Part shown: piece by piece, positions 1 through 64,000 of the stretch
Layout of the letters: every line of letters starts with the position of its first letter
How positions within the stretch are numbered: the stretch's first letter is position 1
NCBI GenBank assembly: GCA_016875095.1
Contig: VGSG01000004.1
Location: 1-64,000, forward strand
Direction of reading: 5' to 3'
Source: Deltaproteobacteria bacterium
GTDB taxonomy: Bacteria; Desulfobacterota; Desulfomonilia; Desulfomonilales; Desulfomonilaceae
DNA: 64,000 nucleotides
The notes under the pieces: generated by a model
Told to the model about the DNA's origin: nothing
Seen by the model: only the letters and a program-made list of their open reading frames with translations
The model's database searches: none
Program-made: the position numbers and the translations under genes

Positions 1-86
1 CCTCCAACGATGCGGTTCGTCCGCGCAGAACGCGGGACTTGCCTCATCCCGCTGAAGAGATCGATGTCACCCGCGGAAAAAGCGCC

Positions 87-458
87 ATGAATGCGCCACT
101 CGAGTCACTCAATATCGAAGAGATTGTGAAAATCGTTCTCAGGGCGGCCCATATTGTGGACCTGCTTGACCACACGCCAGACCGAGTCACCCTCAAGATC
201 TCTCTGTTGGACCTTCCCAAACTCGCTTTCCTGTTCCACGGGGTGAATCTGCAAGGGAGGGCGATTCGCATTCCCGGGTTGAAGGGTTTGTCGGTGAGCG
301 TTCTCCGGGGAACAGCGACCGTTGATTACGATTCCTCCATCCTGCCTCCGGAGTTGTGGGAGCAGTTCGGCAAGATAAGAAACGACCCGCAGTATGAGCC
401 GGTATTCGTGGATCGATTGAAATCCGTGCTCTCAGAGTGGGATCTCAAAGAGCGGTAG
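87..458 (+). CDS. hypothetical protein, 123 aa
   Basis: The frame is open to the left window edge, but the codons before 87 read as non-protein-like sequence, so I take the ATG at 87, preceded by a GGAAA purine stretch. The protein begins MNAPLESLNIEEIVKIV. It is a small soluble protein with a hydrophobic middle (LDLPKLAFLFHGVNLQGRAI) and an acidic/basic C-terminus ending DLKER. There is no signal peptide, membrane helix or recognised motif. It is followed 140 bases later by another unrecognised gene on the same strand. I do not recognise the family. If the gene in fact starts left of the window, this entry is partial. Confidence 0.5.
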   Translation: MNAPLESLNIEEIVKIVLRAAHIVDLLDHTPDRVTLKISLLDLPKLAFLFHGVNLQGRAIRIPGLKGLSVSVLRGTATVDYDSSILPPELWEQFGKIRNDPQYEPVFVDRLKSVLSEWDLKER

Positions 459-586
459 AGGGGATTGCTTCATCATTCGCCTTTCATGTTCCGGTTCTTC
501 CGGGGCTTCCCAGAGCTCGCAGGCCTTTTGCTCACGGCGACGCAGTTTTTCTTGAAAATCAAAGGGGTTGTTCGCGAGCGTCGTGC

Positions 587-592
587 TATAGT
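587..592 (+). promoter_or_regulatory. candidate -10 box giving a leaderless start at 599
   Basis: TATAGT lies six bases before the ATG at 599. No Shine-Dalgarno sequence lies between or just before. With normal spacing, transcription would begin at or next to the ATG, which suggests a leaderless mRNA. No good -35 hexamer is visible at 16-18 bases, so this is weak. Confidence 0.3.
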
Positions 593-598
593 GGTTTC

Positions 599-1111
599 AT
601 GGCCACAGGCGAACATTTTGACCATTTCCTGATAAGAGACAGCTCCATCCTGGTCCGCCTCCCGAAAAAAGCCTTCCAATCGGCTGATGTGCGCGGGGCG
701 GAGCTGTACGACGTGAGAACCGGCGTGCAACTCAGGGAGATCTATCCCACCCTTGACGTTCAAGAACTCCAACGGGCTCAAACGATCTGCGCCGAATCTG
801 CGCAGGCCATTATGAAATCCGGAGTTCCCGCGTGGGTGGACCCGGCGGCGGACCTGTCGAAAGTGGTAAGCATTCTCGACATAAGGCAGCGAAAACTTGA
901 TTCGGTGGTGGCGGATTCGGTCTTGGACCAGCTTCGGGTGATAATCGGCCTTCTACGCGAGTACCTCGAAGCCGCGGAGTCAGCCCAGCCTGAAGAGAAG
1001 TTTTGGCTTGCACAGCAGCTCCTGAGCCTTTTGCAGAAATTTTCGGGTCGGGAATTGGCTGAGCTGAGAGAAATTGTGGACTGGTTCAACAGTCGCCCGA
1101 AGAGGCCCTAG
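599..1111 (+). CDS. hypothetical protein, 170 aa
   Basis: The open frame begins at 437, but the N-terminal 54 codons look non-coding. The ATG at 599 (MATGEHFDHFLIRDSSILVR) begins convincing protein sequence. The C-terminal half is helical and acidic, with heptad-like LLREYLEAAESAQPEEKF and a run of leucines, ending NSRPKRP. No transmembrane segment or catalytic motif is visible. The gene has no obvious ribosome binding site and a TATAGT box sits just upstream (see 587). Function unknown. Confidence 0.5.
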   Translation: MATGEHFDHFLIRDSSILVRLPKKAFQSADVRGAELYDVRTGVQLREIYPTLDVQELQRAQTICAESAQAIMKSGVPAWVDPAADLSKVVSILDIRQRKLDSVVADSVLDQLRVIIGLLREYLEAAESAQPEEKFWLAQQLLSLLQKFSGRELAELREIVDWFNSRPKRP

Positions 1112-1360
1112 AAGCAGTTGATGAGCGCGGCGTGAAATGGACTGATCTTGCGGTTCTTTGCGCTTGCTTTTCCTCCCGGCCAATAGTAGAGCTTGGCGCA
1201 GGGCAGCCCACCGGTCGGAGCGTGATGCGTGCCCGGCAGGCTCTGATTGGCCTCTAGACGGCGATTCGCATGGACCCTGCCGGACCGGGCAGTGGCGCAC
1301 CTTCCACCGTATGAAAGTCAATCCATACCACATGTCTGCCGCACAGGGGTGAAAAACCGG

Positions 1361-2182
1361 ATGCATGCTCGCCTCCGTGTCTTTCTGAGCGTCGTGGGGC
1401 TCCTCTGGATCTGTCTGGGGGTGGGGGAACGAGTCTCGGCCGCGGAATCCTTCCAATTGAGCCCATATGCTCGATTCGTGCTCGGCATGGAATTCAGCTA
1501 TCTGTGGCCAATGGGCGATTTTCTGATACCGGCCGGAGGAAGGCCCGGCTCGGGATCCCGCGTCGGACTGGACGACCTGGGGGTCGGCGCGACGGAGGGC
1601 GCGTCCGTCTTCCTGTGCGGGCGCATCGTGGAGAGGCATTTTCTGGATGCGGAATATCTCTCTTATTCGCTCACGGGCTTGAAGAACCTTACCAAGACCT
1701 TTCGATTCCACAATAAGACCTATGTGGCGGGCGAAACCGTCGAAACGCGGCTCGACATGGACTGGGCTCGCCTCACCTACGGCTACCGTGTGGTTGACCT
1801 TCACGGATGGGCTATTGTGCCCAGGATCGGGGCTCATTACGTGGCTAACGCCCTCACCGTGAACGGGATGACCAAGGAGGAGGGAACGTACTCGAACACT
1901 CGAGCGCTTGATGGGGTCTTCCCGGTCCTCGGGCTGGAAGCGAAGTACTTTTTTCCTCTGGGGGCTGAGTTGAGCCTTCAGCTCGAAGGTATGCATATGA
2001 TTACCAGAGGGGGCCTCGCGACGGGCCGGTTCACCGCGCTCTGGGAGGTTATCCCGGATCTCGTGCTCACCGTGAGTGGGTCAAATCGAACGGCACAGTA
2101 CCAGGAAGATCATCAACGTTTGAACAATGAGTGGTTCCAGAGCGTGTTCGCACTCACAGCGGGTGTAGGCTTCACCTTCTAG
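1361..2182 (+). CDS. putative outer-membrane beta-barrel protein
   Basis: The ATG at 1361 is chosen because it starts a good signal peptide (MHARLRVFLSVVGLLWICLG, cleavage near VSA-AE at about residue 27) and has AGGGG upstream. The mature part is rich in alternating aromatic/hydrophobic strands (YGYRVVDLHGWAIVPRIGA) and ends GVGFTF. A C-terminal phenylalanine is the usual assembly signal of outer-membrane barrels. At 273 aa it would fit a porin-like small barrel of about 10-12 strands (inference). No family recognised. Other proteins of this style lie at 20999-22015 and 22012-22929. Confidence 0.6.
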   Translation: MHARLRVFLSVVGLLWICLGVGERVSAAESFQLSPYARFVLGMEFSYLWPMGDFLIPAGGRPGSGSRVGLDDLGVGATEGASVFLCGRIVERHFLDAEYLSYSLTGLKNLTKTFRFHNKTYVAGETVETRLDMDWARLTYGYRVVDLHGWAIVPRIGAHYVANALTVNGMTKEEGTYSNTRALDGVFPVLGLEAKYFFPLGAELSLQLEGMHMITRGGLATGRFTALWEVIPDLVLTVSGSNRTAQYQEDHQRLNNEWFQSVFALTAGVGFTF

Positions 2183-2230
2183 CATAAGTTCGCGTTCAAA
2201 CAAGTATCGTATGGGGGTCTGTAGGCTGGT

Positions 2231-2290
2231 AATCTCCTTCGCTTCGGATGAAGCAAGGCCGTCAGACTTTCGCTCAGGTGACTCCCGGCC
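2231..2290. repeat. dispersed ~60 bp repeat, copy 1 of 2
   Basis: This stretch begins AATCTCCTTCGCTTCGGATG and aligns without gaps to 50145-50204. About 47 of 60 positions match by eye, with both ends best conserved (CCCGGCC at the 3' end). It lies in the gap between two convergent genes. The rest of 2183-2433 shows nothing I can name. Confidence 0.55.
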
Positions 2291-2433
2291 CGGCGCCCTG
2301 CCCCCGCGGTAGCCATACGGTTTCTTGAAAGAACGTTCCTGAAAACGTTTTCGGCAAGAATAACCCCTGACCGGGCCTACGTATGGGGAGCTATAGCAGT
2401 CGGCGCGAGAATCGTGGGAGCTGCTTGTTCCCG

Positions 2434-3117
2434 TCAGCGCGTGGTCGGAAGGGTTACAGGGCCGGTGGCGTGACGTTTCTCCTGGCCCACATGTTGCCGG
2501 TACAGGGCCTGCATTTTTTGTATAAGGGCCGGATTGTTGTCCAGGACTTCCGGAAAGCAGATCGCATCGTACGTGATGTCTAAGGAGGTATAGCGTCCCT
2601 CTTCCAAGTCGAGGATCTTCTCCTGGCTGTTGTAATTCGGGTCATAGATCTTCAGCAGGTTTTGGCCTGGGATCCAGTCGTACGCGAGAACTGCGTGGAG
2701 CACGACACGCTGTTGGTTCCTGGTCATTAACAGCACGATTCTGGGTTCCCCCATGAGGAGACCGGTCACGAACCGCCGAAACGATTCGCTCGGATCGGAA
2801 GAGTTCCGGTTGCAGTATTCAGCCTGAACCCGAATCAGGTTCTTGCTGTAGTAGCTCTGCAATTCCTTGGCAATGCTCAATTGCGCGCCTTTGTTGAGCG
2901 CGGTTCGCAACGCGGGACGATCCTGGTTGGTCAGGTAGTACCACCGCGCGAACGCAGTGATCGCAAAGCAGTAGCCCGGCTCATTGGAAATCGAAAACCC
3001 GTCTTTCCGAATGTCGAAACAAGGTTGAGCTTGCGCGGGCACGGCCGCCAGCAGGCAAACCACAACCAACAGGGCTCCGGAGACAAAAACATACCCCAGC
3101 GCACGCAAGAATTGCAT
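2434..3117 (-). CDS. secreted papain-like (C39-type) cysteine peptidase candidate
   Basis: A signal peptide (MQFLRALGYVFVSGALLVVV, cleavage near AQA-QPC) shows export. The mature 197 aa contain PGYCFAITAFARWYY around Cys50, LHAVLAYDW with His141, and IYDPNYN with Asp159/Asn161. This is the Cys-His-Asp/Asn order and spacing of the papain/C39-like fold, where YCFA follows a Gly/Pro turn. Function is inferred from this pattern only. It may be a peptidase or an inactive relative, and the substrate is unknown. I prefer the ATG at 3117 over the TTG two codons earlier; GGAG lies 10 bases upstream. It stands alone between convergent and divergent neighbours. Confidence 0.55.
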   Translation of the reverse strand: MQFLRALGYVFVSGALLVVVCLLAAVPAQAQPCFDIRKDGFSISNEPGYCFAITAFARWYYLTNQDRPALRTALNKGAQLSIAKELQSYYSKNLIRVQAEYCNRNSSDPSESFRRFVTGLLMGEPRIVLLMTRNQQRVVLHAVLAYDWIPGQNLLKIYDPNYNSQEKILDLEEGRYTSLDITYDAICFPEVLDNNPALIQKMQALYRQHVGQEKRHATGPVTLPTTR

Positions 3118-3275
3118 GATCAATAAACTCCAAGGTATACATGAGATGATAAGTAATTATATCAAAGAATGGGCAGAGATTGCAACATGTTCTAGGGCAG
3201 TTCTTGAGTGATGGTCAAAGAATGGAGTTTGAAGGGTGTGGTGAGGCGCCCGATACGCGAGAGAGCCGGATCGGG

Positions 3276-5483
3276 TTACTTCTTGCGGAGGATCAAGCAT
3301 CCCAAGGGAGGCAACGTCAGATTCAGCGACTGCTCGCGACCGTGGTGGGGAATCGTCTCAGTGTGAATCAAGCCATCGTTGCCCACATCGCTCCCTCCGT
3401 AGTGTCGTGAGTCGGAATTCACAATTTCATCGTATTCGCCCGGTTCCGGGACACCGACGCGATAGTTGTGACGAACCACGGGGGTGAAATTGAAGAGACA
3501 GACAAGAAAGCCGTCAGGCCCCCAACGCAAGAACGAAATCACGCTGCTCAAGTGATCGTTGCAATCGATCCATGAGAAACCTTTCGGCTTTTGGTCCCAT
3601 TTCCAGAGCGCGCTGTCGGAAAGGTACAGCTTGCCCAGATCCGTCACGAATTTGGAAATCTGGTTGTGGACCGGATATTGGAGCAGATCTCGTTCCAAGG
3701 ACGATTCGTGACTCCATTCGTTCCAGGTTCCCAGTTCCGAACCGGCAATCAGGAGCTTTTTTCCGGGGTGCGTATACATATAAGCCAATAGGAGCCGGAG
3801 GTTCGCGAACTTCTGCCAGTCATCCCCCGGAATCTTTCTCAAAAGCGAGCCTTTCCCGTACACCACTTCATCGTGAGAAAGTGGAAGAATAAAGTTCTCA
3901 CTGTATGCGTACATCATGGAGAAGGTCAGGTCATTGTGGTGAAAGCTCCGGTGTATGGACTCTTTGGAGAAATACTGGAGCGTGTCGTGCATCCATCCCA
4001 TGTCCCACTTGAAACCGAACCCGAGTCCGCCCAGATGGGTGGGCGTGGTCACGCCGGTCCACGCGGTCGATTCCTCTGCGACGGTGAAGCAACCGGGGTA
4101 GTGTCGATAAACCACTTCATTGAATTCCTTCAAGAATTCGATCGCCTCCAAGTTCTCGTTCCCGCCGAAGCGATTTGGGACCCATTCCCCTTCATTCTTG
4201 CTGTAATCCAGATAGAGCATTGACGCGACCGCATCCACGCGCAAGCCATCCACATGGTATTTGTCGAGCCAAAAAAGGGCATTGCTGACCAGAAAATTCT
4301 TCACTTCGTTGCGCCCATAGTTGAAGATCAGCGTTCCCCAATCCTTGTGCTCAGCTTGCCGCGGATCCGCATGTTCATAGAGCGCGGTGCCGTCAAAGAG
4401 GCGGAGGCTGAAATCATCCTTGGGGAAATGAGCCGGAACCCAATCCAGGATCACCCCAATACCGTTTTGATGCAGGGTGTCCACGAGATACATGAAATCG
4501 TGCGGCGTTCCGAAACGGCTTGTAGGGGCAAAGTACCCGGTCACCTGGTAACCCCAAGACGCGTCAAAGGGGTGCTCCATCACCGGCATGAACTCAACGT
4601 GCGTGAAACCGTATGCTCTGACGTGTTCCGCAAGCGCTGGCGCGATCTCCCGATACGTTGCCCAACGATTGCCTTCGTTCGGGAAGCGAAGCCATGATCC
4701 CAGGTGAACTTCGTAAATGGTCATAGGGCTGCTGTACGCGTTGCGATGCTTTCGCCCTTCCAGCCATTCCCGGTCAGACCACTGGTAAGCATCCAGGTCC
4801 CACACCCGCGACGCGGTCGCGGGTCTTAATTCCATTGCGAATCCGAAAGGATCGGTCTTGATCCGGAGTTCGCCCTTCTGGGTCTTGATCTCGTACTTAT
4901 AGAGCTGCCCCGGTTCGAGCCCGGGAACAAAGAGTTCCCATATGCCTGAACTCCCCATGCTCCTCATAGGATACAGACGGCCGTCCCAATCGTTGAACTC
5001 ACCGATCAGGCTCACTCGTTTCGCCGCTGGGGCCCATACTGCGAAGGACACGCCCTTTACGCCGTTAATCTCTTGTGGATGCGCCCCGAGTTTCTCGTAA
5101 AGCTGATAATGCTTTCCTTCGCCCACAAAGTGCAGGTCCAGATCTCCCAGAGTCGGCAAGAAACGGTACGGACCCTCGGTGACCCATCCATCCCGGTTCC
5201 TGAATTCGAACGAGATCCGGTATGCGAGCGGCGGCTTAGCGCCAGGCGCAAAGCAACAGAAAAGCCCCGACGGCCCGGGCATTTCCATCGGTATCGGTTG
5301 GTCCTCTAAAAGGCATTCGGCCTTGACCGCGTCCGGATGAAATGCCCGAATGATCATCCCCTGCAGTCCATCTATCGTCGCAGGATGAGCCCCCAGGACG
5401 CTGTGCGGATCTGAGTGCTCTATTCGAACGATACGCCTGATATCTTCGGGGCTGATCCCCGAAAAAAGATCGTGTGAATACAT
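3276..5483 (-). CDS. glgB: 1,4-alpha-glucan branching enzyme
   Basis: This enzyme makes alpha-1,6 branches in glycogen in the cytoplasm. The order is an N-terminal carbohydrate-binding module (EHSDPHSVLGAHP), a second CBM48 (FAVWAPAAKRVSLIGEFNDW, about residues 147-168), then a GH13 barrel with EVHLGSW, DGLRVDAVASM (nucleophile Asp near 417), AEEST (Glu near 470) and LSHDEV, and a C-terminal beta domain. The length of 735 aa matches full-size bacterial GlgB. I start at the ATG at 5483 because GGAAGG lies five bases upstream; a TTG 12 codons earlier is less likely. It follows the zinc-ribbon gene by about 75 bases on the same strand. No other glycogen gene is in the window. Confidence 0.95.
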   Translation of the reverse strand: MYSHDLFSGISPEDIRRIVRIEHSDPHSVLGAHPATIDGLQGMIIRAFHPDAVKAECLLEDQPIPMEMPGPSGLFCCFAPGAKPPLAYRISFEFRNRDGWVTEGPYRFLPTLGDLDLHFVGEGKHYQLYEKLGAHPQEINGVKGVSFAVWAPAAKRVSLIGEFNDWDGRLYPMRSMGSSGIWELFVPGLEPGQLYKYEIKTQKGELRIKTDPFGFAMELRPATASRVWDLDAYQWSDREWLEGRKHRNAYSSPMTIYEVHLGSWLRFPNEGNRWATYREIAPALAEHVRAYGFTHVEFMPVMEHPFDASWGYQVTGYFAPTSRFGTPHDFMYLVDTLHQNGIGVILDWVPAHFPKDDFSLRLFDGTALYEHADPRQAEHKDWGTLIFNYGRNEVKNFLVSNALFWLDKYHVDGLRVDAVASMLYLDYSKNEGEWVPNRFGGNENLEAIEFLKEFNEVVYRHYPGCFTVAEESTAWTGVTTPTHLGGLGFGFKWDMGWMHDTLQYFSKESIHRSFHHNDLTFSMMYAYSENFILPLSHDEVVYGKGSLLRKIPGDDWQKFANLRLLLAYMYTHPGKKLLIAGSELGTWNEWSHESSLERDLLQYPVHNQISKFVTDLGKLYLSDSALWKWDQKPKGFSWIDCNDHLSSVISFLRWGPDGFLVCLFNFTPVVRHNYRVGVPEPGEYDEIVNSDSRHYGGSDVGNDGLIHTETIPHHGREQSLNLTLPPLGCLILRKK

Positions 5484-5557
5484 GTAGTCCTTCCCCCGAA
5501 CCTCATCCGTCACCGGCAATGGAACGCAAGATGAAAAGGCCGCAAACCTGGTTGAGC

Positions 5558-6292
5558 TTACGCTTGAAGCCTGTTTAGTTCAGGCACATTTTCCGGCCGC
5601 ACGTAGAGAATTCGGTGGCAATTGGGGCATTCCAGGCATTCTTCCTGTTTGAGCACTTGGATCGTCATCTGGGGCGGCACCGCCATATTGCATCCGGAGC
5701 ACGATCCGTTAGCCATCTCTGCAACAGCATTTCCACGGGCTCTCTTGATCGTGGTGTACCTCTTCATCACGTGGTCGTCGATATCATGGACCAATGCGAC
5801 CCTCTCACGCTTTAGAGAACTCAGCGCTTCTTCCGCGTCCTTAGACGTTCGCTCGGCTTCGGCCTTTTTCTCGTTGAGGCTCTCTTCGCTCGCAGCGTAC
5901 TCGCCTTCCCTCCTTTCCAAGAATTTGTTGAGATTGTCCATTTCGGTCATGGCCGTCAAGATTACTTCTTCCAGGTCACCGACGAGTTTCTTGCCCAATT
6001 TGATTTCGCGCGAGAGCGCGTTGTACTCCTTCTGGTTCTTGATGGCCAGCAGTCGCCGTTCCGATCTCTTTATCTTTTCCTGTTCCACCGCCATATCCTG
6101 TTCCTTGCGCCTAAGGTCCTTTTCCGTCGCCGCCAACTTTTCTCGGGCCTCGCCCATTTCCCGACGAAGAACCACCAAGCTCCTCGCGATCTCCTGCACT
6201 TCCAGCGGCAGGCGCGCGAGGTTGCCTTCGTGGCGGTCGATATGGAGATCTATTTCCTGAAGTCTTGCAAGAAGCTGCAATTGCTGTTTCAA
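5558..6292 (-). CDS. coiled-coil C4 zinc-ribbon protein
   Basis: About 190 residues of charged coiled coil (LARLQEIDLHIDRHEGNLAR, then long Glu/Lys/Arg heptads) are followed by a C-terminal zinc ribbon: CSGCNMAVPP at about 199 and CLECPNCHRILYV at about 219. This is the architecture of the widespread DUF164 / C4-zinc-ribbon family, whose members often sit next to nif3-like genes, as here (22 bases downstream of one). Its molecular role is not settled; RNA or protein scaffolding is suggested for the family. Full length at 244 aa. Confidence 0.85.
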   Translation of the reverse strand: MKQQLQLLARLQEIDLHIDRHEGNLARLPLEVQEIARSLVVLRREMGEAREKLAATEKDLRRKEQDMAVEQEKIKRSERRLLAIKNQKEYNALSREIKLGKKLVGDLEEVILTAMTEMDNLNKFLERREGEYAASEESLNEKKAEAERTSKDAEEALSSLKRERVALVHDIDDHVMKRYTTIKRARGNAVAEMANGSCSGCNMAVPPQMTIQVLKQEECLECPNCHRILYVRPENVPELNRLQA

Positions 6293-6313
6293 GGTCTGTT
6301 CCTCCTCTGAGGG

Positions 6314-7105
6314 TTACAGTAACAACTGATACGGTTCGTCTTCCACGGCGCACGGCACGCAGGAGACCTTCAGATCGAGGGACAAGAACTCCTCCCGGAA
6401 TCTCCCGTGCAGAAGCCCGACCGCAGCTTTTTCAAGCCCGTAATGCCCGGCGTCGATCACAGGCATTCCCATTTCCACAGCCTCCCGAGCAGCGTGGTAA
6501 CGAACGTCCCCTGTCACCATCACGTCCGCTCTGAAACGGAGAGCATCGGGCAAATAGGACATCCCGCTGCCCGAAGCCAGGAAAACCCTATGGACCTGAA
6601 CATCCTTTCGTGCCACAACCCGCACGTTGCGAGTCTGAAAGACGTCCGCGACTCGGCGCGCGAGAGCCCACAAGCCCGTGCTCTGAGGAAGCTCCCCCAT
6701 ACGAGCGCACCGGGCCGGTTCCGGCGCTCTAATTCCGGTGAGGCCGAGACTGCCGGCAAGATGGTCATTCAAGCCGCCGTTCGCGGCGTCGAGATTCGTG
6801 TGAAGGCTCAGAACCGCAACTCCGAACTTGGCCGAGTCCAGCGCGGTCCTTCCGGTCAATGTCTCGGACGTGATTGAACGGAGCGGTTCCGGGAACAAGG
6901 GATGGTGAGTAATGAGGAGACCGCATGAGTTATCTGCGGCGAATCGGATCGTCTGTGGGGTTGGGTCCAGGCTGAAGGCCACTGCGTTGATTATGGCATG
7001 GGGATCGCCTATTTGAAGCCCGATGTTATCCCAGCTCTCCGCTTGATCGAATGGGAAGAGCCGATCAGCGATTTCGACTATGCGGGCAAGCGTTATTCCA
7101 TTCAC
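6314..7105 (-). CDS. Nif3-like dinuclear metal centre protein
   Basis: The protein has the signatures of the Nif3/YbgI/DUF34 family: SWDNIGLQIGD near the N-terminus, LLITHHPLF (metal-binding His pair), LSLHTNLDAANGGLNDHLA, and the C-terminal DAGHYGLEKAAVG with metal-binding His/Glu. The family forms hexameric toroids with a two-metal site; its biochemical role is poorly defined (GTP cyclohydrolase I type 2-like annotation is unreliable). I choose the GTG at 7105 because GGAG sits seven bases upstream and family similarity begins there; the frame upstream to 7273 reads as non-coding. Length 263 aa. It is co-directional with the zinc-ribbon gene and glgB and is likely transcribed with them. Confidence 0.85.
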   Translation of the reverse strand: MNGITLARIVEIADRLFPFDQAESWDNIGLQIGDPHAIINAVAFSLDPTPQTIRFAADNSCGLLITHHPLFPEPLRSITSETLTGRTALDSAKFGVAVLSLHTNLDAANGGLNDHLAGSLGLTGIRAPEPARCARMGELPQSTGLWALARRVADVFQTRNVRVVARKDVQVHRVFLASGSGMSYLPDALRFRADVMVTGDVRYHAAREAVEMGMPVIDAGHYGLEKAAVGLLHGRFREEFLSLDLKVSCVPCAVEDEPYQLLL

Positions 7106-7360
7106 CGAGTGTCTCCGGACATGGGTTGAAAACCGAGGCGCGAAGGGGGCGAAGAGGCGACTTGCAAGATGAGGATTTCGGCCGGTTGCGTATCCGGTCG
7201 GGAATATTCGCTCTTCATGCCGCTCCTCGCTGTCCCGAGACCCCGCGCCGAATCCGAGCCCCAAAAAGATCACGGGGAGCCCAAGTTGAGCTCCCCGCGA
7301 TGAGAGTTCGGTCGGAGTCGAATGATTTGGCCGGGGTCATGAGGCGGTCTCCTCTATTCA

Positions 7361-7436
7361 TGGTGGGCCCACCTGGATTCGAACCAGGGACCAACCGGTT
7401 ATGAGCCGGGAGCTCTACCAGCTGAGCTATGGGCCC
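7361..7436 (-). tRNA. tRNA with CAU anticodon (Ile2 or elongator Met)
   Basis: Read on the minus strand this folds as a full cloverleaf: acceptor GGGCCCA pairing with TGGGCCC, D arm AGCTCAGCTGGTAGAGCT, anticodon arm CCGG-CTCATAA-CCGG, T arm with GGTTCGAATCC, discriminator A and an encoded CCA. The anticodon is CAU. Absence of initiator features (here 1:72 is a normal G-C pair) excludes fMet. The variable region and the anticodon-stem GGCTCATAACC resemble tRNA-Ile2 (lysidine-modified) more than elongator Met, but I cannot settle this by eye. Confidence 0.9.
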
Positions 7437-7716
7437 GGGACTTCGCTTTAATCTTTTATTTTATATGTGAGACGGCTCAGCGTCAAGGCCGATCACCCGC
7501 GGTGGACCCTTTTAGTCACCGATGAGAAAATATGCCTCTAGGTTTTGTCATTGCGAGAGAGAACCTCGAGAATACGTTCCTAATCATCTGCTTCCGCAGC
7601 CCTGTCCCGTTGTGCGCTGTGGCGCGCTGTCCCCGACAGGCCAGACGCTTGCCCCGGAGCGGCGAGACGCCGGTCCTCGTTGCAGTATCAACGCAACGGA
7701 TTTGTCGGTGGCGGGT

Positions 7717-8292
7717 TTAGCGACCCCAGGACCTCATGTACATCTGCTGCTGGTTCCGCCACTGATTGTCATAGTAATTCTGCTGTCTTGAATAATCCGC
7801 ATAATGAGCGTAATCTTCTTGACCCTGCACTTCTCTCACTTCGGCCACCAGCACCACCGCTCGGCTAACCAATCTTTGTCTCTTCTTCTCTAAGCGTCGA
7901 AATTCGCGATCTCCCGCGCTGTCTCCCTTGCTACACCTCTCCACGTGATCGAAGAGGTCTTTCTCCTGGTTGAGTAGGGTAAGGCATTCTTTCCTCTTTT
8001 GCGCGAGAAGCTCCTCCTTTGCTTGGATCGCCTCAGAGATCTGTCTGGCTATGGTCTTATTCTCATTCCTATCAACGAGCGGCCTCCGGACAACCTGCTC
8101 CAGGGAAGTTTGCTGGAGAACTTGATATTCCTGGAGCTTTTTTTCCACGACGTCCATTACAGTATCCCACTTCTGGAGGGCAGTGGAACACGAAACCGGG
8201 GCCTCAGCCCCGCATGGGGGCGCCACCACGGTCAGGAGCAAGGCGAAGACTGCAATTGCGCCGAACAGGAAGCCGCCCTCGATCCTAAACAC
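7717..8292 (-). CDS. secreted coiled-coil protein, unknown function
   Basis: An N-terminal hydrophobic stretch (FLFGAIAVFALLLTVVAPP) followed by CGAEAPVSC suggests a signal peptide. The mature part is a charged coiled coil with scattered cysteines (C35, KECLTLL, VERCSKG) and ends in an Asn/Gln/Tyr-rich tail (YYDNQWRNQQQMYMRSWGR). The start is a GTG with GGAG nine bases upstream. No family recognised. The Cys near the predicted cleavage site (PPCGAE) might be a lipobox, though it lacks the usual L-A/S-G/A-C. The gap on its 3' side, 7437-7716, holds no recognisable element. Confidence 0.55.
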   Translation of the reverse strand: MFRIEGGFLFGAIAVFALLLTVVAPPCGAEAPVSCSTALQKWDTVMDVVEKKLQEYQVLQQTSLEQVVRRPLVDRNENKTIARQISEAIQAKEELLAQKRKECLTLLNQEKDLFDHVERCSKGDSAGDREFRRLEKKRQRLVSRAVVLVAEVREVQGQEDYAHYADYSRQQNYYDNQWRNQQQMYMRSWGR

Positions 8293-8502
8293 CCTACATC
8301 TCTCCTTTCGCCTAACATGGAGAACTTAATGTGCTTACTCCCTCTCCAGTAGGCCCATATCTTAAATGAATTTAGTAGAAATTTCCATCCAATTATCAGA
8401 ATTCCATGCGTTCTGGGAGACTGAATTGTAACGATAAGGTTTGTGGCCTCGAAGACCGATTTCTTGTTGTCTCCCCTGCACGCCCTGGATTCCTTTTCCT
8501 CC

Positions 8503-8829
8503 TCAGTTGCCCTGCTCCACCTGTTTGGATGCCACTTCTTGCATGATTGCCGAGATCTTCTCCGAGATCACGTAGCTTATGCCGCCTCGCTCAAAAGATT
8601 CCTGAATAAGCCGAATGAATTCCTCGAATGCGCCCTGCTTCTCGATGATGACAGCCGCGTTTCTCGATTCCTCGTCTGTGAATTCGCCTGACTCGTTCCG
8701 TGCCACTTCCTCCATCGTCTCCCGGAACTCACGCTTCCCGCCCCAAAAGACCACCACGTTTTCCATGTACTGATTGAGCTCCTTAACGTGGTCGATGAGC
8801 TGCTCCCTACTCATACGCTCTATATCCAT
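8503..8829 (-). CDS. small acidic hypothetical protein, 108 aa
   Basis: MDIERMSREQLIDHVKELNQ begins a wholly helical, acidic soluble protein (ETMEEVARNESGEFTDEESR) with a C-terminal amphipathic helix (ISEKISAIMQEVASKQVEQ). Start ATG with AAAGGA close upstream. There is no signal peptide and no known motif. It is flanked by unrelated hypothetical genes on the same strand. The 277-base gap to 9107 shows no recognisable feature. Confidence 0.5.
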   Translation of the reverse strand: MDIERMSREQLIDHVKELNQYMENVVVFWGGKREFRETMEEVARNESGEFTDEESRNAAVIIEKQGAFEEFIRLIQESFERGGISYVISEKISAIMQEVASKQVEQGN

Positions 8830-9106
8830 GATCCTTTTATCCTCTTTATTCTCCGTGATTTGCAGCGAGGACTCATCGACGCCATCTCGTCCCCGCCCGC
8901 TTGATCGCTGTTGCGCGTGGTAGAAGAAGGCGCGACGCGCTACCTTTCGCTTTACTGGAGCGGCAGTTCCGCGTCATCGGCCGCGCTCGCCTGCGCAGGA
9001 CCCATCCCAGGGCCTATTCGCGAGGATTCATAACGTCAACCTTTAGAGCAAGCTCTCCCCCGGTCCAGTGGAACCGATGCGGACGAAGGCGTTCAATGTC
9101 ATCAAT

Positions 9107-9571
9107 TCAGAGGTTCATAGGCAATCGCTTAATTTCACGCAGTTCCTTAGCCCTGAGAGCGCGCAGATTGTTCTGTTCCCAGCGGAAAAACCTCCTGGCC
9201 AGGCATTCCACCGTGGACAGCACCTCACGGATCTCAGCAACGAGCTCAGCATTCCTTTCCTCCTCTGCGCGGCCTATCTCCCATTCAAGATGCCTTATTA
9301 ACTTTCGAGCCTGCTCAGGGGTCTCCATGAAAGCGATAGGATCGTACTTGCTGCCCGGTCTCTCCTTAGGATTCCAGCGAGTCATGATGTCGTTTATCTG
9401 TTCACGAAGCATGTTCCAACACGCCCCCGCGGTCAATGCGGGGATTATCCTTTTAGCTTGTATGACTGAGAGTATTGTCTGCCCCGTCCAGCCGACGCGG
9501 TCACTCAAAGCGGACCCCTGCTGAAAGCCGATCCGCATAACATCTTGGTGATATGGTACAACACGAGACAC
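9107..9571 (-). CDS. hypothetical protein, up to 154 aa
   Basis: The frame reads MSRVVPYHQDVMRIGF from a GTG at 9571, but no ribosome binding site is evident. An internal ATG at residue 54 (MLREQINDIMTRWNPKERPG) could also start it. The C-terminal half is strongly helical and charged (RKLIRHLEWEIGRAEEERNA) and looks like real protein. Function unknown. The opposite-strand frame across 8901-9524 is Arg/Ser-rich and looks like its shadow. Confidence 0.4.
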   Translation of the reverse strand: MSRVVPYHQDVMRIGFQQGSALSDRVGWTGQTILSVIQAKRIIPALTAGACWNMLREQINDIMTRWNPKERPGSKYDPIAFMETPEQARKLIRHLEWEIGRAEEERNAELVAEIREVLSTVECLARRFFRWEQNNLRALRAKELREIKRLPMNL

Positions 9572-9796
9572 GAAATTTCAATGGCGGGATGCCGCGATGC
9601 GCTTAATAGAGCGTATGTTCTGCCATTACCGTTCGAAAATCCAGAAGATGAAAGCCAAAAGGAACCTGAGCGCTCATCCTGTTGACGTGGAGAGCGGTTG
9701 CGCGCAAAATGGATAACCCGGCAAAAGGAACCGAATGGAACGACGAAGGTCTGCCGGCCCCAATCACGCGCGCGTTCGCCAAAGAAGTGATGAGCC

Positions 9797-10354
9797 ATGA
9801 TTATCCCGGACGAAGAGGGCTGCATGGCCCTCCTGGAAAAATTTAATACCCCGGAACATATTGTTCTGCATTCCTTTAAGGTCTGGGAAGTGGCTCGAGT
9901 CGTTGCGGAGGGCCTCCTGCGCAACGATCATCTCCTGCGCATGGAACTCCTGCGCGCTTCCTGCCTGCTCCACGACATCGCCAAATACCCATGTATCGTG
10001 GAACGCAGAGGTTATCATGATGTGGTGGGAGGAGAGATGCTCGTGGACGCGGGCCTGCCGGAGATAGCCCGGATCGTCGACCAACACGTAATCCTCAGAA
10101 GCCACGCGGAAGATATGGTCCGGGAGGAGCATGTCCTCTTCTACGCGGACAAAAGGGTGGTGCACGATAGGCTGGTGACACTGGACGAGAGGTTCGAATA
10201 CCTTGCGAATACTTATGGCAAGACGCAGGCGCTGCTCGACCGCCTGAACGAAATGCGGGAGAACACCTTTCAGCTTGAAAGACGCATCTTTCGATTGCTC
10301 GATTTCGACCCCGAGGATCTGGCCGAACTCATAGCGACCCCGGAACCGCCTTAG
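9797..10354 (+). CDS. HD-domain phosphohydrolase-like protein
   Basis: The HD superfamily metal ligands are all visible: His25 (LHSFKVWEVA), His59-Asp60 (CLLHDIAKYP), His74 (GYHDVVGGEML) and His near 98 (IVDQHVILR), followed by YADKRVVHDRLVTLDERF, which is typical of small HDIG/YqeK-like and tRNA-nucleotidyltransferase-linked HD hydrolases. It probably hydrolyses a phosphate ester or nucleotide; the substrate cannot be read from sequence. 185 aa, soluble. There is no good Shine-Dalgarno sequence. It stands alone. Confidence 0.75.
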   Translation: MIIPDEEGCMALLEKFNTPEHIVLHSFKVWEVARVVAEGLLRNDHLLRMELLRASCLLHDIAKYPCIVERRGYHDVVGGEMLVDAGLPEIARIVDQHVILRSHAEDMVREEHVLFYADKRVVHDRLVTLDERFEYLANTYGKTQALLDRLNEMRENTFQLERRIFRLLDFDPEDLAELIATPEPP

Positions 10355-10545
10355 GCCCTGGGCGTGAACCTGCCGCGGGGACCGATGCGAGGAGCAGGCG
10401 GCCTACCACTGAAGGCATTGAAAGCCCCACCGGAACATTTTCTACTATCTACTCTTGACAACAGGACATTTTGGTGTAAGAGCCCTTTCACGTCGTGGGA
10501 ATTGCTTCGGCAACGCTCCGCGGCGTGGCACGCTGGAAAGAGCGA

Positions 10546-10574
10546 TTGCGCTCCCGCGATCGCTTTGATATAAT
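10546..10574 (+). promoter_or_regulatory. sigma70-type promoter upstream of the 10830 gene
   Basis: TTGCGC at 10546-10551 and a perfect TATAAT at 10569-10574 are separated by 17 bases. Transcription from here would give a leader of about 250 bases before the ATG at 10830. The remainder of the 475-base gap 10355-10829 contains only short Arg-rich frames that look non-coding and no other element I recognise. Confidence 0.5.
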
Positions 10575-10829
10575 AATGAAGTTTCTTTTCCAGCCCAGGA
10601 CTGGAGGAATTGAGCTTCTCGATTGCAAGAGAAGGCTTGGGAGTTCGGCGTTCACCTCGTCGCCGACACACATTGCGCATGGACCTGCCCGGGGTCGTCG
10701 AACGCGGCGCATGTGGCGACTCAGACTCACCCCAGATCCTGATAGCGCTGGCGAGCGTTGTATTCTCTTGTGACGGAGCACCGCTCGGATGAGTTTTGTT
10801 GCGGCGCTCTCTGCCGCGGAGGGTCGAGG

Positions 10830-12158
10830 ATGGATGTTGTGTCGAACTTGAGGAGATTTGGCTGCCTCCTCATCGCGCTTGTGGGCCTCCTGGTATTTGC
10901 GATTTCCACCTCCGGCTGGTCGGCTGAGCAGAATCACCCGGCCGTCAAACTTGCAAAGGTGGACTCCCGCACGTTTGACGGTCAGTTCCCAGCGGACGAT
11001 CAGCAGGAATTTGCCCTCCCCGAATGGCTGGACAAGCTCCTGACCAGCCTTCCTGGAGCGGATGAAACCGATGCCCTCGTGAACGAATTTGCCGCGGCGC
11101 TGCGGTCGGGGGATCGCCAGGGGGGAGCAGACTCGGAACAGGCCGCGCGGCCCGAAATTGACACAGAAGTCACTGCCGAGCCCCCGAACCGGATCGGCCC
11201 GGACAACCAAGCGCGACTCGAAAGTAAATCCGAGGGCTTGGCGCGTTCCGAAGAACCCGTGGATCCGGCTTTTCCCAAACCGGCAAGTATCACCCCGCTC
11301 TATACCTCTCCGGTCCTGGAGGGTGAGGGGGTCTGGACTACCGAGGATTTGCCCCGGAGCGGTGACGGTCGCCCGCTGCTTTACAAGACCTTGTACCGAC
11401 CGAGCGTGGAATACCCCAACGCGGTTGTCTATTTGGCCGTGTTCGACATGTCTCGGTTGAGAACACGTTTTTTCATAGGCAATACGGAACCCGGGATCTA
11501 CAATATTAGCTATCCTTCGGAACGAGAGAGTCTGTCCAAGATAGTGGCCATTACCAACGCCATGTGGATGCAGCAGCATGCTCGGGGCGCGGGCGCCGTC
11601 TTCCGGAGGCAGGTGGTGTACCCCATGGTCGCGGGCATGGCCACCCTGGTAGTGTATGAGGACGATTCCGTCGACATCATTGAATGGTCCGATTCGATCC
11701 CCCTGCGATTGGTGAAAGATGCGAGGCAGTTACGCCACCTCATCGTCAAGGATGGCTTGGTGGTGGAGCGAGTGCTCAAGAACGGAAAGATCGAGGACTC
11801 TGAAATCGGGTTGGGCGGCTTCCTTATCGACAATTCCGGCCAAAGCACAATGGGGAAGAAGGCATGGTTCCTCGCGAATAGGACGGCGTTCGGTATCCGA
11901 GAGGACGGCAATCTCGTATTCGCCATGGGGCATCACGTGAGCACCAAAGATTTGGCCAAAGCGCTGATTCTTGCGGGTTGCAAGCGGGCGATCCATGGGG
12001 ACGCGAATATCCATAACATCGTCTGCAACTTCTACTTCCGAGACGAGCGGGATAAGATCGTGAGGAGAGATAAGCTCTCGCCCGAACAACTGAAGTACAC
12101 GCTGAAGCGATACGACGAAGGTTACAGCAAAGACTTCTTTGCCTTCTATGAGCGCTGA
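10830..12158 (+). CDS. exported phosphodiester-glycosidase (NAGPA/DUF2233)-like protein
   Basis: The ATG at 10830 has GGAGGG upstream and starts a signal peptide (LIALVGLLVFAISTSGWSA). Residues 30-140 are low-complexity and acidic. The C-terminal domain from about residue 190 resembles the phosphodiester glycosidase fold: ITNAMWMQQ, GGFLIDNSGQ, RTAFGIREDGNLVFAMG, then LAKALILAGCKRAIHGDANIHN, which parallels the family's R-T-A-x-G and L-A-x-x-L-x-x-L-G-x-x-x-A-L-N-x-D-G pattern. The family removes sugar-phosphate caps or acts on cell-wall glycans; the substrate here is unknown. 442 aa. A strong hairpin follows the gene. Confidence 0.55.
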   Translation: MDVVSNLRRFGCLLIALVGLLVFAISTSGWSAEQNHPAVKLAKVDSRTFDGQFPADDQQEFALPEWLDKLLTSLPGADETDALVNEFAAALRSGDRQGGADSEQAARPEIDTEVTAEPPNRIGPDNQARLESKSEGLARSEEPVDPAFPKPASITPLYTSPVLEGEGVWTTEDLPRSGDGRPLLYKTLYRPSVEYPNAVVYLAVFDMSRLRTRFFIGNTEPGIYNISYPSERESLSKIVAITNAMWMQQHARGAGAVFRRQVVYPMVAGMATLVVYEDDSVDIIEWSDSIPLRLVKDARQLRHLIVKDGLVVERVLKNGKIEDSEIGLGGFLIDNSGQSTMGKKAWFLANRTAFGIREDGNLVFAMGHHVSTKDLAKALILAGCKRAIHGDANIHNIVCNFYFRDERDKIVRRDKLSPEQLKYTLKRYDEGYSKDFFAFYER

Positions 12159-12211
12159 CCGTGGTCCGTCTAGGGGCCTAACGGATCACCCCTATTTCTG
12201 ACTTCACGAAG

Positions 12212-12246
12212 AAGGGCCCCTGACACCTCGTGTGTCAGGGGCCCTT
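12212..12246. terminator. hairpin terminator between convergent genes
   Basis: A perfect 15 bp stem AAGGGCCCCTGACAC with a five-base loop sits between the stops of convergent genes (12158 and 12297). It lacks a long T run, so it may act as a bidirectional terminator or an mRNA 3' end stabiliser. Confidence 0.75.
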
Positions 12247-12296
12247 TGCGATGAACGCGAACCCCGATCGGGGAGCGTGAACCTATCCCTTGCTCA

Positions 12297-13193
12297 TCAC
12301 AGGAAACTCTTCACCAGGTTGTCCCACCCCTTCTCTTTGAACGCGCCGTACACGTCGGAGATGGGCTCGCCACCTGTGGCAGCCGCAGCCTTGGGATCAT
12401 CCGCGATCATGGAAAGGAGTCGCTCGGCTTCCGCCTCGATGAACTTGACACTTTCCACGCCGAACGCGAGCTCTTTGAGGTCGGACTTAAGCTCCATCGG
12501 GTCAATGAGCACTACCCAACCTGCGCTGTACGGATCCGCGTTCGCACACTCAGGATGGTCCAAGAGCTTCTGGTTCACTGCGGTCACAACACCGCTCAGG
12601 GGCACCTTGATCCCAGCTTCGTGACCTTCCCGAGACAGGATAAAGGACTCATCAGCCGTCTTGAATCGCGTGCCCAACGAGGGTAACCGGAACTTGTCCG
12701 CCCTGCCCACGAGACGATTGCCGAAGTCGTCAAGACCTATCCGCACCCTACCCCCGTATTCGACCCGGGCCCAACCATGCCCCGTGTGAATGTAGTAGTC
12801 TCGCGGAACTAAGTATCCGTGAGCGCTCAGATACTGAGGCGGCCCGAACAGGGTGTGATCCACTTGAATCATGTCGTCCAGCATCTGGTCATATGGGCAT
12901 TCGCCGCATTCATAGTTGCGCGCGCACATCTTGTTCTGCGGCGCTCGACCGGTTAACGCATGGCGGCAGCGCTGCTCTTCAACCGGAAGCTCGAACATAT
13001 GGGTGTTCCAGCCTGCGCGCGCGGATTCACGGCTCATCTTCTTCTGCATGCCTTTGTCGAAGTTGCATGTGGTGCAGTCAAAGGCGTTGTCACAGTACTT
13101 GGTGGGGACCACCTTGGCCTTCATCCAGACACACTCCTTCTGGGAGAAGTTGAAGCCGGTGATCACATCTTTTTTTGTCTCTTTCGCGGGCAT
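12297..13193 (-). CDS. Cys-rich H-protein-like (GcvH fold) protein
   Basis: Residues about 1-110 carry two Cys clusters of one pattern, C-x4-C-x2-C-x-[FY]-D: YCDNAFDCTTCNFDKGMQ and MCARNYECGECPYDQMLDD, likely metal or Fe-S ligands. From about residue 128 follows a glycine cleavage H-protein fold (YIHTGHGWARVEYGGRVRIG, VPLSGVVTAVN, YSAGWVVLID). In true GcvH the lipoylated lysine lies in ESVKA before the second turn; here it reads LSREGHEAGIKVPLSG with no lysine at that place, so lipoylation is not expected. Start ATG 13193 with AGGAG seven bases upstream. 298 aa. It is probably an electron-transfer or signalling relative rather than a glycine cleavage subunit; no gcvT/P gene is nearby. Confidence 0.7.
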   Translation of the reverse strand: MPAKETKKDVITGFNFSQKECVWMKAKVVPTKYCDNAFDCTTCNFDKGMQKKMSRESARAGWNTHMFELPVEEQRCRHALTGRAPQNKMCARNYECGECPYDQMLDDMIQVDHTLFGPPQYLSAHGYLVPRDYYIHTGHGWARVEYGGRVRIGLDDFGNRLVGRADKFRLPSLGTRFKTADESFILSREGHEAGIKVPLSGVVTAVNQKLLDHPECANADPYSAGWVVLIDPMELKSDLKELAFGVESVKFIEAEAERLLSMIADDPKAAAATGGEPISDVYGAFKEKGWDNLVKSFL

Positions 13194-13314
13194 CTTAGTC
13201 CTCCTCATCACCGTATTTTCAGAAGCGGTTATCCGTCATCCATCGAGGCCCGTGCCGCAAACGCCGGCGCTTCGTCGGTTCGCTCCACGCGTGCGGCGCT
13301 TTGTCCTTGACCGT

Positions 13315-13530
13315 TCAGGCGGCCCGGATGCTCCCGGCTCGGTCGGTCACCCTTTCCGGCTGCGCCATATCGTCGAGCATCTGGTCAAACGGGCAGGCGC
13401 CGCAATCGTAAGCGTTCGCGCACAGTTTATGCTGCGGAGCGCGACCCGTGAGTGTGTGGAGACAACGCAGGTTTTGCATCGCCAGATTCAGGGAGGTGGT
13501 GATTTCGCCTATTCTCGTTGTCGATGTCAT
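13315..13530 (-). CDS. small Cys-cluster protein, paralogue of the 12297 gene's N-terminus
   Basis: This 71 aa protein contains RCLHTLTGRAPQHKLCANAY followed by DCGACPFDQMLDDM, almost the same as RCRHALTGRAPQNKMCARNY with ECGECPYDQMLDDM in the next gene. It has nothing else: no H-like domain. AAGGAGG lies six bases before the ATG, so it is probably translated. It lies 121 bases upstream of the large gene on the same strand and may be co-transcribed. Function unknown; four Cys suggest metal or cluster binding. It may be a remnant of duplication or a free partner domain. Confidence 0.65.
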   Translation of the reverse strand: MTSTTRIGEITTSLNLAMQNLRCLHTLTGRAPQHKLCANAYDCGACPFDQMLDDMAQPERVTDRAGSIRAA

Positions 13531-13787
13531 GGTGGGCCTCCTTGTGTTGGCGCAATATTTTACGAATGCTTTGTGGTCGATGATGACCGTTCAGTTCGGT
13601 CTTGCCCTCATAAGAGCAACCAGCGTGCCAAAGTCGCCATATGAGCATATCCTGCTGTAATAACTGTCTTTATGCCGGGAAAAGAGAAGTCGGATGCATG
13701 GATACGGACTGAGGCATGATGCCACATCACCCTGTTGCCAAAATCGTCAGCAATAGATATCAAGCTAATATTACAAAACTAATTTAA

Positions 13788-13806
13788 GTATGGTATAACA
13801 CCATAC
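13788..13806. promoter_or_regulatory. inverted repeat in AT-rich intergenic region
   Basis: GTATGGT-ATAAC-ACCATAC, perfect 7 bp arms with a five-base spacer, lies in the 407-base divergent gap 13531-13937. The gap also has three GTTGCCAA copies at 13734, 13812 and 13884. The dyad is a plausible operator for one of the divergent genes. No clear -35/-10 pair was identified. Confidence 0.4.
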
Positions 13807-13937
13807 CATGTGTTGCCAAATACCACAGATTCCCCGGGGATTTCTACCCGCTTCTCTGTTACACTAAAAAATAGAGGGTCCGCGTTGCCAATCGAGGAGT
13901 CCGGCTGCGACAACTCGCATCAGGAGAGGAGGCTTCC

Positions 13938-14708
13938 ATGCAACGGAATCAATTAACCGTTATCTACCATGATCTCTGCCTGAACGACTATTTGACGGCC
14001 TCGTGCGAAACCCCGGATCGCGTGCAGTCCGTCATGAAGGCGCTGCGACAACACTACCCGGTGCGGACGCCCGCGGCCGCGACGGAAGATGATATCTTGC
14101 TCGTGCATCTGGAGTCGATTCTCACCGCGGTTAAACGGGACACCGTCCTTTACGAGGCTGCGGCCGTGGCTGCGGGAGGTGCGATTCTGGCCGCGGAGCT
14201 TGCGTTGAAAGGGCAGCCCGCATTCGCGGCGGTTCGTCCGCCCGGACACCATGCGAGCCCAGGCAGTCACTGGGGTTTCTGTTTCTTCAACAATGTGGCC
14301 ATATCGCTGGAGCGGCTTCTTCGGAGAGGCGAGATTTCACAGGCGCTTGTCCTGGACATAGATCTCCATTTCGGTGACGGCACGGACAACTTCTTCATGG
14401 GCCGAAAGGAAGTGGTAGTGGCCAATATCCAGGAGAACGACCGTGGGCGTTTCCTCCAAGAAGTGGACAGGGCGCTCGGTTCAAATGACTACGACATTAT
14501 CGCGATCAGCGCTGGGTTCGACCGCCATGCGCGCGACTGGGGCGGCACGTTGACCACGGAGGACTACTTCACCATCGGCAGGAATGTTCAGGACTATGCG
14601 CGGGCCAAGTGCGAAGGCAGGCGCTACGCGGTGTTGGAAGGGGGGTACAACATCGGCGTGCTCGGAGAAAACGCCCTGGCGCTCTGCAAGGGCATGGAGC
14701 CCTCCTAA
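13938..14708 (+). CDS. histone deacetylase / AcuC-family amidohydrolase
   Basis: The zinc-dependent deacetylase signatures are all present: RPPGHHASPGSHWGFCFFNN (active-site His pair), VLDIDLHFGDGTDNF (Asp and His zinc ligands), SAGFDRHARDWGG (third ligand Asp) and LEGGYN (transition-state Tyr). At 256 aa it is shorter than most class II-like bacterial members (about 300-370). It lacks part of the N-terminal region, but all catalytic positions are there. Likely substrates are acetyl-lysine or acetylpolyamines; I cannot tell which. A strong AGGAGAGGAGG precedes the ATG. A second, longer family member lies at 59812-60870. Confidence 0.88.
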   Translation: MQRNQLTVIYHDLCLNDYLTASCETPDRVQSVMKALRQHYPVRTPAAATEDDILLVHLESILTAVKRDTVLYEAAAVAAGGAILAAELALKGQPAFAAVRPPGHHASPGSHWGFCFFNNVAISLERLLRRGEISQALVLDIDLHFGDGTDNFFMGRKEVVVANIQENDRGRFLQEVDRALGSNDYDIIAISAGFDRHARDWGGTLTTEDYFTIGRNVQDYARAKCEGRRYAVLEGGYNIGVLGENALALCKGMEPS

Positions 14709-14826
14709 GAGCGACTGCAAGAATCAGGAGCCTTTTGAAGAGTTTCCGGGGAGGCGTTTTGCCGTCATGTCCGGCACCTCTGTAGAATGCGGCGAGCTCG
14801 CTCTCGCTGCGCTGCAACGACCGGCT

Positions 14827-17406
14827 TTACAATCCCGGGCGGTCCGGAATATGGTGGAGGGATCGGGCCAAGACTTCCCGCGGTCTGCTGGTCCCGTCTG
14901 ACGGCCCGATGAGACCTTCAACTTCCATTGCTTCGATGATACGCGCGGCCCGGTTGTATCCGATGCGCATGTGGCGCTGGATCAGAGATATGGATGCGTG
15001 ACCGAGCCGAGAGACAAGCTCTACGGCTTCATCGTATTTCTCGTCGTCGATCGGATCGGCGCTCGTTCCCTTGGAGCCTTCTCCTTCAACATGCTTGGAG
15101 ATCTCTTTCAGATACGAAGGCGAACGCTGGGCCCTAATATGATCAACGATGCGGCTTATCTCGTTTTCCGAGATATACGCGCCGTGGAGCCTGACCAGTT
15201 TCGCCGCGCCGGGCGGCATGAAGAGCATGTCCCCGCGACCCAAAAGGTGTTCCGCGCCGACAGTGTCCAAAATGGTCCGGGAATCGGCTTTTGCCGACAC
15301 TTGGTATGATATGCGGGCGGGGAAATTGGCTTTAATGATGCCTGTGATCACATCCACCGAAGGTCGTTGCGTAGCAAGCACCAAGTGAATACCCGCAGCT
15401 CTGGCCATCTGCGCCAGCCGCGCGATGGAGATCTCAATATCTTTGGCGGCCACCATCATCAACTCTGCCAGCTCGTCCACGATGATGACAATGTACGGGA
15501 GCTTTTCCGCACGCTGACCCTCTGGGCCTCCCGGGGCTTCTCCTGAAAAGACTTTTTGGTTGTATCCCTCAATGTCTTTGGAACCCGCCACGCTCAGGAG
15601 GTCGTATCGTCGCTCCATTTCGCGAATAGCCCAGCTCAGCACGGCAGGGACTTTCTCCGGCTCGGTCACCACCGGATGGATCAGGTGCGGAATATCCTGG
15701 TAATACGAGAGTTCGAGCTTCTTGGGGTCCACGAGCAGCAGTTTCAAATCATCCGGGTGGCACCACATGATCAGGGAACAGATGAGCGCGTTGAGCCCTA
15801 CGGATTTGCCCGTGCCTGTAGCGCCGGCAATGAGGAGATGAGGCATCCGCGCGAGACTCGTGGTGACAGGTTCACCGTCTATACCCTTGCCCAGCGCCAT
15901 CTTGAGAGGATCGGTCGATTCCACGAACGTGGGAGACTCCACGATCTCACGCAAATAGACGATCTCCCGATAGAGGTTGGGAACTTCAATCCCCACCGTG
16001 TCTTTTCCCGGGATGGGCGCAACCACTCTGGTGGAGCCTGACTTCAAGGCCATAGCCAAGTCGTCGGAAGTATTGAGCACTTTGCGCAGAGGCACGCCGG
16101 GGGCCAGGTTCACCTCGTACATGGTGATAACCGGCCCCGGATGGATCGCGACCACTTCGCACCGCACACCCAGCTCCATAAGTTTCTGTTCCAGGATCTC
16201 CGCGTTGCGCTTGAGCAGACGCTGGTCCACTGCTCGATTGGCGCGAGGCGGCGCGTCCAGGAGTTCCGAAGACGGCAGCACGTACTCGTCTTGCGCTAGC
16301 TTCTCCCTCTTTCGCACGCGGCCGCGGGGCACGTCTTCGTCGACTCGCCGGGCAACGTGTATTTTTCGGCCATGCGTCCTGACGGATCTAACAGGCGCGG
16401 CCGGTTTCTCCGTAGGGCAAGCGCGAGCAACGTTCTCTTGTTCCTTGAGGTACGCCTCTACGGCCATCTCCAGTTCATCGACAGCCGGCGATCTCTCGGG
16501 CAGGACGCGGGGTTCAGGAACGGCGGGATTCTCCATAGAGGCGAACGGGCCCACATAGTCCTCATCCCAATTCCCTTGGGGCAGGCATGAGAGCCGCTCC
16601 CAGGAACCGGCCAGCGTTCCGTCCATGTACGGCTCTTCGTAATCGAATTCAATCTCATCCGGCGGTTCCGCGGCAACGGCCTCGCGGCGCTGTGCCTTTG
16701 GAGGTGTGGGAATAGCCGGCCCCGGAATCACGGCCTTCCGCTCATTGAACGCCGGGACCGCCTCCCGTCGGGATCTCATCCGTTCCTGAGACGCTGCAAT
16801 GAGTCTTTTCGCCACGTTGGCGCCGCGCGCCGCAACAATCGCCACATCTCGAAATGAAATGGCGCTCAGACGAAGAAGACACACGAGCATGAGCGTTGCG
16901 CACAGCAGGATCTCCCCCCCGGAACCGAGCCAAGCGTAGATCGAGTTGTGCAGAAAAGCGCCGACCGTTCCGCCTGGGTGTTCCAGGCTGAAGTGAAGAA
17001 ACCGCCCGTCCGAAAACCGCTCCAACATAGTGGCCAGCGCGACTGTCAATCCCAGGAGGGACGCAGCCTCAGACCACCATCCACCTCTTTTCGGATGAAA
17101 GATCCGCCGCAAAGAGACGAAAATCAGAGCCAAGGGGAAGAGCAATGCGGCAATCCCCGCTCCCTGCGCCAATAAGTCCGCAACGTGCGCGCCGACCAGG
17201 CCGCAGAGATTCGAGACGCTCTGGCGCTCGGTCGCTGTGTTGAACGACGGGTCCCGCGGATCGTACGACATGAGGCAGAGCAGGAAGAAGATCCCTAGGG
17301 CAACGAAGACCAAACCACGACACTCAACCGCGACGGACGGGCTATGATTACCGCCCCTGCGAAGCTCTCTAGCGGAGGTTTTGTTTCGACCGACAGCGGG
17401 CGCCAT
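14827..17406 (-). CDS. ftsK: DNA translocase FtsK/SpoIIIE
   Basis: This membrane-anchored motor pumps chromosomal DNA through the division septum. N-terminal hydrophobic segments (LVFVALGIFFLLCLMSYDP; IAALLFPLALIFVSLRRIF; two more to about residue 185) are followed by a charged linker to about 380, then the alpha/beta motor with Walker A GATGTGKSVGLNAL near 527 and Walker B YIVIIVDELAELMM, ATQRPSVDVITG, and a C-terminal gamma winged helix (YDEAVELVSRLGHASISLIQ) that reads polar KOPS sequences. At 859 aa it is of typical short-linker bacterial type. Single gene with its own upstream promoter. Confidence 0.95.
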   Translation of the reverse strand: MAPAVGRNKTSARELRRGGNHSPSVAVECRGLVFVALGIFFLLCLMSYDPRDPSFNTATERQSVSNLCGLVGAHVADLLAQGAGIAALLFPLALIFVSLRRIFHPKRGGWWSEAASLLGLTVALATMLERFSDGRFLHFSLEHPGGTVGAFLHNSIYAWLGSGGEILLCATLMLVCLLRLSAISFRDVAIVAARGANVAKRLIAASQERMRSRREAVPAFNERKAVIPGPAIPTPPKAQRREAVAAEPPDEIEFDYEEPYMDGTLAGSWERLSCLPQGNWDEDYVGPFASMENPAVPEPRVLPERSPAVDELEMAVEAYLKEQENVARACPTEKPAAPVRSVRTHGRKIHVARRVDEDVPRGRVRKREKLAQDEYVLPSSELLDAPPRANRAVDQRLLKRNAEILEQKLMELGVRCEVVAIHPGPVITMYEVNLAPGVPLRKVLNTSDDLAMALKSGSTRVVAPIPGKDTVGIEVPNLYREIVYLREIVESPTFVESTDPLKMALGKGIDGEPVTTSLARMPHLLIAGATGTGKSVGLNALICSLIMWCHPDDLKLLLVDPKKLELSYYQDIPHLIHPVVTEPEKVPAVLSWAIREMERRYDLLSVAGSKDIEGYNQKVFSGEAPGGPEGQRAEKLPYIVIIVDELAELMMVAAKDIEISIARLAQMARAAGIHLVLATQRPSVDVITGIIKANFPARISYQVSAKADSRTILDTVGAEHLLGRGDMLFMPPGAAKLVRLHGAYISENEISRIVDHIRAQRSPSYLKEISKHVEGEGSKGTSADPIDDEKYDEAVELVSRLGHASISLIQRHMRIGYNRAARIIEAMEVEGLIGPSDGTSRPREVLARSLHHIPDRPGL

Positions 17407-17502
17407 GAAGAGGGCGAATCCTTCCTGCGCGATGGGGACGGGCCGAGCCGGGCCGCGTCTTCAGTAAGGTAAACTTTCGTGATAAAAATGAGTTCTGCTA
17501 TG

Positions 17503-17532
17503 AATATAACATAAAATATGATGCTTTGACAA
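17503..17532 (-). promoter_or_regulatory. candidate ftsK promoter
   Basis: On the minus strand TTGTCA (17532-17527) and TATATT (17508-17503) are 18 bases apart in a very AT-rich stretch about 100 bases upstream of the ftsK start. Fits a sigma70-type promoter. Confidence 0.5.
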
Positions 17533-17649
17533 TAATATTTTGACCTAGATAGATAAACAGTGCATTACGATCCGGGGAGGAACAGAAAGTCCCGACGCGC
17601 AGGAACCTCATGGGATTTTTTCCAAGCCGCTCTGTTGCGCGAAAAGAGC

Positions 17650-17997
17650 CTACTGTGGGCAGTTCGGGGGTTTACAATCAGGCGGTGGAGGGACCGCGCA
17701 GGGAGGACTCACGCGGTACGCAGCTTTGGTTGGTTTTGGAGGGGGAGTGCACACGGTCACCGGACACGGCGGGGGACCCTCCAGCTTGCGAGGGTACATC
17801 CTCATCGGCGGGCAGGGGCCGCACACCGGAGGTGGCGGCGGTCCCGCGCACACAGGAGGAGCCGGCGGAGCAAACGTAAGAGGCTCCATGTCGCAGATAT
17901 ATGGCGGAGGCATATACGACGCGGCCATTGCGGGAACAACCATGATACACGCAATGACCAGCGCGACACGGGCTGCCTTATCCGGACAGTGACTCAC
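17650..17997 (-). CDS. small secreted Pro/Cys-rich protein
   Basis: A GTG start with GGAG nine bases upstream begins MSHCPDKAARVALVIACIMV, a signal peptide cleaved near AMA-ASY. The mature 90 aa are dominated by Pro and Cys in short PPxC motifs (PPAPPVCAGPPPPPVCGPCP; CTPPPKP; PPPPDCKPPNCP). Such proteins are commonly surface or periplasmic and disulphide-bonded. The opposite strand of the same DNA reads as a Gly-rich frame; the signal peptide makes me prefer this strand. Function unknown. Confidence 0.5.
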   Translation of the reverse strand: MSHCPDKAARVALVIACIMVVPAMAASYMPPPYICDMEPLTFAPPAPPVCAGPPPPPVCGPCPPMRMYPRKLEGPPPCPVTVCTPPPKPTKAAYRVSPPCAVPPPPDCKPPNCPQ

Positions 17998-18191
17998 CTA
18001 AGCAATCTCCCGGCGCAGCGTTGAAAGCCGCATCCACATCTGTGACGGTATTTAGGGACGCGGTTACAATACCGCAAGCGCGGTGGCCGGTCAAGAATTT
18101 TCCGTGCGTACAGGAGCATTATTTCATGTCATGTTTCATTGAATGTATTTAACGTTGCGATATTGCCAAATTTGCCATGATATATCGGCCT

Positions 18192-18974
18192 CTACTTCCC
18201 ATAAGCCCCGGCGAACCGATCGAGCGCGTCCTCCACGAATTCCTGTGCGCCGTCCATCGGAGTCTCAATCCCAAAGGTGGAACCCAGCGCCGCCAGGATC
18301 CCGGAAATATGCGCCGCAACATTGCTTTCATCAGCGCATGGGGCTCTCTTACAGTAATATCTGCTCGCGCGGATAAGCGAATCTCCTTTCCAGGGCCAGG
18401 AGACTTTCCACGCAAGCATTTCCATGACCACCTCGGCCGCGGGGCCGGCCAAGACCCTCGGTTCACTGAGGGGGCTCCCCACACGGAGTCGCAGGAGCGC
18501 GAAAAGGGACTTCACAAAGTCCAAATCATTGATCACCAGCCCGTATAGATGCCAGTCATCAAGGAGGCCGAGCACGACACCGCGCTCTTCGGCCCACAGC
18601 TCTTCCCATGCGGGACAGTAGAATGACGTGCAGGCCATGCTTCCATAGTGGCACAGGCCGCGCAAATCGATACCTCCGTTGCCGGCCGCGGTCGGATGGA
18701 GCAGGCAACCCGGGGTGAACCGATCTTTGTCCACAAATCCCGTGAACTCACATACATAGATCGAAGGGTCAAGAGGCGAGTCGATTTCAATTGCGCGTAT
18801 GGTGGACTGGAACCGGATAAGGGCTTCCACCGAGCGTGCCGTCCCTTGAAAGAGAGACGTGCGCCGTGAAAGCTTTTCATGCAACGCGTCCCGCGTGCCG
18901 TCGGAAACATTGTAAAGGCCGCAGCAGGCCGCGCACGATTTCCGGCTGTCAGGACAACAAAGGTTCACCTTCAT
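18192..18974 (-). CDS. CxxCC-type cysteine cluster protein
   Basis: From the ATG at 18974 (MKVNLCCPDSRKSCAACCGL) the protein opens with a CCPDSRKSCAACC cluster, like the putative zinc/iron-chelating YkgJ-type family. More cysteines follow (YVCEFTGF, PGCLLHP, GLCHYGSMACTSFYCPAWEE, YYCKRAPC). The C-terminal part is helical. The family's activity is not established; a metal or Fe-S site is likely. It starts 26 bases after the hydroxyacyl-CoA dehydrogenase stop and is probably in the same operon. 260 aa; the frame upstream of 18974 overlaps the dehydrogenase and is not needed. Confidence 0.65.
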   Translation of the reverse strand: MKVNLCCPDSRKSCAACCGLYNVSDGTRDALHEKLSRRTSLFQGTARSVEALIRFQSTIRAIEIDSPLDPSIYVCEFTGFVDKDRFTPGCLLHPTAAGNGGIDLRGLCHYGSMACTSFYCPAWEELWAEERGVVLGLLDDWHLYGLVINDLDFVKSLFALLRLRVGSPLSEPRVLAGPAAEVVMEMLAWKVSWPWKGDSLIRASRYYCKRAPCADESNVAAHISGILAALGSTFGIETPMDGAQEFVEDALDRFAGAYGK

Positions 18975-19000
18975 CCGTGTGCGACCCGCCTCGCTTCCGG

Positions 19001-19855
19001 TCAATCCGAATAATCGTAAAAGCCGCGGCCGCTCTTGCGACCGAGCCGGCCTGCGTCCACATATTTCCGGAGCAGTGGGCATGGACGATACTTGGGATCG
19101 CCAAGGCCGTCATAGAGGACTTGCATCACGGCCAGGCACGTATCCAGGCCGATGAAGTCCGCGAGCGTCAGCGGGCCCATAGGGTGGTTCATGCCCAGCT
19201 TCATGACCTCATCAATAGCTTCCGGGGAGCCTACCCCCTCAAAGAGCGCGAAAACAGCCTCATTGATCATCGGCATGAGGATTCGATTGGAGATGAATCC
19301 GGGGAAATCTTGGGCTTCAACAGGGGTCTTGCCGAACTTCTTGGAGAGTTCCACCGTAAGGTCCGTGGTCTCCCGGTCCGTTGCCAGACCGTTGATCACT
19401 TCGACCAACTTCATGACCGGGACAGGGTTCATGAAGTGCATGCCGATGAACTTCTCGGGCCTCTTGGTCAAAGCGGCCAATTTCGTGACGGAGATCGACG
19501 AGGTATTGCTGGCGAGCACCCGGCCCGCCGGCACGACGCGGTCAAGTGTTGCGAACACCTCTTTCTTGAGGTCAAAGATCTCGGGCACGGCCTCCACCAC
19601 GAAATCCGCGTTCGCCAAATCATCCAGTTTCGCGCTCGGCCTGATCCGGGCCATGATTGTCGCCTTCTCGGACTCGTTCATCTTCCCTTTGGAAACCGCT
19701 CTGTCCAGATTCTTGGAAATGACGTTAAGACCACGCTCGACGAGTTGAGTGTTGATATCGTTCATGATCACTTCCAGGCCCGCCTGCGCGGCCACCTGAG
19801 CAATCCCGTTACCCATCTGGCCTGAACCCACCACACCAAACACCTTGACGGTCAT
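19001..19855 (-). CDS. hbd: 3-hydroxybutyryl-CoA dehydrogenase
   Basis: This enzyme interconverts acetoacetyl-CoA and 3-hydroxybutyryl-CoA with NAD(P)H. The N-terminal Rossmann motif [20 protein letters not shown], the family-typical [15 protein letters not shown] and the catalytic His region [19 protein letters not shown] are followed by the C-terminal helical domain ([38 protein letters not shown]). Full length at 284 aa. GGAGGTGAGG precedes the ATG. It is likely used in butyrate/crotonate or aromatic degradation or polyhydroxybutyrate metabolism; no thiolase or crotonase is in the window to decide. Follows the Nudix gene by about 100 bases. Confidence 0.93.
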
Positions 19856-19956
19856 TCCTCACCTCCTCCATGAAATTCGTTCCAAAGCTGATTTGTTTGA
19901 GCTTGCGTCTCTGTGATTATCACAGACTTCGCCCCGTGTGAAAGACCACTCTTGAC

Positions 19957-20535
19957 TCAAAGCTTCAGTCCGTCCCTCTCCATACGATCGATAAAAAGAT
20001 GGAGCGCGGCAATCATGACGGAGCCGTTTATCTTCCCGGTCCTGATATATTCTTTGACGCGGTCCGCCGGAACGAGCACTGTTTCCAAATCTTCGGTTTC
20101 TTCGGGTTTTGCGCGGCCGGTCGGAGTGGCGTTCCTGGCCAGAAACACATGAAAATGGTTCGTGAACAACGCCGGAAACGGACGCATGGACCCAAGCGGT
20201 TCGAAATGCTCGGCCACATATCCGGTCTCCTCTTCCAGCTCTTCCCTGCCACTCTGCTCGGCACTCTGGCCCGCCTTGACCAGTCCTCCCGGAGGTTCCA
20301 GAGACAACTGACCTGTTCCGTGACGGTACTGCCGGACCATGACCACCTGATTTTCCTGCGTGAGCGGTATCACCGCAACCCAATCGGGTGAGGTCAAGAC
20401 CTGGAACTCGTGGACTTGCCCTGTCCTAGGCGAACGATTCCAATTGATCCGGACGCCGAACAGCGGATAATTGCGGTCCTCTCGAGTCCCCACCAACTCC
20501 CAAAGAAGGTTGCGGCCTCCGGGGCCTGAACTCAT
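19957..20535 (-). CDS. Nudix hydrolase (ADP-ribose pyrophosphatase-like) with variant Nudix box
   Basis: The ATG at 20535 has GGGAGG six bases upstream. It gives 192 aa, the normal size for NudF/ADP-ribose pyrophosphatases. PLTQENQVVMVRQYRHGTGQ and LEPPGGLVKAGQSA are family-typical. The Nudix box reads G-LVKAG-Q-SAEQSGR-EELEEETGY: relative to G-x5-E-x7-R-E-U-x-E-E-x-G-U, the first Glu is Gln and the Arg is Glu, while the metal-binding Glu residues of the helix remain. The substrate is probably an ADP-sugar or similar; activity may be altered. First gene of a likely operon with hbd. Confidence 0.8.
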   Translation of the reverse strand: MSSGPGGRNLLWELVGTREDRNYPLFGVRINWNRSPRTGQVHEFQVLTSPDWVAVIPLTQENQVVMVRQYRHGTGQLSLEPPGGLVKAGQSAEQSGREELEEETGYVAEHFEPLGSMRPFPALFTNHFHVFLARNATPTGRAKPEETEDLETVLVPADRVKEYIRTGKINGSVMIAALHLFIDRMERDGLKL

Positions 20536-20749
20536 GTAAACCTCCCAACTCGGCCATTGGCGAAAGGCCGGGCAGGCTTTTTCTTTGACACTGTAACACG
20601 CGAGGCCCTGCGGGAGCCAGGCATAAGCGCTCCGCACGGGGCCGCGCCGGATCCGGGCCTTTCGTAGGAGACAAATAAAATAGCAATAAACAAGGCAATG
20701 TGGCTCTTTATTCAAAATGTTTCAGCGATACTATTATATAGATTCCTGA

Positions 20750-20778
20750 TTGACAAAGTAATAGCGCTATGATATTGT
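20750..20778 (+). promoter_or_regulatory. promoter for the leader of the 20999 gene
   Basis: TTGACA at 20750-20755 and TATTGT at 20773-20778 are 17 bases apart in AT-rich DNA. Expected RNA start is near 20785, which leaves a leader of over 200 bases before the coding start at 20999. Confidence 0.6.
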
Positions 20779-20784
20779 AGTTTT

Positions 20785-20987
20785 CGATTAGCCACAAAAT
20801 CGACAACTGAAGAATCAATACCCGAACGGACCCCACGATGGTCTCAGGGTGACCGCGTCCCAGCCTTCTGATTTGGCCGACGACGCGTGATGTGGCCTAC
20901 GGTTTGGACTCCTCGGAGTTTCCTCGCAGGGCTGCAATTGCATCGGCTTGAAAAGTCTCAGACCGGACTTGTCCGGTCCTTTTTTTG
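20785..20987 (+). ncRNA. ~200-nt structured leader or small RNA ending in an intrinsic terminator
   Basis: Between the promoter at 20750 and the ATG at 20999 lies about 200 bases with no credible coding frame. It ends in GACCGG-ACTTGT-CCGGTC followed by CTTTTTTT (20961-20986), a clear rho-independent terminator placed 12 bases before the next gene. Either this is a small RNA or a cis-acting attenuator/riboswitch-like leader. I do not recognise a known riboswitch class. The 463-base gap 20536-20998 holds nothing else I can name. Confidence 0.5.
20961..20987 (+). terminator. intrinsic terminator just upstream of the 20999 coding start
   Basis: Stem GACCGG/CCGGTC with loop ACTTGT (or eight pairs with a two-base loop), then seven T. 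It lies inside the expected 5' leader of the following gene, so it would stop its transcription unless overridden. Confidence 0.75.
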
Positions 20988-20998
20988 CGAGGGTGGGT

Positions 20999-22015
20999 AT
21001 GGTTGCACGGATTGGAACAGTCCTGGCGGTTTTCGGTCTTATGGTGGGGACGTTGGCGCCGGACGTCGCAGCAATGTGGTTGGAGGGCGGCCTCGGGCCG
21101 GCTCTCGGCCGCGGCGCCTCACTGCTGGGATTCAAGGATGAGGAGCAGCGATCGCCTCACTATCTCTGCACACTTTCCGTCCGGAAGTACTTCAGCAGTT
21201 TCACCTCGTACGAATTCCCCAACCCGTTTGCTCCGTTCCAAAACCCTCTCAGCAGATTGGAATTCCCGATAGATCAGTGGTTCCTTGGCGCGGACGTTCG
21301 GTATAGCGCCCGGTGGTGGGCGCTGGCCATTGATGGCGCAGTAAACGTGAGCCGTGAGTCACAGCCCATGATGCAGGACAGCGATTGGGAAGATGATGCC
21401 AGACCCGGCCAGAAGACGGTCTTCAGCGAGTCGAAGTGCAGGCTGAACCGCGGCGCCCTCCTTGATGTGAAGCTCAGCCTTCCCTCTCCCATTGATCTGT
21501 GGCTTGACGCGCGCCCGGTCGTCGGGTACCGACAGCAATACTTCTATTTCACCACCTATGACGGATTCCAGAGCGACATCAGGGGGAACCGCATGCCCCT
21601 GCCCGGTGACGGGATTGAATTCGAGCAGACCTTTTACCACATCTACGTGGGCGCGGACTGTTTTCTTGAATTCAACGGCGCTCGGCTCCTGAACGCGTTG
21701 CCGAAAGGCCGACTCGCGGTCCAGGCCGATTACGCGGCCGTAATCGCGACCAACGAGGACCTCCATCTCCTGAGGTCGGGAGAGCGCATAACTCGGGAAA
21801 AGAGTTCCGGTTACTGTTGGCGCCTGGGCCTGAGGGCGTTGTTCTGGCGGATGAGCGATCTTACGGTGGGGTTCGAAGGGGATTTCAAGAGGATCGTTAC
21901 CACCGGCTCGCACAGCCTGACAAACGGCCCCCTCGGTATCGACTTCTCGTTCGGCGGTTCAAAAATCTGGTCGGATCAAGCCTGGATCGGTGTTATCGCG
22001 GAATCGAAATTCTAG
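20999..22015 (+). CDS. putative outer-membrane protein, 338 aa
   Basis: The ATG at 20999 follows GAGGGTGGG and starts a signal peptide (MVARIGTVLAVFGLMVGTLA, cleavage near VAA-MW). The mature protein has amphipathic strands (LCTLSVRKYFSSFTSYEFPN; RPVVGYRQQYFYFTTYDGF; LTVGFEGDFKRIVTTGSHSL) and ends IGVIAESKF, with a terminal aromatic as in outer-membrane barrels. No named family. It is convergent with the next gene: the two stop codons share a CTAG (22012-22015). Its expression may be gated by the terminator in its leader. Confidence 0.6.
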   Translation: MVARIGTVLAVFGLMVGTLAPDVAAMWLEGGLGPALGRGASLLGFKDEEQRSPHYLCTLSVRKYFSSFTSYEFPNPFAPFQNPLSRLEFPIDQWFLGADVRYSARWWALAIDGAVNVSRESQPMMQDSDWEDDARPGQKTVFSESKCRLNRGALLDVKLSLPSPIDLWLDARPVVGYRQQYFYFTTYDGFQSDIRGNRMPLPGDGIEFEQTFYHIYVGADCFLEFNGARLLNALPKGRLAVQADYAAVIATNEDLHLLRSGERITREKSSGYCWRLGLRALFWRMSDLTVGFEGDFKRIVTTGSHSLTNGPLGIDFSFGGSKIWSDQAWIGVIAESKF

Positions 22016-22929
22016 AAGTAAACCACGCCGTCTAATCCCAGAAAGTCCCATTCCATATTGAGGTCGAAACTCTGCGAGGGGTAAGGAGGATTGGCTAGAG
22101 TTGAGCCGTCAGGCGGCCCGGAGAAGCTCAGGTACGCTCGCTCGTAATTGAGCTTGATCGCGGCGTCAAAGCGGTAGATCTGGGGTCGGAAAACGAGCGC
22201 GCCCTGCACTGTCGTATAGCGAGAGCCCGCTACGGGGAGATTATATCGAGCTTCCACATGAAGCGGGAAATTGAAAATCTCCGGCGGGACGTAGCGCAAG
22301 TACGGCCCCAATGTCATCGGCCGTGAGCCTTTCAGGTTAAGGTAGAAAGGCACGGCCGCCGCCGCGGTCGGGTCTGGTTGTGCGAGACGGCCCAACCAGA
22401 TTCGACCGTCCCACTGGGGCTGATAAGCATAGTAGTCGAGCGCGATGCCGAGAGACAGCCATTCGAAATGCACAATGTCGAAATCGCCCCCGATACGGAG
22501 ACCGCTAAACCGGAAGAATGCGGGGCCGTTGTGTTTGTGTCTGTCTTCGAAGTACGCGCCTTCCGCCCGCGCGCCCAGCCGCCAGAATCGCACGTTCGCG
22601 TACGCCCTGTACCGATAGGGCGCTTCATCCAGGGGCACGGTCCCGCGCAGGTCCAGCTCCCCGATGCTTTCGCCTCTGATCCGCGCATCCCTCACCTGAG
22701 AGATGTCCACCGCCAACGCCGTTTCGCTGCGGAACGAACTCCCCGCCTCTTTGCCGGGCAGGATGGGACCGATGTACTTCTCGATTCCCGAGAGGGGGAA
22801 GGCAGAGGTGATCAGGGAGTCGAATGATTGAGCCACCGCGGGCTGCGCGCTCCATGCGACAAGGCTACAGACGGTGACAAGGACTACCATCCCCGACTTG
22901 AGCGCGCCATTGTAAGTCTTCCCGTTCAT
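22012..22929 (-). CDS. putative outer-membrane protein, 305 aa
   Basis: The ATG at 22929 has AAAGG upstream and starts MNGKTYNGALKSGMVVLVTV, a signal peptide cleaved near AVA-QSF. The mature part has many alternating strands (YRYRAYANVRFWRLGARAEG; LGPYLRYVPPEIFNFPLHVE) and ends FLGLDGVVYF with a terminal Phe. Its stop overlaps the stop of the opposite-strand barrel gene. The pair may be functionally linked (inference from position only). No family recognised. Confidence 0.6.
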   Translation of the reverse strand: MNGKTYNGALKSGMVVLVTVCSLVAWSAQPAVAQSFDSLITSAFPLSGIEKYIGPILPGKEAGSSFRSETALAVDISQVRDARIRGESIGELDLRGTVPLDEAPYRYRAYANVRFWRLGARAEGAYFEDRHKHNGPAFFRFSGLRIGGDFDIVHFEWLSLGIALDYYAYQPQWDGRIWLGRLAQPDPTAAAAVPFYLNLKGSRPMTLGPYLRYVPPEIFNFPLHVEARYNLPVAGSRYTTVQGALVFRPQIYRFDAAIKLNYERAYLSFSGPPDGSTLANPPYPSQSFDLNMEWDFLGLDGVVYF

Positions 22930-23318
22930 GCGGCCTTTCGGATGCTTTGGGATACAAGACACCACAGGCATTTAACCACAGGAGCCCGGATCAGGTCAAG
23001 TTTTATCGGTTGTTCCACCGACAATGGGCGGGAGGGCGATAAATAGCTTGACAGATTGTGCTCGCGCATTTAGGAGATGGTTCGATAGCCAGGAAGGGCT
23101 TCCGGAATTACCGAGGATACCTCGGGGGAGAGTGAGGTTCGAGGCTGGGACCGGTTAAGAGGGCGCGCACACGCAATGTCACGGCGCCTCCCCGCCGCCT
23201 TTCCCAGGCGCACGGCTCAGAAGGATCTTCCCTGAGTTCCTTCCTGATTTTTTCGAATTGCGGGAGATGAACCCCGGATTGGGTCGATCGAGGAATCGCC
23301 CTCAGGAGAAGCGAGGAA

Positions 23319-23594
23319 ATGGCGTCCATCGTGGACATGTGTTGGACCAGAACGGAAGAGCTTTTTGAGGATGTGGACCTGGATTCCCTCTACGTTAACC
23401 AAGCCAGGCGACTCGCCGTAGACAATAACGAGCATTATCCTTACATAATCCTGCTTCACACCGGAAAAATTACCATAGCGGTGAACCTGAGCAAGGCTCA
23501 TCAATCCCCGGAATGGCAGTGCGGGGCTGCGCGTGATCCCGCTGTTTCCGAAGACAGCCTTTTCTTTTTGGAGTCCGGCGACGGGGACGTCTGA
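23319..23594 (+). CDS. small hypothetical protein, 91 aa
   Basis: The ATG is preceded by AGGAGAAGCGAGGAA. The protein is acidic (TEELFEDVDLDSLYVNQARR; HYPYIILLHTGKITIAVNLS), with a beta-rich centre and no export signal. Its stop TGA is immediately followed by the ATG of the cupin-like gene, so the two are translated together. The 389-base gap before it (22930-23318) has a TTGACA at 23048 but no convincing -10 and nothing else recognised. A long frame on the opposite strand (23217-24053) is basic and proline-rich and looks like a shadow. Confidence 0.5.
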   Translation: MASIVDMCWTRTEELFEDVDLDSLYVNQARRLAVDNNEHYPYIILLHTGKITIAVNLSKAHQSPEWQCGAARDPAVSEDSLFFLESGDGDV

Positions 23595-23921
23595 ATGAAG
23601 GTTTTCGATCTGGAAACGCTCGCCTCCCTTTGGGGAGGTGAGTACGTTCTGGCTCGAAAAGATTTGCACAGCGACGCGTGTTATCTCATCTTTGGTAAGC
23701 TGGCCGAGGGGGAAGGCGAACGGCTTATAAGGCCCGGCGCTGGATATGAAGAGATCCTTTGCGCGGTGGATGGGCGGTTGCTTATGCGCACGGCTCAGGG
23801 AGAGGCCCTGCTGGAAAGGTCTCACGCTGTGCATGTCACGGAGCATGAATCGCTGTTCATATCCAATCCTGCGGCCGATCCGGTGACGTACATCGTCGCT
23901 GGGGGCCGCACCGGGTCGTGA
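23595..23921 (+). CDS. cupin-like small protein, 108 aa
   Basis: The order of short beta strands (EYVLARKDLHSDACYLIFGK, IRPGAGYEEILCAVDGRLLM, GEALLERSHAVHVTEHESLF, PVTYIVAGG) matches a single-domain cupin. The usual G-x5-H-x-H-x3-4-E-x6-G metal motif is degenerate: GYEEILCAVDG keeps E and G but not the His pair, so metal binding is doubtful. The start directly abuts the stop of the 91-aa gene. Function unknown. Confidence 0.5.
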   Translation: MKVFDLETLASLWGGEYVLARKDLHSDACYLIFGKLAEGEGERLIRPGAGYEEILCAVDGRLLMRTAQGEALLERSHAVHVTEHESLFISNPAADPVTYIVAGGRTGS

Positions 23922-24046
23922 CAGAGCCTTCAGACGATTCGCGGCTAGGCGCTCCAACGGTCGTTTTAGAGGAACGAACGCGTTGACCCACAACGTCTTT
24001 GCCACGCGGATATTACCCGCCTTACCGCGAAGTCCTATAAAAGGGC

Positions 24047-24235
24047 TCGGCATGAATCGTCCCCGGTCGGGTTTGCGTATGGGGAGGATTGGAGGGGAGA
24101 CTCATCTCCCCTCCAAATTGTTGCGCAACGATGCGCTCTTGCCGCCGATCTCCGAGGCGAAGCCCCGGAGCGTCGGCCGAAGCCGCGCGCTTTCACGATT
24201 CGTTGTAGCTTATAGGCTATAGGAGTTGGTATAAT
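24047..24235 (+). repeat. 189 bp intergenic repeat, copy A
   Basis: Begins TCGGCATGA, contains a perfect hairpin TTGGAGGGGAGA-CTCA-TCTCCCCTCCAA (24089-24116), then TTGTTGCGCAAC, CCGAGGCGAAGCCCCGGAGC and TTCGTTGTAGCTT, and ends GGAGTTGGTATAAT. The reverse complement of 27958-28146 matches over the same 189-base length without net insertion or deletion. A diverged copy is at 50488. Its terminal TATAAT lies 32 bases before tRNA-Leu and could be that gene's -10 box. Short frames through it look non-coding. Confidence 0.75.
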
Positions 24236-24267
24236 TTGTTGTGCCGATAGCGCGCCGCGCGGCCTTA

Positions 24268-24355
24268 GCCTGAGTGGTGGAATAGGTAGACACAAGGGAC
24301 TTAAAATCCCTTGGGGCATGTCCCCGTACCGGTTCGACTCCGGTCTCAGGCACCA
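24268..24355 (+). tRNA. tRNA-Leu (anticodon TAA)
   Basis: Acceptor GCCTGAG pairs with CTCAGGC. The anticodon arm GGGA-CTTAAAA-TCCC gives anticodon UAA. The long variable arm (TTGGGGCATGTCCCCG) marks a class II tRNA. GGTTCGACTCC forms the T loop, and CCA is encoded. 88 bases. Confidence 0.95.
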
Positions 24356-24659
24356 CGGCGCAACATATTCTTGACATTTGCGCATCGGGGTCCTATCTCC
24401 CGAGCGTGCTCGACTATCCCCCCGGACGCATCCAAGATTCTATGTTCTATTTGGTCTGACCGCCTTCACCAGACAGGCCATACCTATTGCCGCTATACGC
24501 CTGTGACGAGCGCGCTTTTTTTTTGCGAGCGCCGGTGTCAGTCCGACGCGTCGCCGCTTCTCGTCGTTAATAATGCGAGCGCGCGACAAGTGTTGCACAT
24601 GCAGACGACCCATTTCCGTCGGGCGCCGGGCGGAAAAGTAACCAATATGACAAAAATTT

Positions 24660-24717
24660 TTGCTTTCATTTCGAAACTGTGTTATTTTACTCGTCATAAT
24701 GTATGTAGACATACATT
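24660..24717 (+). promoter_or_regulatory. promoter with a 20 bp palindromic operator
   Basis: TTGCTT (24660-24665), 17 bases, TATTTT (24683-24688), then AATGTATGT-AG-ACATACATT (24698-24717), a perfect palindrome with 9 bp arms lying across the expected RNA start. This is where a repressor dimer would sit. The downstream gene at 24786 is itself a helix-turn-helix protein. The rest of the 430-base gap 24356-24785 has no gene I accept. Confidence 0.55.
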
Positions 24718-24785
24718 TTCGGTGGCGCCGTCTCCGCGGCTTTAGTTCAGGCGGAGCCGATGAGAAGAACCCGGAGGAACAACAA

Positions 24786-25394
24786 ATGAAGAAAGTGGCC
24801 CGTGAGCAAGCCAGAAAGATGTATCTCGACTCTGCCGGCAAGAAGAGCAATCGAGAGATAGCGGATGCGGTCAAGGTAAATCCGTTGACCATCGGCCGAT
24901 GGAAATCCGCTGAGAACTGGGCCGGAATGCTGAAGAAAGCAAAGGCGCAGACGAAGACTGCGCCGGCGCGACGCGGCGTACGCAAGAAAGAGGCTCGGGA
25001 CAAGGCTCTACAGCTCTTTCTAGCCTCTGGGGGCGCTATCACAAATAAGAAACTGGCAACGCAGGTGAAGGTAAGCGCCGCCACTATAGCCAAGTGGAAA
25101 TTAGAGGATAAGTGGAGCGCGAAGGTTGCGAAGGCGCCAAAGCCTGCCAAACCCAGCAAGGCGGGCAAGCCCGGACGCGCCCCCGCAAGAGCAAAACTGA
25201 AACTGGATCTGGGCGAATTGGCTTCTCCGGAACATATCACCCAAATAAACCGTAAATTAGAAGCGCTCTTGCAGCGTGAACATCTGACCGCAACGGAAGT
25301 CGCAGATCTTGCCGAGGCAAAGAGCGAACTCCTGGCCGCGTTGGAAACATATCTGGCCATAGTGCGTGAGATGGGTGAAATCAGAAGTAAGTAG
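24786..25394 (+). CDS. tandem helix-turn-helix, Lys/Ala-rich DNA-binding protein
   Basis: The ATG at 24786 has GGAGG eight bases upstream; the frame before it runs through the promoter. Two similar HTH units are visible: SNREIADAVKVNPLTIGRWK with AENW (about residues 20-44) and TNKKLATQVKVSAATIAKWK with LEDKW (about 85-108). Each has the terminase-small-subunit / gpP-like pattern of an HTH ending in W-K-x-x-x-x-W. Lys/Ala/Pro-rich linkers connect them, and a C-terminal acidic helix (LTATEVADLAEAKSELLAAL) follows. No other phage genes are near. Function unknown; sequence-specific DNA binding is likely. Confidence 0.65.
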   Translation: MKKVAREQARKMYLDSAGKKSNREIADAVKVNPLTIGRWKSAENWAGMLKKAKAQTKTAPARRGVRKKEARDKALQLFLASGGAITNKKLATQVKVSAATIAKWKLEDKWSAKVAKAPKPAKPSKAGKPGRAPARAKLKLDLGELASPEHITQINRKLEALLQREHLTATEVADLAEAKSELLAALETYLAIVREMGEIRSK

Positions 25395-25431
25395 GCAGGC
25401 GCCATTCCTCCACAATTCAATTCCTGCCGTC

Positions 25432-26247
25432 ATGCTGCGTCCTGATACACTTCTGTTCATCTACGAAGTCACCGGCGATCCGGGAGAGAAGCTCCCGGAT
25501 CAGCCCAAGTCCCTTGTCGGCGTGTGGAACGAAGACGACCTCTCCTATCTTTTCTTTAATCGCTCCGAAGACGCCTACGTGGAAAAATTGGTTGCCCGGA
25601 GAAACCTGTGCCTTAGCTCGCGGCACGAGCTTCTCTATAAGGACTGGCAGACGGGAGTGCCTCAATCGGGAGTGAACACCGCAGGGTTGTGGTTTGTATT
25701 GCCGGACCATTCCTCCCCGCCTGACGGGGCCATTCTTTTGGATCCTTCCGTGGTCTTTGGTGACGGCTCCCATCCCACCACTCTGGCCTGTTTGTGCGCG
25801 CTTCGAAAAATCGTAACATCCTTCGAGATCCGTTCGCTCCTCGATCTGGGAACAGGCACGGGGATAATTGCGTTGGCCGGAGCTCGCATGGGCATCGAGC
25901 GGATCCTCGCCATAGACAAGAATCGGTTGGCGGTATCCACAGCCGGGCGGAATGTAATCACGAACAGGCTTGAATCGATCATCCGGGTGGAGGAAGGCGA
26001 GGCTCGGTTCTTCATTGACGCGCGGTTTGATGTGGTTGTAGCCAACTTGCCGTTTCAGGTTCTCAGAGAATTGAGCGCTCTGAGGGGCGCGACGTTGCAC
26101 GATTTCTGGATCGTCTCGGGGATAAGCGAGTATCAAGGTTCGCAGATTAAAGAACTGCTCGCGGAGCAAGGTTATACGGAAATCCATTACAGGCCGGATC
26201 CTCCTTGGGTCACATTCGCCATGCGCCGAATAGACATTTGTCCCTGA
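25432..26247 (+). CDS. PrmA-like (ribosomal protein L11) methyltransferase
   Basis: The C-terminal domain is a class I SAM-dependent methyltransferase closest in pattern to PrmA: LDPSVVFGDGSHPTTLACL (PrmA has FGTG-x-H-x-T), LLDLGTGTGIIALAGARMG (motif I), ILAIDKNRLAVSTAGRNVI (motif II) and FDVVVANLPFQVL (motif IV, N-x-P-F where PrmA has N-I-L). The N-terminal part is not clearly the PrmA substrate domain, so the target may differ from L11. Start ATG 25432; the frame upstream overlaps the previous gene. 271 aa. It lies 30 bases before icd, likely co-transcribed. Confidence 0.7.
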   Translation: MLRPDTLLFIYEVTGDPGEKLPDQPKSLVGVWNEDDLSYLFFNRSEDAYVEKLVARRNLCLSSRHELLYKDWQTGVPQSGVNTAGLWFVLPDHSSPPDGAILLDPSVVFGDGSHPTTLACLCALRKIVTSFEIRSLLDLGTGTGIIALAGARMGIERILAIDKNRLAVSTAGRNVITNRLESIIRVEEGEARFFIDARFDVVVANLPFQVLRELSALRGATLHDFWIVSGISEYQGSQIKELLAEQGYTEIHYRPDPPWVTFAMRRIDICP

Positions 26248-26277
26248 AGAGAGGGTTCCTGCGGAGAGGATGTGGAT

Positions 26278-27546
26278 ATGGCGCCTATCTTTGGCGATCC
26301 TCCGTCGGATGGAACATGGATCACCCCGATCGACCGCGGGGGGATCACGGTCCCCGATGTTCCCATTGTGGGATTCATCGAAGGGGACGGCGTAGGACCG
26401 GACATCTGGAGAGCCGCGAAACCGGTCTTTGACGCGGCGGTTGAGACAGCCTCGCGCGGGAGGCGACGCATAGCCTGGTGGGAAATCGCAGCGGGTGAAA
26501 AGGCGTTTGCAGCGGGGGGTAATTACCTGCCGGAGGAGACCTTCGAAGATATTAAAAAGGCCCGGGTCGTGATCAAGGGCCCATTGACCACGCCTGTGGG
26601 CGGCGGATTTCGCAGCCTCAACGTCACATTAAGGCAAAAGCTCGACCTGTACTGCTGCATTCGACCGGTAAAGCACGTTCCCGGCGCGCCCGCGCCCGTA
26701 ACTCGACCTCAAGATGTGGATATGGTCATTTTCAGGGAGAATACGGAAGACGTGTACGCTGGCGTCGAATGGAAATCAGGCTCCCCGGAAGCCGCAATGC
26801 TCATTGATTTCCTGCGAGAACGCATGGGTGTGTCCATTGATTCCCTCTCCGGGGTAGGCGTGAAACCTATTAGCCCGGCTGCCACCAAGCGGCTCGTGAG
26901 GAGGGCTATTCAATTCGCGCTCGAACAGGGTCGTCGCCGCGTTACGCTTATTCATAAAGGGAATATCATGAAGTTCACTGAGGGGGCCTTTCGGGACTGG
27001 GGATACGAAGTTGCCCGCGATGAATTCGCAGAACATGTGATCTTCGAGGGAGACCTCGCCGCGGATTCGTCAGGAGAAATTCCTCCGGGAAAAATCCTTA
27101 TGAACGACCGAATTGCCGACGCGATGTTTCAGCAGGCGCTGCTCCGACCGCGAGAATACGAGGTGCTGGCCATGCCGAATTTGAACGGAGACTATTTGTC
27201 AGATGCGCTGGCCGCGCAAGTGGGTGGGTTGGGAATGGCTCCTGGAGCAAACATCGGTGATTCCTGCGCGATCTTCGAAGCAACTCATGGAAGCGCCCCT
27301 CGTTACGCGGGCTTGGACAAGGTAAATCCCGGGTCGCTTATCCTTTCCGGCGCCTTGATGTTGGAACATATGGGATGGAAACATGAAGCCCAACTCATCA
27401 CGGCCGCGCTGTCACGCGCTATTCAAGCCAAGACCGTCACCTATGACCTCGCGCGCCTTCTCCCCGGAGCGCGTGAGGTTTCCTGCTCCGCGTTCGGACG
27501 GGCAATCGTCGAACAGATGAAGGCCCTCCAGACCGACGCTCGTTAA
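26278..27546 (+). CDS. icd: isocitrate dehydrogenase (NADP-type)
   Basis: This TCA-cycle enzyme oxidises isocitrate to 2-oxoglutarate. [20 protein letters not shown] carries the substrate-binding Ser/Asn/Arg residues, [17 protein letters not shown] the catalytic Tyr, and [17 protein letters not shown] the catalytic Lys. [20 protein letters not shown] and [14 protein letters not shown] form the coenzyme site, where RYAG resembles the KYAG of NADP-dependent enzymes. 422 aa, full length. I choose the ATG at 26278 (GAGAGGA seven bases before); a GTG two codons earlier is possible. It directly follows the PrmA-like gene. Confidence 0.93.
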
Positions 27547-27703
27547 GACGGGCCACCGGAGAAGGATCAACCTTGTATTATAATTCAAGAATGCCGGCAG
27601 GCTGACGAAAACTACTTGACTCACTCATGCCGGTCTGAATATGCTCCCTCCTTACCGCCACCGGTTTTTTGTTTTGGCTTGGATTGCACGGAGGGTTGAA
27701 GGA

Positions 27704-27762
27704 TACCCCGTCCCCGGATCTCTTTTATTCCGGTGAGCGGTTTGGTCCCGGGACGGGGCATA
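27704..27762. repeat. inverted repeat in the icd-trp intergenic region
   Basis: ATACCCCGTCCC and its near-perfect complement GGGACGGGGCAT flank about 35 bases. It could be a weak terminator-like structure downstream of icd, but there is no T run beside it. The 1.16 kb gap 27547-28709 holds this, the 189 bp repeat copy B, the hairpins below and the trp promoter. Confidence 0.4.
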
Positions 27763-27957
27763 CCTTATCATTACTTGCCCCTCGCCTTGCTTGAATCACG
27801 GAACTCTCCGCCGCTCCTACCCTCATTTTCGGTAGTGTTTCCTCGACAAGAGCTTCAGACGTGACACACTCCGAAACAGCGCTGAAGCCGTCTTCGCACG
27901 AATCACAACAAGCGGTTGTGGGAACTGGCTTTATGCCCACCCGACGTTCCGGGAGTG

Positions 27958-28146
27958 ATGATACCAACTCCCATAGCCAAGAAGCTACAACGAACCATGA
28001 AAGCGCTCGGCTTCGGCCGCCGCTCCGGGGCTTCGCCTCGGAGGTCGGCGGCAAGAGCGCGTGGTTGCGCAATAATTTGGAGGGGAGACTCATCTCCCCT
28101 CCAAACCTTTCCATACGTAAACCCGGCCAGGAGCGCCTCATGCCGA
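27958..28146 (-). repeat. 189 bp intergenic repeat, copy B (inverted)
   Basis: The reverse complement matches 24047-24235 end to end (TCGGCATGA ... GGAGTTGGTATCAT), including the hairpin TTGGAGGGGAGA/TCTCCCCTCCAA and CCGAGGCGAAGCCCCGGAGC. In this copy the terminal box is TATCAT rather than TATAAT. Frames through it are not gene-like. Confidence 0.75.
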
Positions 28147-28226
28147 CAGCTTTCATAGCAAGTGAGCATTCAGCTACGCTGGGCGAAAGAAGAGCGCCGC
28201 TGGGTTTTATCGCTTCGAAAATCCCC

Positions 28227-28255
28227 CTTCTCCCCCTTTAGAAAAGGGGGAGAAG
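28227..28255. repeat. hairpin CTTCTCCCCCTTT / AAAGGGGGAGAAG
   Basis: Perfect 13 bp arms with a three-base loop, of the pyrimidine/purine intergenic type. A related CCCCTTTT-CT-AAAAGGGG hairpin is at 41795-41812, near the other attenuator. Confidence 0.6.
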
Positions 28256-28380
28256 ACCCGTAGGCGTTAATTTAATGAAGTCTGGGTTCATGATCTCATC
28301 CATTTATCACCCTCCCTCTTCCCCCATAGGCGTTCAAATAAGGAATAGGTCTCTGTGATAACAATGCCTTATCACCCTCC

Positions 28381-28567
28381 CCCTTCCCCCTCCCATCGAG
28401 GGAGGGGGTTCTGGAAACCCTCTCCCCTGGCGGGAGAGGGAAGAGTGAGGAGGAATGACCAGTGCCAGGGGCCAATCCTATCTTAACGCCTATGCCCCCT
28501 TCCCCCTCCATCAAGGGAGGGGGGGTCTGAAAACCCTCTCCCCTGGCGGGAGAGGGCAGGGTGAGGG
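28381..28567. repeat. pair of direct repeats carrying CCCTCTCCC-CTGGC-GGGAGAGGG hairpins
   Basis: 28381-28450 and 28495-28567 share CCTTCCCCCTCC, GAGGGAGGGGG-like purine runs, and the hairpin with 9 bp arms and CTGGC loop. The spacer between copies is about 45 bases. Both lie 100-330 bases upstream of the trp promoter. Only two units, with no CRISPR-like regularity. Confidence 0.6.
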
Positions 28568-28672
28568 AGTAACTTCGGCCCACAAACTCAGCCTACAGTT
28601 GGCGCCTATCGAGGCAAGGGGGGATTTTCCCTCGAATAACTCAAGGCATACCCCGGTTTTTCGATTTTCCTG

Positions 28673-28700
28673 TTGACTCAGGATCGCGTGCGTCTATAAT
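28673..28700 (+). promoter_or_regulatory. promoter of the trp-aro supra-operon
   Basis: TTGACT (28673-28678), 16-base spacer, perfect TATAAT (28695-28700). The expected start site near 28706-28709 is at, or a few bases before, the leader-peptide ATG at 28710, so the leader peptide may be translated from a near-leaderless mRNA. Confidence 0.75.
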
Positions 28701-28709
28701 AATGTGCTC

Positions 28710-28868
28710 ATGAGCGCAAGCCTTACTGATCGTACGTCCCATTTCTTGGCCGAGCAAGCGGACACCCGCTCTTCGTTCTCGCCTAAGGACTGCGGTTCAT
28801 TCCGGAATTTCGACTACTATTATGGCTGGTGGTGGCCCTATCGATCCGCGGTGGGAGGTAGCGTGTAG
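28710..28868 (+). CDS. trpL: aromatic leader peptide controlling the trp-aro operon
   Basis: This 52-codon frame is too short for usual gene finding. Near its end it reads FRNFDYYYGWWWPYRSAVGG: three consecutive Tyr codons (28815-28823) and three consecutive Trp codons (28827-28835), with Phe at codons 31 and 34 and another Tyr at 44. It stops at 28866-28868, just before a terminator. This is the layout of a ribosome-mediated attenuator leader: stalling at the Tyr or Trp codons leaves 28845-28855 free to pair with 28902-28912. There is no Shine-Dalgarno sequence before the ATG and none at a possible internal TTG (codon 13). Unlike the enterobacterial trp leader, it contains both Tyr and Trp runs, fitting an operon that makes chorismate as well as Trp. 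Confidence 0.88.
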   Translation: MSASLTDRTSHFLAEQADTRSSFSPKDCGSFRNFDYYYGWWWPYRSAVGGSV

Positions 28869-28940
28869 AGTCTGAGCCTCAGATCAACCTGAATCGACAA
28901 GCCCACCGTGGATAACATCCCGGTGGGTTTTTTGTTTTTT
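28845..28940 (+). promoter_or_regulatory. trp-aro attenuator with antiterminator and terminator
   Basis: Terminator: CCCACCG (28902-28908) pairs with CGGTGGG (28921-28927), extended by GGAT/ATCC (28910-28913 with 28917-28920), then TTTTTTGTTTTTT. Antiterminator: TCCGCGGTGGG (28845-28855), directly after the Trp codons, pairs with CCCACCGTGGA (28902-28912) in 11 consecutive pairs, one of them G-U. The two use the same strand, so they exclude each other. A ribosome at the leader stop codon (28866) would cover 28849-28855 and favour the terminator. Confidence 0.85.
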
Positions 28941-28958
28941 GTCGCCCGGAGGTGGCGC

Positions 28959-30347
28959 ATGGCCGCGTTAAGAGTTGTGAGCAGAGAACGACTAGCCGAC
29001 ATGGAAACACCGGTTTCGGCATATCTGAAGTTATGTCGCGAGCGGCCCGATTCGTTCCTGTTGGAAAGTGTGGAAACCAAGGACATTACAGGACGTTACT
29101 CCATCGTCGCGTGCGACCCCATATCCGGCCTGCAACTGGAGCAGGACAAGCTCCTTTGGTGGGACCAGGACCAAAGCAAGGAACTGCCGGCTTCGGAATT
29201 CTTCGATCTTATCCGTTCACACGCGAAGAACTTCGTGTGCGAGCCGTTCTCTCAAATGCCCGCGGTGGGTTCGCTCATGGGATTTGTGGGGTACGACGCA
29301 GTCCGGCTCATCGAGCGGCTTCCCGCCGCGCGACCGCTCTCACTGCCTGTTGCTCGCTTGGTTTTTCCTTCCCGGTTCGTGGTCTTCGATCATCGCCGCA
29401 AGGTCCTGATTCTCCTTGCGATCGACGCGGACGAGTCCGCGTGCGCACACAAAGTCGATGATATGGAACAGGCCCTGAAGCAGCCGCTGCTGCTGTCCGC
29501 TCGACCCGGCAAGATCGCTGTGGAAGCCCCGCCGCGTGAGCGATTCTACGAAGCGGTCAAAACAGGCCAGGAATACATAAAAGCCGGAGACATTTTCCAG
29601 GTGGTGCTCTCAGACGATTTCGGGGGCGAAACCGACTTGGATCCATTTGAGGTGTATCGCCGCCTGCGAGTCAGAAGCCCTTCGCCGTACATGTTCTTCC
29701 TCGATTTCGGCGAATACAAGCTCATCGGCTCCTCGCCCGAGACGCTGGTCAAGGTGGACCGCGGGATTGTGACGGTGCGGCCGATCGCGGGGACACGGGG
29801 CCGCTCAGACGATCCCCGCAGGGACAAGGAGCTGGAGAAGGAGATGATGACCTCTGAAAAGGAACTTGCCGAACATATCATGCTCGTGGACCTGGGCCGC
29901 AACGACGTGGGCCGGGTCAGCCAATACGGGACCGTGACCGTGGATCCGTATATGTCTGTGGAGCGGTACAGCCACGTAATGCACGTGGTGTCCCAGGTGC
30001 AAGGCGTGCTTCGGGAGGATGCAGACGCGGTGGACGCTTTCATCGCGGGTTTTCCCGCGGGCACAGTTTCGGGCGCTCCCAAAGTGCGAGCCATGGAGAT
30101 CATCGACGAGTTGGAGCAGGTCGGCCGCGGTCCGTACGCGGGCGCGGTCGGTTATTTCGGCCCGAACGGCCGAATGGACACGTGCATTGCGATTCGCACG
30201 GTGCTGTTCCAGGGCGATCGTTTCACTGTGCGGGTCGGAGCGGGGATTGTGGCCGATTCCGTTCCTGAGATGGAATACAAGGAAATCCAAAACAAGGCTG
30301 CGCAGAGCCTTTTCGCGCTCCAGGCCGCGGCCGAGGGGGAATTATGA
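28959..30347 (+). CDS. trpE: anthranilate synthase component I
   Basis: Converts chorismate to anthranilate with ammonia from TrpG. The N-terminal region keeps LLES (residues near 36), the Trp-binding motif of feedback-sensitive TrpE, and later SPSPYMFFLDFG, the second part of that site. The C-terminal chorismate-binding domain has GSSPETLVKV, RPIAGTRGR, EHIMLVDLGRNDVGRV, SGAPKVRAMEIIDELE and GGAVGYFGPNGRMDTCI-like sequence (here AGAVGYFGPNG). The ATG at 28959 has GGAGG seven bases upstream, just after the attenuator T run; a frame extension into the terminator is not coding. 462 aa. Controlled by attenuation and probably by Trp. Overlaps trpD by ATGA. Confidence 0.97.
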   Translation: MAALRVVSRERLADMETPVSAYLKLCRERPDSFLLESVETKDITGRYSIVACDPISGLQLEQDKLLWWDQDQSKELPASEFFDLIRSHAKNFVCEPFSQMPAVGSLMGFVGYDAVRLIERLPAARPLSLPVARLVFPSRFVVFDHRRKVLILLAIDADESACAHKVDDMEQALKQPLLLSARPGKIAVEAPPRERFYEAVKTGQEYIKAGDIFQVVLSDDFGGETDLDPFEVYRRLRVRSPSPYMFFLDFGEYKLIGSSPETLVKVDRGIVTVRPIAGTRGRSDDPRRDKELEKEMMTSEKELAEHIMLVDLGRNDVGRVSQYGTVTVDPYMSVERYSHVMHVVSQVQGVLREDADAVDAFIAGFPAGTVSGAPKVRAMEIIDELEQVGRGPYAGAVGYFGPNGRMDTCIAIRTVLFQGDRFTVRVGAGIVADSVPEMEYKEIQNKAAQSLFALQAAAEGEL

Positions 30348-31453
30348 TCCAGGAAGCTCTGGCGAAGGCTGTGGGAGGCGCTGACCTCTCAGAGGCGGAA
30401 ATGATGCAGGTGATGGACGAGGTCACCGAGGGCAAAGCCACCCAAGCGCAGATCGGGGCGCTGTTGATAGCCCTACGCATGAAGGGCGAAAGCGTGGATG
30501 AGATCACCGGCGCCGCCAGAGTCATGCGCGCGAAGAGCGTCAAAATCCCGGTAGGGAATTCCAATCTCTCTGTGGATCGAGATGAGATTAACTGGGACCG
30601 AGAAACCATTGCGGACACCTGCGGCACAGGCGGGGACGGCACGCGAACTTTCAACGTATCGACAGCGACAGCCTTTGTGGTGGCCGGCGCCGGCGTGAGG
30701 GTCGCCAAGCATGGGAATCGCTCGGTCTCCAGTCTCTGCGGCAGCGCGGACGTGGTGGAAGCGCTTGGAGTGCCGCTGGACCTGACACCGGAGCAGGTGG
30801 GTGAATGCATTGATCGGGTGGGGATCGGGTTCTTGTATGCCCCGTTCTTGCACGGCGCGATGCGCCACGTGGCCGGACCTCGCAGAGAAATAGGTCTTCG
30901 CACGATCTTCAATCTCCTTGGCCCGTTGACCAATCCCGCGGGCGCTTCTGTCCAGGTGATCGGGGTATACCGAGAAGACCTGACCGAGACCGTGGCTCAT
31001 GTGCTGCTAAAACTGGGCTCCCGCAGCTCGTTCGTGGTGTTTGGGGACGGGAGTTACGACGAAATCAGCATTACAGGCCCCTCAAAAATCACGCGGCTCC
31101 ACAAGGGCGAAATCTCCACGCACACGTTGATTCCTGAAGATGTGGGCCTGCAAAGAGCCCGCGCTGAGGAAATCCGCGGCGGGGACGCGGCCGAGAACGC
31201 CGCCATTATCCTCAGGATCCTCAACGGCCATAACGGCGCCCGGAAGGACATGGTCCTCCTCAATGCCGCGGCTGCGCTGGTCGCGGCGGGCCGCGCAGAG
31301 TCGATGCAGGACGGCATAGGTCTGGCTTCGGAGGCGATTGATTCGGGAAAAGCGCTTGAGAAGCTCAATGGGTTAATTTCTGTGGCCACTGACTGCGCGT
31401 CCCGCATCAAGAAGGCCGGCGGAGCAGGCATCTTAGAAAGCAAGTCATCATGA
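30344..31453 (+). CDS. trpD: anthranilate phosphoribosyltransferase
   Basis: Transfers phosphoribose from PRPP to anthranilate. The signature DTCGTGGDG appears as ADTCGTGGDGTRTFNVSTAT, followed by VAKHGNRSVSSLCGSADVVE, FLYAPFLHGAMRHVAGPRRE and RTIFNLLGPLTNPAG. 369 aa, slightly longer than the usual 335-345 because of an insertion around residues 65-85 (VKIPVGNSNLSVDRDEINWD). This is a stand-alone TrpD, not fused to TrpG. ATGA overlaps at both ends indicate translational coupling. Confidence 0.97.
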   Translation: MIQEALAKAVGGADLSEAEMMQVMDEVTEGKATQAQIGALLIALRMKGESVDEITGAARVMRAKSVKIPVGNSNLSVDRDEINWDRETIADTCGTGGDGTRTFNVSTATAFVVAGAGVRVAKHGNRSVSSLCGSADVVEALGVPLDLTPEQVGECIDRVGIGFLYAPFLHGAMRHVAGPRREIGLRTIFNLLGPLTNPAGASVQVIGVYREDLTETVAHVLLKLGSRSSFVVFGDGSYDEISITGPSKITRLHKGEISTHTLIPEDVGLQRARAEEIRGGDAAENAAIILRILNGHNGARKDMVLLNAAAALVAAGRAESMQDGIGLASEAIDSGKALEKLNGLISVATDCASRIKKAGGAGILESKSS

Positions 31454-32235
31454 GCATTTTAGCGCACATCCTGGACAGCAAGATGGAAGAAATCCGTCAC
31501 CTGAGAGCTAAAACCGACCTTGTCGCGCTTCATGAGCAGGCCATGAGCATACCTGCATGCATCGATTTGGCCGCTGCTCTGAGAGACTGCCCTCATACGC
31601 CGGTAATCGCGGAGATCAAGCGATCTTCACCGTCGAGCGGAAAGCTCGCGGAGGTCGAAGATGCAGGGCGGCTCGCAGAGACCTATGAGCGGGCCGGCGC
31701 GTCGGCTGTATCGGTGCTCACCGATAGTCTGTTTTTTGGAGGGAGCCTGGAAGACTTGCGGCGGACGCGAGAGGCGGTAAGCCTGCCCATCCTGCGCAAG
31801 GATTTCATCCTGGACCCCATTCAGATTTGTGAGGCGCGTGTTGCCGGAGCTGATGCGGTTCTGCTCATTGCTGCTGCATTGTCGCCAAAGCAATTGAACA
31901 GCCTTTTCGAGACCGCCATGAGCCTAGGTTTGACGCCGGTCGTGGAGGCGCACAACGAAACTGAACTCGCCCGCGCGCTGGAACTCAATCCGCGGATCAT
32001 CGGCATAAACAACCGAAACCTGAGCACGCTCCAGGTCGATCCGGCGACCTTCGTGAGGCTTCGTCCTCTTATCCCACAGGGCGTCTTGGTTCTGGCGGAG
32101 AGCGGAATTTCAGGGCCTGAAGATATCGCCATGCTCCGCAAAGCCGGAGCGGACGCGTTCCTCATCGGCACAACGCTGATGCGGTCGCAAGACCCCGGCG
32201 CAACGCTCCGTCGGCTCTGTTGTTTGGAGGAATGA
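31450..32235 (+). CDS. trpC: indole-3-glycerol phosphate synthase
   Basis: Closes the indole ring from carboxyphenylamino-deoxyribulose phosphate. The barrel motifs are PVIAEIKRSSPSSGKLAE (catalytic Lys, phosphate loop), AVSVLTDSLFFGGSLEDLRR, LPILRKDFILDPIQICEARV, GINNRNLSTLQVD and VLAESGISGPEDIAML. 261 aa, single function, typical length. The start ATG overlaps the trpD stop (ATGA). Confidence 0.97.
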   Translation: MSILAHILDSKMEEIRHLRAKTDLVALHEQAMSIPACIDLAAALRDCPHTPVIAEIKRSSPSSGKLAEVEDAGRLAETYERAGASAVSVLTDSLFFGGSLEDLRRTREAVSLPILRKDFILDPIQICEARVAGADAVLLIAAALSPKQLNSLFETAMSLGLTPVVEAHNETELARALELNPRIIGINNRNLSTLQVDPATFVRLRPLIPQGVLVLAESGISGPEDIAMLRKAGADAFLIGTTLMRSQDPGATLRRLCCLEE

Positions 32236-32237
32236 CC

Positions 32238-32855
32238 GTGGTCAGGGTGAAGATATGCGGCATTACACGCCTTGAAGACGCTCTCGCGGCCGTGAACTTT
32301 GGCGTCGATGCTCTGGGCTTTGTGTTCGCGACAAGCCCGCGACAGGTGGCTCCGGAGACGGTTCAGGCAATAGTCTCTCAATTGCCGCCGTTCGTTACTA
32401 CCGTCGGAGTGTTTGTGAACGAGAAGGTGAGTCGCATAGAGGAGCTGAGATCGTTCTGCCGATTCGATCTGGTGCAACTCCACGGCGATGAGACCGAGGA
32501 AATGGCGGCTCAACTCGGGCCGCGGGTGATTAAGGCCGTCAGAGTGCGTTCCGATGCGCCAGCCGACGTTCAACGCTACGGCAAAGCGACCCTGCTCCTG
32601 GACGCCTATTCGCCAGGGGCCGCCGGCGGCGCGGGCAAAACCTTTGATTGGGGTGTTGCCGTCGCCGTGGCGAAAAAGCGCCCGATCGTGTTGGCAGGCG
32701 GATTGACACCGGAAAACGTGGCTCAGGCTATCGAAACGGTCAGGCCCTATGGCGTAGACGTCTCCAGCGGCGTTGAGATCGGGCCTGGGAGAAAAGGTCA
32801 TGCAAAAATCGAACACTTTATCCGCGCCGCAAAGACCGTGGCACGGAGTTCCTGA
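32238..32855 (+). CDS. trpF: phosphoribosylanthranilate isomerase
   Basis: Amadori rearrangement step of the Trp branch. [20 protein letters not shown] (catalytic Cys), [45 protein letters not shown] and [20 protein letters not shown] are all family motifs. Start choice: GGAGG at 32226-32230 is seven bases before GTG 32238 but only one base before ATG 32232, so GTG is preferred; the ATG would overlap the trpC stop as ATGA and remains possible. About 205 aa. Its 3' end overlaps trpB by 56 bases. Confidence 0.95.
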
Positions 32856-34029
32856 CGAACGCGGGCGCTTTGGGAATTTCGGAGGCCGTTTTGTATCCGA
32901 GACCTTGATGCCTGCGCTCCTCGAACTGACCGCAGCATTTGAAGAAGTCCAGCGCGATCCTACTTTCCACAACGAACTGGAAGAGCTGCTGCGGCATTAC
33001 GTTGGCCGGGAGACGCCTCTGTACGAAGCTCGTCGTCTCAGCGAAAAACTGGGCGGGCCGAGGATATTCCTCAAGCGGGAAGATTTGGCCCACACCGGCG
33101 CCCACAAGATCAACAACACCCTCGGCCAGGGGCTGCTTGCCAAACGCATGGGCAAAAGACGGATCATCGCGGAAACCGGCGCGGGCCAGCACGGCGTGGC
33201 TTCAGCCACTGTCGCGGCCCTGCTGGGTATGGAATGCGTTGTGTACATGGGCGCGCTGGACATTGAGCGGCAAGCCCTGAACGTGGCGCGCATGAAATTC
33301 CTCGGGGCCCGGGTCGAACCGGTGGATTCCGGGAGCTGCTCGCTCAAGGATGCGGTGAATGAGGCGATCCGGGCATGGGTAACCCATGTGAAAGATACCC
33401 ATTACATCCTTGGGTCTGTGGTGGGGCCGCATCCGTATCCGATGATGGTCCGGGAGTTCCAGTCGATTATAGGCCGAGAGACCCGCAGGCAGATCATCGA
33501 ACGGGAAGGCCGTCTGCCCGACGCGCTTGTGGCATGTGTGGGCGCAGGTAGCAATGCGATAGGTTTCTTCCATCCGTTCTTGGACGATCCCGTGGAACTG
33601 ATTGGTGTGGAAGCCGCGGGCGACGGCCTGGAGACCGGACGGCATGCGGCAACGTTGAGCGCGGGCACGATAGGCGTTTTGCACGGCGCACGCAGTTACC
33701 TGTTGCACGATGAGCACGGGCAAATCCTGGAGGCTCATTCCATTGCCGCGGGGTTGGATTATCCGGGTGTTGGGCCTGAACACGGGTATTTAAGGGATGT
33801 CGGTAGGGTAAGATACGAAACTGCCACCGACGAAGACGCGCTGGGAGCTTTTCAGACCCTCGCGAAAACTGAGGGCATCCTCCCTGCTTTGGAAAGCGCA
33901 CATGCATTGGCGCACCTGACGAAGCTGGCGCCCAGGATGAAGAAAGATGCGGTGGTCATTGTCTGCCTCTCAGGAAGAGGCGACAAGGACGTTGCGCAAC
34001 TCTCCGCGAGAATGGAGCGCCGACCATGA
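32800..34029 (+). CDS. trpB: tryptophan synthase beta chain
   Basis: PLP-dependent condensation of indole and serine. [40 protein letters not shown] (PLP Lys in HKINN), [71 protein letters not shown] and [10 protein letters not shown] are diagnostic of the TrpB1 type. ATG 32800 lies inside the trpF 3' end, with GGGAGAAAAGG upstream. 409 aa. Forms the alpha2beta2 complex with the next gene product. Confidence 0.97.
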
Positions 34030-34853
34030 TGAAATCGATCATTAAACAAGCTTTGAGAAAGGCCCATTCAGAGGGTCGATGCGCTTTTATTCCGTTCCTG
34101 ACAGGGGGCTTTCCCGATGAAGCCACGTGCGGCGACATCCTGTTTGCTCTGGCGGACAGCGGCGCTGATGTGATTGAAGTGGGACTCCCCTTTTCCGACC
34201 CTATGGCTGACGGGCCGACAATCCAGTATTCGAGCTGCAAAGCGCTGGAAAACGGGACCACGCCCGAGAGCGTATTTCGAATCATGGAGAAGGCGAAGGC
34301 CAAGACGAGCTGTCCGTTCGTCATCATGACCTATTACAATCCGGTGTTCCGCATGGGGCTGGAGGAGTTCGCAAAACGCGCAAGAGATTCGGGCGCGGAC
34401 GGCGTGATCGTTCCGGACCTTCCTCCGGAGGAAGCGGATGAGTGGCTCGACGCAGCCCACAGGGCAGGCTTGGATACCATTTTTCTGGTGGCGCCCACTA
34501 CACCTTCAGAGCGCATGGCATGGATAGCGTCTCTATCAAAGGGCTTTCTCTACTATGTTTCCATGATTGGAGTAACCGGCGCCGCTTTCAATCTTTCCGA
34601 CGAGCTTGTCACCGGCATTGCGGCCGCGAAGTCTCTGTCGAAGACGCCGGTTGCGGTGGGTTTTGGAATCTCGAAACCTGCTGAAGCTCATGCGCTCGGT
34701 CAGGTGGCGGACGGGGTCATCGTGGGAAGCGCGTTTATTCGAGAGATCCAGTCTCAGACGAGCCCATCGGCGCAGGCGCACGCTGCCGCGGCGCTCGCGC
34801 AGTCGTTTAGGGCAGCGCTCGGTCGAAGCAATAGTTCGGAGGTGAGGAAGTGA
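34026..34853 (+). CDS. trpA: tryptophan synthase alpha chain
   Basis: Cleaves indole-glycerol phosphate to indole and passes it to Trp[36 protein letters not shown] (catalytic Glu and Asp), [40 protein letters not shown]-type [15 protein letters not shown] and [16 protein letters not shown]. 275 aa, normal. The ATG overlaps the trpB stop (ATGA). Confidence 0.97.
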
Positions 34854-34886
34854 CTACAGCAACGCTTTCTAGCATGGAGGAAAGCC

Positions 34887-35525
34887 ATGATCTTGCTACT
34901 CGATAACTACGATTCTTTTACCTACAACATTGCGCATGCTCTGGGCGCCTTGGGCAAAGTGGTCACCACAATAAGATCCGACACTGTCAGCGTCGCGGAG
35001 GTAGAAAGTATGGCCCCGGAGGCGATCGTCATCTCGCCGGGCCCGGGCCGACCCGACGAAGCCGGAATCAGCTCCAAGGTCATCGAGCGCTTTGCGGGTT
35101 TGGTCCCGATCCTGGGGGTCTGTCTTGGGCACCAGTGCATCGCGGAAGTCTTTGGAGCGAAAGTGAACCGGGCCGAACAGCCCGTTCACGGCAAGATCTC
35201 CGACATTTTCCACGATGGTCGCACCATCTACGCCGGACTGCGCAATCCGCTGAGAGCCACCCGTTACCACTCGCTCATCACTGCGGAAGAAACGGTGCGC
35301 CGGCCGTTGGAGATCTCGGCGTACACAGTGCGCGGGGAAGTGATGGGTCTGCGCTGCCCGGACATGATGATAGAAGGCGTGCAATTTCACCCTGAATCGA
35401 TCGGCACGCCCCAAGGCGGAGTGATCTTTCGAAACTTCGTGGAGCAGTATCTGAGCGCGTGTGAAGCCGCACAGCATGAGGCGAGTCCAGCGCCAATGAG
35501 CAACCAGGAAGGCGCCACATGGTAA
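34887..35525 (+). CDS. trpG: anthranilate synthase component II (glutamine amidotransferase)
   Basis: Class I amidotransferase giving ammonia to Trp[33 protein letters not shown] (oxyanion strand), [11 protein letters not shown] with nucleophile Cys79 and [14 protein letters not shown] with His168/Glu170 complete the triad. GGAGG lies six bases before the ATG. 212 aa. It is placed after trpA, not next to trpE as in most operons, and runs straight into aroF1 with a 7-base overlap. A role as pabA (folate) subunit is possible, but its position inside the Trp run favours TrpG. Confidence 0.93.
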
Positions 35526-36559
35526 TTGTCATGCGAGAAGACTGCCGGAAAAAGCAAGTGGGTGAGGTTTTGGCCGCGATCCGGCGGCGCGGACTGAAAC
35601 CACGGATGATTTCAGCAACATCCAGAGTGGTGATTGGGATTGTGGAGGACCTGGCAGGCAGTCTGGTGGAAGAATTGCGAAGCCTCATACTCCAAATGGA
35701 CGGCGTGGAGTCTATTGGGACTTTTGGCGCGTCCTGGAAACTCGTTTCTCGAAGCTTTCGAAACGAGAGAACCACCATCAGGGTGGGATCGAGCCTGATC
35801 GGCGGCCCTGATCCGGTGGTGATGGCAGGCCCTTGCGCTGTAGAGTCCCGCGAGGGCATCATGGAGATCGCGCAGGCGGTCAAGGAGGCGGGCGCGGCCG
35901 TTCTCCGCGGCGGCGCATTCAAGCCCAGAACGTCGCCTTACTCCTTCCGCGGGCTCGGGGAAGAGGGGCTTGAACACATGGCTGAAGCCTCGCGGATGAC
36001 TGGTCTTCCCATTGTAACGGAAGTGCTTACGCCGGAAGATGTGCCGCTTGTGGCCCGTTACGCTGATATCTTGCAGATAGGCGCGAGAAACATGCAGAAT
36101 TTTGCCCTGTTGGAAGCAGTTGGCGACACGGATAAGCCGGCGCTCATCAAACGGGGGCTCATGGCCACGGTGAAGGAGCTTTTGCTGTCTGCGGAATATA
36201 TTCTTGCCAGAGGGAATTCCCGGGTGATGTTCTGCGAGCGAGGGATCAGGACTTTCGAAACTGAAACACGCAATACGCTCGACATTTCTGCCGTGCCGCT
36301 GCTGAAGCAGCATTCGCATCTTCCGGTCATCGTGGATCCGAGCCATGCGGTCGGGAAGCGAGAGCTGGTCTCTGCCGTGGCGCTGGCGGCAATCGCAGCC
36401 GGAGCGGATGGATTGATGGTGGAAGTGCACACCAATCCCGACAAAGCTTTCTCCGACGGGCGTCAGAGCCTCACCCCGGAGGCGTTCCACGCGATCATGC
36501 GCCACGTGCCGGCCGTCGCGGCCGCGGTTGCGACGGCGTACAACGGAGGCGCACAGTGA
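35519..36559 (+). CDS. aroF: DAHP synthase with N-terminal regulatory domain
   Basis: First shikimate-pathway step (phosphoenolpyruvate plus erythrose-4-phosphate). Residues 1-67 form a ferredoxin-like ACT-type domain ([20 protein letters not shown] ... [12 protein letters not shown]), as in the type I-beta Thermotoga-like enzymes, where it mediates inhibition by aromatic amino acids. The barrel has [81 protein letters not shown] and [19 protein letters not shown]. 346 aa. Feedback-regulated by inference; a shorter isozyme without this domain is at 42180. Confidence 0.95.
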
Positions 36560-37806
36560 GTCTGAGGGGCGTATTCCAGCCGCCAGGGGACAAGTCCATT
36601 TCCCACCGCACGGCGCTGTTTTCACTGCTGGCAAAGGGTCGGGCGCGGGTAGAGAATTTCTCACCATGCGCAGACGTGCGCTCTAGCCTTGATGCAGCGT
36701 TGGCTCTAGGGGCCGAAGCGGATCTGAATGGAGACAGCCTCGTCATTACGGGTTCCTATGGCCGCCTCAGACCCGCAGCGCACATTGACTGCGGCAATTC
36801 CGGAACCACGCTGAGGCTTTTGATGGGCATTCTAGCAGGTGGCGAAGGCGACTACCTCCTGGACGGAGATGCGTCCCTGCGGAAGCGTCCCATGGAACGC
36901 GTGGCCGCGCCGCTCAGGCGGATGGGCGCGAAAGCGCAGTGCGAGCATGGGGCTTGCCCTGTACGCGTTCGGGGAACAAAACTGCACGGGATCGATTTTG
37001 AGCTGCCGGTTGCAAGCGCTCAGCTCAAGAGCGCCGTGTTGTTGGCAGGGATCCAGGCCGACGGCCAAACCCGTGTGCGGGAACGGGTGGCGAGTCGGGA
37101 CCACACGGAACGATTGCTCCGGATCATGCGTGCGTTCATCTCAAAAACCGGCGCCGCATGGCTCGTTCAGCGCTCGTCTCTGACGCTCCCCGATCTCTTT
37201 CGTGTGCCGGGGGATGCTTCATCCGCGGCTTTCTTCTTATGCGCGGCGGCAATCATTCCCGATAGTGATGTCACTGCTGAGGGAGTTCTGCTCAACCCGA
37301 CGAGATCGGGTCACTTGGATACGCTCATAAAAATGGGCGCGCGAGTGGAGATCGAACGTCAAGGTGACGAGCCTGAGCCGTGGGGACGAGTGCGGGTCCG
37401 CTTCTCGCCTGGTTTGACCGGGCGCCGGATCAGGGCGGAAGAAATCCCTTCTCTCGTGGATGAGGCGCCCATATTGGCTCTGGTTGCCACGCAGGCGCAT
37501 GGAACCACGGTCTTCGAGCAGGTGGGAGAGTTGCGCCTCAAAGAGTCGGACCGTCTCGCGGCCATCGCGAGCCAGCTTACGGCTATGGGCGCAAACGTCG
37601 TAGCTGAAGAGGAGACTCTGGCGATCGAAGGCCCGAGTCCTTTGAAAGCCCCGAGCCGTTTGGATGCGTTCGGAGATCATCGCATCGCCATGACATTGCG
37701 ATTGGCAGGATTGCTGGCGGATGAGTGGCCGGTGATAGTCGGCGAAGACTCAATCGCGATATCATATCCGGGTTTTCAAGAAACATTAGCCGAGTTGCGA
37801 ACATGA
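36556..37806 (+). CDS. aroA: EPSP synthase (3-phosphoshikimate 1-carboxyvinyltransferase)
   Basis: Joins phosphoenolpyruvate to shikimate-3-phosphate. [117 protein letters not shown] and [14 protein letters not shown] are family motifs. A GTG start overlaps the aroF stop (GTGA). 416 aa, a little shorter than the Escherichia enzyme, usual for this subgroup. Confidence 0.96.
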
Positions 37807-38621
37807 AAGTCTATTGTGTGCTCAGTGACGAGCGGGCCTTCCGTTCGAAGTCCCCCGCCATACATAACATGGCGCTGAAACGGAACGGCATTGTGGGAGT
37901 ATATGTTCCGTTCATGGTTCTGCCTGACCGCGTCGGGGAAGCCATCCGTGATGTCAGAATCCTCAACATAGCCGGCGCCAACGTTACCGCGCCCTATAAG
38001 CAAGCGGTGTTGCGATACCTGGACTCACTGTCGGAAGAGGCTTCAGCTATCGGCGCGGTCAACACTATCGTGCGGGACGGAAACGCATTGGTCGGCCACA
38101 ACACGGATGCGAAGGGATTCATGGATGCGCTGGGCAGCGTCGGATTCGACTCCTCCGGCAAAACCTCGCTGGTCATCGGCGCCGGCGGCGCGGCCAAGGC
38201 GGTGGCGTATGGTATTAAGACGCACGGTCTTGGACACGTCTTCATCGCGGGAAGGAATTCGGAGAAGGCGCGGCAAGCCGCGGAAAAACTTGGGCTGGAA
38301 ACGGTTTCATTTACATCCCTGGCTGCAGATGGGATTGAAGCCGAGCTCGTGGTGAACGCAACAGCAGTATCCAGCGCAGACGAGAGTATGGTTACCGCGG
38401 AATTCGCGCGACGGTTGAACATCGGTCGGTGCGAGCTGGTCGTGGACATAAACTACGGTCGTAGCGAGAATTTCTGGCAAGAGCTTGCCCAAAAGCACGG
38501 CGCCTCTTTTGTGGACGGTTTGCCCATGCTGGCATATCAGGCGCGACGCAGCTTCACGCTGTGGACAGGGCTGGAGGTGGATGCCAGAGAGTTCCTCGAA
38601 GCGCTTGAGGATGGCTCATGA
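37803..38621 (+). CDS. aroE: shikimate dehydrogenase
   Basis: NADPH-dependent reduction of 3-dehydroshikimate. RSKSPAIHNMALKRNGIVGV (substrate Ser and catalytic-site region), GANVTAPYKQAVLRYLDSL (catalytic Lys), GAVNTIV, GHNTDAKGFMDAL, VIGAGGAAKAVAYGI (nucleotide fold) and DGLPMLAYQARRSFTLWTG. 272 aa. The ATG at 37803 overlaps the aroA stop; upstream frame to 37725 lies in aroA and is rejected. Confidence 0.95.
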   Translation: MKVYCVLSDERAFRSKSPAIHNMALKRNGIVGVYVPFMVLPDRVGEAIRDVRILNIAGANVTAPYKQAVLRYLDSLSEEASAIGAVNTIVRDGNALVGHNTDAKGFMDALGSVGFDSSGKTSLVIGAGGAAKAVAYGIKTHGLGHVFIAGRNSEKARQAAEKLGLETVSFTSLAADGIEAELVVNATAVSSADESMVTAEFARRLNIGRCELVVDINYGRSENFWQELAQKHGASFVDGLPMLAYQARRSFTLWTGLEVDAREFLEALEDGS

Positions 38622-40186
38622 ACAGGAACATTTACCTGGTCGGCTTCATGGGCTCAGGCAAGACCACGGTGGGGAGACTCCTGGCTCAGGCGCTCAATCG
38701 GCGTTTCGTGGACATGGACGAGATTCTTGAAAAGCGTTTCCGGAAACCCATTCGAGAAGTATTCCTTAAATCGGGAGAGCCCGGGTTTCGTGCGAAAGAG
38801 AGCGCTCTTCTTGAAAACATCGCAAAGCAAGAGGGACTCGTGGTGGCTACGGGCGGCGGCGCGCCGGAACGGGAGGCGAACCGAAAGCTGATGAGGTCCA
38901 CGGGCGCTGTCGTTCATTTGCACGTGGACTTCGAAACATCACAGAAAAGACTCGGCGCGGGGCAGCGTGCAGCGAGACCCTTGTGGACGGAGAAAACGGC
39001 TGTGCAAAGCCTGTTTGAAAGCCGCAAGAGTCTTTACGCAGACTGCGACTTCAGCGTGGAGTCCGATGGAAAAAAACCTGAGCGCGTCTCAGAGGCAATT
39101 CTACAGCGTCTCATGCCTGAAGAGCGTTTCGTGGCAAGACTGGGATCGGCGGAGTGTCCGATCATCGCCACACTCAATGCGCCCGAGGCCATCGCGGAAC
39201 AGGCAAAGGGCAGGAAGACCGCGCTCGTGACCGATAGCGCCGTATTGCGTCTTCATGGTCAGAGGTATCGATCTCTCATGGAACGATCAGCGCTGATCAC
39301 GCTCTCCCCAGGCGACAAGAGCAAGACCCTGGCGAATGCTCGCCGCATCTATGAAGCCCTCATTTCGAATGAGTTCGATAGGGATGACTTCCTGATCGCA
39401 TTAGGGGGCGGTGTGGTGACTGATTTGGCCGCGTTCGCAGCCTCAACCTATAAGCGCGGGATGGATCACGCCCTTGTCGCCACTACGCTCGTGGGATGTG
39501 TGGACGCGGCTATCGGCGGAAAGTCCGCAGTGAATGTCGGGTCCGTGAAAAATGTGGTGGGGTCGTTCAACGCGCCTCGTGTCGTGGCGCTGGACATCGC
39601 TGCTCTTCGCACGCTCGGACCGCGGCGGAGAAGCGAGGGGCTGGTGGAAGCGTACAAGACAGGACTCGTCGCGTCGCCTGAGCTGGTTGGGGTTATTGAG
39701 CGGCGTGCGTCCGCGCTCATGAGCGGAGATCTTGTCCTGCTCTCGCGAGTGGCCCGGTTCTCGGCCCGCGCCAAAGCCGACGTGATATCAAGAGATTTCC
39801 GTGAGTCTGGGCTCCGGCGCATCCTGAACTTTGGGCATACATTCGGCCATGCGGTGGAAAGCCTTCATCATTTTCGGGTGAGTCACGGACAGGCCGTGGC
39901 GTTGGGCATGCGTGTGGCCGCGGAGATCTCCAGGGCAAGAGGGCTCCTGTCATCTCAGATGGCGGCCCGAATAAATTCCACGCTTGGTGTCATTGCCCCT
40001 TACACCGTGGGGATGCCGCCGGTGGACGAAGCGTGGAAGATCATGCAACAGGACAAGAAGAACAGACGCGGGAAAATGGTTTTTGTTCTTCTGAATAACG
40101 CTGGACGAGCGATTTGTGTCGACGATCTCTCTAAAGAAGAATTAGCCGCCGCGGTTCAACGGGTCCGGGGGTCGGAGCATGGGTAG
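38618..40186 (+). CDS. aroKB: shikimate kinase - 3-dehydroquinate synthase fusion
   Basis: One frame of 522 aa encodes two enzymes. Residues 1-165: shikimate kinase with P-loop GFMGSGKTTVGRLLAQ, VDMDEILEKRF, FRAKESALLENI and ATGGGAPER. Residues about 170-522: dehydroquinate synthase with ALGGGVVTDLAAFAASTYKR, GCVDAAIGGKSAVNVGSVKN, LVEAYKTGLVA and NFGHTFGHAVESLHHFRVSH (zinc-binding His). The kinase and synthase are non-adjacent steps of the pathway, so the fusion is not a channel of consecutive reactions. ATGA overlap with aroE; 8-base overlap with aroC. Confidence 0.95.
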   Translation: MNRNIYLVGFMGSGKTTVGRLLAQALNRRFVDMDEILEKRFRKPIREVFLKSGEPGFRAKESALLENIAKQEGLVVATGGGAPEREANRKLMRSTGAVVHLHVDFETSQKRLGAGQRAARPLWTEKTAVQSLFESRKSLYADCDFSVESDGKKPERVSEAILQRLMPEERFVARLGSAECPIIATLNAPEAIAEQAKGRKTALVTDSAVLRLHGQRYRSLMERSALITLSPGDKSKTLANARRIYEALISNEFDRDDFLIALGGGVVTDLAAFAASTYKRGMDHALVATTLVGCVDAAIGGKSAVNVGSVKNVVGSFNAPRVVALDIAALRTLGPRRRSEGLVEAYKTGLVASPELVGVIERRASALMSGDLVLLSRVARFSARAKADVISRDFRESGLRRILNFGHTFGHAVESLHHFRVSHGQAVALGMRVAAEISRARGLLSSQMAARINSTLGVIAPYTVGMPPVDEAWKIMQQDKKNRRGKMVFVLLNNAGRAICVDDLSKEELAAAVQRVRGSEHG

Positions 40187-41234
40187 CTCGTTCGGGCGAT
40201 ACTTTCAAGTGACTACCTTCGGTGAGTCTCACGGCGCGGCTGTGGGCGTTGTAATCGATGGAATTCCCGCGGGAATTCCCGTCGATCTTGCGCGCATCCA
40301 GCAAGAGCTTAACCGCCGTAAACCCGGGGTGTCTCGATTTGTCTCCCCTCGCGGCGAATCAGACGAAGTGGAGATCCTTTCGGGCGTGAGCCACGGCAAG
40401 GCATTGGGATCGCCTATTGCGCTCCTGGTGCGAAATCGAGACGTTCAGTCCGCCGACTATGCTGAGATCCGAGAATTGTTCCGCCCCGGACATGCAGATT
40501 ACACCTACTTCAAGAAATACGGCGCGCCGCCTCAGCCGGGAGGAGGAAGAGCGTCGGGAAGAGAGACGGTCGGTCGAGTAGCCGCGGGCGCGGTGGCAAA
40601 AGCTCTGCTTGAGTCCCACGGAATTACGATTCAGGCTTACACGGTTGCCATCGGCGGAATCCACGCGGCTCGTGTGGACCGCGACTTTGCCGAAAAAGAC
40701 CCTCTTCGCTGCGCAGACCCTGATGTTTCCGCACGAATGGCCGAATTGATCGACCAGGCTAGATCTGACGGCGATTCCGTGGGCGGTGTTGTGGAACTGA
40801 CTGTGGATGGGGTTCCCGCGGGCTTGGGCGATCCGGTTTTTCACAAGCTGGACGCGGCGCTGGCTTGGGCCATGATCTCGATAGGAGCGGTCAAAGGGGT
40901 GGAGTTCGGCGCGGGATTCCAGCTTGCCGCCATGCGCGGGTCCCAATCGAACGATCAGATTTCTTCTCAGGGGTTCTTGTCCAACAATGCCGGCGGGATC
41001 TTGGGCGGCATTTCCACGGGACAACAGATTCTCATGCGCCTGGCTGTTAAGCCCACATCGTCCATATCAAAACCCCAGGCCACCATAGACATTCACGGCG
41101 CGGACCGGACCATTGAAGTGAAGGGACGGCATGACCCATGTCTATGCCCTCGGATCTGCCCCGTTGCCGAGGCCATGGCCGCACTGGCGCTTGCGGATGC
41201 GCTCCTGGAGCGAAAAGCCACATCCATTCCTTAA
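40179..41234 (+). CDS. aroC: chorismate synthase
   Basis: FMN-dependent 1,4-elimination that makes chorismate. TTFGESHGAAVGVVIDGIPA, RRKPGVSRFVSPRGESDEVE, RPGHADYTYFKKYG, GGGRASGRETVGRVAAGAVA, KGVEFGAGFQLAAMRGSQSN and NNAGGILGGISTGQQ are diagnostic; the catalytic His of GRASGRET/FGESHG is kept. 351 aa, full length. The ATG lies inside the end of the aroKB gene. Confidence 0.97.
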   Translation: MGSSFGRYFQVTTFGESHGAAVGVVIDGIPAGIPVDLARIQQELNRRKPGVSRFVSPRGESDEVEILSGVSHGKALGSPIALLVRNRDVQSADYAEIRELFRPGHADYTYFKKYGAPPQPGGGRASGRETVGRVAAGAVAKALLESHGITIQAYTVAIGGIHAARVDRDFAEKDPLRCADPDVSARMAELIDQARSDGDSVGGVVELTVDGVPAGLGDPVFHKLDAALAWAMISIGAVKGVEFGAGFQLAAMRGSQSNDQISSQGFLSNNAGGILGGISTGQQILMRLAVKPTSSISKPQATIDIHGADRTIEVKGRHDPCLCPRICPVAEAMAALALADALLERKATSIP

Positions 41235-41258
41235 CATCCTATAAGAAGCGGAGGCCTG

Positions 41259-41696
41259 ATGAAGATCTTCGTCATCAACGGTCCGAACCTTAATCTGCTG
41301 GGCCAACGTGAACCCGAGCTGTACGGGAGCAAGACGCTTCCCGAAATCGAAGACGATCTGGTGAAGTTGGGTTCGGAGCTGGGCATCGAGGTGACCTGCT
41401 TTCAATCCAATCACGAGGGCGAGCTGGTGGACATACTCCAGGACGCGGGGCAAAGCGCTGACGGCGCGATTCTTAACGCGGGGGCTTATACTCACACCAG
41501 CGTTGCCGTGCGCGATGCTGTTGCGGCAATCGGCGTGCCCGTGCTGGAAGTTCACCTGACAAATCCTTACGCCCGAGAAGGTTTTCGAAGGGTCTCATTG
41601 CTGGCTGGGGTTTGCAAGGGCTCCATCTGCGGGTTTGGTCGGGAATCGTACACACTCGCGTTGATCTGGTTCGCTCGGAACGCGGGGACCGGATAG
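41259..41696 (+). CDS. aroQ: type II 3-dehydroquinate dehydratase
   Basis: Third shikimate step. INGPNLNLLGQREPELYGSK (catalytic Tyr/Arg loop), CFQSNHEGELVD (His), GAILNAGAYTHTSVAVRDAV and VLEVHLTNPYAREGFRRVSL are type II motifs. 145 aa, the normal dodecameric small enzyme. With it, all seven shikimate enzymes are present in this cluster. Separated from aroC by 24 bases with AGCGGAGG before the ATG. It is the last gene of the first transcription unit; 41697-41957 follows. Confidence 0.96.
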   Translation: MKIFVINGPNLNLLGQREPELYGSKTLPEIEDDLVKLGSELGIEVTCFQSNHEGELVDILQDAGQSADGAILNAGAYTHTSVAVRDAVAAIGVPVLEVHLTNPYAREGFRRVSLLAGVCKGSICGFGRESYTLALIWFARNAGTG

Positions 41697-41794
41697 CAGA
41701 CACGTCGGATTGGGCACCGCTAAGGTATCTCTTTGGTTTTTCGATGGAAAATCCTACCCGCCCCCCTTTGAAATGGAGGTATGCAACGCTTTTC

Positions 41795-41812
41795 CCCCTT
41801 TTCTAAAAGGGG
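41795..41812. repeat. CCCCTTTT-CT-AAAAGGGG hairpin downstream of aroQ
   Basis: Perfect 8 bp arms with two-base loop. It may end the first half of the supra-operon, but no T run follows on the plus strand. Similar to the hairpin at 28227. Confidence 0.45.
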
Positions 41813-41898
41813 ATACAGGGGGATTTCTCTAGCGAGGAAACGCGCCGGAGCTTTCTGGCCCAGCGTAACCGAAGGATTACGCAAAGCCCTTTTTCAAG

Positions 41899-41930
41899 TT
41901 GACAGGCCGCGGGAGGTATGAGAGTATTGC
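41899..41930 (+). promoter_or_regulatory. candidate promoter of the aroF2-pheA-tyrA unit
   Basis: A perfect -35 TTGACA (41899-41904). The -10 is unclear: GAGTAT at 41922 (17-base spacer) or TATTGC at 41925 (20-base spacer). Placement before a leader peptide supports a promoter here. Confidence 0.4.
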
Positions 41931-41957
41931 TGGTCACCAACGGAAGGTTCGGCAAAC

Positions 41958-42056
41958 ATGCATTTTCCGACGGATAGCATGGACAGATTAGGGCGATTCT
42001 ACGGCTACTTCTATTATTATTTCGCCTTTGTCTGCCCGTGCGCCCGAGGTGAATGA
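41958..42056 (+). CDS. Phe/Tyr leader peptide controlling aroF2-pheA-tyrA
   Basis: A 32-codon frame, ATG with GGAAGG ten bases upstream. Codons 14-24 read FYGYFYYYFAF: five Tyr and four Phe in eleven codons, including Tyr-Tyr-Tyr at 42012-42020. It ends CPCARGE and a TGA at 42054-42056, followed by two terminators. This is an attenuator leader of the pheL type but responding to both Phe and Tyr, matching the operon it precedes (DAHP synthase, chorismate mutase/prephenate dehydratase, prephenate dehydrogenase). Confidence 0.9.
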   Translation: MHFPTDSMDRLGRFYGYFYYYFAFVCPCARGE

Positions 42057-42157
42057 CGCGTAAGAAAATAAGCTGAATTCAACGAGGCCATGGGCGGACA
42101 GTCCATGGCCTTTTTGCTTTGCGTGAGGCCATGGCAAACACCATGGCCTCTTGTTTT
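42028..42157 (+). promoter_or_regulatory. tandem attenuator of aroF2-pheA-tyrA
   Basis: Terminator 1: GGCCATGG (42086-42093) with CCATGGCC (42103-42110), then TTTTTGCTTT. Terminator 2: GAGGCCATGG (42125-42134) with CCATGGCCTC (42141-42150), then TTGTTTT. Antiterminator: TTGTCTGCCCGTG (42028-42040), right after the aromatic codons, with CATGGGCGGACAG (42089-42101), 13 consecutive pairs, three of them G-U; this takes the 5' arm of terminator 1. The released CCATGGCCT (42103-42111) can then pair with AGGCCATGG (42126-42134), taking the 5' arm of terminator 2. Confidence 0.8.
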
Positions 42158-42179
42158 CGGCCGAAGGAGGTCCGGACAA

Positions 42180-43076
42180 ATGAACGGAGATTGCCTCATT
42201 ACGGTAGAGCCCCAGGTTTCTCCGCAGATCGCGATGGCGCCGCGCAACAGCCGACAGCTTCCTCCCTATCGGCTCGCCAGCCGCGCCGCGCATCCCAGGT
42301 CCACGGTTATCAAGGTCGGAGAGGCGCTTATTGGCGGTCCGAAGTTCGTGGTTATCGCGGGTCCTTGTTCGGTTGAAAGCGAATATCAGCTCGTTTCCAC
42401 AGCCAAGGCGGTTAAGGAATCGGGCGCGGCTATCCTTAGGGGCGGCGCGTTCAAGCCCCGAACGTCGCCGTACAGCTTCCAGGGGCTGGAAGAGGAAGGA
42501 TTGAAGCTCCTGGCGCGGGCTCGGGAAGTAACCGGCCTGCCGGTGGTGACCGAGGTGATGGATTCGGGGGACATCCCGCTGATTGCGAGACACGCGGATA
42601 TCGTCCAGGTAGGCGCGCGAAATATCCAGAACTTCTCGCTGTTGAAGAAACTCGGCAAAGTCAACAAGCCGATCCTTCTGAAGCGCGGACTCATGACGAC
42701 TCTGGACGAGTTCCTGATGTCCGCTGAATACATTCTGGCGGCAGGCAACGGGGACGTGATCCTGTGCGAACGCGGTATCCGAACTTTTGAAACCGCTACT
42801 CGCAACACGTTGGACCTGAGCGCGGTGCCGGTTCTCAAAGAGCGAACTCACCTACCCGTCATTGTTGACCCAAGCCACGCGGTCGGCAAGGCCCGGTACG
42901 TCGGTCCGCTCTGCCGCGCCGCCCTTGCTGTGGGCGCGGACGGGATCATGGTGGAGGTGCACTGCAATCCCTCCGAGGCGCTATGTGACGGCGAACAGTC
43001 GCTTACCCCGCGGCGATTCCGCGAACTCATGGACGAACTCAGCGCCCTGGCTCATTTGATTCAGCGTGAGTCCTGA
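42180..43076 (+). CDS. aroF: DAHP synthase, short form without regulatory domain
   Basis: Second isozyme. It has the same barrel motifs as the enzyme at 35519 ([100 protein letters not shown]), but only about 45 residues of unrelated sequence precede the barrel, so the ACT-like domain is missing. ATG 42180 has AAGGAGG eight bases upstream; the longer frame from 42090 runs through terminator 1 and is rejected. 298 aa. It is expected to be insensitive to allosteric inhibition and controlled by the Phe/Tyr attenuator. Confidence 0.94.
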
Positions 43077-43123
43077 TTACGGACGGGTCGGTATTCGAAT
43101 ATAGGCCGGAAGAGGGTTTTGAG

Positions 43124-44296
43124 ATGATAGTGACGGAAGAACAATTAATACATGGAATACGAGAGCGTATCGACCTGCTGGATGACGAGATCATTCGGCT
43201 GCTCCACGAGCGCGCCGCACAGGCCAAGGAGATCGGCCGCCTGAAACGGACAAACGGCTTGCCCGCGTTGGATGCGCAACGAGAGCGAGCAGTGCTGGAA
43301 AGACTCTCCTGCGGCAAATCCGGGCTGTTGCAACCCTCAGCCCTAAAACACATCTTCACCGAGATTATCGCCGCGTGCCGGGCAATCCAGGAACCTCTCA
43401 AGGTCTCACATCTCGGCCCTGAAGCCACCTTCACCCACATGGCCGCGATGGACTACTTCGGCCGCTCGTGCGAATTCTTCCCGAGAGACTCCATCGTAGA
43501 TGTGTTCCGGGACGTGCAGAGCGGCCACGCGCATTTCGGCGTCGCGCCGGTGGAAAATTCCACCGAAGGTTCGGTCGGGCTCACTCTAGACCAGTTGGCG
43601 GACGGCGATTTGAAGATCTGCGGAGAAATCTACCTACGCATTTCCCACGCGCTCATGTCTACAGAACGGGATCTCAGCCGCATCAAGGAGGTCTTGTCGC
43701 ATCCGCAAGCTTTGGGGCAATGCTTGGGCTGGTTGTCACGCAACCTTCCCGCCAGGCCCTTAGTGCAGATGTCCAGCACCGCGGTCGCCGCGAAAAAGGC
43801 CGCGGAGCAACCCGGATCCGCGGCTGTGGGCAATGAGGCTCTAGCTCGTCTGCACGGACTGCACGTGCTTGCACGCGGCATTCAGGATCGGTCCACGAAT
43901 GTGACGCGATTTCTCGTCCTTGGAAATGAGGAGCATGCGCCAACCGGCCGGGATAAAACCTCGATTCTCTTTTCCACGCCGCACCGTCCCGGCGCGCTAT
44001 TGAAGGCATTGACGCCTTTTTCTCAGCAAGGCGTGAATATTTCCCGCATTGAGTCACGGCCGTCAAAAGAAACGCCGTGGGAGTATATCTTCTTTGCGGA
44101 CTTTGAAGGTCACGTTTCAGACGAACACGTCCGAGCCGCGCTGGAAGAGTTCTCCCAATGTGTGAATCGACTCAGGATGTTGGGCTCTTATCCGGCGGGT
44201 GACCGGGCGGGGAGGAGCGCCCTCTCTCTAGAAGCAGTGATGTCTGCGTCAGGAGGAGAAAAGGAGCCATGCACGCGCGTGAACCTGAAAGCATAG
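43124..44296 (+). CDS. pheA: chorismate mutase - prephenate dehydratase (P-protein)
   Basis: Bifunctional: chorismate to prephenate to phenylpyruvate. Residues 1-90 are an AroQ-type mutase (RERIDLLDDEIIRLLHERAA, QAKEIGRLKR). Residues about 95-275 are prephenate dehydratase (LGPEATFTHMAAMDYFG, GVAPVENSTEGSVGLTLDQL, STNVTRFLVLG). The ACT domain follows at about 285-360 (HRPGALLKALTPFSQQGVNI, SRIESRPSKETPWEYIFFAD) with the Gly-Ala-Leu and Glu-Ser-Arg-Pro positions used for Phe inhibition. 390 aa with a short Ser-rich tail. Overlaps tyrA by 28 bases. Confidence 0.96.
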   Translation: MIVTEEQLIHGIRERIDLLDDEIIRLLHERAAQAKEIGRLKRTNGLPALDAQRERAVLERLSCGKSGLLQPSALKHIFTEIIAACRAIQEPLKVSHLGPEATFTHMAAMDYFGRSCEFFPRDSIVDVFRDVQSGHAHFGVAPVENSTEGSVGLTLDQLADGDLKICGEIYLRISHALMSTERDLSRIKEVLSHPQALGQCLGWLSRNLPARPLVQMSSTAVAAKKAAEQPGSAAVGNEALARLHGLHVLARGIQDRSTNVTRFLVLGNEEHAPTGRDKTSILFSTPHRPGALLKALTPFSQQGVNISRIESRPSKETPWEYIFFADFEGHVSDEHVRAALEEFSQCVNRLRMLGSYPAGDRAGRSALSLEAVMSASGGEKEPCTRVNLKA

Positions 44297-45090
44297 TAAT
44301 TGTGGGTGGCCTGGGCCGGATGGGCTCTCGGATGCACAAATTATTTCTCGACGCGGGCTACCGCGTCGAGGTTGCAGACAAAGCCACCGGACCTATTGCA
44401 TATGAGTCTATCGCGGAACACGACGTCATACTGCTCGCGGCGCCCATCCCCGCGCTGGAGGAATTGATGGAAGCCTTGGGGCCTTTTACGCGTCCCGACG
44501 GCGCGATTATTGACATCGCGTCCGTGAAAGCCGCGCCGATTCAAGCTATGCTGCTCCACGCCAGAGGTGAGGTCATCGGAAGTCACCCGCTCTTCGGCCC
44601 GGACACACCCTCTTTGCAGGACCAGATCGTTTTCGTTTGCCCTGCTCGCTCCAAGAAGTGGGTTGTGTGGTTTCGGCATTTCATGGAACTACAGGGCGCA
44701 AGGGTCGTGGTAATCGATCCCGACGTCCACGATCGACTCATGGCTGTGGCGCAGGTGTTCAGGCACATGCTCCTCTTTTGTTTCGCCCGGTCTCTTATGA
44801 ACATGGACTTCGACCTGCGGTCCTATTTGCCTGTTTCAGGCCCATGGTTTTCCCAGCTCACAGAGATGTTAGGCTGCCAGCTCAAACAGCGGCCCGGACT
44901 GTACGCGGAGCTTGCGGCGCATAATTCCGCCACTGGCCAGGTGGCGGAGAACTTCCTGAGGGCCGCGCAGGAAATCGCCGCGTCGTACAGGGACTCAGAT
45001 TCCTCAAGTCTTATCAGCATCATAGATGATCTTTCCAATTACATGCTCACCGAGATCTCGCCGGCCGAATCTTCTTCCGCCACACCCTGA
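44269..45090 (+). CDS. tyrA: prephenate dehydrogenase
   Basis: Oxidative decarboxylation of prephenate to 4-hydroxyphenylpyruvate. N-terminal nucleotide fold VIVGGLGRMGSRMHKLFLDA, IDIASVKAAPIQAM, then IGSHPLFGPDTPSLQDQIVF (substrate-binding His) and a helical dimer domain (FDLRSYLPVSGPWFSQLTEM). 273 aa, resembling the dehydrogenase part of the enterobacterial T-protein but without a fused mutase or ACT domain, so Tyr inhibition is not evident. Cofactor (NAD or NADP) and use of arogenate cannot be decided by eye. Last gene of the aromatic cluster. Confidence 0.92.
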   Translation: MHAREPESIVIVGGLGRMGSRMHKLFLDAGYRVEVADKATGPIAYESIAEHDVILLAAPIPALEELMEALGPFTRPDGAIIDIASVKAAPIQAMLLHARGEVIGSHPLFGPDTPSLQDQIVFVCPARSKKWVVWFRHFMELQGARVVVIDPDVHDRLMAVAQVFRHMLLFCFARSLMNMDFDLRSYLPVSGPWFSQLTEMLGCQLKQRPGLYAELAAHNSATGQVAENFLRAAQEIAASYRDSDSSSLISIIDDLSNYMLTEISPAESSSATP

Positions 45091-45223
45091 CGGCGTATCC
45101 TGCCGCCAATAACCCCAATTTCCGGATGCATCGGTAACGTTTTTGCCGCGCGCGCGAATTCCTTGTCAAAGGCCGAGCTGTTGAGGCCATGAAATACCGG
45201 CGGAACGGAAACGGAGAAAGAAC

Positions 45224-47716
45224 ATGAGAATTACACGATCAGGCTTGTGGGCTCTCGCTCTACTGGCTACCACCGGTCTCTTATCCACTGCGTGGTGCGG
45301 CTCCGAGACGACTGGTCCCGGTCAGGGTTCCCTGACCATCATCGAGCCGGACGGCAAACAGGGTAAAGACTGTCCCTTGGAACACACTGACGTCAAGGCA
45401 GACATATCAGGCTTTATTGCGCGGGTTTCCGTAAAGCAGATCTTCCACAATCCCTCTGACAAGAAGATCGAGGCTGTGTACACGTTCCCTCTTTCGGCAG
45501 AGGCGGCAGTGGACGATATGTTGATGAAGGTTGGTAAGCGAGAAGTTCGCGGAGTAATCAAACGCAAAGAAGAAGCGCGACAGATCTACGAGCAGGCCCG
45601 TGACCGAGGCCATGTTGCTTCGCTGCTGGATCAGGAGCGGCCCAATATCTTCACGCAATCCGTCGCGAACATCATGCCGGGGGAAAAAGTGGAAATCACA
45701 ATCCACTATTCCGAAGCGCTCCCATACGATGACGGCTCATTCAAATTCGTGTTTCCCATGGTTGTTGGACCGAGATTCATTCCCGGTGAACCCGGACAGA
45801 AAACAGGCACTGGTTGGGCTTCCGATACGGACCAGGTTCCCGACGCAAGCAGAATCACGCCGCCGGTGACGCCGGAAGGCATACGGGCAGGCCATGACTT
45901 GAGTCTGCAAGTGGTCATCGATGCGGGTGTGCCGATCCTCGGTATCGATTCCAAGCTGCACGAAATAGCGATCGAGCGGGACGGCGCCGCCAAGGCTTCG
46001 GTATCGCTCAAGAACAAGAAAGAAATACCCAACAAGGATTTTGTCCTGAGCTACCTTGTGGCCGGAGATGAGGTCAAGTCAGGCGTGCTGGCTCACAAGG
46101 ACGGCAAGGAAGGCTCCGCGCTGCTCATCATGATTCCTCCGCGGCGCGTGAAGCCGGAACAGATCGCTCCGAAAGAGATGATTTTCGTCATCGATTGCTC
46201 CGGCTCGCAGGCGGGTTGGCCCATAGCCAAGGCCAAAGAGGCGATGAGATACTTCATTGAGCGCATGAACCCGGAAGACACGTTCAATGTCATCGATTTC
46301 AACGTCAGCGTAAGAATGCTCTTCCCCGAGCCGAAGAAGAACACCGCGGATAGCAGGATCAAGGCGCTCCGCTATTTGGAATCCCTGGAAGCCCGAGGGG
46401 GCACATGGATGGGACCGGCTGTGGAGGCTGTGGCTAAAGCCCCCGCGCCGGAGAACAGGCTGCGGATCGTCACCTTCATGACCGACGGGTACGTGGGCAA
46501 TGATTTTGAGATCATATCCCTTGTTCAAAAGCTCCGGGGCGCCAGCAGGTGGTTTCCTTTCGGGACCGGCAATTCAGTCAACCGCTTCCTCTTGGACAAT
46601 ATGGCAAGGGTTGGAGGCGGCGAAGTGGAATACGTGCTGCTGAACTCACGCGGGCAGGATGTGGGCCGAAAATTCTATGAGCGAATAGCAAATCCGGTCC
46701 TAACGGACATGAGCATAACCACCGAAGGAATCAAACTGGAAGAGCTTTTCCCAACCCAGGTGTCGGACCTCTGGGACAGGAAGCCTCTAGTTTTCAAGGC
46801 CCGTTATACGAAGGCCGGAAAAGGGAAGATCATCCTCAAGGGCTTGCAGGCGGGAAAACCGTACGAGCAGGTCCTTGACGTCACCCTTCCGGAAACGGAA
46901 ACCGCGAACGCTTCGCTGGCTCCTTTGTGGGCCAGGGCCAAGGTGGATTCTCTCATGGATCAAGATTTCATGGGCATCCAACGCGGTAAACCCAGGAATG
47001 ACATAAAGGAAGAAATAATCCGAGTGGCCCTTGAACACCGAATAATGACTCAGTTCACGAGTTTCGTGGCAGTGGAGGAAGCGGTGATCACCACCGACGG
47101 TAAACCGGTCCGCGTGACCGTGCCCGTTGAAATGCCCGACGGAGTAAGCCGGGAAGGAGTCTTTGGAGAAACCGCGGCTAAGCTTGCCATGCCTTCTGCG
47201 CCTATGGGCCGGCTTCCGGCTTCCGGACGGTCGCCGGAAGGATACAACCTGGCTCGCGCAGGCTCCCCCGTAGCCGCGGCGAAGCGCAGAGAAGGCGCCC
47301 TGCCGGCCGAAGCCTTGGTGGAAACCACGGGTCGGTCCCAAAGAGCGCAGCTCAAAGATGAACAGGAACAAAAAGACGCCGAGAGCGGCCGTCGAACGGC
47401 CTCCATCGACAAGGAAAAGGATTTGCCGGGCTTGGAAAAACTGACCGCTGACCTGCGAACCCTGATCGAAGCCGTTGAAAAGGGTCAAGACACTTCCAAG
47501 GGCAAGGTCCGTGTCAAGGACGGTAAAGTTACGGTGCAGGTGTGGCTTACCCAGTCGACCGAAGCAGTCCTGAAAGAGCTGAAAGAAAAAGGGCTCACGA
47601 TCTCTTTCACAGCCACCGGAGGCAAACTCGTAATCGGGGCTGTGGAAGTCAAGAAGCTGGTCGAATTGGCCAAGATAGCCCAAGTCAGACTAATCGAGCC
47701 CTTGCCCGAAGCGTAG
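45224..47716 (+). CDS. exported VIT-domain and von Willebrand A protein
   Basis: Signal peptide (MRITRSGLWALALLATTGLL). Residues about 45-170 form a vault/inter-alpha-trypsin domain (DVKADISGFIARVSVKQIFH; AVYTFPLSAEAAVDDMLMKV; KRKEEARQIYEQARDRGHVA; QSVANIMPGEKVEITIHYSE). Residues about 315-490 form a vWA domain with intact MIDAS: DCSGS at 324, Thr in ARGGTWMGPAV, and MTDG with Asp421. The C-terminal 200 aa are charged and not recognised. 830 aa. Such proteins bind ligands or partners at the cell surface or periplasm through a metal ion; the partner is unknown. GGAG lies eight bases before the ATG. Single gene followed by a strong hairpin. Confidence 0.85.
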   Translation: MRITRSGLWALALLATTGLLSTAWCGSETTGPGQGSLTIIEPDGKQGKDCPLEHTDVKADISGFIARVSVKQIFHNPSDKKIEAVYTFPLSAEAAVDDMLMKVGKREVRGVIKRKEEARQIYEQARDRGHVASLLDQERPNIFTQSVANIMPGEKVEITIHYSEALPYDDGSFKFVFPMVVGPRFIPGEPGQKTGTGWASDTDQVPDASRITPPVTPEGIRAGHDLSLQVVIDAGVPILGIDSKLHEIAIERDGAAKASVSLKNKKEIPNKDFVLSYLVAGDEVKSGVLAHKDGKEGSALLIMIPPRRVKPEQIAPKEMIFVIDCSGSQAGWPIAKAKEAMRYFIERMNPEDTFNVIDFNVSVRMLFPEPKKNTADSRIKALRYLESLEARGGTWMGPAVEAVAKAPAPENRLRIVTFMTDGYVGNDFEIISLVQKLRGASRWFPFGTGNSVNRFLLDNMARVGGGEVEYVLLNSRGQDVGRKFYERIANPVLTDMSITTEGIKLEELFPTQVSDLWDRKPLVFKARYTKAGKGKIILKGLQAGKPYEQVLDVTLPETETANASLAPLWARAKVDSLMDQDFMGIQRGKPRNDIKEEIIRVALEHRIMTQFTSFVAVEEAVITTDGKPVRVTVPVEMPDGVSREGVFGETAAKLAMPSAPMGRLPASGRSPEGYNLARAGSPVAAAKRREGALPAEALVETTGRSQRAQLKDEQEQKDAESGRRTASIDKEKDLPGLEKLTADLRTLIEAVEKGQDTSKGKVRVKDGKVTVQVWLTQSTEAVLKELKEKGLTISFTATGGKLVIGAVEVKKLVELAKIAQVRLIEPLPEA

Positions 47717-47750
47717 CGCCTGCAGCGAAGCATAAGAGCTTTGCGAAGAG

Positions 47751-47792
47751 TTGCCGGGGAGGCCCTTCTTGCAAGAAGGGCCTCCCCGGCAA
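47751..47792. terminator. 42-base perfect palindrome between convergent genes
   Basis: The arm TTGCCGGGGAGGCCCTTCTT plus G is followed without spacer by its exact complement (21 bp arms). It lies between the VIT-vWA stop (47716) and the flavodoxin stop (47815), where a bidirectional terminator is expected; T-rich TCTCTTG follows on the plus strand. Confidence 0.75.
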
Positions 47793-47814
47793 TCTCTTGA
47801 AAAACTCCTACGTT

Positions 47815-48294
47815 TTACCCAAGCTTCTTGCACAGTTCTGCGACTCGCGCTCCGAGCTTTTGGGCGATATCGGTGTCCTTATCATCAGGAGCCGCCACAG
47901 ACGCCGCGCCGTAATGGCCGGTGGCAGACATGGGGTCTCCAACGATGATCATTCCGTAGATAAGCAGGCATTGAAGAATGGAAATGATCGTGGTTTCGTT
48001 GCCGCCGGCCCAATAGCCTGACGAGGCAAAGGCCGCGCCGACCTTGTTTTCCATTTGCTTGCGAACGCCCACGAATTCGTCAAAGACCCGCTTCAGATCC
48101 GCGGCCATGACCCCGAAGTACACCGGGGAACCTGCGATGATCCCTGCCGCGTTGACAAAGTCATCCCTGGTGACTTCTTGAGTCGTTTTCATGACAGCTT
48201 CCACGCCGGAAACCGACCGCACCCCTTCTGCAACCTTTTCAGCCAGCTTCCGTGTGTTCCCAGTCTTGGAATAATACAGAATCAAAACATTCAT
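47815..48294 (-). CDS. flavodoxin / NADPH-dependent FMN reductase-like protein
   Basis: The FMN phosphate loop YYSKTGNTRKLAEKVAEGV at the N-terminus, GSPVYFGVMAADLKRVFDEF and the WrbA-type FASSGYWAGGNETTIISILQ with YGMIIVGD give a small single-domain flavoprotein (159 aa). It probably acts in electron transfer or quinone/metal reduction. GGGAGG lies eight bases before the ATG. No redox partner is adjacent. The 282-base gap to 48577 contains nothing recognised. Confidence 0.85.
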   Translation of the reverse strand: MNVLILYYSKTGNTRKLAEKVAEGVRSVSGVEAVMKTTQEVTRDDFVNAAGIIAGSPVYFGVMAADLKRVFDEFVGVRKQMENKVGAAFASSGYWAGGNETTIISILQCLLIYGMIIVGDPMSATGHYGAASVAAPDDKDTDIAQKLGARVAELCKKLG

Positions 48295-48576
48295 GGTTCG
48301 TCACCTCCCATATCCTCCCGCATTTTTAGCCCGGATCAAAACGTCATGCAACCTTGGGAATTTCGTGGAGATCTTGCGGATCCTCGTGGCGCATGTATGA
48401 ATTGAGATTGACGAGTAGTGGGTCTCGGAACCAGAGCAATTATCTGTCGGATGGAGGAGTTCCCAGTGAGGGCGCCCCTGTCTGTCAAGACAGAAGACGG
48501 GGCTCATGCTGCGCTACCGAGAAATCGTTCCGGAAAACAACGATCGAGCGATAGGCTGCAGAGCCGAACGCGAGCG

Positions 48577-49659
48577 TCAGCTTGATGCGCTTGTCACGCG
48601 GTTCATGTTCCGTCGTTCAACGATGAGGGAAACGGCTACGCCGGATGCCAAGATCGCGACCACTACCACGAGCAACCACAGGGTGAAGTGTTTACCGAGG
48701 GCGAGCTTCAGCCACTCTGCGAACAGTATCTTCACGCCTACGACCATCAACACGACGGCGAGCGCGGCCTTGAGGTAGCGGAACTTCCTGACCATCCCGG
48801 CCAAAGCAAAATAGAGCGACCGGAGCCCCAGGATCGCAAACACGTTGCTGGTGAACACCAGGAAGGGGTCACCTGTGATGGCAAAGATCGCGGGGATCGA
48901 GTCGACCGCAAAGATCAGATCGGTCGTCTCCACCACGACAAGCGCCAGCGCCAGAGGCGTGAGGAGCAGCGTTCCCGGCTGAACTTGATCCACGACCTCA
49001 TCCGGCTCCGCGGGCGCTCCTGGAACCTCGCTCTCGTACGACTCCGGCGCCCCGGCGCGAACGATGAAGCGCTCGCCGTGAAACCTGGCGGTCACCGGAA
49101 ACAAGCGCCGCGTCAACCGGATCGCAACGTTCTTGTTCAGATCGGTCTGCTCCGTCCTAAGAAACAGCATCTTGAGCGCAGTGAAAATCAAGAAGACCGC
49201 GAAGAGGTAAAGAATCCAGTGGAACTCGGCGATCAGTTTCGTCCCGAGCGCGATCATCACGCCCCGCAAAACCAGAGCGCCCAAGACCCCCCAGAAAAGC
49301 ACACGGTGCTGGTAGAGCGGCGGCACAGCGAAGAAGGTGAAGATCATAGCGATGACAAAAATGTTGTCCACGCTGAGCGATTTCTCAACCACGTAGCCGG
49401 TCAGGTACTTCTCTGTCGCGGTTGAGCCGTTGTTGATCAATCCATCGACGGGGTCAACCGCGGCGCCAAGCCCAAACCATTGGCCGCCGTATGCGAAGTA
49501 CACGAACACTGCGAACGCGGACCCCAAAGCCAACCACACCGCGGACCAGGCCACGGCCTCCTTGACAGTGACCACATGGGCCTTGCGATGAAAGAGGCCC
49601 AGATCAAGCGCCAGCATGATCAGGATAAACGCGATAAATCCCGTCCATATCCAGATCAT
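48577..49659 (-). CDS. TerC/Alx-family integral membrane protein
   Basis: Eight or nine hydrophobic helices. The family motifs are FIAFILIMLALDLGLFHRKA, FLTGYVVEKSLSVDNIFVIA-type (here LTGYVVEKSLSVDNIFVIAM), RVLFWGVLGALVLRGVMIAL and ETTDLIFAVDSIPAIFAITG, whose acidic residues in membrane helices are linked to Mn2+/cation export. A hydrophilic loop occupies about residues 190-230. 360 aa. The role is probably metal-ion homeostasis, possibly of secreted proteins. AAGGAG precedes the ATG. I looked for a Mn riboswitch in 49660-49965 (306 bases) and saw none; nothing else is visible there. Confidence 0.88.
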   Translation of the reverse strand: MIWIWTGFIAFILIMLALDLGLFHRKAHVVTVKEAVAWSAVWLALGSAFAVFVYFAYGGQWFGLGAAVDPVDGLINNGSTATEKYLTGYVVEKSLSVDNIFVIAMIFTFFAVPPLYQHRVLFWGVLGALVLRGVMIALGTKLIAEFHWILYLFAVFLIFTALKMLFLRTEQTDLNKNVAIRLTRRLFPVTARFHGERFIVRAGAPESYESEVPGAPAEPDEVVDQVQPGTLLLTPLALALVVVETTDLIFAVDSIPAIFAITGDPFLVFTSNVFAILGLRSLYFALAGMVRKFRYLKAALAVVLMVVGVKILFAEWLKLALGKHFTLWLLVVVVAILASGVAVSLIVERRNMNRVTSASS

Positions 49660-49965
49660 ATCAAGGGTGGCTCCTTCGTGAGTGTAGGCCGTCTAACAAC
49701 AATTAGATCGGTTAGAGTGAACTGAAGAGTTTCGGCTTCCTGTGGGCGTTCCATGCGATGGGAGCCGGCGCCGGCGGCCGGCTAAGCCCTTTGTGTCTCG
49801 TTGATTTCGCTGTTGGGGTCTGTCTGTCAGGGACAACCAATAGCCGGCAAGACCGCCGTCCGCCTTGCGCCAAATTGAATCGGGCGCAACTCAGCTCCTT
49901 CCTAGGTTCCCGTTTCTCGACGTCAGGCAATGGTGACCTGAGAGACGGCAAGTCGCTGATATTCG

Positions 49966-50041
49966 TGGTACCCCCGGCAGGGATCGAACCTGCGACCTGC
50001 GGATTAGGAATCCGTCGCTCTATCCACTGAGCTACGGGGGC
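49966..50041 (-). tRNA. tRNA-Arg (anticodon CCT)
   Basis: On the minus strand: acceptor GCCCCCG with CGGGGGT (terminal G-U), D arm GCTCAGTGGATAGAGC, anticodon loop TTCCTAA giving CCU, T arm GCAGG-TTCGATC-CCTGC, discriminator A and encoded CCA. One mismatch closes the anticodon stem (A27-C43). Confidence 0.92.
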
Positions 50042-50144
50042 ATTTGAAGGAAATGGGAACCCCGTTCCGCAACCGACACAACTTAGGTTATGCCTGAACG
50101 CAAAGTCAAGCCCCTCATCGGCTTTGGAGGGGTGGCGGGCCGGG

Positions 50145-50204
50145 AATCTCCTTCACTTCGGACGACGCAAGGCCGTCGGATCTTTTATCGGGAGCATCCC
50201 GGCC
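50145..50204. repeat. dispersed ~60 bp repeat, copy 2 of 2
   Basis: Begins AATCTCCTTCACTTCGGACG and aligns without gaps to 2231-2290. Both copies end at TCCCGGCC. Located just beyond tRNA-Arg in the 630-base gap 50042-50671, which contains repeats but no gene I accept. Confidence 0.55.
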
Positions 50205-50216
50205 CGCGGCAGCCGG

Positions 50217-50257
50217 TGTAGCGACTGTGTTGCTTGACAGGCAACACAGTCGCTACA
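50217..50257. repeat. 17 bp inverted repeat hairpin
   Basis: TGTAGCGACTGTGTTGC, seven-base loop TTGACAG, then the exact complement. No T run, so not an obvious terminator. It may be part of a small mobile repeat together with the adjoining 50145 repeat. Confidence 0.65.
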
Positions 50258-50487
50258 AAGCCAGGGAGAACCCGGGGCCGGCGGACCTTGTTCAGGAAAT
50301 TCCGTCCTGCGCCCCGACAGGGTCGGCCCCTCCAGGGCCGGAAGGAAGCAATTATCGGCGCTCCGTACCACGGGTTTCACCCGTGGCTATTCAAGGCGCT
50401 CCCCTTTAGGGGAAAGAGATCGGCAAAAGCCCTTCTCGCAATCGTTATCGAGAACCGGAATGGTTTCTTGCTTACGGGAGCAGGATC

Positions 50488-50655
50488 TCGGAAAGAAGCC
50501 GGCCCGGATCTGTCTACGTATGGGGTGGCTTGGAGAGGAGATGAGTCGCCCCTCCAAATTGTTGCGCAACGATGCGCTCATGCTGCCCATCTCCTAGGCG
50601 CAGCCCCGGAGCGCTCGCCGAAGTCGAGGATTGTCGTGATTCCTCGGATCTTGTA
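50488..50655 (+). repeat. intergenic repeat, diverged copy C of the 189 bp family
   Basis: Shares TACGTATGGGG, CCCCTCCAAATTGTTGCGCA followed by ACGATGCGCTC, and GCAGCCCCGGAGCG with copies A and B. The hairpin arms are imperfect here (TTGGAGAGGAGA with TCGCCCCTCCAA), and the 3' 30 bases no longer align. Confidence 0.6.
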
Positions 50656-50671
50656 AGTGAGGCGTCAGAAT

Positions 50672-51181
50672 TCACACCTTTTTCGGGATCGGCTCCACGT
50701 CGCACTGATCGCCAAGGGTGGCCGCCACTTCCGCTTGCAGCGCGGCAAGGGCGGCCTGGTCTTCCAGCTCGACGACCAGTTCTCCGGTGTCGAAGCATTT
50801 CAGGCGACCGTGCTTTTCGAAGATCTCCACCGCCTCTTTCGGATTCACGGTGATCCACCCCTTCATCCGTAGGAGCAATTCGGCGCCGGTGAACTCGCGC
50901 TCAATGGTGAGATCGATCTCTCTGCGTTTGCCCTTCCACCCGATCACAGCCGGTCGAACAAGAACCGGTATGACCGGATCGCGCATCGCGGCGCATCGAA
51001 ACCACATTTTTGCTCTCAACATGACGTTGGTGTCCTCTTCGTTGATGTTGTATCGTCCGCGCCGCTTCCAGCCGATGAGAATGCGCTGAGGGAACCGAGA
51101 GTTGCGGACGTATTTCCGGAATCGCCAGGAGAAACCCGTTAGATCCGGACGCATGATTTCATGGAAGCGGAGACGAGGCAA
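50672..51181 (-). CDS. hypothetical protein, 169 aa
   Basis: Basic N-terminal half (RFHEIMRPDLTGFSWRFRKY; RILIGWKRRGRYNINEED) and an acidic, helix/strand C-terminal half (GELVVELEDQAALAALQAEV). No signal peptide, membrane segment or motif that I know. An ATG at residue 10 (MRPDLTGF) is an alternative start. It stands alone. The 193-base AT-rich gap to the carboxypeptidase gene probably holds divergent promoters. Confidence 0.5.
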   Translation of the reverse strand: MPRLRFHEIMRPDLTGFSWRFRKYVRNSRFPQRILIGWKRRGRYNINEEDTNVMLRAKMWFRCAAMRDPVIPVLVRPAVIGWKGKRREIDLTIEREFTGAELLLRMKGWITVNPKEAVEIFEKHGRLKCFDTGELVVELEDQAALAALQAEVAATLGDQCDVEPIPKKV

Positions 51182-51374
51182 GGGGCCTCCGACGCGGAGC
51201 CCATTGACGCGCGTGGGCGCGATTTTTTCACGCTTTATTTCTTTCTGTTTGATTCTGGGTAGGAAGAAAAAGAACTTCCCAAATCAATGGAAGTATGCTA
51301 TAAATTATCCCATTAATAGATGAATTTGACAGACGAAAAGGTCTGTCTGCACGGGTCGATCACAGGTAGGACTT

Positions 51375-52400
51375 ATGTTTTTCTTCCAAGGGGCTACCCT
51401 GTCCCGTCTGGCCGTCATACTGGTTTTCCTGACTGGGTTTCTCTTTCCGGCTCTGGTTGACCTACCGGATGCTTCTGCGCGTTCATGGTCGCAGAATTCC
51501 AAAGAAAAGGCGCCCGTGAAGCAAAAGGCTGCAGGAAAAGAGAAAAAAGCCGTCAAGCGCGATGTGCAGGCCAAAGCGGCTTACTGCGTAAACCTTGCCA
51601 GCAACAGGACTCTCCTGGCCAAGAATCCCGACGCGCAACTGCCCGTGGCAAGCCTCACCAAGCTGATGACCGCTCTGGTGGCGCTGGACCACATGCCGTT
51701 GGACAAGAAGATCGAGGTTCCCGAGCTGGTCCGGAAGATCCCCAAGTCGGTGGTGGGTCTGAAGCCGGGGGATCGTGTATCGGTAAAGGATTTGCTCCAC
51801 GGCTTACTCATGGCATCGGGCAATGACTGCGCCGAGACCCTGGCGGGCGCGTTTCCGGGCGGCCGGGAGAAATTCGTGGCAGCCATGAACAAGAAAGCCC
51901 GCGCGATGGGTGTGGAAAGGACTCGATTTTACACGCCCAGCGGCCTGGATCATAAGGATGTGCGCGCCGGCCACGAGGACAAGAAATCGGTTGATGTGAA
52001 GTCCAACGTTTCAACTGCTCGGGAAATCGCGTTGATAGCGCGCCAGGCTTTTGCTCACAGAGCAATCAAGGAAATCTCCCTCAAGAGACACTACACGTTG
52101 GCGAGCGCTGTGTCAGCGAATGGTTACTTTGTCCGCAACACCAACAAGCTCCTGCGGGACAATCTGCCCCTGGAAGCCGGCAAGACCGGATACACCGTCC
52201 GAGCGGGACACTGCCTCGCAACTAAATTCCATCCCGGGCATAACATTTTCCTCATTGTGGTGCTGGGTAGTCCGGACCACTTCAAAGACACCCGACTCAT
52301 CTACAATAAGGCGCTCAGGAAGGCCGGCGGCGTGGACGAGAAGGCCCACACACGCGTCTCGGACACGAGCAAGCCGCGGCGTCATGGCCTTGGCGGCTGA
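51375..52400 (+). CDS. D-alanyl-D-alanine carboxypeptidase (penicillin-binding protein 5 type)
   Basis: Peptidase S11 family, trimming the terminal D-Ala of peptidoglycan peptides in the periplasm. A signal peptide (LAVILVFLTGFLFPALVDLP, cleavage near ASA-RS) and a Lys-rich linker precede the domain. The active-site motifs are S93-x-x-K (VASLTKLM), S148-G-N (MASGNDCAETLAG) and K270-T-G (EAGKTGYTVRAG). The C-terminus stops soon after the catalytic domain (SKPRRHGLGG), without the beta domain or membrane-binding amphipathic helix of PBP5, so it is probably soluble or attached otherwise. 341 aa. Confidence 0.9.
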   Translation: MFFFQGATLSRLAVILVFLTGFLFPALVDLPDASARSWSQNSKEKAPVKQKAAGKEKKAVKRDVQAKAAYCVNLASNRTLLAKNPDAQLPVASLTKLMTALVALDHMPLDKKIEVPELVRKIPKSVVGLKPGDRVSVKDLLHGLLMASGNDCAETLAGAFPGGREKFVAAMNKKARAMGVERTRFYTPSGLDHKDVRAGHEDKKSVDVKSNVSTAREIALIARQAFAHRAIKEISLKRHYTLASAVSANGYFVRNTNKLLRDNLPLEAGKTGYTVRAGHCLATKFHPGHNIFLIVVLGSPDHFKDTRLIYNKALRKAGGVDEKAHTRVSDTSKPRRHGLGG

Positions 52401-52458
52401 TGGACTTCATACACTTCGGCCTCGAAACCAATACGCTCTCAAAGAAGCAAAGGGCATT

Positions 52459-54099
52459 TCAGGGGGCGGGGTTCTCCCCTTTGGGCAAGGTGAAGAGGAA
52501 GTTTATCCATGCGCCGGGGCGGGTCTCACACCAGATCCGACCTCCGTGGGCCTCAATGATCCGGCGTATGTTGTAGAGCCCTAGACCGGTTCCACGCTTC
52601 TGCTTGGTGAGTTCGGTATTAACCCGATAGAATTTGTCAAAGATCTTTTCCGTTTCTTCCGCCGGAAGGCCCGGGCCTTCGTTCCAGACATTGAACTGAT
52701 AGTGATGGGACCTCGGTTCGACGCCGTACGATATCTTGCCGGACGGAGACCGATATTTCAGAGCGTTGCCGAAGAGGTTGCGGTAAACGATTTGTAGGAG
52801 GTTGGGATCTCCCATAACGCTTATATTTCCGACTCCTCCCATGCTGGTGTCATAGCTTGGCAACGAGTCCGGATAGCGCTCTTTTAGCCCCAACATGGCC
52901 GGCAATATCACCTCTTCGTAGTAATTCCGGATCAGGCGCTCCCTGACGTGGAACTCACCATGTTCCAGTTCGGCCATGACCAGGAAGTCCAGGGTCATCG
53001 CCTCCAGAAATTTCGAATGATGATAGACGATTTCCAGCTCCTGTTTGCGACGCGGATCTTCCTCCGATTCCAGTAGTCGCCTGACGAAACCACCGATGAC
53101 CATCAACGAATTCTTGAATTCATGATTCATGAAATGCAGCGTCTCTCGAAAACTCTGATTGAGGAGCTCCAGGTCACGTATCATCGCCTTTTCGTGCGTA
53201 ATATCCTTGCTAACGCCAACAGTGCCCAGAATCTTGCCCTCGTTATCCTTGAGCACGGAGAGGGTGAGGGAGATTTCACGGAACCCTCCGTATTTGGTTT
53301 TCAGTCGAGTCTCATAGTTGCGGACGCCCCCCTTGCTCATCACCTCTTCCAGGATCTTGGCCCTATCTTCTGCGCTCTCCCAGATCTCCTCCACCTTTCG
53401 ACCCTGCATCTCCTCCGCGGAGAACCCGAGGATCTTTTCCGCTCCGGGGTTCCATTCCACGATTCTATGTTCGAGGTCCGTGGTGACAATACAGTCATCG
53501 CTTGAACGAAGGATTCCTTCCAAGTATCCGCTCTTGTCGGCAAGGGCCTCTGTGCGGTTCCACATCTCCTTGTATAGATTGTCGGCCAGCCGTACGCTCC
53601 TTTCCCTTTGGACGTTGAGCGTTGCTTCTCGATCGAACATGCTCACCGCACGATCAAGCAGATGAGCTATTTCCGTAAGGAACTCCTGCTCTTCCACCGA
53701 AGGCTCTCCTCCGCCGGAGTAAGCAAGACAGAGGCGGCCTCGGACCCGATTGTCAACCTGGATGGCCAGCGCAAAGGGCTCTTTGGTCCCGTCCCCGGAC
53801 ACACCGTAGGTGTGATCGTCCAGTTCGATCCACGCGCTCGCAGCCCCAGGCTCATCTAAAGCGACCTGAATATAGTCTAGAATGTTGGATAACTTGTCAC
53901 CCAATGACGCGTCCCCGAGCAGCTCTCTCCCTATGAGGAACAGACCCTGACGCTTTCTCGAAAGACTATCTTGCACCTTTCCCGCCCTGTGGATACTGTT
54001 TGTTTCGTGTACAGGAACCCGCCCCCCGGCGCCTCGACCTTTCTTCTGGAGAAAAAGCCGCTTAGCGAAATTGCGAAGAGAACAGTTCGAGCAACTCAC
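52459..54099 (-). CDS. PAS-domain sensor histidine kinase with Cys motif N-terminus
   Basis: Residues 1-15 begin MSCSNCSLRNF, a CxxC pair. About 45-155 is a GAF-like region (NILDYIQVALDEPGAASAWI). About 190-305 is a PAS domain (LRSSDDCIVTTDLEHRIVEW; GTVGVSKDITHEKAM). The dimerisation/phosphotransfer helix carries His326 (LHFMNHEFKNSLMVIGGFVR), then an ATPase domain with N box (YRNLFGNALKYRSPSG), NEGPGLP and GTGLGLYNIRRIIEAHGG. It has no membrane helix, so it is likely cytoplasmic. No response regulator is adjacent, making it an orphan kinase. 546 aa. Confidence 0.88.
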   Translation of the reverse strand: MSCSNCSLRNFAKRLFLQKKGRGAGGRVPVHETNSIHRAGKVQDSLSRKRQGLFLIGRELLGDASLGDKLSNILDYIQVALDEPGAASAWIELDDHTYGVSGDGTKEPFALAIQVDNRVRGRLCLAYSGGGEPSVEEQEFLTEIAHLLDRAVSMFDREATLNVQRERSVRLADNLYKEMWNRTEALADKSGYLEGILRSSDDCIVTTDLEHRIVEWNPGAEKILGFSAEEMQGRKVEEIWESAEDRAKILEEVMSKGGVRNYETRLKTKYGGFREISLTLSVLKDNEGKILGTVGVSKDITHEKAMIRDLELLNQSFRETLHFMNHEFKNSLMVIGGFVRRLLESEEDPRRKQELEIVYHHSKFLEAMTLDFLVMAELEHGEFHVRERLIRNYYEEVILPAMLGLKERYPDSLPSYDTSMGGVGNISVMGDPNLLQIVYRNLFGNALKYRSPSGKISYGVEPRSHHYQFNVWNEGPGLPAEETEKIFDKFYRVNTELTKQKRGTGLGLYNIRRIIEAHGGRIWCETRPGAWINFLFTLPKGENPAP

Positions 54100-54450
54100 G
54101 TCATATTGGCAGACCTGACTATCGCCAGGGCGCCATCAAATTCCTAGCGCATTTTGGCCGCTGAGTCAATGCGGGCGCAGCCTGATGGCAAACACGCGGT
54201 TACGCGGCGGAAGGGTCTCGCTGCGAGCGCAAAGAGCGGGTCCATACAAGGAACCCACAAACGAGACTTTTTCTGGTAGAATAACCCGGCGCCCGCGGGC
54301 CGCGGCCGAGCAACCCGGCAATCTCCCGACTGTTCAAGCAACGTCATAAGGTGGCAAGGGCTTGCCTATGCCTGGCGGGGCGCGGTGTTTTGACTCACAG
54401 CTCACGCGATGGTAGGGTCGGATCGGAAAACCTATTCCGGGGAGGAGACC

Positions 54451-55179
54451 GTGAAAGGCGTTGTTTTGGCTGGTGGCCTGGGAACGAGACTGTACCCCCT
54501 GACCAAAATCACCAACAAGCATTTGCTGCCCGTGTTCAACAGACCGATGGTCACCTATCCTGTGGAATGTCTGGTTAGAGCAGGGATTCGGGATGTTCTC
54601 ATCGTCACAGGCGGCAATAATCCCGGTGATTTCCTCCGACTCCTCGGAAACGGGAAAGAATACGGTGTGGAAAAGATAAATTACGCGTACCAGGAAGGAG
54701 AAGGCGGCATAGCAGACGCTCTTTCGCTGGCCGAAAACCACGCGGCCGGCGGTCGCATATGCGTGGTGTTGGGCGACAATATTATCGAAAAGAACATACA
54801 CCGCGCGGTGGAAGAGTACCGGACGCAGCCGCGAGGAGCGAAAATCCTCTTGAAAAGGGTTGACGATCCCCAGAGATTCGGCGTGCCGGTCATTGAAGGC
54901 GGCAAGCTGGTCAAGATCATCGAGAAACCCGTTAAGCCTCCCACATCTTTCGCGGTTACCGGCATCTACATGTACGACGATCAGGTCTTTGATTTCATAC
55001 GATCGCTCACCCCTTCCGAACGGGGGGAGCTAGAGATCACCGACGTGAACAACATGTATATTCAACGGGGGTCCATGACCTGGTCCGAGCTGGAAGGATG
55101 GTGGACCGACGCGGGCACTTTCGAATCACTGTTGAAAGCCTCCAACCTGGTCGCGCAGGGCGGGGCGAACAACGATTGA
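54451..55179 (+). CDS. rmlA: glucose-1-phosphate thymidylyltransferase
   Basis: Makes dTDP-glucose. VVLAGGLGTRLYPLTKITNK (nucleotide loop), LPVFNRPMVTYPVECLVRAG, VVLGDNIIEKNI, RFGVPVIEGGKLVKIIEKPV and GIYMYDDQVFDFIRSL, LEITDVNNMYI. The GTG at 54451 is chosen because GGAGG lies five bases upstream and similarity begins at its second codon. 242 aa, the short RmlA type that lacks the C-terminal extension. First of three nucleotide-sugar genes. The 351-base gap 54100-54450 before it shows no recognised element. Confidence 0.93.
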   Translation: MKGVVLAGGLGTRLYPLTKITNKHLLPVFNRPMVTYPVECLVRAGIRDVLIVTGGNNPGDFLRLLGNGKEYGVEKINYAYQEGEGGIADALSLAENHAAGGRICVVLGDNIIEKNIHRAVEEYRTQPRGAKILLKRVDDPQRFGVPVIEGGKLVKIIEKPVKPPTSFAVTGIYMYDDQVFDFIRSLTPSERGELEITDVNNMYIQRGSMTWSELEGWWTDAGTFESLLKASNLVAQGGANND

Positions 55180-55188
55180 GCAGAAACC

Positions 55189-55680
55189 ATGAAACCCAGG
55201 AAATTTCAGCCCCCTACCTCTGAACTTCTCCACGGAGTGGAGGTGCATCCGCTCCGCGTGATCCCCGATGAGCGGGGACGGCTCATGGAGATCCTCAGGC
55301 GAGACGATCCATTTTTCAAGGGATTCGGCCAGGTTTATCTCACTACGGTCTTTCCGGGGGTGGTAAAGGCCTGGCACTACCACAAATTGCAGCACGACCT
55401 TTTCACCTGCGTCAGGGGCATGGTCAAAGTGGCCTTATACGATGACCGGGAAGACTCGCCTACTGTCGGGCTAACAAACGAGTTCTGTATCGGCGAGCAC
55501 AACCCATGCCTGATCGTGATTCCCCCGGGAGTTTATCACGGCTGGAAATGCGTCTCAGAATATGAGGCGTACGTAGTGAACGTGCCCACCGAACCCTATC
55601 ATCGCTCAGATCCCGATGAGTACCGGACAGACCCGCACGAAGGAGGCATCCCGTACGACTGGTCCCGAAAGGATGGCTGA
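55189..55680 (+). CDS. rmlC: dTDP-4-dehydrorhamnose 3,5-epimerase-family protein
   Basis: RmlC-type cupin: VIPDERGRLMEILRRDDPFF, GQVYLTTVFPGVVKAWHYHK (catalytic His), LFTCVRGMVKVALYDDREDS, VIPPGVYHGWKCVSEYEAYV and VVNVPTEPYHRSDPDEY with the active-site Tyr region. At 163 aa it is a little shorter than the usual 180-185. Because substrates of this family vary, the product could be another dTDP-deoxysugar than rhamnose; no rmlD is present in the window. Starts 9 bases after rmlA. Confidence 0.85.
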   Translation: MKPRKFQPPTSELLHGVEVHPLRVIPDERGRLMEILRRDDPFFKGFGQVYLTTVFPGVVKAWHYHKLQHDLFTCVRGMVKVALYDDREDSPTVGLTNEFCIGEHNPCLIVIPPGVYHGWKCVSEYEAYVVNVPTEPYHRSDPDEYRTDPHEGGIPYDWSRKDG

Positions 55681-55828
55681 GAGTTCCGGTGAAACGCCCC
55701 CCTTTAAAAAGACCCTCTAATTATCTAACATGGAGCCGAGAATGATTGCAGGCTTACGGCCACGCGCTCACCCGACGGGCGGCGGCGCGGATACGGTCAT
55801 TGGCCGCCAGGCATTGTGAGTAGAGCAT

Positions 55829-56839
55829 ATGAAACTGATGGTCACCGGCGGATGCGGCTTCATCGGTTCCAACTTCATCCTGCGCATGTTGGAATCCTAT
55901 CCGGATGTCCGGATCGTGAACCTTGACCTGCTCACTTACGCGGGGAATCTGGAGAACCTCCAGGATGCCAAGAAATACGGCCAACGGCATATCTTCGTGC
56001 GCGGGGACATCACGGACATGGACCTTGTTGATTCCCTGTTGCAAGACGGTCCGGACGCGGTGATAAATTTTGCCGCGGAATCGCATGTGGACCGCTCAAT
56101 CATGGATTCATCCGCGTTCGTGCGCACCAACGTGCTGGGAACCCAGGTGCTCTTGGACGCGTGCCGACGGCACGGAGTCAAACGATTCGTGCAAATCTCC
56201 ACGGATGAGGTGTATGGTTCTCTCGGGTCCGAGGGCGTCTTCACCGAGATGAATCCGCTCGCGCCCAATTCGCCTTATGCGGCATCCAAAGCGGCCGCGG
56301 ACCTCCTGGTGCGCTCATACCACAAGACTTTCGGCATGGATGTTCTCATCACCCGATGTTCCAACAACTACGGTCCATTCCAGTTCCCTGAGAAATTGAT
56401 CCCGCTCATGATCACGAACGCGGTCTGCGACAGCCGGCTCCCGGTGTACGGAGACGGTCTCAACGTCCGGGACTGGATCCATGTGCAGGACCATTGTCGA
56501 GCCATTGATCTTGTCTTGAGGAAGGGCTCCAGCGGTGAGGTCTACAACATAGGAGCGGAAAACGAAGTGCCCAACCTGGAGATCGTACGCCACATTCTGA
56601 AAAGATTAGAAAAGCCCGAGTCCCTCATCAAGTTCGTGAAAGACAGGCCGGGCCACGACCGTCGCTATGCCATGGACGCGTCCAAGCTGCGGACCGAGTT
56701 GGGGTGGAAACCGCGCATCGACTTCCAAACCGGCATGGATGAGACCGTTCTCTGGTACTTGGAACACGAAGAATGGTGGCGCCGCATCAAGAGCGGTCAG
56801 TACATGACCTACTACGAAGAATGGTACGCCGACCGCTGA
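55829..56839 (+). CDS. rmlB: dTDP-glucose 4,6-dehydratase
   Basis: Short-chain dehydrogenase of the extended type: MVTGGCGFIGSNFILRMLES (NAD fold), NLDLLTYAGNLENL, INFAAESHVDRSI, ISTDEVYGSLGSEGVFTE (catalytic Asp-Glu), SPYAASKAAADLLVRSYHKT (Tyr-x3-Lys), RCSNNYGPFQFPEKLIPLMI and GDGLNVRDWIHVQDHC. 336 aa. The order rmlA-rmlC-rmlB is not the commonest one. Likely supplies lipopolysaccharide or other surface glycan synthesis. Confidence 0.95.
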   Translation: MKLMVTGGCGFIGSNFILRMLESYPDVRIVNLDLLTYAGNLENLQDAKKYGQRHIFVRGDITDMDLVDSLLQDGPDAVINFAAESHVDRSIMDSSAFVRTNVLGTQVLLDACRRHGVKRFVQISTDEVYGSLGSEGVFTEMNPLAPNSPYAASKAAADLLVRSYHKTFGMDVLITRCSNNYGPFQFPEKLIPLMITNAVCDSRLPVYGDGLNVRDWIHVQDHCRAIDLVLRKGSSGEVYNIGAENEVPNLEIVRHILKRLEKPESLIKFVKDRPGHDRRYAMDASKLRTELGWKPRIDFQTGMDETVLWYLEHEEWWRRIKSGQYMTYYEEWYADR

Positions 56840-56855
56840 GTTCATATTGCCCAAG

Positions 56856-57962
56856 ATGGAGATTGAGCGCCGCAAAACCAGAAGAATCTACGTGGGGTCC
56901 GTTCCTGTCGGCCATGGCGCGGCCATCGCCGTCCAATCCATGACAAATACGGACACGAGGAACGTTCGGGCCACGGTCCGTCAAATCCGGAGCCTGGAGC
57001 GCGCCGGTTGTGAAATCGTGCGAGTTGCCGCGCCCGACCGGGCCGCCGCGCTCGCTCTGGGCGAGATAAGGTCCCGAATATCGATTCCACTGATCGCGGA
57101 CATACACTTCGACTACCGACTGGCCTTGGAAGCGCTGCGCCAGGGTGTTGACGGTCTTCGCCTCAACCCTGGAAACATCGGCGCGCGTCACAAGGTTCGC
57201 GAAGTCACCAGGGCTGCGGCTGAACGAGGCGTGCCCATACGCATCGGCGTGAACGCAGGATCATTGGACCGCACGATCCTGCGCTCGCACGGAGGCCCTG
57301 TCCCGGAAGCCATGGTGGAAAGCGCCCTTGGCCATGTGGGCATTCTTGAGAAAGAAGGCTTTCATCTGATCAAGATCTCGCTGAAAGCCTCGGATGTGCC
57401 CCGCACCGTGGAGGCGTACCGCATTCTATCCCGCCGAGTGGACTACCCGCTGCACGTGGGCGTGACCGAAGCCGGAACGCCGCTTCCCGGCGCGATTAAG
57501 TCCGCGCTGGGGATAGGAATTCTCCTCTCGGAAGGCGTCGGGGACACGATCCGGGTTTCGTTGACCGCTCCCCCTCCGGAAGAGGTCCGCGCCGCGTACG
57601 CAATATTGGGAGCGCTGGGGGTGAGAAGGAGAGGCGTGGAAGTTATATCCTGCCCCACCTGTTCTCGCACCGAGATCGACCTCATCGGTCTCGCGCGGAA
57701 GGTCGAACGCGCGCTGGTCCATGTGGTGACCCCGCTGAAAGTGGCTGTCATGGGTTGCGTGGTCAACGGACCGGGAGAGGCCAAAGAAGCCGATGTGGGC
57801 CTCGCGGGAGGCCGCGGGAAGGGAATACTTTTTAAGAAAGGCAAGAAGATCGGCTCGTACACGGAAAAAGACCTTCTACCTGCTTTGCTCCACGAAATCG
57901 AAGCCATGACCGGCGAACCCGTCGAGCAGAAACGATTATCCTCTCAACGCGTGAAAAAGTGA
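56856..57962 (+). CDS. ispG: 4-hydroxy-3-methylbut-2-enyl diphosphate synthase
   Basis: Penultimate MEP-pathway enzyme for isoprenoids; it reduces MEcPP with a [4Fe-4S] cluster. AIAVQSMTNTDTRNVRATVR, IADIHFDYRLALEALRQGVD, LRLNPGNIGARHKVREV, RIGVNAGSLDR, HVGVTEAGTPLPGAIKSALG, the cluster ligands ISCPTCSRTEIDL and MGCVVNGPGEAKEAD are diagnostic. 368 aa, bacterial short form. Start ATG 56856 (a TTG three codons earlier is possible); neither has a clear ribosome binding site, but the gene lies 16 bases after rmlB. Confidence 0.95.
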   Translation: MEIERRKTRRIYVGSVPVGHGAAIAVQSMTNTDTRNVRATVRQIRSLERAGCEIVRVAAPDRAAALALGEIRSRISIPLIADIHFDYRLALEALRQGVDGLRLNPGNIGARHKVREVTRAAAERGVPIRIGVNAGSLDRTILRSHGGPVPEAMVESALGHVGILEKEGFHLIKISLKASDVPRTVEAYRILSRRVDYPLHVGVTEAGTPLPGAIKSALGIGILLSEGVGDTIRVSLTAPPPEEVRAAYAILGALGVRRRGVEVISCPTCSRTEIDLIGLARKVERALVHVVTPLKVAVMGCVVNGPGEAKEADVGLAGGRGKGILFKKGKKIGSYTEKDLLPALLHEIEAMTGEPVEQKRLSSQRVKK

Positions 57963-58022
57963 GAACGGAGACCGGGCAAGAAGGGCGCTCACTGCCGCGC
58001 TCGCGTTCGATCGCACACCGTA

Positions 58023-59750
58023 TCATTCGCCTGGAGCGCCAAGATCCCCGGCGGGGAGCCCCCGTTCCCGCGCGATAAGCATGCTGCGCAACGGAATTCC
58101 CGAGCGCGCCCTGGGCAACTCATCCATGAACACAATTTCGGCGAGAGGTATTTCAGGGGAAAAGCTTGCCCGAACGAAGTTCCTGATCTCAAGATTGAGC
58201 CTCTTGGAGGCTGTGAATCCCTCCTTGACTCTGACAAAGGCTCGGAAATTGGCCTTGCCGTCCGGGGCTCTCACGGCGATTACCATCGCTTCGGCCACGG
58301 CTTGATGAAGTCCCAGAATCTGTTCCAGCTCGTACGGCCCCATATCCCTGATCCCCACCTTGATCAGATCGTCGTTGCGTCCGTCAAAGTAAAAGTATCC
58401 CTCTTCGTCGGTCGTGACCATGTCTCCCGTGACAAACCATCCATCGAACCGGAAATGGTGACGATAGCGGCTCTCGTCGTTCCAGAGGGCCGTCATTAGT
58501 GCAGGCCAAATCGGCCTCAACGCGAGCTCCCCCATAGTGTAATCGGAGACCGGTTGTCCCTGGTCGTTGACCACAGCGGCTTCAATTCCCGGCACGGGCC
58601 TTCCCATGCTGCCCGGCTTGATGCTCATCCATGGAAAGTTCGCAATGCAAATCATCCCCGTTTCGGTCATCCACCAGGTGTCGTGCGGCGAGCGCTTCAA
58701 TATGCGGCGAGCCCAGTAAAATTGCTCCGGAGATAGGACCTCGCCGACAGTGGCAACGTGCCTGAGGCCGGCCAGGTCATACCTGCCCGGAACATCGTCC
58801 CCTGCTTCCATGAGTCGGCTGATTGTGCGCGGCGTGGTGTACCACACGGAAACCTTGTGCCTCTCCAGCGTCCTGTACCAGGTGGAAGCGGAAAACGGGT
58901 CTCCTTGGGCAACAGTGGTTATTCCGCACAGTAAGGGGGCGAAGAGCCCGTATACGATTCCCGTTACCCATCCGGGTTCACCCGCGTCGGTCCAGAGGAC
59001 GGTATCGTCCCGCACGTCCAGGACGTGTCTCGCTGTGGCCACGTGGCCGACCATGGATCTGTGCGCGTGTACAACCGCCTTCGGCGGTCCTGTGGTCCCC
59101 GAGGTAGTGTAAATAAGAAACAGAGGCGTGTCGCCGCTCACCCATCTGATGGTCGGCTCCGTAGAAAATCTTTTCAGCTCCTCCTCCATCACAATTTCAC
59201 CGGGATAAAGATCGAGCGCGCCCCCTCCGGTTAGAAAGACGTGCTCGACGCACGCCATGGCTTGCTGAGGCAGACGTTCGGCAAGGTCGGCATGGGTAAC
59301 AATCGCCTCCGGTCTCGCGCTGCGAATGCGGGCGTCAATCTCATCGAACCCGGAGGAAGGGAACAGGACATAAGAAAGAATCCCCAGTCGAGCGCAAGCC
59401 AGGAGCGCAAAGAAGACTTCCGGACAGGACGGCAGAAAGATGAATACGCGATCACCCTCTCCCAGACCTTGTTCCATGAACAGCCGCGCCCATTGGGATG
59501 ACGCGGCGCTCAAGTCTCCATATGTGAATTCTTTTACCCGGCTCGCTTTTTCGAATATGAGCGCCTTGTGGTCGCGACGGGCGTCATCGAGGGCCCATCG
59601 GTCAACCGCCTCATGCACAATGTTCAACCTGCCGGTTTCGCTCCAAGAGAACTCCCGTTCCGCTTTGGCCCACGAAAAATTCCTCCGGACTTCCTCGTAC
59701 CACGCGGGATCGGCTCGGGGATCTTCCGGCTCCAGCTTTGCTCTGAGCAT
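58023..59750 (-). CDS. AMP-forming acyl-CoA synthetase lacking the A10 lysine
   Basis: A full ANL-family enzyme of the medium-chain/acetyl-CoA synthetase kind: IYTTSGTTGPPKAVVHAHRS (P-loop), WWMTETGMICI (A5), FVTGDMVTTDEEGYFYFDGR (A7), NDDLIKVGIRDMGPYELEQI (A8). The C-terminal A10 motif, normally P-K-x-x-S-G-K, reads LPRARSGIPLRS with Ile552 where the catalytic and acetylatable Lys should be. That lysine drives the adenylation half-reaction, so the enzyme may be impaired, use pre-formed acyl-AMP, or have another role. Start ATG 59750 has GGGAG seven bases upstream. 575 aa. It follows the deacetylase gene in the same direction. Confidence 0.85.
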   Translation of the reverse strand: MLRAKLEPEDPRADPAWYEEVRRNFSWAKAEREFSWSETGRLNIVHEAVDRWALDDARRDHKALIFEKASRVKEFTYGDLSAASSQWARLFMEQGLGEGDRVFIFLPSCPEVFFALLACARLGILSYVLFPSSGFDEIDARIRSARPEAIVTHADLAERLPQQAMACVEHVFLTGGGALDLYPGEIVMEEELKRFSTEPTIRWVSGDTPLFLIYTTSGTTGPPKAVVHAHRSMVGHVATARHVLDVRDDTVLWTDAGEPGWVTGIVYGLFAPLLCGITTVAQGDPFSASTWYRTLERHKVSVWYTTPRTISRLMEAGDDVPGRYDLAGLRHVATVGEVLSPEQFYWARRILKRSPHDTWWMTETGMICIANFPWMSIKPGSMGRPVPGIEAAVVNDQGQPVSDYTMGELALRPIWPALMTALWNDESRYRHHFRFDGWFVTGDMVTTDEEGYFYFDGRNDDLIKVGIRDMGPYELEQILGLHQAVAEAMVIAVRAPDGKANFRAFVRVKEGFTASKRLNLEIRNFVRASFSPEIPLAEIVFMDELPRARSGIPLRSMLIARERGLPAGDLGAPGE

Positions 59751-59811
59751 CTTCTTGCTCCCTGTTATGGCGCTAACCGAACGAAATGTCAGAAAGCGCC
59801 CGCGCCTAGCC

Positions 59812-60870
59812 TCATTCTTGAACAGCAGGCTCGCGTCGACCTTCCCACACACCGAATTTCCTATGGATGCCGCGAGCCTTTTCCAGGAGTTTCATCCCGG
59901 TGTCGGACAGAGACAATGCTTGTTGACTCCCGGCGTCGCCCGTGACCAGCACGCGTAGGACCTCCCGCACGCATAGGGCCAACGCATTTACATCGTATCC
60001 CCCTTCCAGGACAAGGAGAACGGGCGCTTCCTCGCAGGCATCGCGAAGATCCAACAGCGTCCGGGTCAGCTCTCCGAAGCACTTTTCCGTGAGCTTTAGT
60101 CTGCCCACAGGGTCGAGGTAATGCCCATCGAACCCGGCGGCCACCACGATCAACTCCGGTTTGAATGATGCCGCCACCGGGCTGAGGATCGCGCGGTACA
60201 ACCCTGCCAGATCATTGTCCCCGATATCGATCGGCAATGGAAGGTTGATCGTGTAGCCCGCCCCGTCCCCCGAGCCGGTTTCTTCCCAGTCCCCGGTCCG
60301 GGGATACCAGCCCATGAAATGAGACGAAAAATAGAGCGCTTCCTTTTCCGCGTAAAACACGTCCTGGATGCCGTTGCCGTGATGAGCGTCCCAATCCACG
60401 ATGAGAATGCGCCGCAAGGCGTGACGACTGAGCGCATATCGTGCGGTGATAGCGGGATTGTTGAAAATGCAGAAACCGCCTGCCGTATCTGGGAGCGCGT
60501 GATGTCCGGGAGGACGCACAAGCGCAAAACACACGTCACACTCCCCGGCCAGCATTGCATCCAGACCCGTTATAGAGCCGCCCGCCGCAAGGGACGCGGC
60601 CAGATACGATTGTGACCCCACGGGCGTGTCGGGCGCAAGATGAGTGAAGGCGCGCTCCGCAGTCCGGAGGACCTTCGTGATATAAGCCGGGGTATGAACC
60701 AACGCCAGGTCCTCCAAAGACGCAAGCTTAGGCTTGAACGTTACGACCGCGCCCTTGAAGTCTCTGTCGACCGCTTCGTAGACCGCGACGAGCCGTTCCG
60801 GGCGCTCAGGGCGCCGTAATCCGGGATCATGGAGGAGATATCGGTCATCTCGCACAATACCTACCCTCAT
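59812..60870 (-). CDS. acuC: AcuC-like zinc deacetylase
   Basis: Class II-like histone deacetylase family. HDPGLRRPERPERLVAVYEA (typical N-terminal HP-ER-P-ERL), LVRPPGHHALPDTAGGFCIF (His pair), VDWDAHHGNGIQDVFYAEKE (Asp and His ligands), VAAGFDGHYLDPVG (Asp ligand) and LVLEGGYDVNALA (Tyr). 352 aa. It lies 14 bases after a GNAT acetyltransferase and downstream of acetyl-CoA synthetase, the partners that AcuC has in Bacillus, so it probably removes acetyl groups from the synthetase lysine. Start ATG 60870. Confidence 0.88.
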   Translation of the reverse strand: MRVGIVRDDRYLLHDPGLRRPERPERLVAVYEAVDRDFKGAVVTFKPKLASLEDLALVHTPAYITKVLRTAERAFTHLAPDTPVGSQSYLAASLAAGGSITGLDAMLAGECDVCFALVRPPGHHALPDTAGGFCIFNNPAITARYALSRHALRRILIVDWDAHHGNGIQDVFYAEKEALYFSSHFMGWYPRTGDWEETGSGDGAGYTINLPLPIDIGDNDLAGLYRAILSPVAASFKPELIVVAAGFDGHYLDPVGRLKLTEKCFGELTRTLLDLRDACEEAPVLLVLEGGYDVNALALCVREVLRVLVTGDAGSQQALSLSDTGMKLLEKARGIHRKFGVWEGRREPAVQE

Positions 60871-60884
60871 TGGCGTGCCTGTGT

Positions 60885-61376
60885 TCACACTTCCAGGATC
60901 ATGGTTCTCTCTCCCCCACTCCTGTCCGATAAGACGAAGCCGCATTTCTCGAAGACGCTCGCGGCCCTGAAATTGTACATCTCCACGGTGAGCCAGACCC
61001 GCTCCAGGGAGAGTTCGCGGGCGCAGTCAAGAGCCATAAGGGTGAGTCGAGTCCCAATGCCTCGGTTCCGAAACGGTTGGGCTACGAAGAGCAGGAATTC
61101 CGCGTCACGTTTCTCCGGATCAACAAACAGCGAAGCGTGTCCCACAACCTTGCCTTGTAGCCAAGCACAGATTGTGACCGCTCCCTCCACCAGATGCGTG
61201 ATCCAGGCGCAACGGGCTTCCGGCCCGGGAGGAGGAAGCCCCTGAAAAGAGGCGTCCCCATGCGGTCCGTCGTACATCTCCTCGATTTGCGGCCGATCTT
61301 GGATGAAGGCCCGACCCAACGTGAAAGTGAGCCCGTCCTTGTCCGTCCACTCCTCCCGCTTAATCAGGGTCTTCAT
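60885..61376 (-). CDS. GNAT-family acetyltransferase, AcuA-like by context
   Basis: The GNAT core is visible from about residue 55: WLQGKVVGHASLFVDPEKRD, EFLLFVAQPFRNRGIGTRLT (acetyl-CoA pyrophosphate loop R-N-R-G-I-G) and YNFRAASVFEKCGFVLSDRS. 163 aa. It is set between acetyl-CoA synthetase and an AcuC-like deacetylase. In Bacillus, AcuA acetylates the A10 lysine of AcsA, so the same job is inferred here from position; sequence alone does not prove the substrate. Confidence 0.8.
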   Translation of the reverse strand: MKTLIKREEWTDKDGLTFTLGRAFIQDRPQIEEMYDGPHGDASFQGLPPPGPEARCAWITHLVEGAVTICAWLQGKVVGHASLFVDPEKRDAEFLLFVAQPFRNRGIGTRLTLMALDCARELSLERVWLTVEMYNFRAASVFEKCGFVLSDRSGGERTMILEV

Positions 61377-61461
61377 ATCACCGGGCGCTCATGCGTGGGG
61401 CGCGTATCTCGGCCTCTCATGCGTTTCATGGCGCCGGACCGGTCCGGCGCGCCGGTAGACA

Positions 61462-63441
61462 TTATGTGCGGCCAACCTTGAAATCGATGCCGGCCCGCTC
61501 CGCTATCAGGCTCGCCACAATCGACGGGTCCGCGAGCGTCGTCACGTCTCCCAATTCATCCACAAATCCGGCGGCTATCTTCTGCAGAAGCCTACGCATG
61601 ATCTTCCCGCTGCGCGTCTTGGGCAGCGCGTCCGCCCACTGGATGGCGTCCGGGGCCGCGATAGGGCCGATCTGTTTTCGCACGAGGTCCATCAACTCTT
61701 TTCGTAGTCGATCGGTTTTGTCCGCGCCTGTTTTCAAGATGACGAACGCATAGATTCCCTGGCCCTTGACAGGATGGGGGACGCCCACCACCGCGGCTTC
61801 CGCCACGTCCTTGTGGAGCACCATAGCAGACTCCAGTTCGGCAGTGCCCAACCGGTGACCGGAAACATTGATGACGTCGTCGACGCGACCAGTTATCCAA
61901 TAGTAGCCGTCTTCGTCCTTTCTGGCGCCGTCTCCCGTAAAATACAGCCCACGGGCCTCGTTGAAATACGTCTCCCGAAAGCGCTCGTGATCTCCGTAGA
62001 GAGTTCTGGCCATTGCCGGCCATGGTCGTCTCATGAAGAGGACCCCTTCCTGGTTGGGAAACACGGCTTCCTGCCGGGTGTCCGGGTCAAGGATCACGGG
62101 ATCCACGCCGAAAAACGGGAACGAACAGGAACCGGGCTTTATGGGCGCAACGCCAGGCAGGGGCGTCAGCATATGCCCACCTGTCTCGGTTTGCCACCAT
62201 GTGTCTACGATCGGGCACCAATCACGGCCGACATAGTGGTAATACCATCTCCAGGCCTCCGGATTGATGGGTTCACCCACAGTGCCCAGAAGCTTGAGCG
62301 ATGAGATGTCATGCTTTTCCACATAGGAGGTTCCTTCTCGCGCCAGGGCACGGATTACCGTGGGGGCCGTGTAGAACTTGTCGATACGATACTTGGCCAC
62401 CAATTCCCAGTATCGGTCGAAATCCGGGTAATTGGGGACACCTTCGAAGAGCAGGCACGTATATCCGTCGGTCAGGGGACCGTACACGGAATACGTGTGT
62501 CCGGTAATCCAGCCTATGTCCGCAGTGCACCAAAAGGTCTCCTCCTCACGAAGGTCAAAGACGAGCCGTGTGGTCATGGCCGCATAGACCAGGTACCCTC
62601 CGTGAGTGTGGACGACACCTTTGGGTTTGCCGGTGCTTCCGCTGGTGTACAGAATGAACAGCGGGTCCTCCGAGTCCATAGGCTCGGGTTCCACGTAGGA
62701 GGGGAGCTGTGGATCAGCAATGGCCTCATGCCACCAGATCTCCCGCCGAGGGTCAAGTTCAGCCTTCGAGCCGCAGCGATTGAAAACAATCACTGTTTCC
62801 ACTTCAGGACACTGGGCGAGCGCCTCGTCAACTATGCTTTTAAGCGGAAGCTCGCGGCCCCCCCGATATCCCCCATCCACGGTGATAATAACCTTGGCCC
62901 CGCAGTCACGGACGCGGTTTGCAACCGAATCCGCGCTGAATCCTCCGAAAACCACGCTGTGAACGGCCCCTAAACGCGCGCACGCCAACATGGCCACCGG
63001 TAGCTCCAGAATCATTGGCATGTAGATGATGACCCGATCGCCCTTCTTGACGCCTTTCGACCGAAGCGCCGCGGCGAACCTGTTGACCTGGGTGAACAAT
63101 TCCAAATAGGTCACAGTCCGCGATTGAGAGGGGTCGTCGCCTTCCCAGTAGTAAGCCACTCTGTTCTTGAGTCGAGGAAGATGCCTGTCAAGGCAATTGT
63201 AGCTCGCGTTGAGGCGCCCTCCTCCAAACCACTCGATCTGAGCAGCGGTGAAGTCGTAACGCAGCACAAAATCCCACTCGTTGTACCAAGAGACGTACGT
63301 GCGCGCTTGCTCGGCCCAAAAGCCTTCCGGATCCTCAATTGAGCGGCGGTGCTTCTCCTGGTATTCTTCCATGCTTTTTATGTGCGCAAATCGTTGATAC
63401 TCCTTCAGGTGCGCGTCATATCGCGTCGCGTTCACTTCCAT
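61462..63441 (-). CDS. acs: acetyl-CoA synthetase (AMP-forming)
   Basis: Activates acetate to acetyl-CoA through acetyl-AMP. PEGFWAEQARTYVSWYNEWD (ACAS N-terminal domain), SVVFGGFSADSVANRVRDCG, LYTSGSTGKPKGVVHTHGGY (P-loop), WWQTETGGHMLTPLPG (A5), GDGARKDEDGYYWITGRVDD (A7/A8) and LPKTRSGKIMRRLLQK with Lys613, the catalytic lysine that is the usual acetylation site. 659 aa, full length. AAGGAG lies seven bases before the ATG. Probably regulated by the adjacent acetyltransferase and deacetylase. Confidence 0.97.
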   Translation of the reverse strand: MEVNATRYDAHLKEYQRFAHIKSMEEYQEKHRRSIEDPEGFWAEQARTYVSWYNEWDFVLRYDFTAAQIEWFGGGRLNASYNCLDRHLPRLKNRVAYYWEGDDPSQSRTVTYLELFTQVNRFAAALRSKGVKKGDRVIIYMPMILELPVAMLACARLGAVHSVVFGGFSADSVANRVRDCGAKVIITVDGGYRGGRELPLKSIVDEALAQCPEVETVIVFNRCGSKAELDPRREIWWHEAIADPQLPSYVEPEPMDSEDPLFILYTSGSTGKPKGVVHTHGGYLVYAAMTTRLVFDLREEETFWCTADIGWITGHTYSVYGPLTDGYTCLLFEGVPNYPDFDRYWELVAKYRIDKFYTAPTVIRALAREGTSYVEKHDISSLKLLGTVGEPINPEAWRWYYHYVGRDWCPIVDTWWQTETGGHMLTPLPGVAPIKPGSCSFPFFGVDPVILDPDTRQEAVFPNQEGVLFMRRPWPAMARTLYGDHERFRETYFNEARGLYFTGDGARKDEDGYYWITGRVDDVINVSGHRLGTAELESAMVLHKDVAEAAVVGVPHPVKGQGIYAFVILKTGADKTDRLRKELMDLVRKQIGPIAAPDAIQWADALPKTRSGKIMRRLLQKIAAGFVDELGDVTTLADPSIVASLIAERAGIDFKVGRT

Positions 63442-63642
63442 GACAGTGCTCCTTGGTGAGAGGCGCGGCGGCGGCCGGAATTCCTACTCGATTCCGACCC
63501 ACCGGAAAGCGCGGCCGGCCTTCCTCTGAACAGAAATCAGCCCGTCCCTCCGAAACGAACTAGTTGGCAGGTCGGTCACCCTAAGTTCGATCCGCGTTCG
63601 GCAAACACCACCAACACACACTCCGACGAACCGTGTCTTACT

Positions 63643-64000
63643 CTACACCTGCGCGGGCGCTCCCATGATGAGCTTTGCCTTCGAGGAAAGCTCTTTGCTG
63701 AGATCAGAGACCTTATCCGCTTCCAGCGCAAACACGCGAACATACGCGTGCCGGAATCCGGGCGGCGCGGTTTCGTAGGAGGTCAGAATGCAAGCTATAC
63801 GACCTCCGTGCTTCCTGATGATGTCCGTCACTTCCTTGAGCGATCCGGGTCGATCCTCAAGCTCGAAAGCGAATTGAGCGCCCTTTTCCATGAAGCCGCT
63901 TGTGGCCAGGAGCACTCGGTACAGGTCCGTCTGCGTAATGATTCCGACCACGGCGCCCTGGGCGTCCACCACAGGAGTGCCTGGTATCTTTGCCTCGATG
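63643..64000 (-). CDS. CBS-ACT protein, AcuB-like (partial, runs off window)
   Basis: The frame is open to the right window edge, so the N-terminal part is missing. What is seen is the end of a CBS domain (IPGTPVVDAQGAVVGIITQT, DLYRVLLATSG) followed by an ACT domain (FELEDRPGSLKEVTDIIRKH; GGRIACILTSYETAPPGFRH). CBS-CBS-ACT is the layout of AcuB, the third member of the Bacillus acuABC operon. It is co-directional with acs, 201 bases before it; that gap (63442-63642) shows no strong promoter or terminator. Ligand sensing (adenosine nucleotide or amino acid) is likely from the domains. Confidence 0.8.
   Translation of the reverse strand, partial: IEAKIPGTPVVDAQGAVVGIITQTDLYRVLLATSGFMEKGAQFAFELEDRPGSLKEVTDIIRKHGGRIACILTSYETAPPGFRHAYVRVFALEADKVSDLSKELSSKAKLIMGAPAQV

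Follow-up and report, generated by a model that had tools for sequence, protein, structure and literature searches.

The region between positions 28673 and 28940 of the 64,000-nucleotide stretch of DNA analysed here (the window) is probably a ribosome-mediated transcription attenuator sensitive to the charging of tRNA-Tyr as well as of tRNA-Trp, a reading to which we assign a probability of about 0.74 from its sequence, its relatives and a model of ribosome stalling. We infer that transcription starts near 28707 and that a ribosome translates a 52-codon leader behind the polymerase. Slowing of this ribosome at Tyr or Trp codons would leave segment 2 of the leader (28844-28855) free to pair with segment 3 (28902-28913), so that the terminator would be blocked and an operon for chorismate and Trp transcribed. 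A ribosome that reached the stop codon at 28866 would instead cover segment 2, segment 3 would pair with 28921-28927 and transcription would end in the T tract. Shortage of Tyr alone would be expected to relieve termination, and the leader would act as a two-amino-acid OR gate. This is the best reading because the switch is conserved, its helices covary, Phe and Tyr codons are concentrated in the zone in which they could be sensed, leader codons generally track the genes behind them and a homologous scaffold is found with Tyr codons at a DAHP synthase.

All features of the window described here lie on its forward strand. A near-consensus sigma-70-like promoter (TTGACT-16-TATAAT, 11/12 matches) occupies 28673-28700 and is followed by the leader 1 frame, MSASLTDRTSHFLAEQADTRSSFSPKDCGSFRNFDYYYGWWWPYRSAVGGSV, of 52 codons plus TAG at 28710-28868, which has homologues in relatives. 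The peptide ends in FDYYYGWWWPYRSAVGGSV, and the antiterminator, the T-tract terminator and trpE come next. Codons for end products of the operon are clustered in this short ORF: three Tyr codons (TAC TAT TAT, 28815-28823) precede three TGG Trp codons (28827-28835), and an additional Tyr codon, TAT at 28839, lies 3' of the Trp run. In the antiterminator TCCGCGGTGGG (28845-28855) pairs with CCCACCGTGGA (28902-28912). Segment 3 also provides the 5' arm of an intrinsic terminator hairpin (28899-28930), in which 28902-28908 pairs with CGGTGGG at 28921-28927, and the T tract (28928-28940) stands between the leader and the start of trpE at 28959. The frame, the Tyr and Trp runs, the helices and the T tract had all been described in the initial annotation and were recovered to the base; the 11-base antiterminator pairing proposed there also holds and is extended to 12 pairs by A28844:T28913. 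A possible segment 1 or protector (28837-28843) would pair with 28849-28855 in a fold of 28832-28932, although this helix is weak at 7 bp; a CACC/GGTG form of it is visible by eye in several relatives.

The leader 1 ATG lies 10 nt past the -10 box, which leaves no room for a Shine-Dalgarno sequence and counts against the proposed mechanism. With this spacing, translation of the leader may start on a transcript that is leaderless or almost so. By eye, the spacing seen in the window (28700-28712) is also found in one relative (L111), and GGAG-like sites are present in the leaders of two others (L112 and L115). The lack of an obvious Shine-Dalgarno sequence could also be taken to mean that the ORF is no regulatory leader, the terminator being either constitutive or limited in its action to transcripts from upstream, and the reading is made from the DNA of a MAG. 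We consider this very improbable, given that a promoter lies directly upstream, that the arrangement recurs in two families, that the leader codons are conserved and that the mutually exclusive helices covary.

The behaviour of the switch was examined in a stall model in which RNA polymerase is placed just past segment 3 and the ribosomal A-site is moved codon by codon. With the A-site at any of the three Tyr codons or at the first two Trp codons the antiterminator forms in full, at about 12 pairs; at the third Trp codon 10.3 pairs form, at the last Tyr codon (28839) 4.9 and at the stop codon none, as expected from the earlier proposal that a ribosome at the stop would mask 28849-28855. The Tyr and Trp codons thus both fall within the permissive zone of the model, and segment 2 is masked at the stop and free at the sensor codons, the antiterminator and terminator being mutually exclusive. 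The Tyr codon at 28839 is probably no sensor, because a ribosome at that position hides some of the antiterminator. In three relatives (L112, L113 and L120) the permissive zone opens one codon ahead of a Phe-Tyr-Trp-Trp run. Modelled with no ribosome, the antiterminator is close to zero in some relatives and full in others. Even with a ribosome on the Tyr codons, the lowest-energy fold of the whole leader is the terminator; this counts against the switch, which would therefore rely on folding during transcription. The E. coli trp attenuator likewise relies on folding during transcription.

Only two ORF ends on either strand of the window combine an aromatic run with a terminator (at least six Phe, Tyr or Trp in nine codons, with a hairpin and T run within 110 nt), those with stops ending at 28868 and 42056. 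One such ORF end in total was found in 40 dinucleotide shuffles, the background rate being that of the window and its own shuffles. Generic folding z-scores of the leader were unremarkable (-1.7) and were left out of the evidence. Another aromatic regulator such as a T-box, TRAP or a riboswitch might act on the terminator, and elsewhere such systems do control trp and aro genes. An Rfam scan of the window returned tRNAs only, and at a relaxed threshold 28660-28970 gave two sub-threshold chance matches; at neither level was there a match to a T-box upstream of trpE, to a riboswitch or TRAP element, or to the Trp_leader family (RF00513). Regulation of this kind is accordingly regarded as exceedingly improbable.

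Further support for the attenuator comes from relatives, gathered by searching related genomes together with the family to which the window belongs and that of another genome (G093). A homologous leader region was found before the same type of trpE in 23 further genomes from two families; the leader, both helices and the helix spacing all recur. A terminator is present in 24/24 genomes with this trpE-type locus and a recognisable antiterminator, at a spacing of 53-66 nt, in 23/24, that of L114 being weak. Alignment of the 24 leader 1 regions gave 14 two-sided changes in the antiterminator against 6.2 in shuffles (score 0.180 against 0.112; 0/500) and 8 in the terminator against 1.8 (score 0.223 against 0.153; 0/500), values inflated, as are the codon statistics below, by relatedness among the genomes. 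The covariation signal collapses when the registers are slid, and swapping of arms among species gave z values of 4.8 for leader 1 and 4.9 for a second leader described below. No such leader was found in L031, whose TrpE is 64% identical, which counts against the attenuator, nor in most of the distant TrpE relatives examined. The comparison with related genomes that had been proposed for leader codons and pairings bears out both helices, which covary in 24 genomes, and the leader codons in 19 of the 22 distinct leaders before operons of trpE plus chorismate genes, which carry Phe/Tyr together with Trp codons; three leaders deviate.

Those three (L116, L145 and L121) precede the same kind of operon, trpEG-aro, and in none of them does a Phe or Tyr come ahead of the final Trp in the first Trp cluster; L116 and L145 are Trp-only, and the Trp codons of L121 are interrupted by a single Phe. 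They are among the evidence for an ordinary Trp attenuator, in which sensing would be left to the Trp codons, the Tyr codons (or the Phe/Tyr of relatives) being incidental or serving just to slow the ribosome and place it. The Trp codons are those nearest to segment 2, some trp-only leaders also hold one or two Phe or Tyr codons beside the Trp run, and in the Corynebacterium glutamicum aroR leader, according to PMC11802643, the Tyr codon is without effect. That Phe-Tyr-Phe leader answers to Phe and not to Tyr, so a response to Tyr should not be assumed from codons alone, and it is chiefly this analogy that calls for caution over Tyr sensing. Against Trp-only sensing, the enrichment of Phe and Tyr is limited to the sensing zone, defined as the last Trp codon and the seven before it: with Trp codons set aside, Phe and Tyr make up 55/119 of the codons within the zone and 26/786 of those elsewhere in the 22 distinct leader 1 sequences. 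The enrichment is also above that of trp-only leaders, with genus-group means of 2.4 and 0.44 Phe/Tyr per leader (Mann-Whitney p = 0.002), although such p values are optimistic because the sequences are related, leader starts were partly chosen by us (Met or truncation) and genus g66 was split into three groups by eye. Furthermore, a Phe/Tyr-rich second leader and a Tyr-run leader at a DAHP synthase indicate that the sensors of this family change with the product. Sensing by Trp alone is therefore judged unlikely, and the dual Tyr and Trp attenuator of the initial annotation is favoured by the stall model, by covariation in 24 genomes and by the relative rarity of zone Phe/Tyr in trp-only leaders.

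Regulation here extends beyond a single predicted switch. Behind leader 1 the genes run trpE-D-C-F-B-A-G-aroF1-aroA-aroE-aroKB-aroC-aroQ, comprising trpE (28959-30347), trpD, trpC, trpF, trpB and trpA (30344-34853), trpG/pabA (34887-35525), the DAHP synthase gene aroF1 (35519-36559) and aroA, aroE, an aroKB fusion, aroC and aroQ (36556-41696). A second attenuator then precedes aroF2-pheA-tyrA (42180-45090), in which aroF2 was recognised as a DAHP synthase gene by its similarity to aroF1, and pheA and tyrA were provisionally named from their translations and from conserved gene order in relatives. The genes for Trp and chorismate claimed for the operon are therefore present, but that account was not complete, as aroF2-pheA-tyrA follow behind their own attenuator. 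Each leader has one of the genome's two DAHP synthase genes behind it.

Leader 2 (ORF MHFPTDSMDRLGRFYGYFYYYFAFVCPCARGE, 41958-42056) is the other hit of the ORF-end scan and was missed in the initial annotation; it has homologues in relatives and is a Phe/Tyr leader, GRFYGYFYYYFAF. Its peptide, GRFYGYFYYYFAFVCPCARGE, is accompanied by its own antiterminator and terminator within 41958-42112, and this second attenuator would act in the same mode with Phe and Tyr codons. The antiterminator (42028-42101) consists of 11 pairs between TTGTCTGCCCG (42028-42038) and TGGGCGGACAG (42091-42101), which vary in relatives with compensating changes (GTCTGCC/GGCAGAC, GTCTACC/GGTAGAC and GTCCGCC/GGCGGAC), and the terminator hairpin folds at 42084-42112. 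Trp is absent from leader 2 in most genomes. An extra hairpin with a short T run is predicted 3' of this terminator (42125-42150), its arms GGCCATGG/CCATGGCC being nearly those of the leader 2 terminator; by eye, L111, L112 and L121, all of the window's family, have similar double hairpins, and L115 does not.

In the window's family and in the second one (f17), the codons of a leader generally match the genes behind it, with sets such as FYWW before trpEG-aro, FYFYFYYF before aroF-pheA-tyrA and mostly WWW before trpDCFBA or trpEGDCFBA. Within one genus of the window's family (g5) the leader before trpE-trpG-aro is GFLFYWWR, that before aroF2-pheA-tyrA is AYFYFWRFYYF and that before trpDCFBA is the Trp-only WGWWR, whereas a plain trpEGDCFBA operon in four genomes of the window's family has Trp-only leaders (NNWWWCW, NWWWRW). 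Leader 1 of f17 takes forms such as FGVWFYWWR, LFFSYYWW, FGFYWWW and AFFYFWW; leader 2 has Phe/Tyr and at most one Trp. Ahead of trpD the f17 leaders are rich in Trp; some include a Tyr or Phe, and tandem pairs are frequent. Tandem Trp leaders upstream of trpD were noted in L139, L140, L146, L147, L149 and L152 (for example AWRNWWWR, then GVWGWWWR). In g5 (L112, 11881-12078; also L113, L114 and L118) trpDCFBA is preceded by a Trp leader formed by the C-terminal tail of TyrA, in frame, WGWWRDIGGDSRHIEV, and the antiterminator overlaps the 3' end of tyrA; from this sequence arrangement, tyrA, a structural gene, seems also to provide the leader peptide of a Trp switch.

A covariance model of leader 1, run against 395 genomes from the phylum, also recovered a scaffold sharing its antiterminator and terminator before a separate DAHP synthase in four f17 genomes (L174, L175, L176 and L184), where the codons form a Tyr run (YLYYYYY, FGYYYYY, FFYFYYY or YLYSYYY). 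GACGGTG/CCCACCGTC elements common to leader 1 and these scaffolds suggest that the scaffold was duplicated and its sensor then changed, and among the comparative evidence this makes the strongest case for selection on codon identity. Hits in a further family (f71; L177-L180) and in one other genome (G307; L182), lying before aroF-trpEGDCF, were rejected as mixed-type leaders, being Trp-codon leaders (FWWCWWWC or FWFWWRK), and two hits (L181 and L183) were dropped for want of an aromatic context. We think it slightly better than an even chance that a modular attenuator family runs the aromatic pathway of these bacteria, in which one scaffold has been copied and its codons reprogrammed (Phe/Tyr with Trp for chorismate plus trpE, Phe with Tyr for DAHP synthase-pheA-tyrA, Trp for trpDCFBA and Tyr for a separate DAHP synthase), each copy being an OR gate over the products that depend on the genes behind it and one genus using the TyrA C-terminal tail as the leader peptide of its Trp switch.

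If this is true, attenuation would serve as logic over a whole branched pathway, with sensors matched to products and no repressor protein. The natural leaders, with their mixtures of Phe, Tyr and Trp on comparable scaffolds, make it directly testable which codons are read at which positions, and offer a simple route to predicting the regulation of aromatic operons in uncultured bacteria.

Among the open-access papers examined, none was found to describe a leader with Tyr+Trp or Phe+Tyr+Trp codons. Attenuators have been predicted before tyrA/trp supraoperons, for example in Desulfovibrio vulgaris, which are considered likely to be attenuator-controlled (PMC1173090); the passages of that source consulted give no leader codons or sensor logic. 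The uORFC-13-1 motif before aroF in Acholeplasma (PMC8632094) is likewise a predicted uORF with Phe codon(s) and a terminator ahead of a DAHP synthase, but involves one amino acid, another phylum and another structure. Functionally nearest to leader 2 is C. glutamicum aroR, a Phe-Tyr-Phe leader before the aroF DAHP synthase operon at which stalling raises transcription and Phe limitation acts while Tyr limitation does not (Neshat et al., 2014, cited in PMC11802643; also PMC4046766). As described there, it differs from the window leaders in its response to Phe only, its lack of Trp codons, its separation from the trp operon and its phylum, and the likeness noted is one of function. By analogy, the mechanism of leader 1 is best read as that of the E. 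coli trp attenuator (trpL, RF00513), with which it shares a Trp-codon leader ORF, alternative 2:3 and 3:4 hairpins, a T tract and control by ribosome position; the E. coli attenuator senses Trp only and controls trp genes only, whereas the window leader has Tyr and Trp codons before an operon that also makes chorismate. Multivalent attenuators, in which one leader peptide senses several end products, are exemplified by thr (Thr/Ile) and ilvGMEDA (Ile/Val/Leu). Both operons are listed as attenuation-controlled (PMC1183508) and, with the Phe/Tyr leader of Corynebacterium aroR, they qualify the initial view that established knowledge covers Trp-only leaders, since leaders for several amino acids were already known. 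The thr and ilvGMEDA attenuators serve the threonine and branched-chain pathways, whereas the leaders of the window are aromatic.

Follow-up and report, generated by a model that had tools for sequence, protein, structure and literature searches.

Upstream of an aroF-pheA-tyrA operon, within the 64,000-nucleotide stretch of DNA that was analysed (the window), lies a leader that is almost certainly a ribosome-mediated transcription attenuator of that operon. Comparison of related leaders, together with a kinetic argument on folding of the growing transcript, makes it probable that this leader works as a domino attenuator, in which one leader peptide would sense charged tRNA-Phe and tRNA-Tyr and the outcome at a first terminator would cascade to a second through pairing of two hairpin arms, segments 4 and 5 (written 4:5).

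Textbook attenuation uses one terminator. A conserved two-terminator form, in which co-variation between the linked strands can be measured and of which single-stage variants occur naturally, makes the reason for adding a second stage testable, the candidate benefits being tighter repression, a larger dynamic range or ultrasensitivity. The system also allows one to ask how far kinetic strand capture, as against equilibrium folding, decides a terminator.

Operon and leader peptide

The genes of the operon, all on the forward strand, encode an aroF-like type I-beta DAHP synthase (42180-43076), which is the gene under control, a chorismate mutase/prephenate dehydratase with an ACT domain (pheA, 43124-44296) and a prephenate dehydrogenase (tyrA, 44269-45090); Phe and Tyr are therefore its end products. 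A Shine-Dalgarno sequence of aroF, AAGGAGG, was recognised by eye at 42164-42170 (forward strand). Two type I-beta DAHP synthases occur in the window, at 35519-36559 and 42180-43076, the latter being without the N-terminal extension of the former.

Direct reading of the forward strand gave a leader peptide ORF at 41958-42056, MHFPTDSMDRLGRFYGYFYYYFAFVCPCARGE, with the regulatory codons F Y G Y F Y Y Y F A F at 41997-42029, as the original prediction had stated. A short ORF with end-product codons (FYGYFYYYFAF) thus stands upstream of aroF-pheA-tyrA, as in amino-acid attenuators, and is kept in relatives. The ATG at 41979 (MDRLGR...) is probably an alternative leader start, because the leaders of relatives begin with MDR or MGR at that point. 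On the same strand TTGACA (41899-41904), with a weak GAGTAT 17 nucleotides downstream, may be the -35 element of the leader promoter; it was picked out by eye as a weak candidate and was not called by the promoter scan.

Terminators and competing pairings

All segments described here lie on the forward strand. Terminator 1 (T1; 42084-42112) has arms at 42084-42093 and 42103-42112 followed by a T-rich tail, and was supported by terminator scan, folding and alignment. Terminator 2 (T2; 42125-42150), supported by terminator scan and alignment, has arms at 42125-42134 and 42141-42150 and a T-rich tail (TTGTTTT, 42151-42157) that was seen both by eye and in the scan. The scan found both terminators with their T-rich tails, whereas shuffled sequences gave 0.9 +/- 1.2 such sites, and the terminator region folded better than all 200 dinucleotide shuffles (z -4.5; -4.0 to -4.5 across the leader). 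Two predicted intrinsic terminators thus stand between the leader ORF and the first gene, and the nearly identical arms that had been proposed for them are in fact identical in the window.

Complementarity and alignments identify 42103-42111 (CCATGGCCT), the 3' arm of T1, as segment 4, and 42126-42134 (AGGCCATGG), the 5' arm of T2, as segment 5, with which segment 4 would pair when T1 is open. The two are exact reverse complements, a point of the original prediction that direct reading confirmed, as it did the other sequences, coordinates and complementarities quoted there. As the arms of both hairpins are CCATGG palindromes, arm complementarity within a single sequence is partly automatic, and the weight is carried by conservation in relatives.

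Folding and alignments place segment 2, the antiterminator strand, at 42022-42041. Its part at 42028-42040 (TTGTCTGCCCGTG) had been proposed to pair over 13 bases with 42089-42101, and all 13 of 13 positions do so, three of them as G.U; the latter stretch, identified in alignments, is segment 3 and overlaps the T1 5' arm. In the folded leader, segment 2 also forms an 18-pair hairpin with 41977-41996 (segment 1, from folding and relatives), the 25-nucleotide loop of which (41997-42021) contains the aromatic codons F14 to Y21. Since this 1:2 hairpin includes the antiterminator strand, it is the protector that was absent from the original prediction. The pairing of GGGCG (41991) with CGCCC (42041), which had been suggested as the block on the antiterminator, was ruled out as protector by folding, where the 18-pair hairpin appears instead. 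Segment 1 resembles segment 3 in the window and in relatives; in the latter it frequently spans the start of the leader (ATGGACAGA, ATGGGTAGA). Among 25 relatives the 1:2 duplex energy was below that of shuffled segments (mean z -1.8, s.e. 0.3), significance not being reached in every relative.

Antiterminator (2:3) and protector (1:2) are thus mutually exclusive, and by its predicted pairings the leader is a six-segment chain, with 1:2, 3:4 (T1) and 5:6 (T2) set against 2:3 and 4:5.

Conservation of the pairings in relatives

Relatives were gathered from the DAHP synthases of 60 genomes and from a public genome set, and the regions upstream were examined. In about 70 relatives aroF was preceded by an aromatic-rich leader ORF; a VCP motif conserved after the aromatic run corresponds to the translation of segment 2, GTCTGCCC. 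By the U-tail criterion T1 and T2 were both present in 49 aroF leaders, whereas T2 or its T tract was absent in some relatives (L032, L041, L026). Locus L009, with the T1 3' arm destroyed and T2 intact, is a natural single-terminator variant or an assembly error.

Across the 49 leaders, cognate duplexes of segments 4 and 5 averaged -15.5 kcal/mol against -12.6 kcal/mol for mismatched partners (z -7.0, 0/5000), and the mirror control, T1 5' arm with T2 3' arm, gave -11.9 kcal/mol. The 4:5 pairing persists through full sequence change, as in the Geobacter-type CCCCGG with CCGGGG and in L036 and L007. In an alignment of 26 leaders T1 and T2 were 97% paired, 6 of the pairs showing double changes, while 4:5 was 92.8% and 2:3 87.8% paired; the mirror pairing, at 84.2%, was no better than shuffles, and double changes in the structure made of 2:3 and 4:5 (4 pairs) were not above shuffles. 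Classical double-change covariation is, by itself, weak for 4:5, and mirror and joint-state tests were therefore required.

With 90 distinct leaders 4:5 was 93.5% paired, against 91.6% with permuted partners (0/500), a small effect; the corresponding values were 83.8% and 82.9% for the mirror and 91.0% and 86.8% for 2:3 (z 8.3). The mirror fitted better than 4:5 in 14 of 88 loci. When joint states were counted at one T1/T2 position of the 90 leaders, 34 were of the GC/GC type and 28 AU/AU; T1 AU with T2 G, which leaves 4:5 a tolerated U.G, was found 15 times, and T1 GC with T2 AU, which breaks it as C.A, once, the loci being related and the changes counted without a tree. Weighting 43 sequence clusters equally left 9.2 tolerated against 1.0 forbidden. 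Concerted duplication predicts symmetry, and the 15-to-1 asymmetry thus favours selection on 4:5. Sequence reading and comparison of relatives together establish the leader, its two terminators, and both the complementarity and the conservation of 1:2, 2:3, 3:4, 4:5 and 5:6. The original prediction had made its case depend on compensatory change in relatives: 2:3 passes that check, and so does 4:5, though more on the strength of the directional bias in its changes than of classical double changes.

These data bear on an alternative account, that of an ordinary single attenuator, in which T1 alone is stall-controlled via 2:3, T2 acts on its own as a leaky damper that reduces expression by a constant factor, and 4:5 is a by-product of duplication of T1. 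Identical arms of T1 and T2 in the window would suit it, as would the imperfect T-rich tail of T2 there (TTGTTTTC) and the absence of T2 or 4:5 from a few loci. It would, however, have the mirror pairing kept as well as 4:5, and the mirror is less well kept; sequence-divergent T2s, those of the Geobacter type, L036 and L007, retain 4:5, and the joint states lean in the direction that 4:5 predicts.

A second account gives the T2 hairpin a role mainly in translation or mRNA stability, setting ribosome access to aroF or protecting the mRNA end instead of terminating transcription. T2 ends 14 nucleotides before the Shine-Dalgarno sequence, and in the class of L026 a downstream hairpin without a T tract abuts that sequence; but most loci carry a T-rich tail directly 3' of T2, and in the window the Shine-Dalgarno sequence is not covered by T2, so that we regard this account as very improbable. 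In L026, L019 and L016 the second hairpin, which is weak or has lost its T tract, lies directly against the Shine-Dalgarno sequence, its 5' arm still resembling a partner of the T1 3' arm; in this class it has possibly shifted from terminator to another role.

Folding with a stalled ribosome and a growing transcript

Stalling was modelled by equilibrium folding with a ribosome footprint, upstream structure being excluded and pairing across the ribosome disallowed. In transcripts reaching up to T1, an A site at codons 18-20 gave P(2:3) of 0.94-0.95 and P(T1) of at most 0.02, while from codon 21 on T1 was back at 0.90 or more; P(T1) was 1.0 for a ribosome that had reached the stop codon, and likewise when no ribosome was placed on the RNA. 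If pairing across the ribosome was permitted, a stall at codons 18-20 no longer reduced P(T1).

In the full-length fold, complete T2 formed with a P of 0.99 even when T1 was open. An equilibrium account of T2 opening is thereby ruled out: if T2 opens via 4:5, the effect must be kinetic, and the cascade depends on kinetics. The competition was followed by an accessible-length analysis, in which the T1 5' arm was engaged and the RNA was freed stepwise. The 4:5 pairing had a P of 0.99 with RNA free to 42146 and of 0.93 at 42148, T2 prevailing only at 42150; 4:5 thus wins only while the last ~2-4 bases of the T2 3' arm are unmade or inside RNA polymerase. About ten or more bases at the growing end of the transcript are covered by RNA polymerase, and 4:5 would therefore be favoured during the interval when T2 must act. 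Among 88 leaders, 4:5 beat the growing T2 in 88% with 4 nucleotides of the 3' arm missing and in 81% with 3 missing, compared with 77% and 64%, respectively, in a control with T1 3' arms swapped between loci.

The original cascade reading is supported with two corrections, the 18-pair hairpin as protector and the kinetic nature of T2 opening. It had been proposed that the released T1 3' arm opens T2, which holds against an incomplete T2 and fails against a complete one. The proposal that one stalling event would switch both terminators fares similarly: a modelled stall at codons 18-20 abolishes T1, but the link to T2 is kinetic only. Formation of T2 at equilibrium with T1 either open or closed is also what an independent T2 would show; weighed with the conservation data above, that account is in our judgement unlikely.

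We accordingly set out the domino mechanism in conditional terms. As long as Phe and Tyr suffice, the ribosome would traverse the leader ORF and segment 1 would re-pair with segment 2 behind it; with 1:2 formed, segment 3 would be free for segment 4 and terminator 1 would form. A polymerase escaping T1 would meet 5:6, terminator 2, so that leakage would be cut twice. A stall in the FYYY codons would hold segments 1 and 2 apart and leave segment 2 free to pair with segment 3, so that T1 would fail; the released segment 4 would then capture segment 5 before segment 6 emerges, T2 would fail as well, and the operon would be transcribed. That transcription actually stops at both sites, that the ribosome stalls and that T2 is captured kinetically are inferences from comparison and folding.

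Distribution of the family

At an E value of at most 0.001, a covariance model comprising T1 and T2 had matches in 180 of the 395 sampled genomes of the phylum and in 115 of 246 genera, frequently with more than one match in a genome. In another phylum 3 of the 150 genomes searched gave matches, all of them weak (at most 38.6 bits). Those relatives that carry names (Syntrophaceae, Desulfarculus) are deltaproteobacterial and hence, by implication, Desulfobacterota-like. That the hairpins arose by chance or as a mobile palindrome, with no regulator involved, would accord with the simple, self-complementary CCATGG palindromes; we nevertheless give the idea practically no credence, given that position, leader peptide, operon and structure are conserved across the matched genomes of the phylum and that matches elsewhere are few and weak.

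Gene context was viewed for forty further matches, ten of which were checked by profile. Matches preceded type I-alpha DAHP synthase, ADTH synthase, trpE (WWW leaders), a TrpB-like enzyme (WWCWWW), phenylacetate-CoA ligase and periplasmic binding proteins of transporters (Phe or Tyr leaders). ADTH synthase catalyses the first step of the archaeal-type pathway to dehydroquinate; this leader type precedes it in several genera (L165, L168, L170, L172-L174, L176, L177, L182, L183). Single cases of Leu- or Ile-rich leader ORFs (L149, L152, L148) lay upstream of genes for FabK/nitronate monooxygenase-like proteins and acyl-CoA dehydrogenases, a hint that branched-chain amino acids may be served by this chassis too.

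In the genome studied here, a Trp attenuator precedes trpE in the window (28740-28930), with a leader reading ...NFDYYYGWWWPYRSAVGGSV* and a single terminator, CCCACCG...CGGTGGG TTTTTTG (28902-28927); one genome thus holds trp with one terminator and aroF-pheA-tyrA with two. A second, weak model match in this genome (L112; G000 contig 123, 6442-6571, minus strand) has a Trp leader, MIFTGHNNWWRRWLIASRRFALG, and one terminator, and directly follows genes whose products resemble subunits of indolepyruvate ferredoxin oxidoreductase.

On balance we favour, with some reserve, the view that these leaders make up a hitherto undescribed class of domino attenuators, spread across the phylum, whose six segments repeat one unit of complementarity. 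In this view one stall switches two terminators by co-transcriptional strand capture, and the chassis has been combined with leader peptides for Phe, for Tyr, for both or for Trp, possibly also for Leu/Ile, before biosynthetic, transport and catabolic genes. Rfam has no entry for this leader, and the covariance model can serve to annotate the regulation of aromatic amino acids in this large and little-studied phylum.

Comparison with known systems

When the window was searched against Rfam, only tRNAs reached the gathering threshold. The best hit in the leader scored 15.7 bits (rli61, gathering 50); the leader matched neither Phe_leader nor any other Rfam family, and a permissive threshold gave noise only. 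The openly accessible literature yielded no paper on a deltaproteobacterial aromatic leader; subscription literature may differ.

The aroF leader shares with the gammaproteobacterial pheA, trp and his attenuators (Rfam Phe_leader and relatives) a leader peptide with regulatory codons, a 1:2 protector, a 2:3 antiterminator, a 3:4 terminator and the pathway. Those attenuators have four segments and one terminator, whereas the aroF leader adds segments 5 and 6, which would form a second terminator coupled via 4:5.

Some gammaproteobacterial rimP leaders, too, have tandem terminators, and there the motif of the second is the inverse of that in the first (Naville and Gautheret 2010, PMC2965389). 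The rimP leaders, however, are without an amino-acid leader peptide, and their gene and presumed signal differ. In the mgtCBR tandem attenuators of Salmonella, two short ORFs lie in one long leader (PMC3641672). Two control steps per leader are common to both systems, but in the aroF leader one ORF would drive both terminators.

For ermK of Bacillus licheniformis, Kwak reportedly described in 1991 two mutually exclusive conformations and truncated RNAs from both terminators. The ermK attenuator has two adjacent Rho-independent terminators (PMC4335068) and is the closest system by layout, having in common with the scheme proposed for the aroF leader one leader peptide that controls two successive intrinsic terminators. 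Erythromycin stalling as the signal, a resistance gene and a Gram-positive host are peculiar to ermK, and a sequence relation between the two is not expected; the aroF leader, in contrast, has Phe/Tyr-sensing codons and belongs to a phylum-wide family. The alternating pairings through which one stall would open both tandem terminators, as in an ermK-type mechanism, are present and conserved in the aroF leader. The two-terminator ermK attenuator is a precedent for the logic, and we therefore regard the aroF leader as a variant of ribosome-mediated attenuation.
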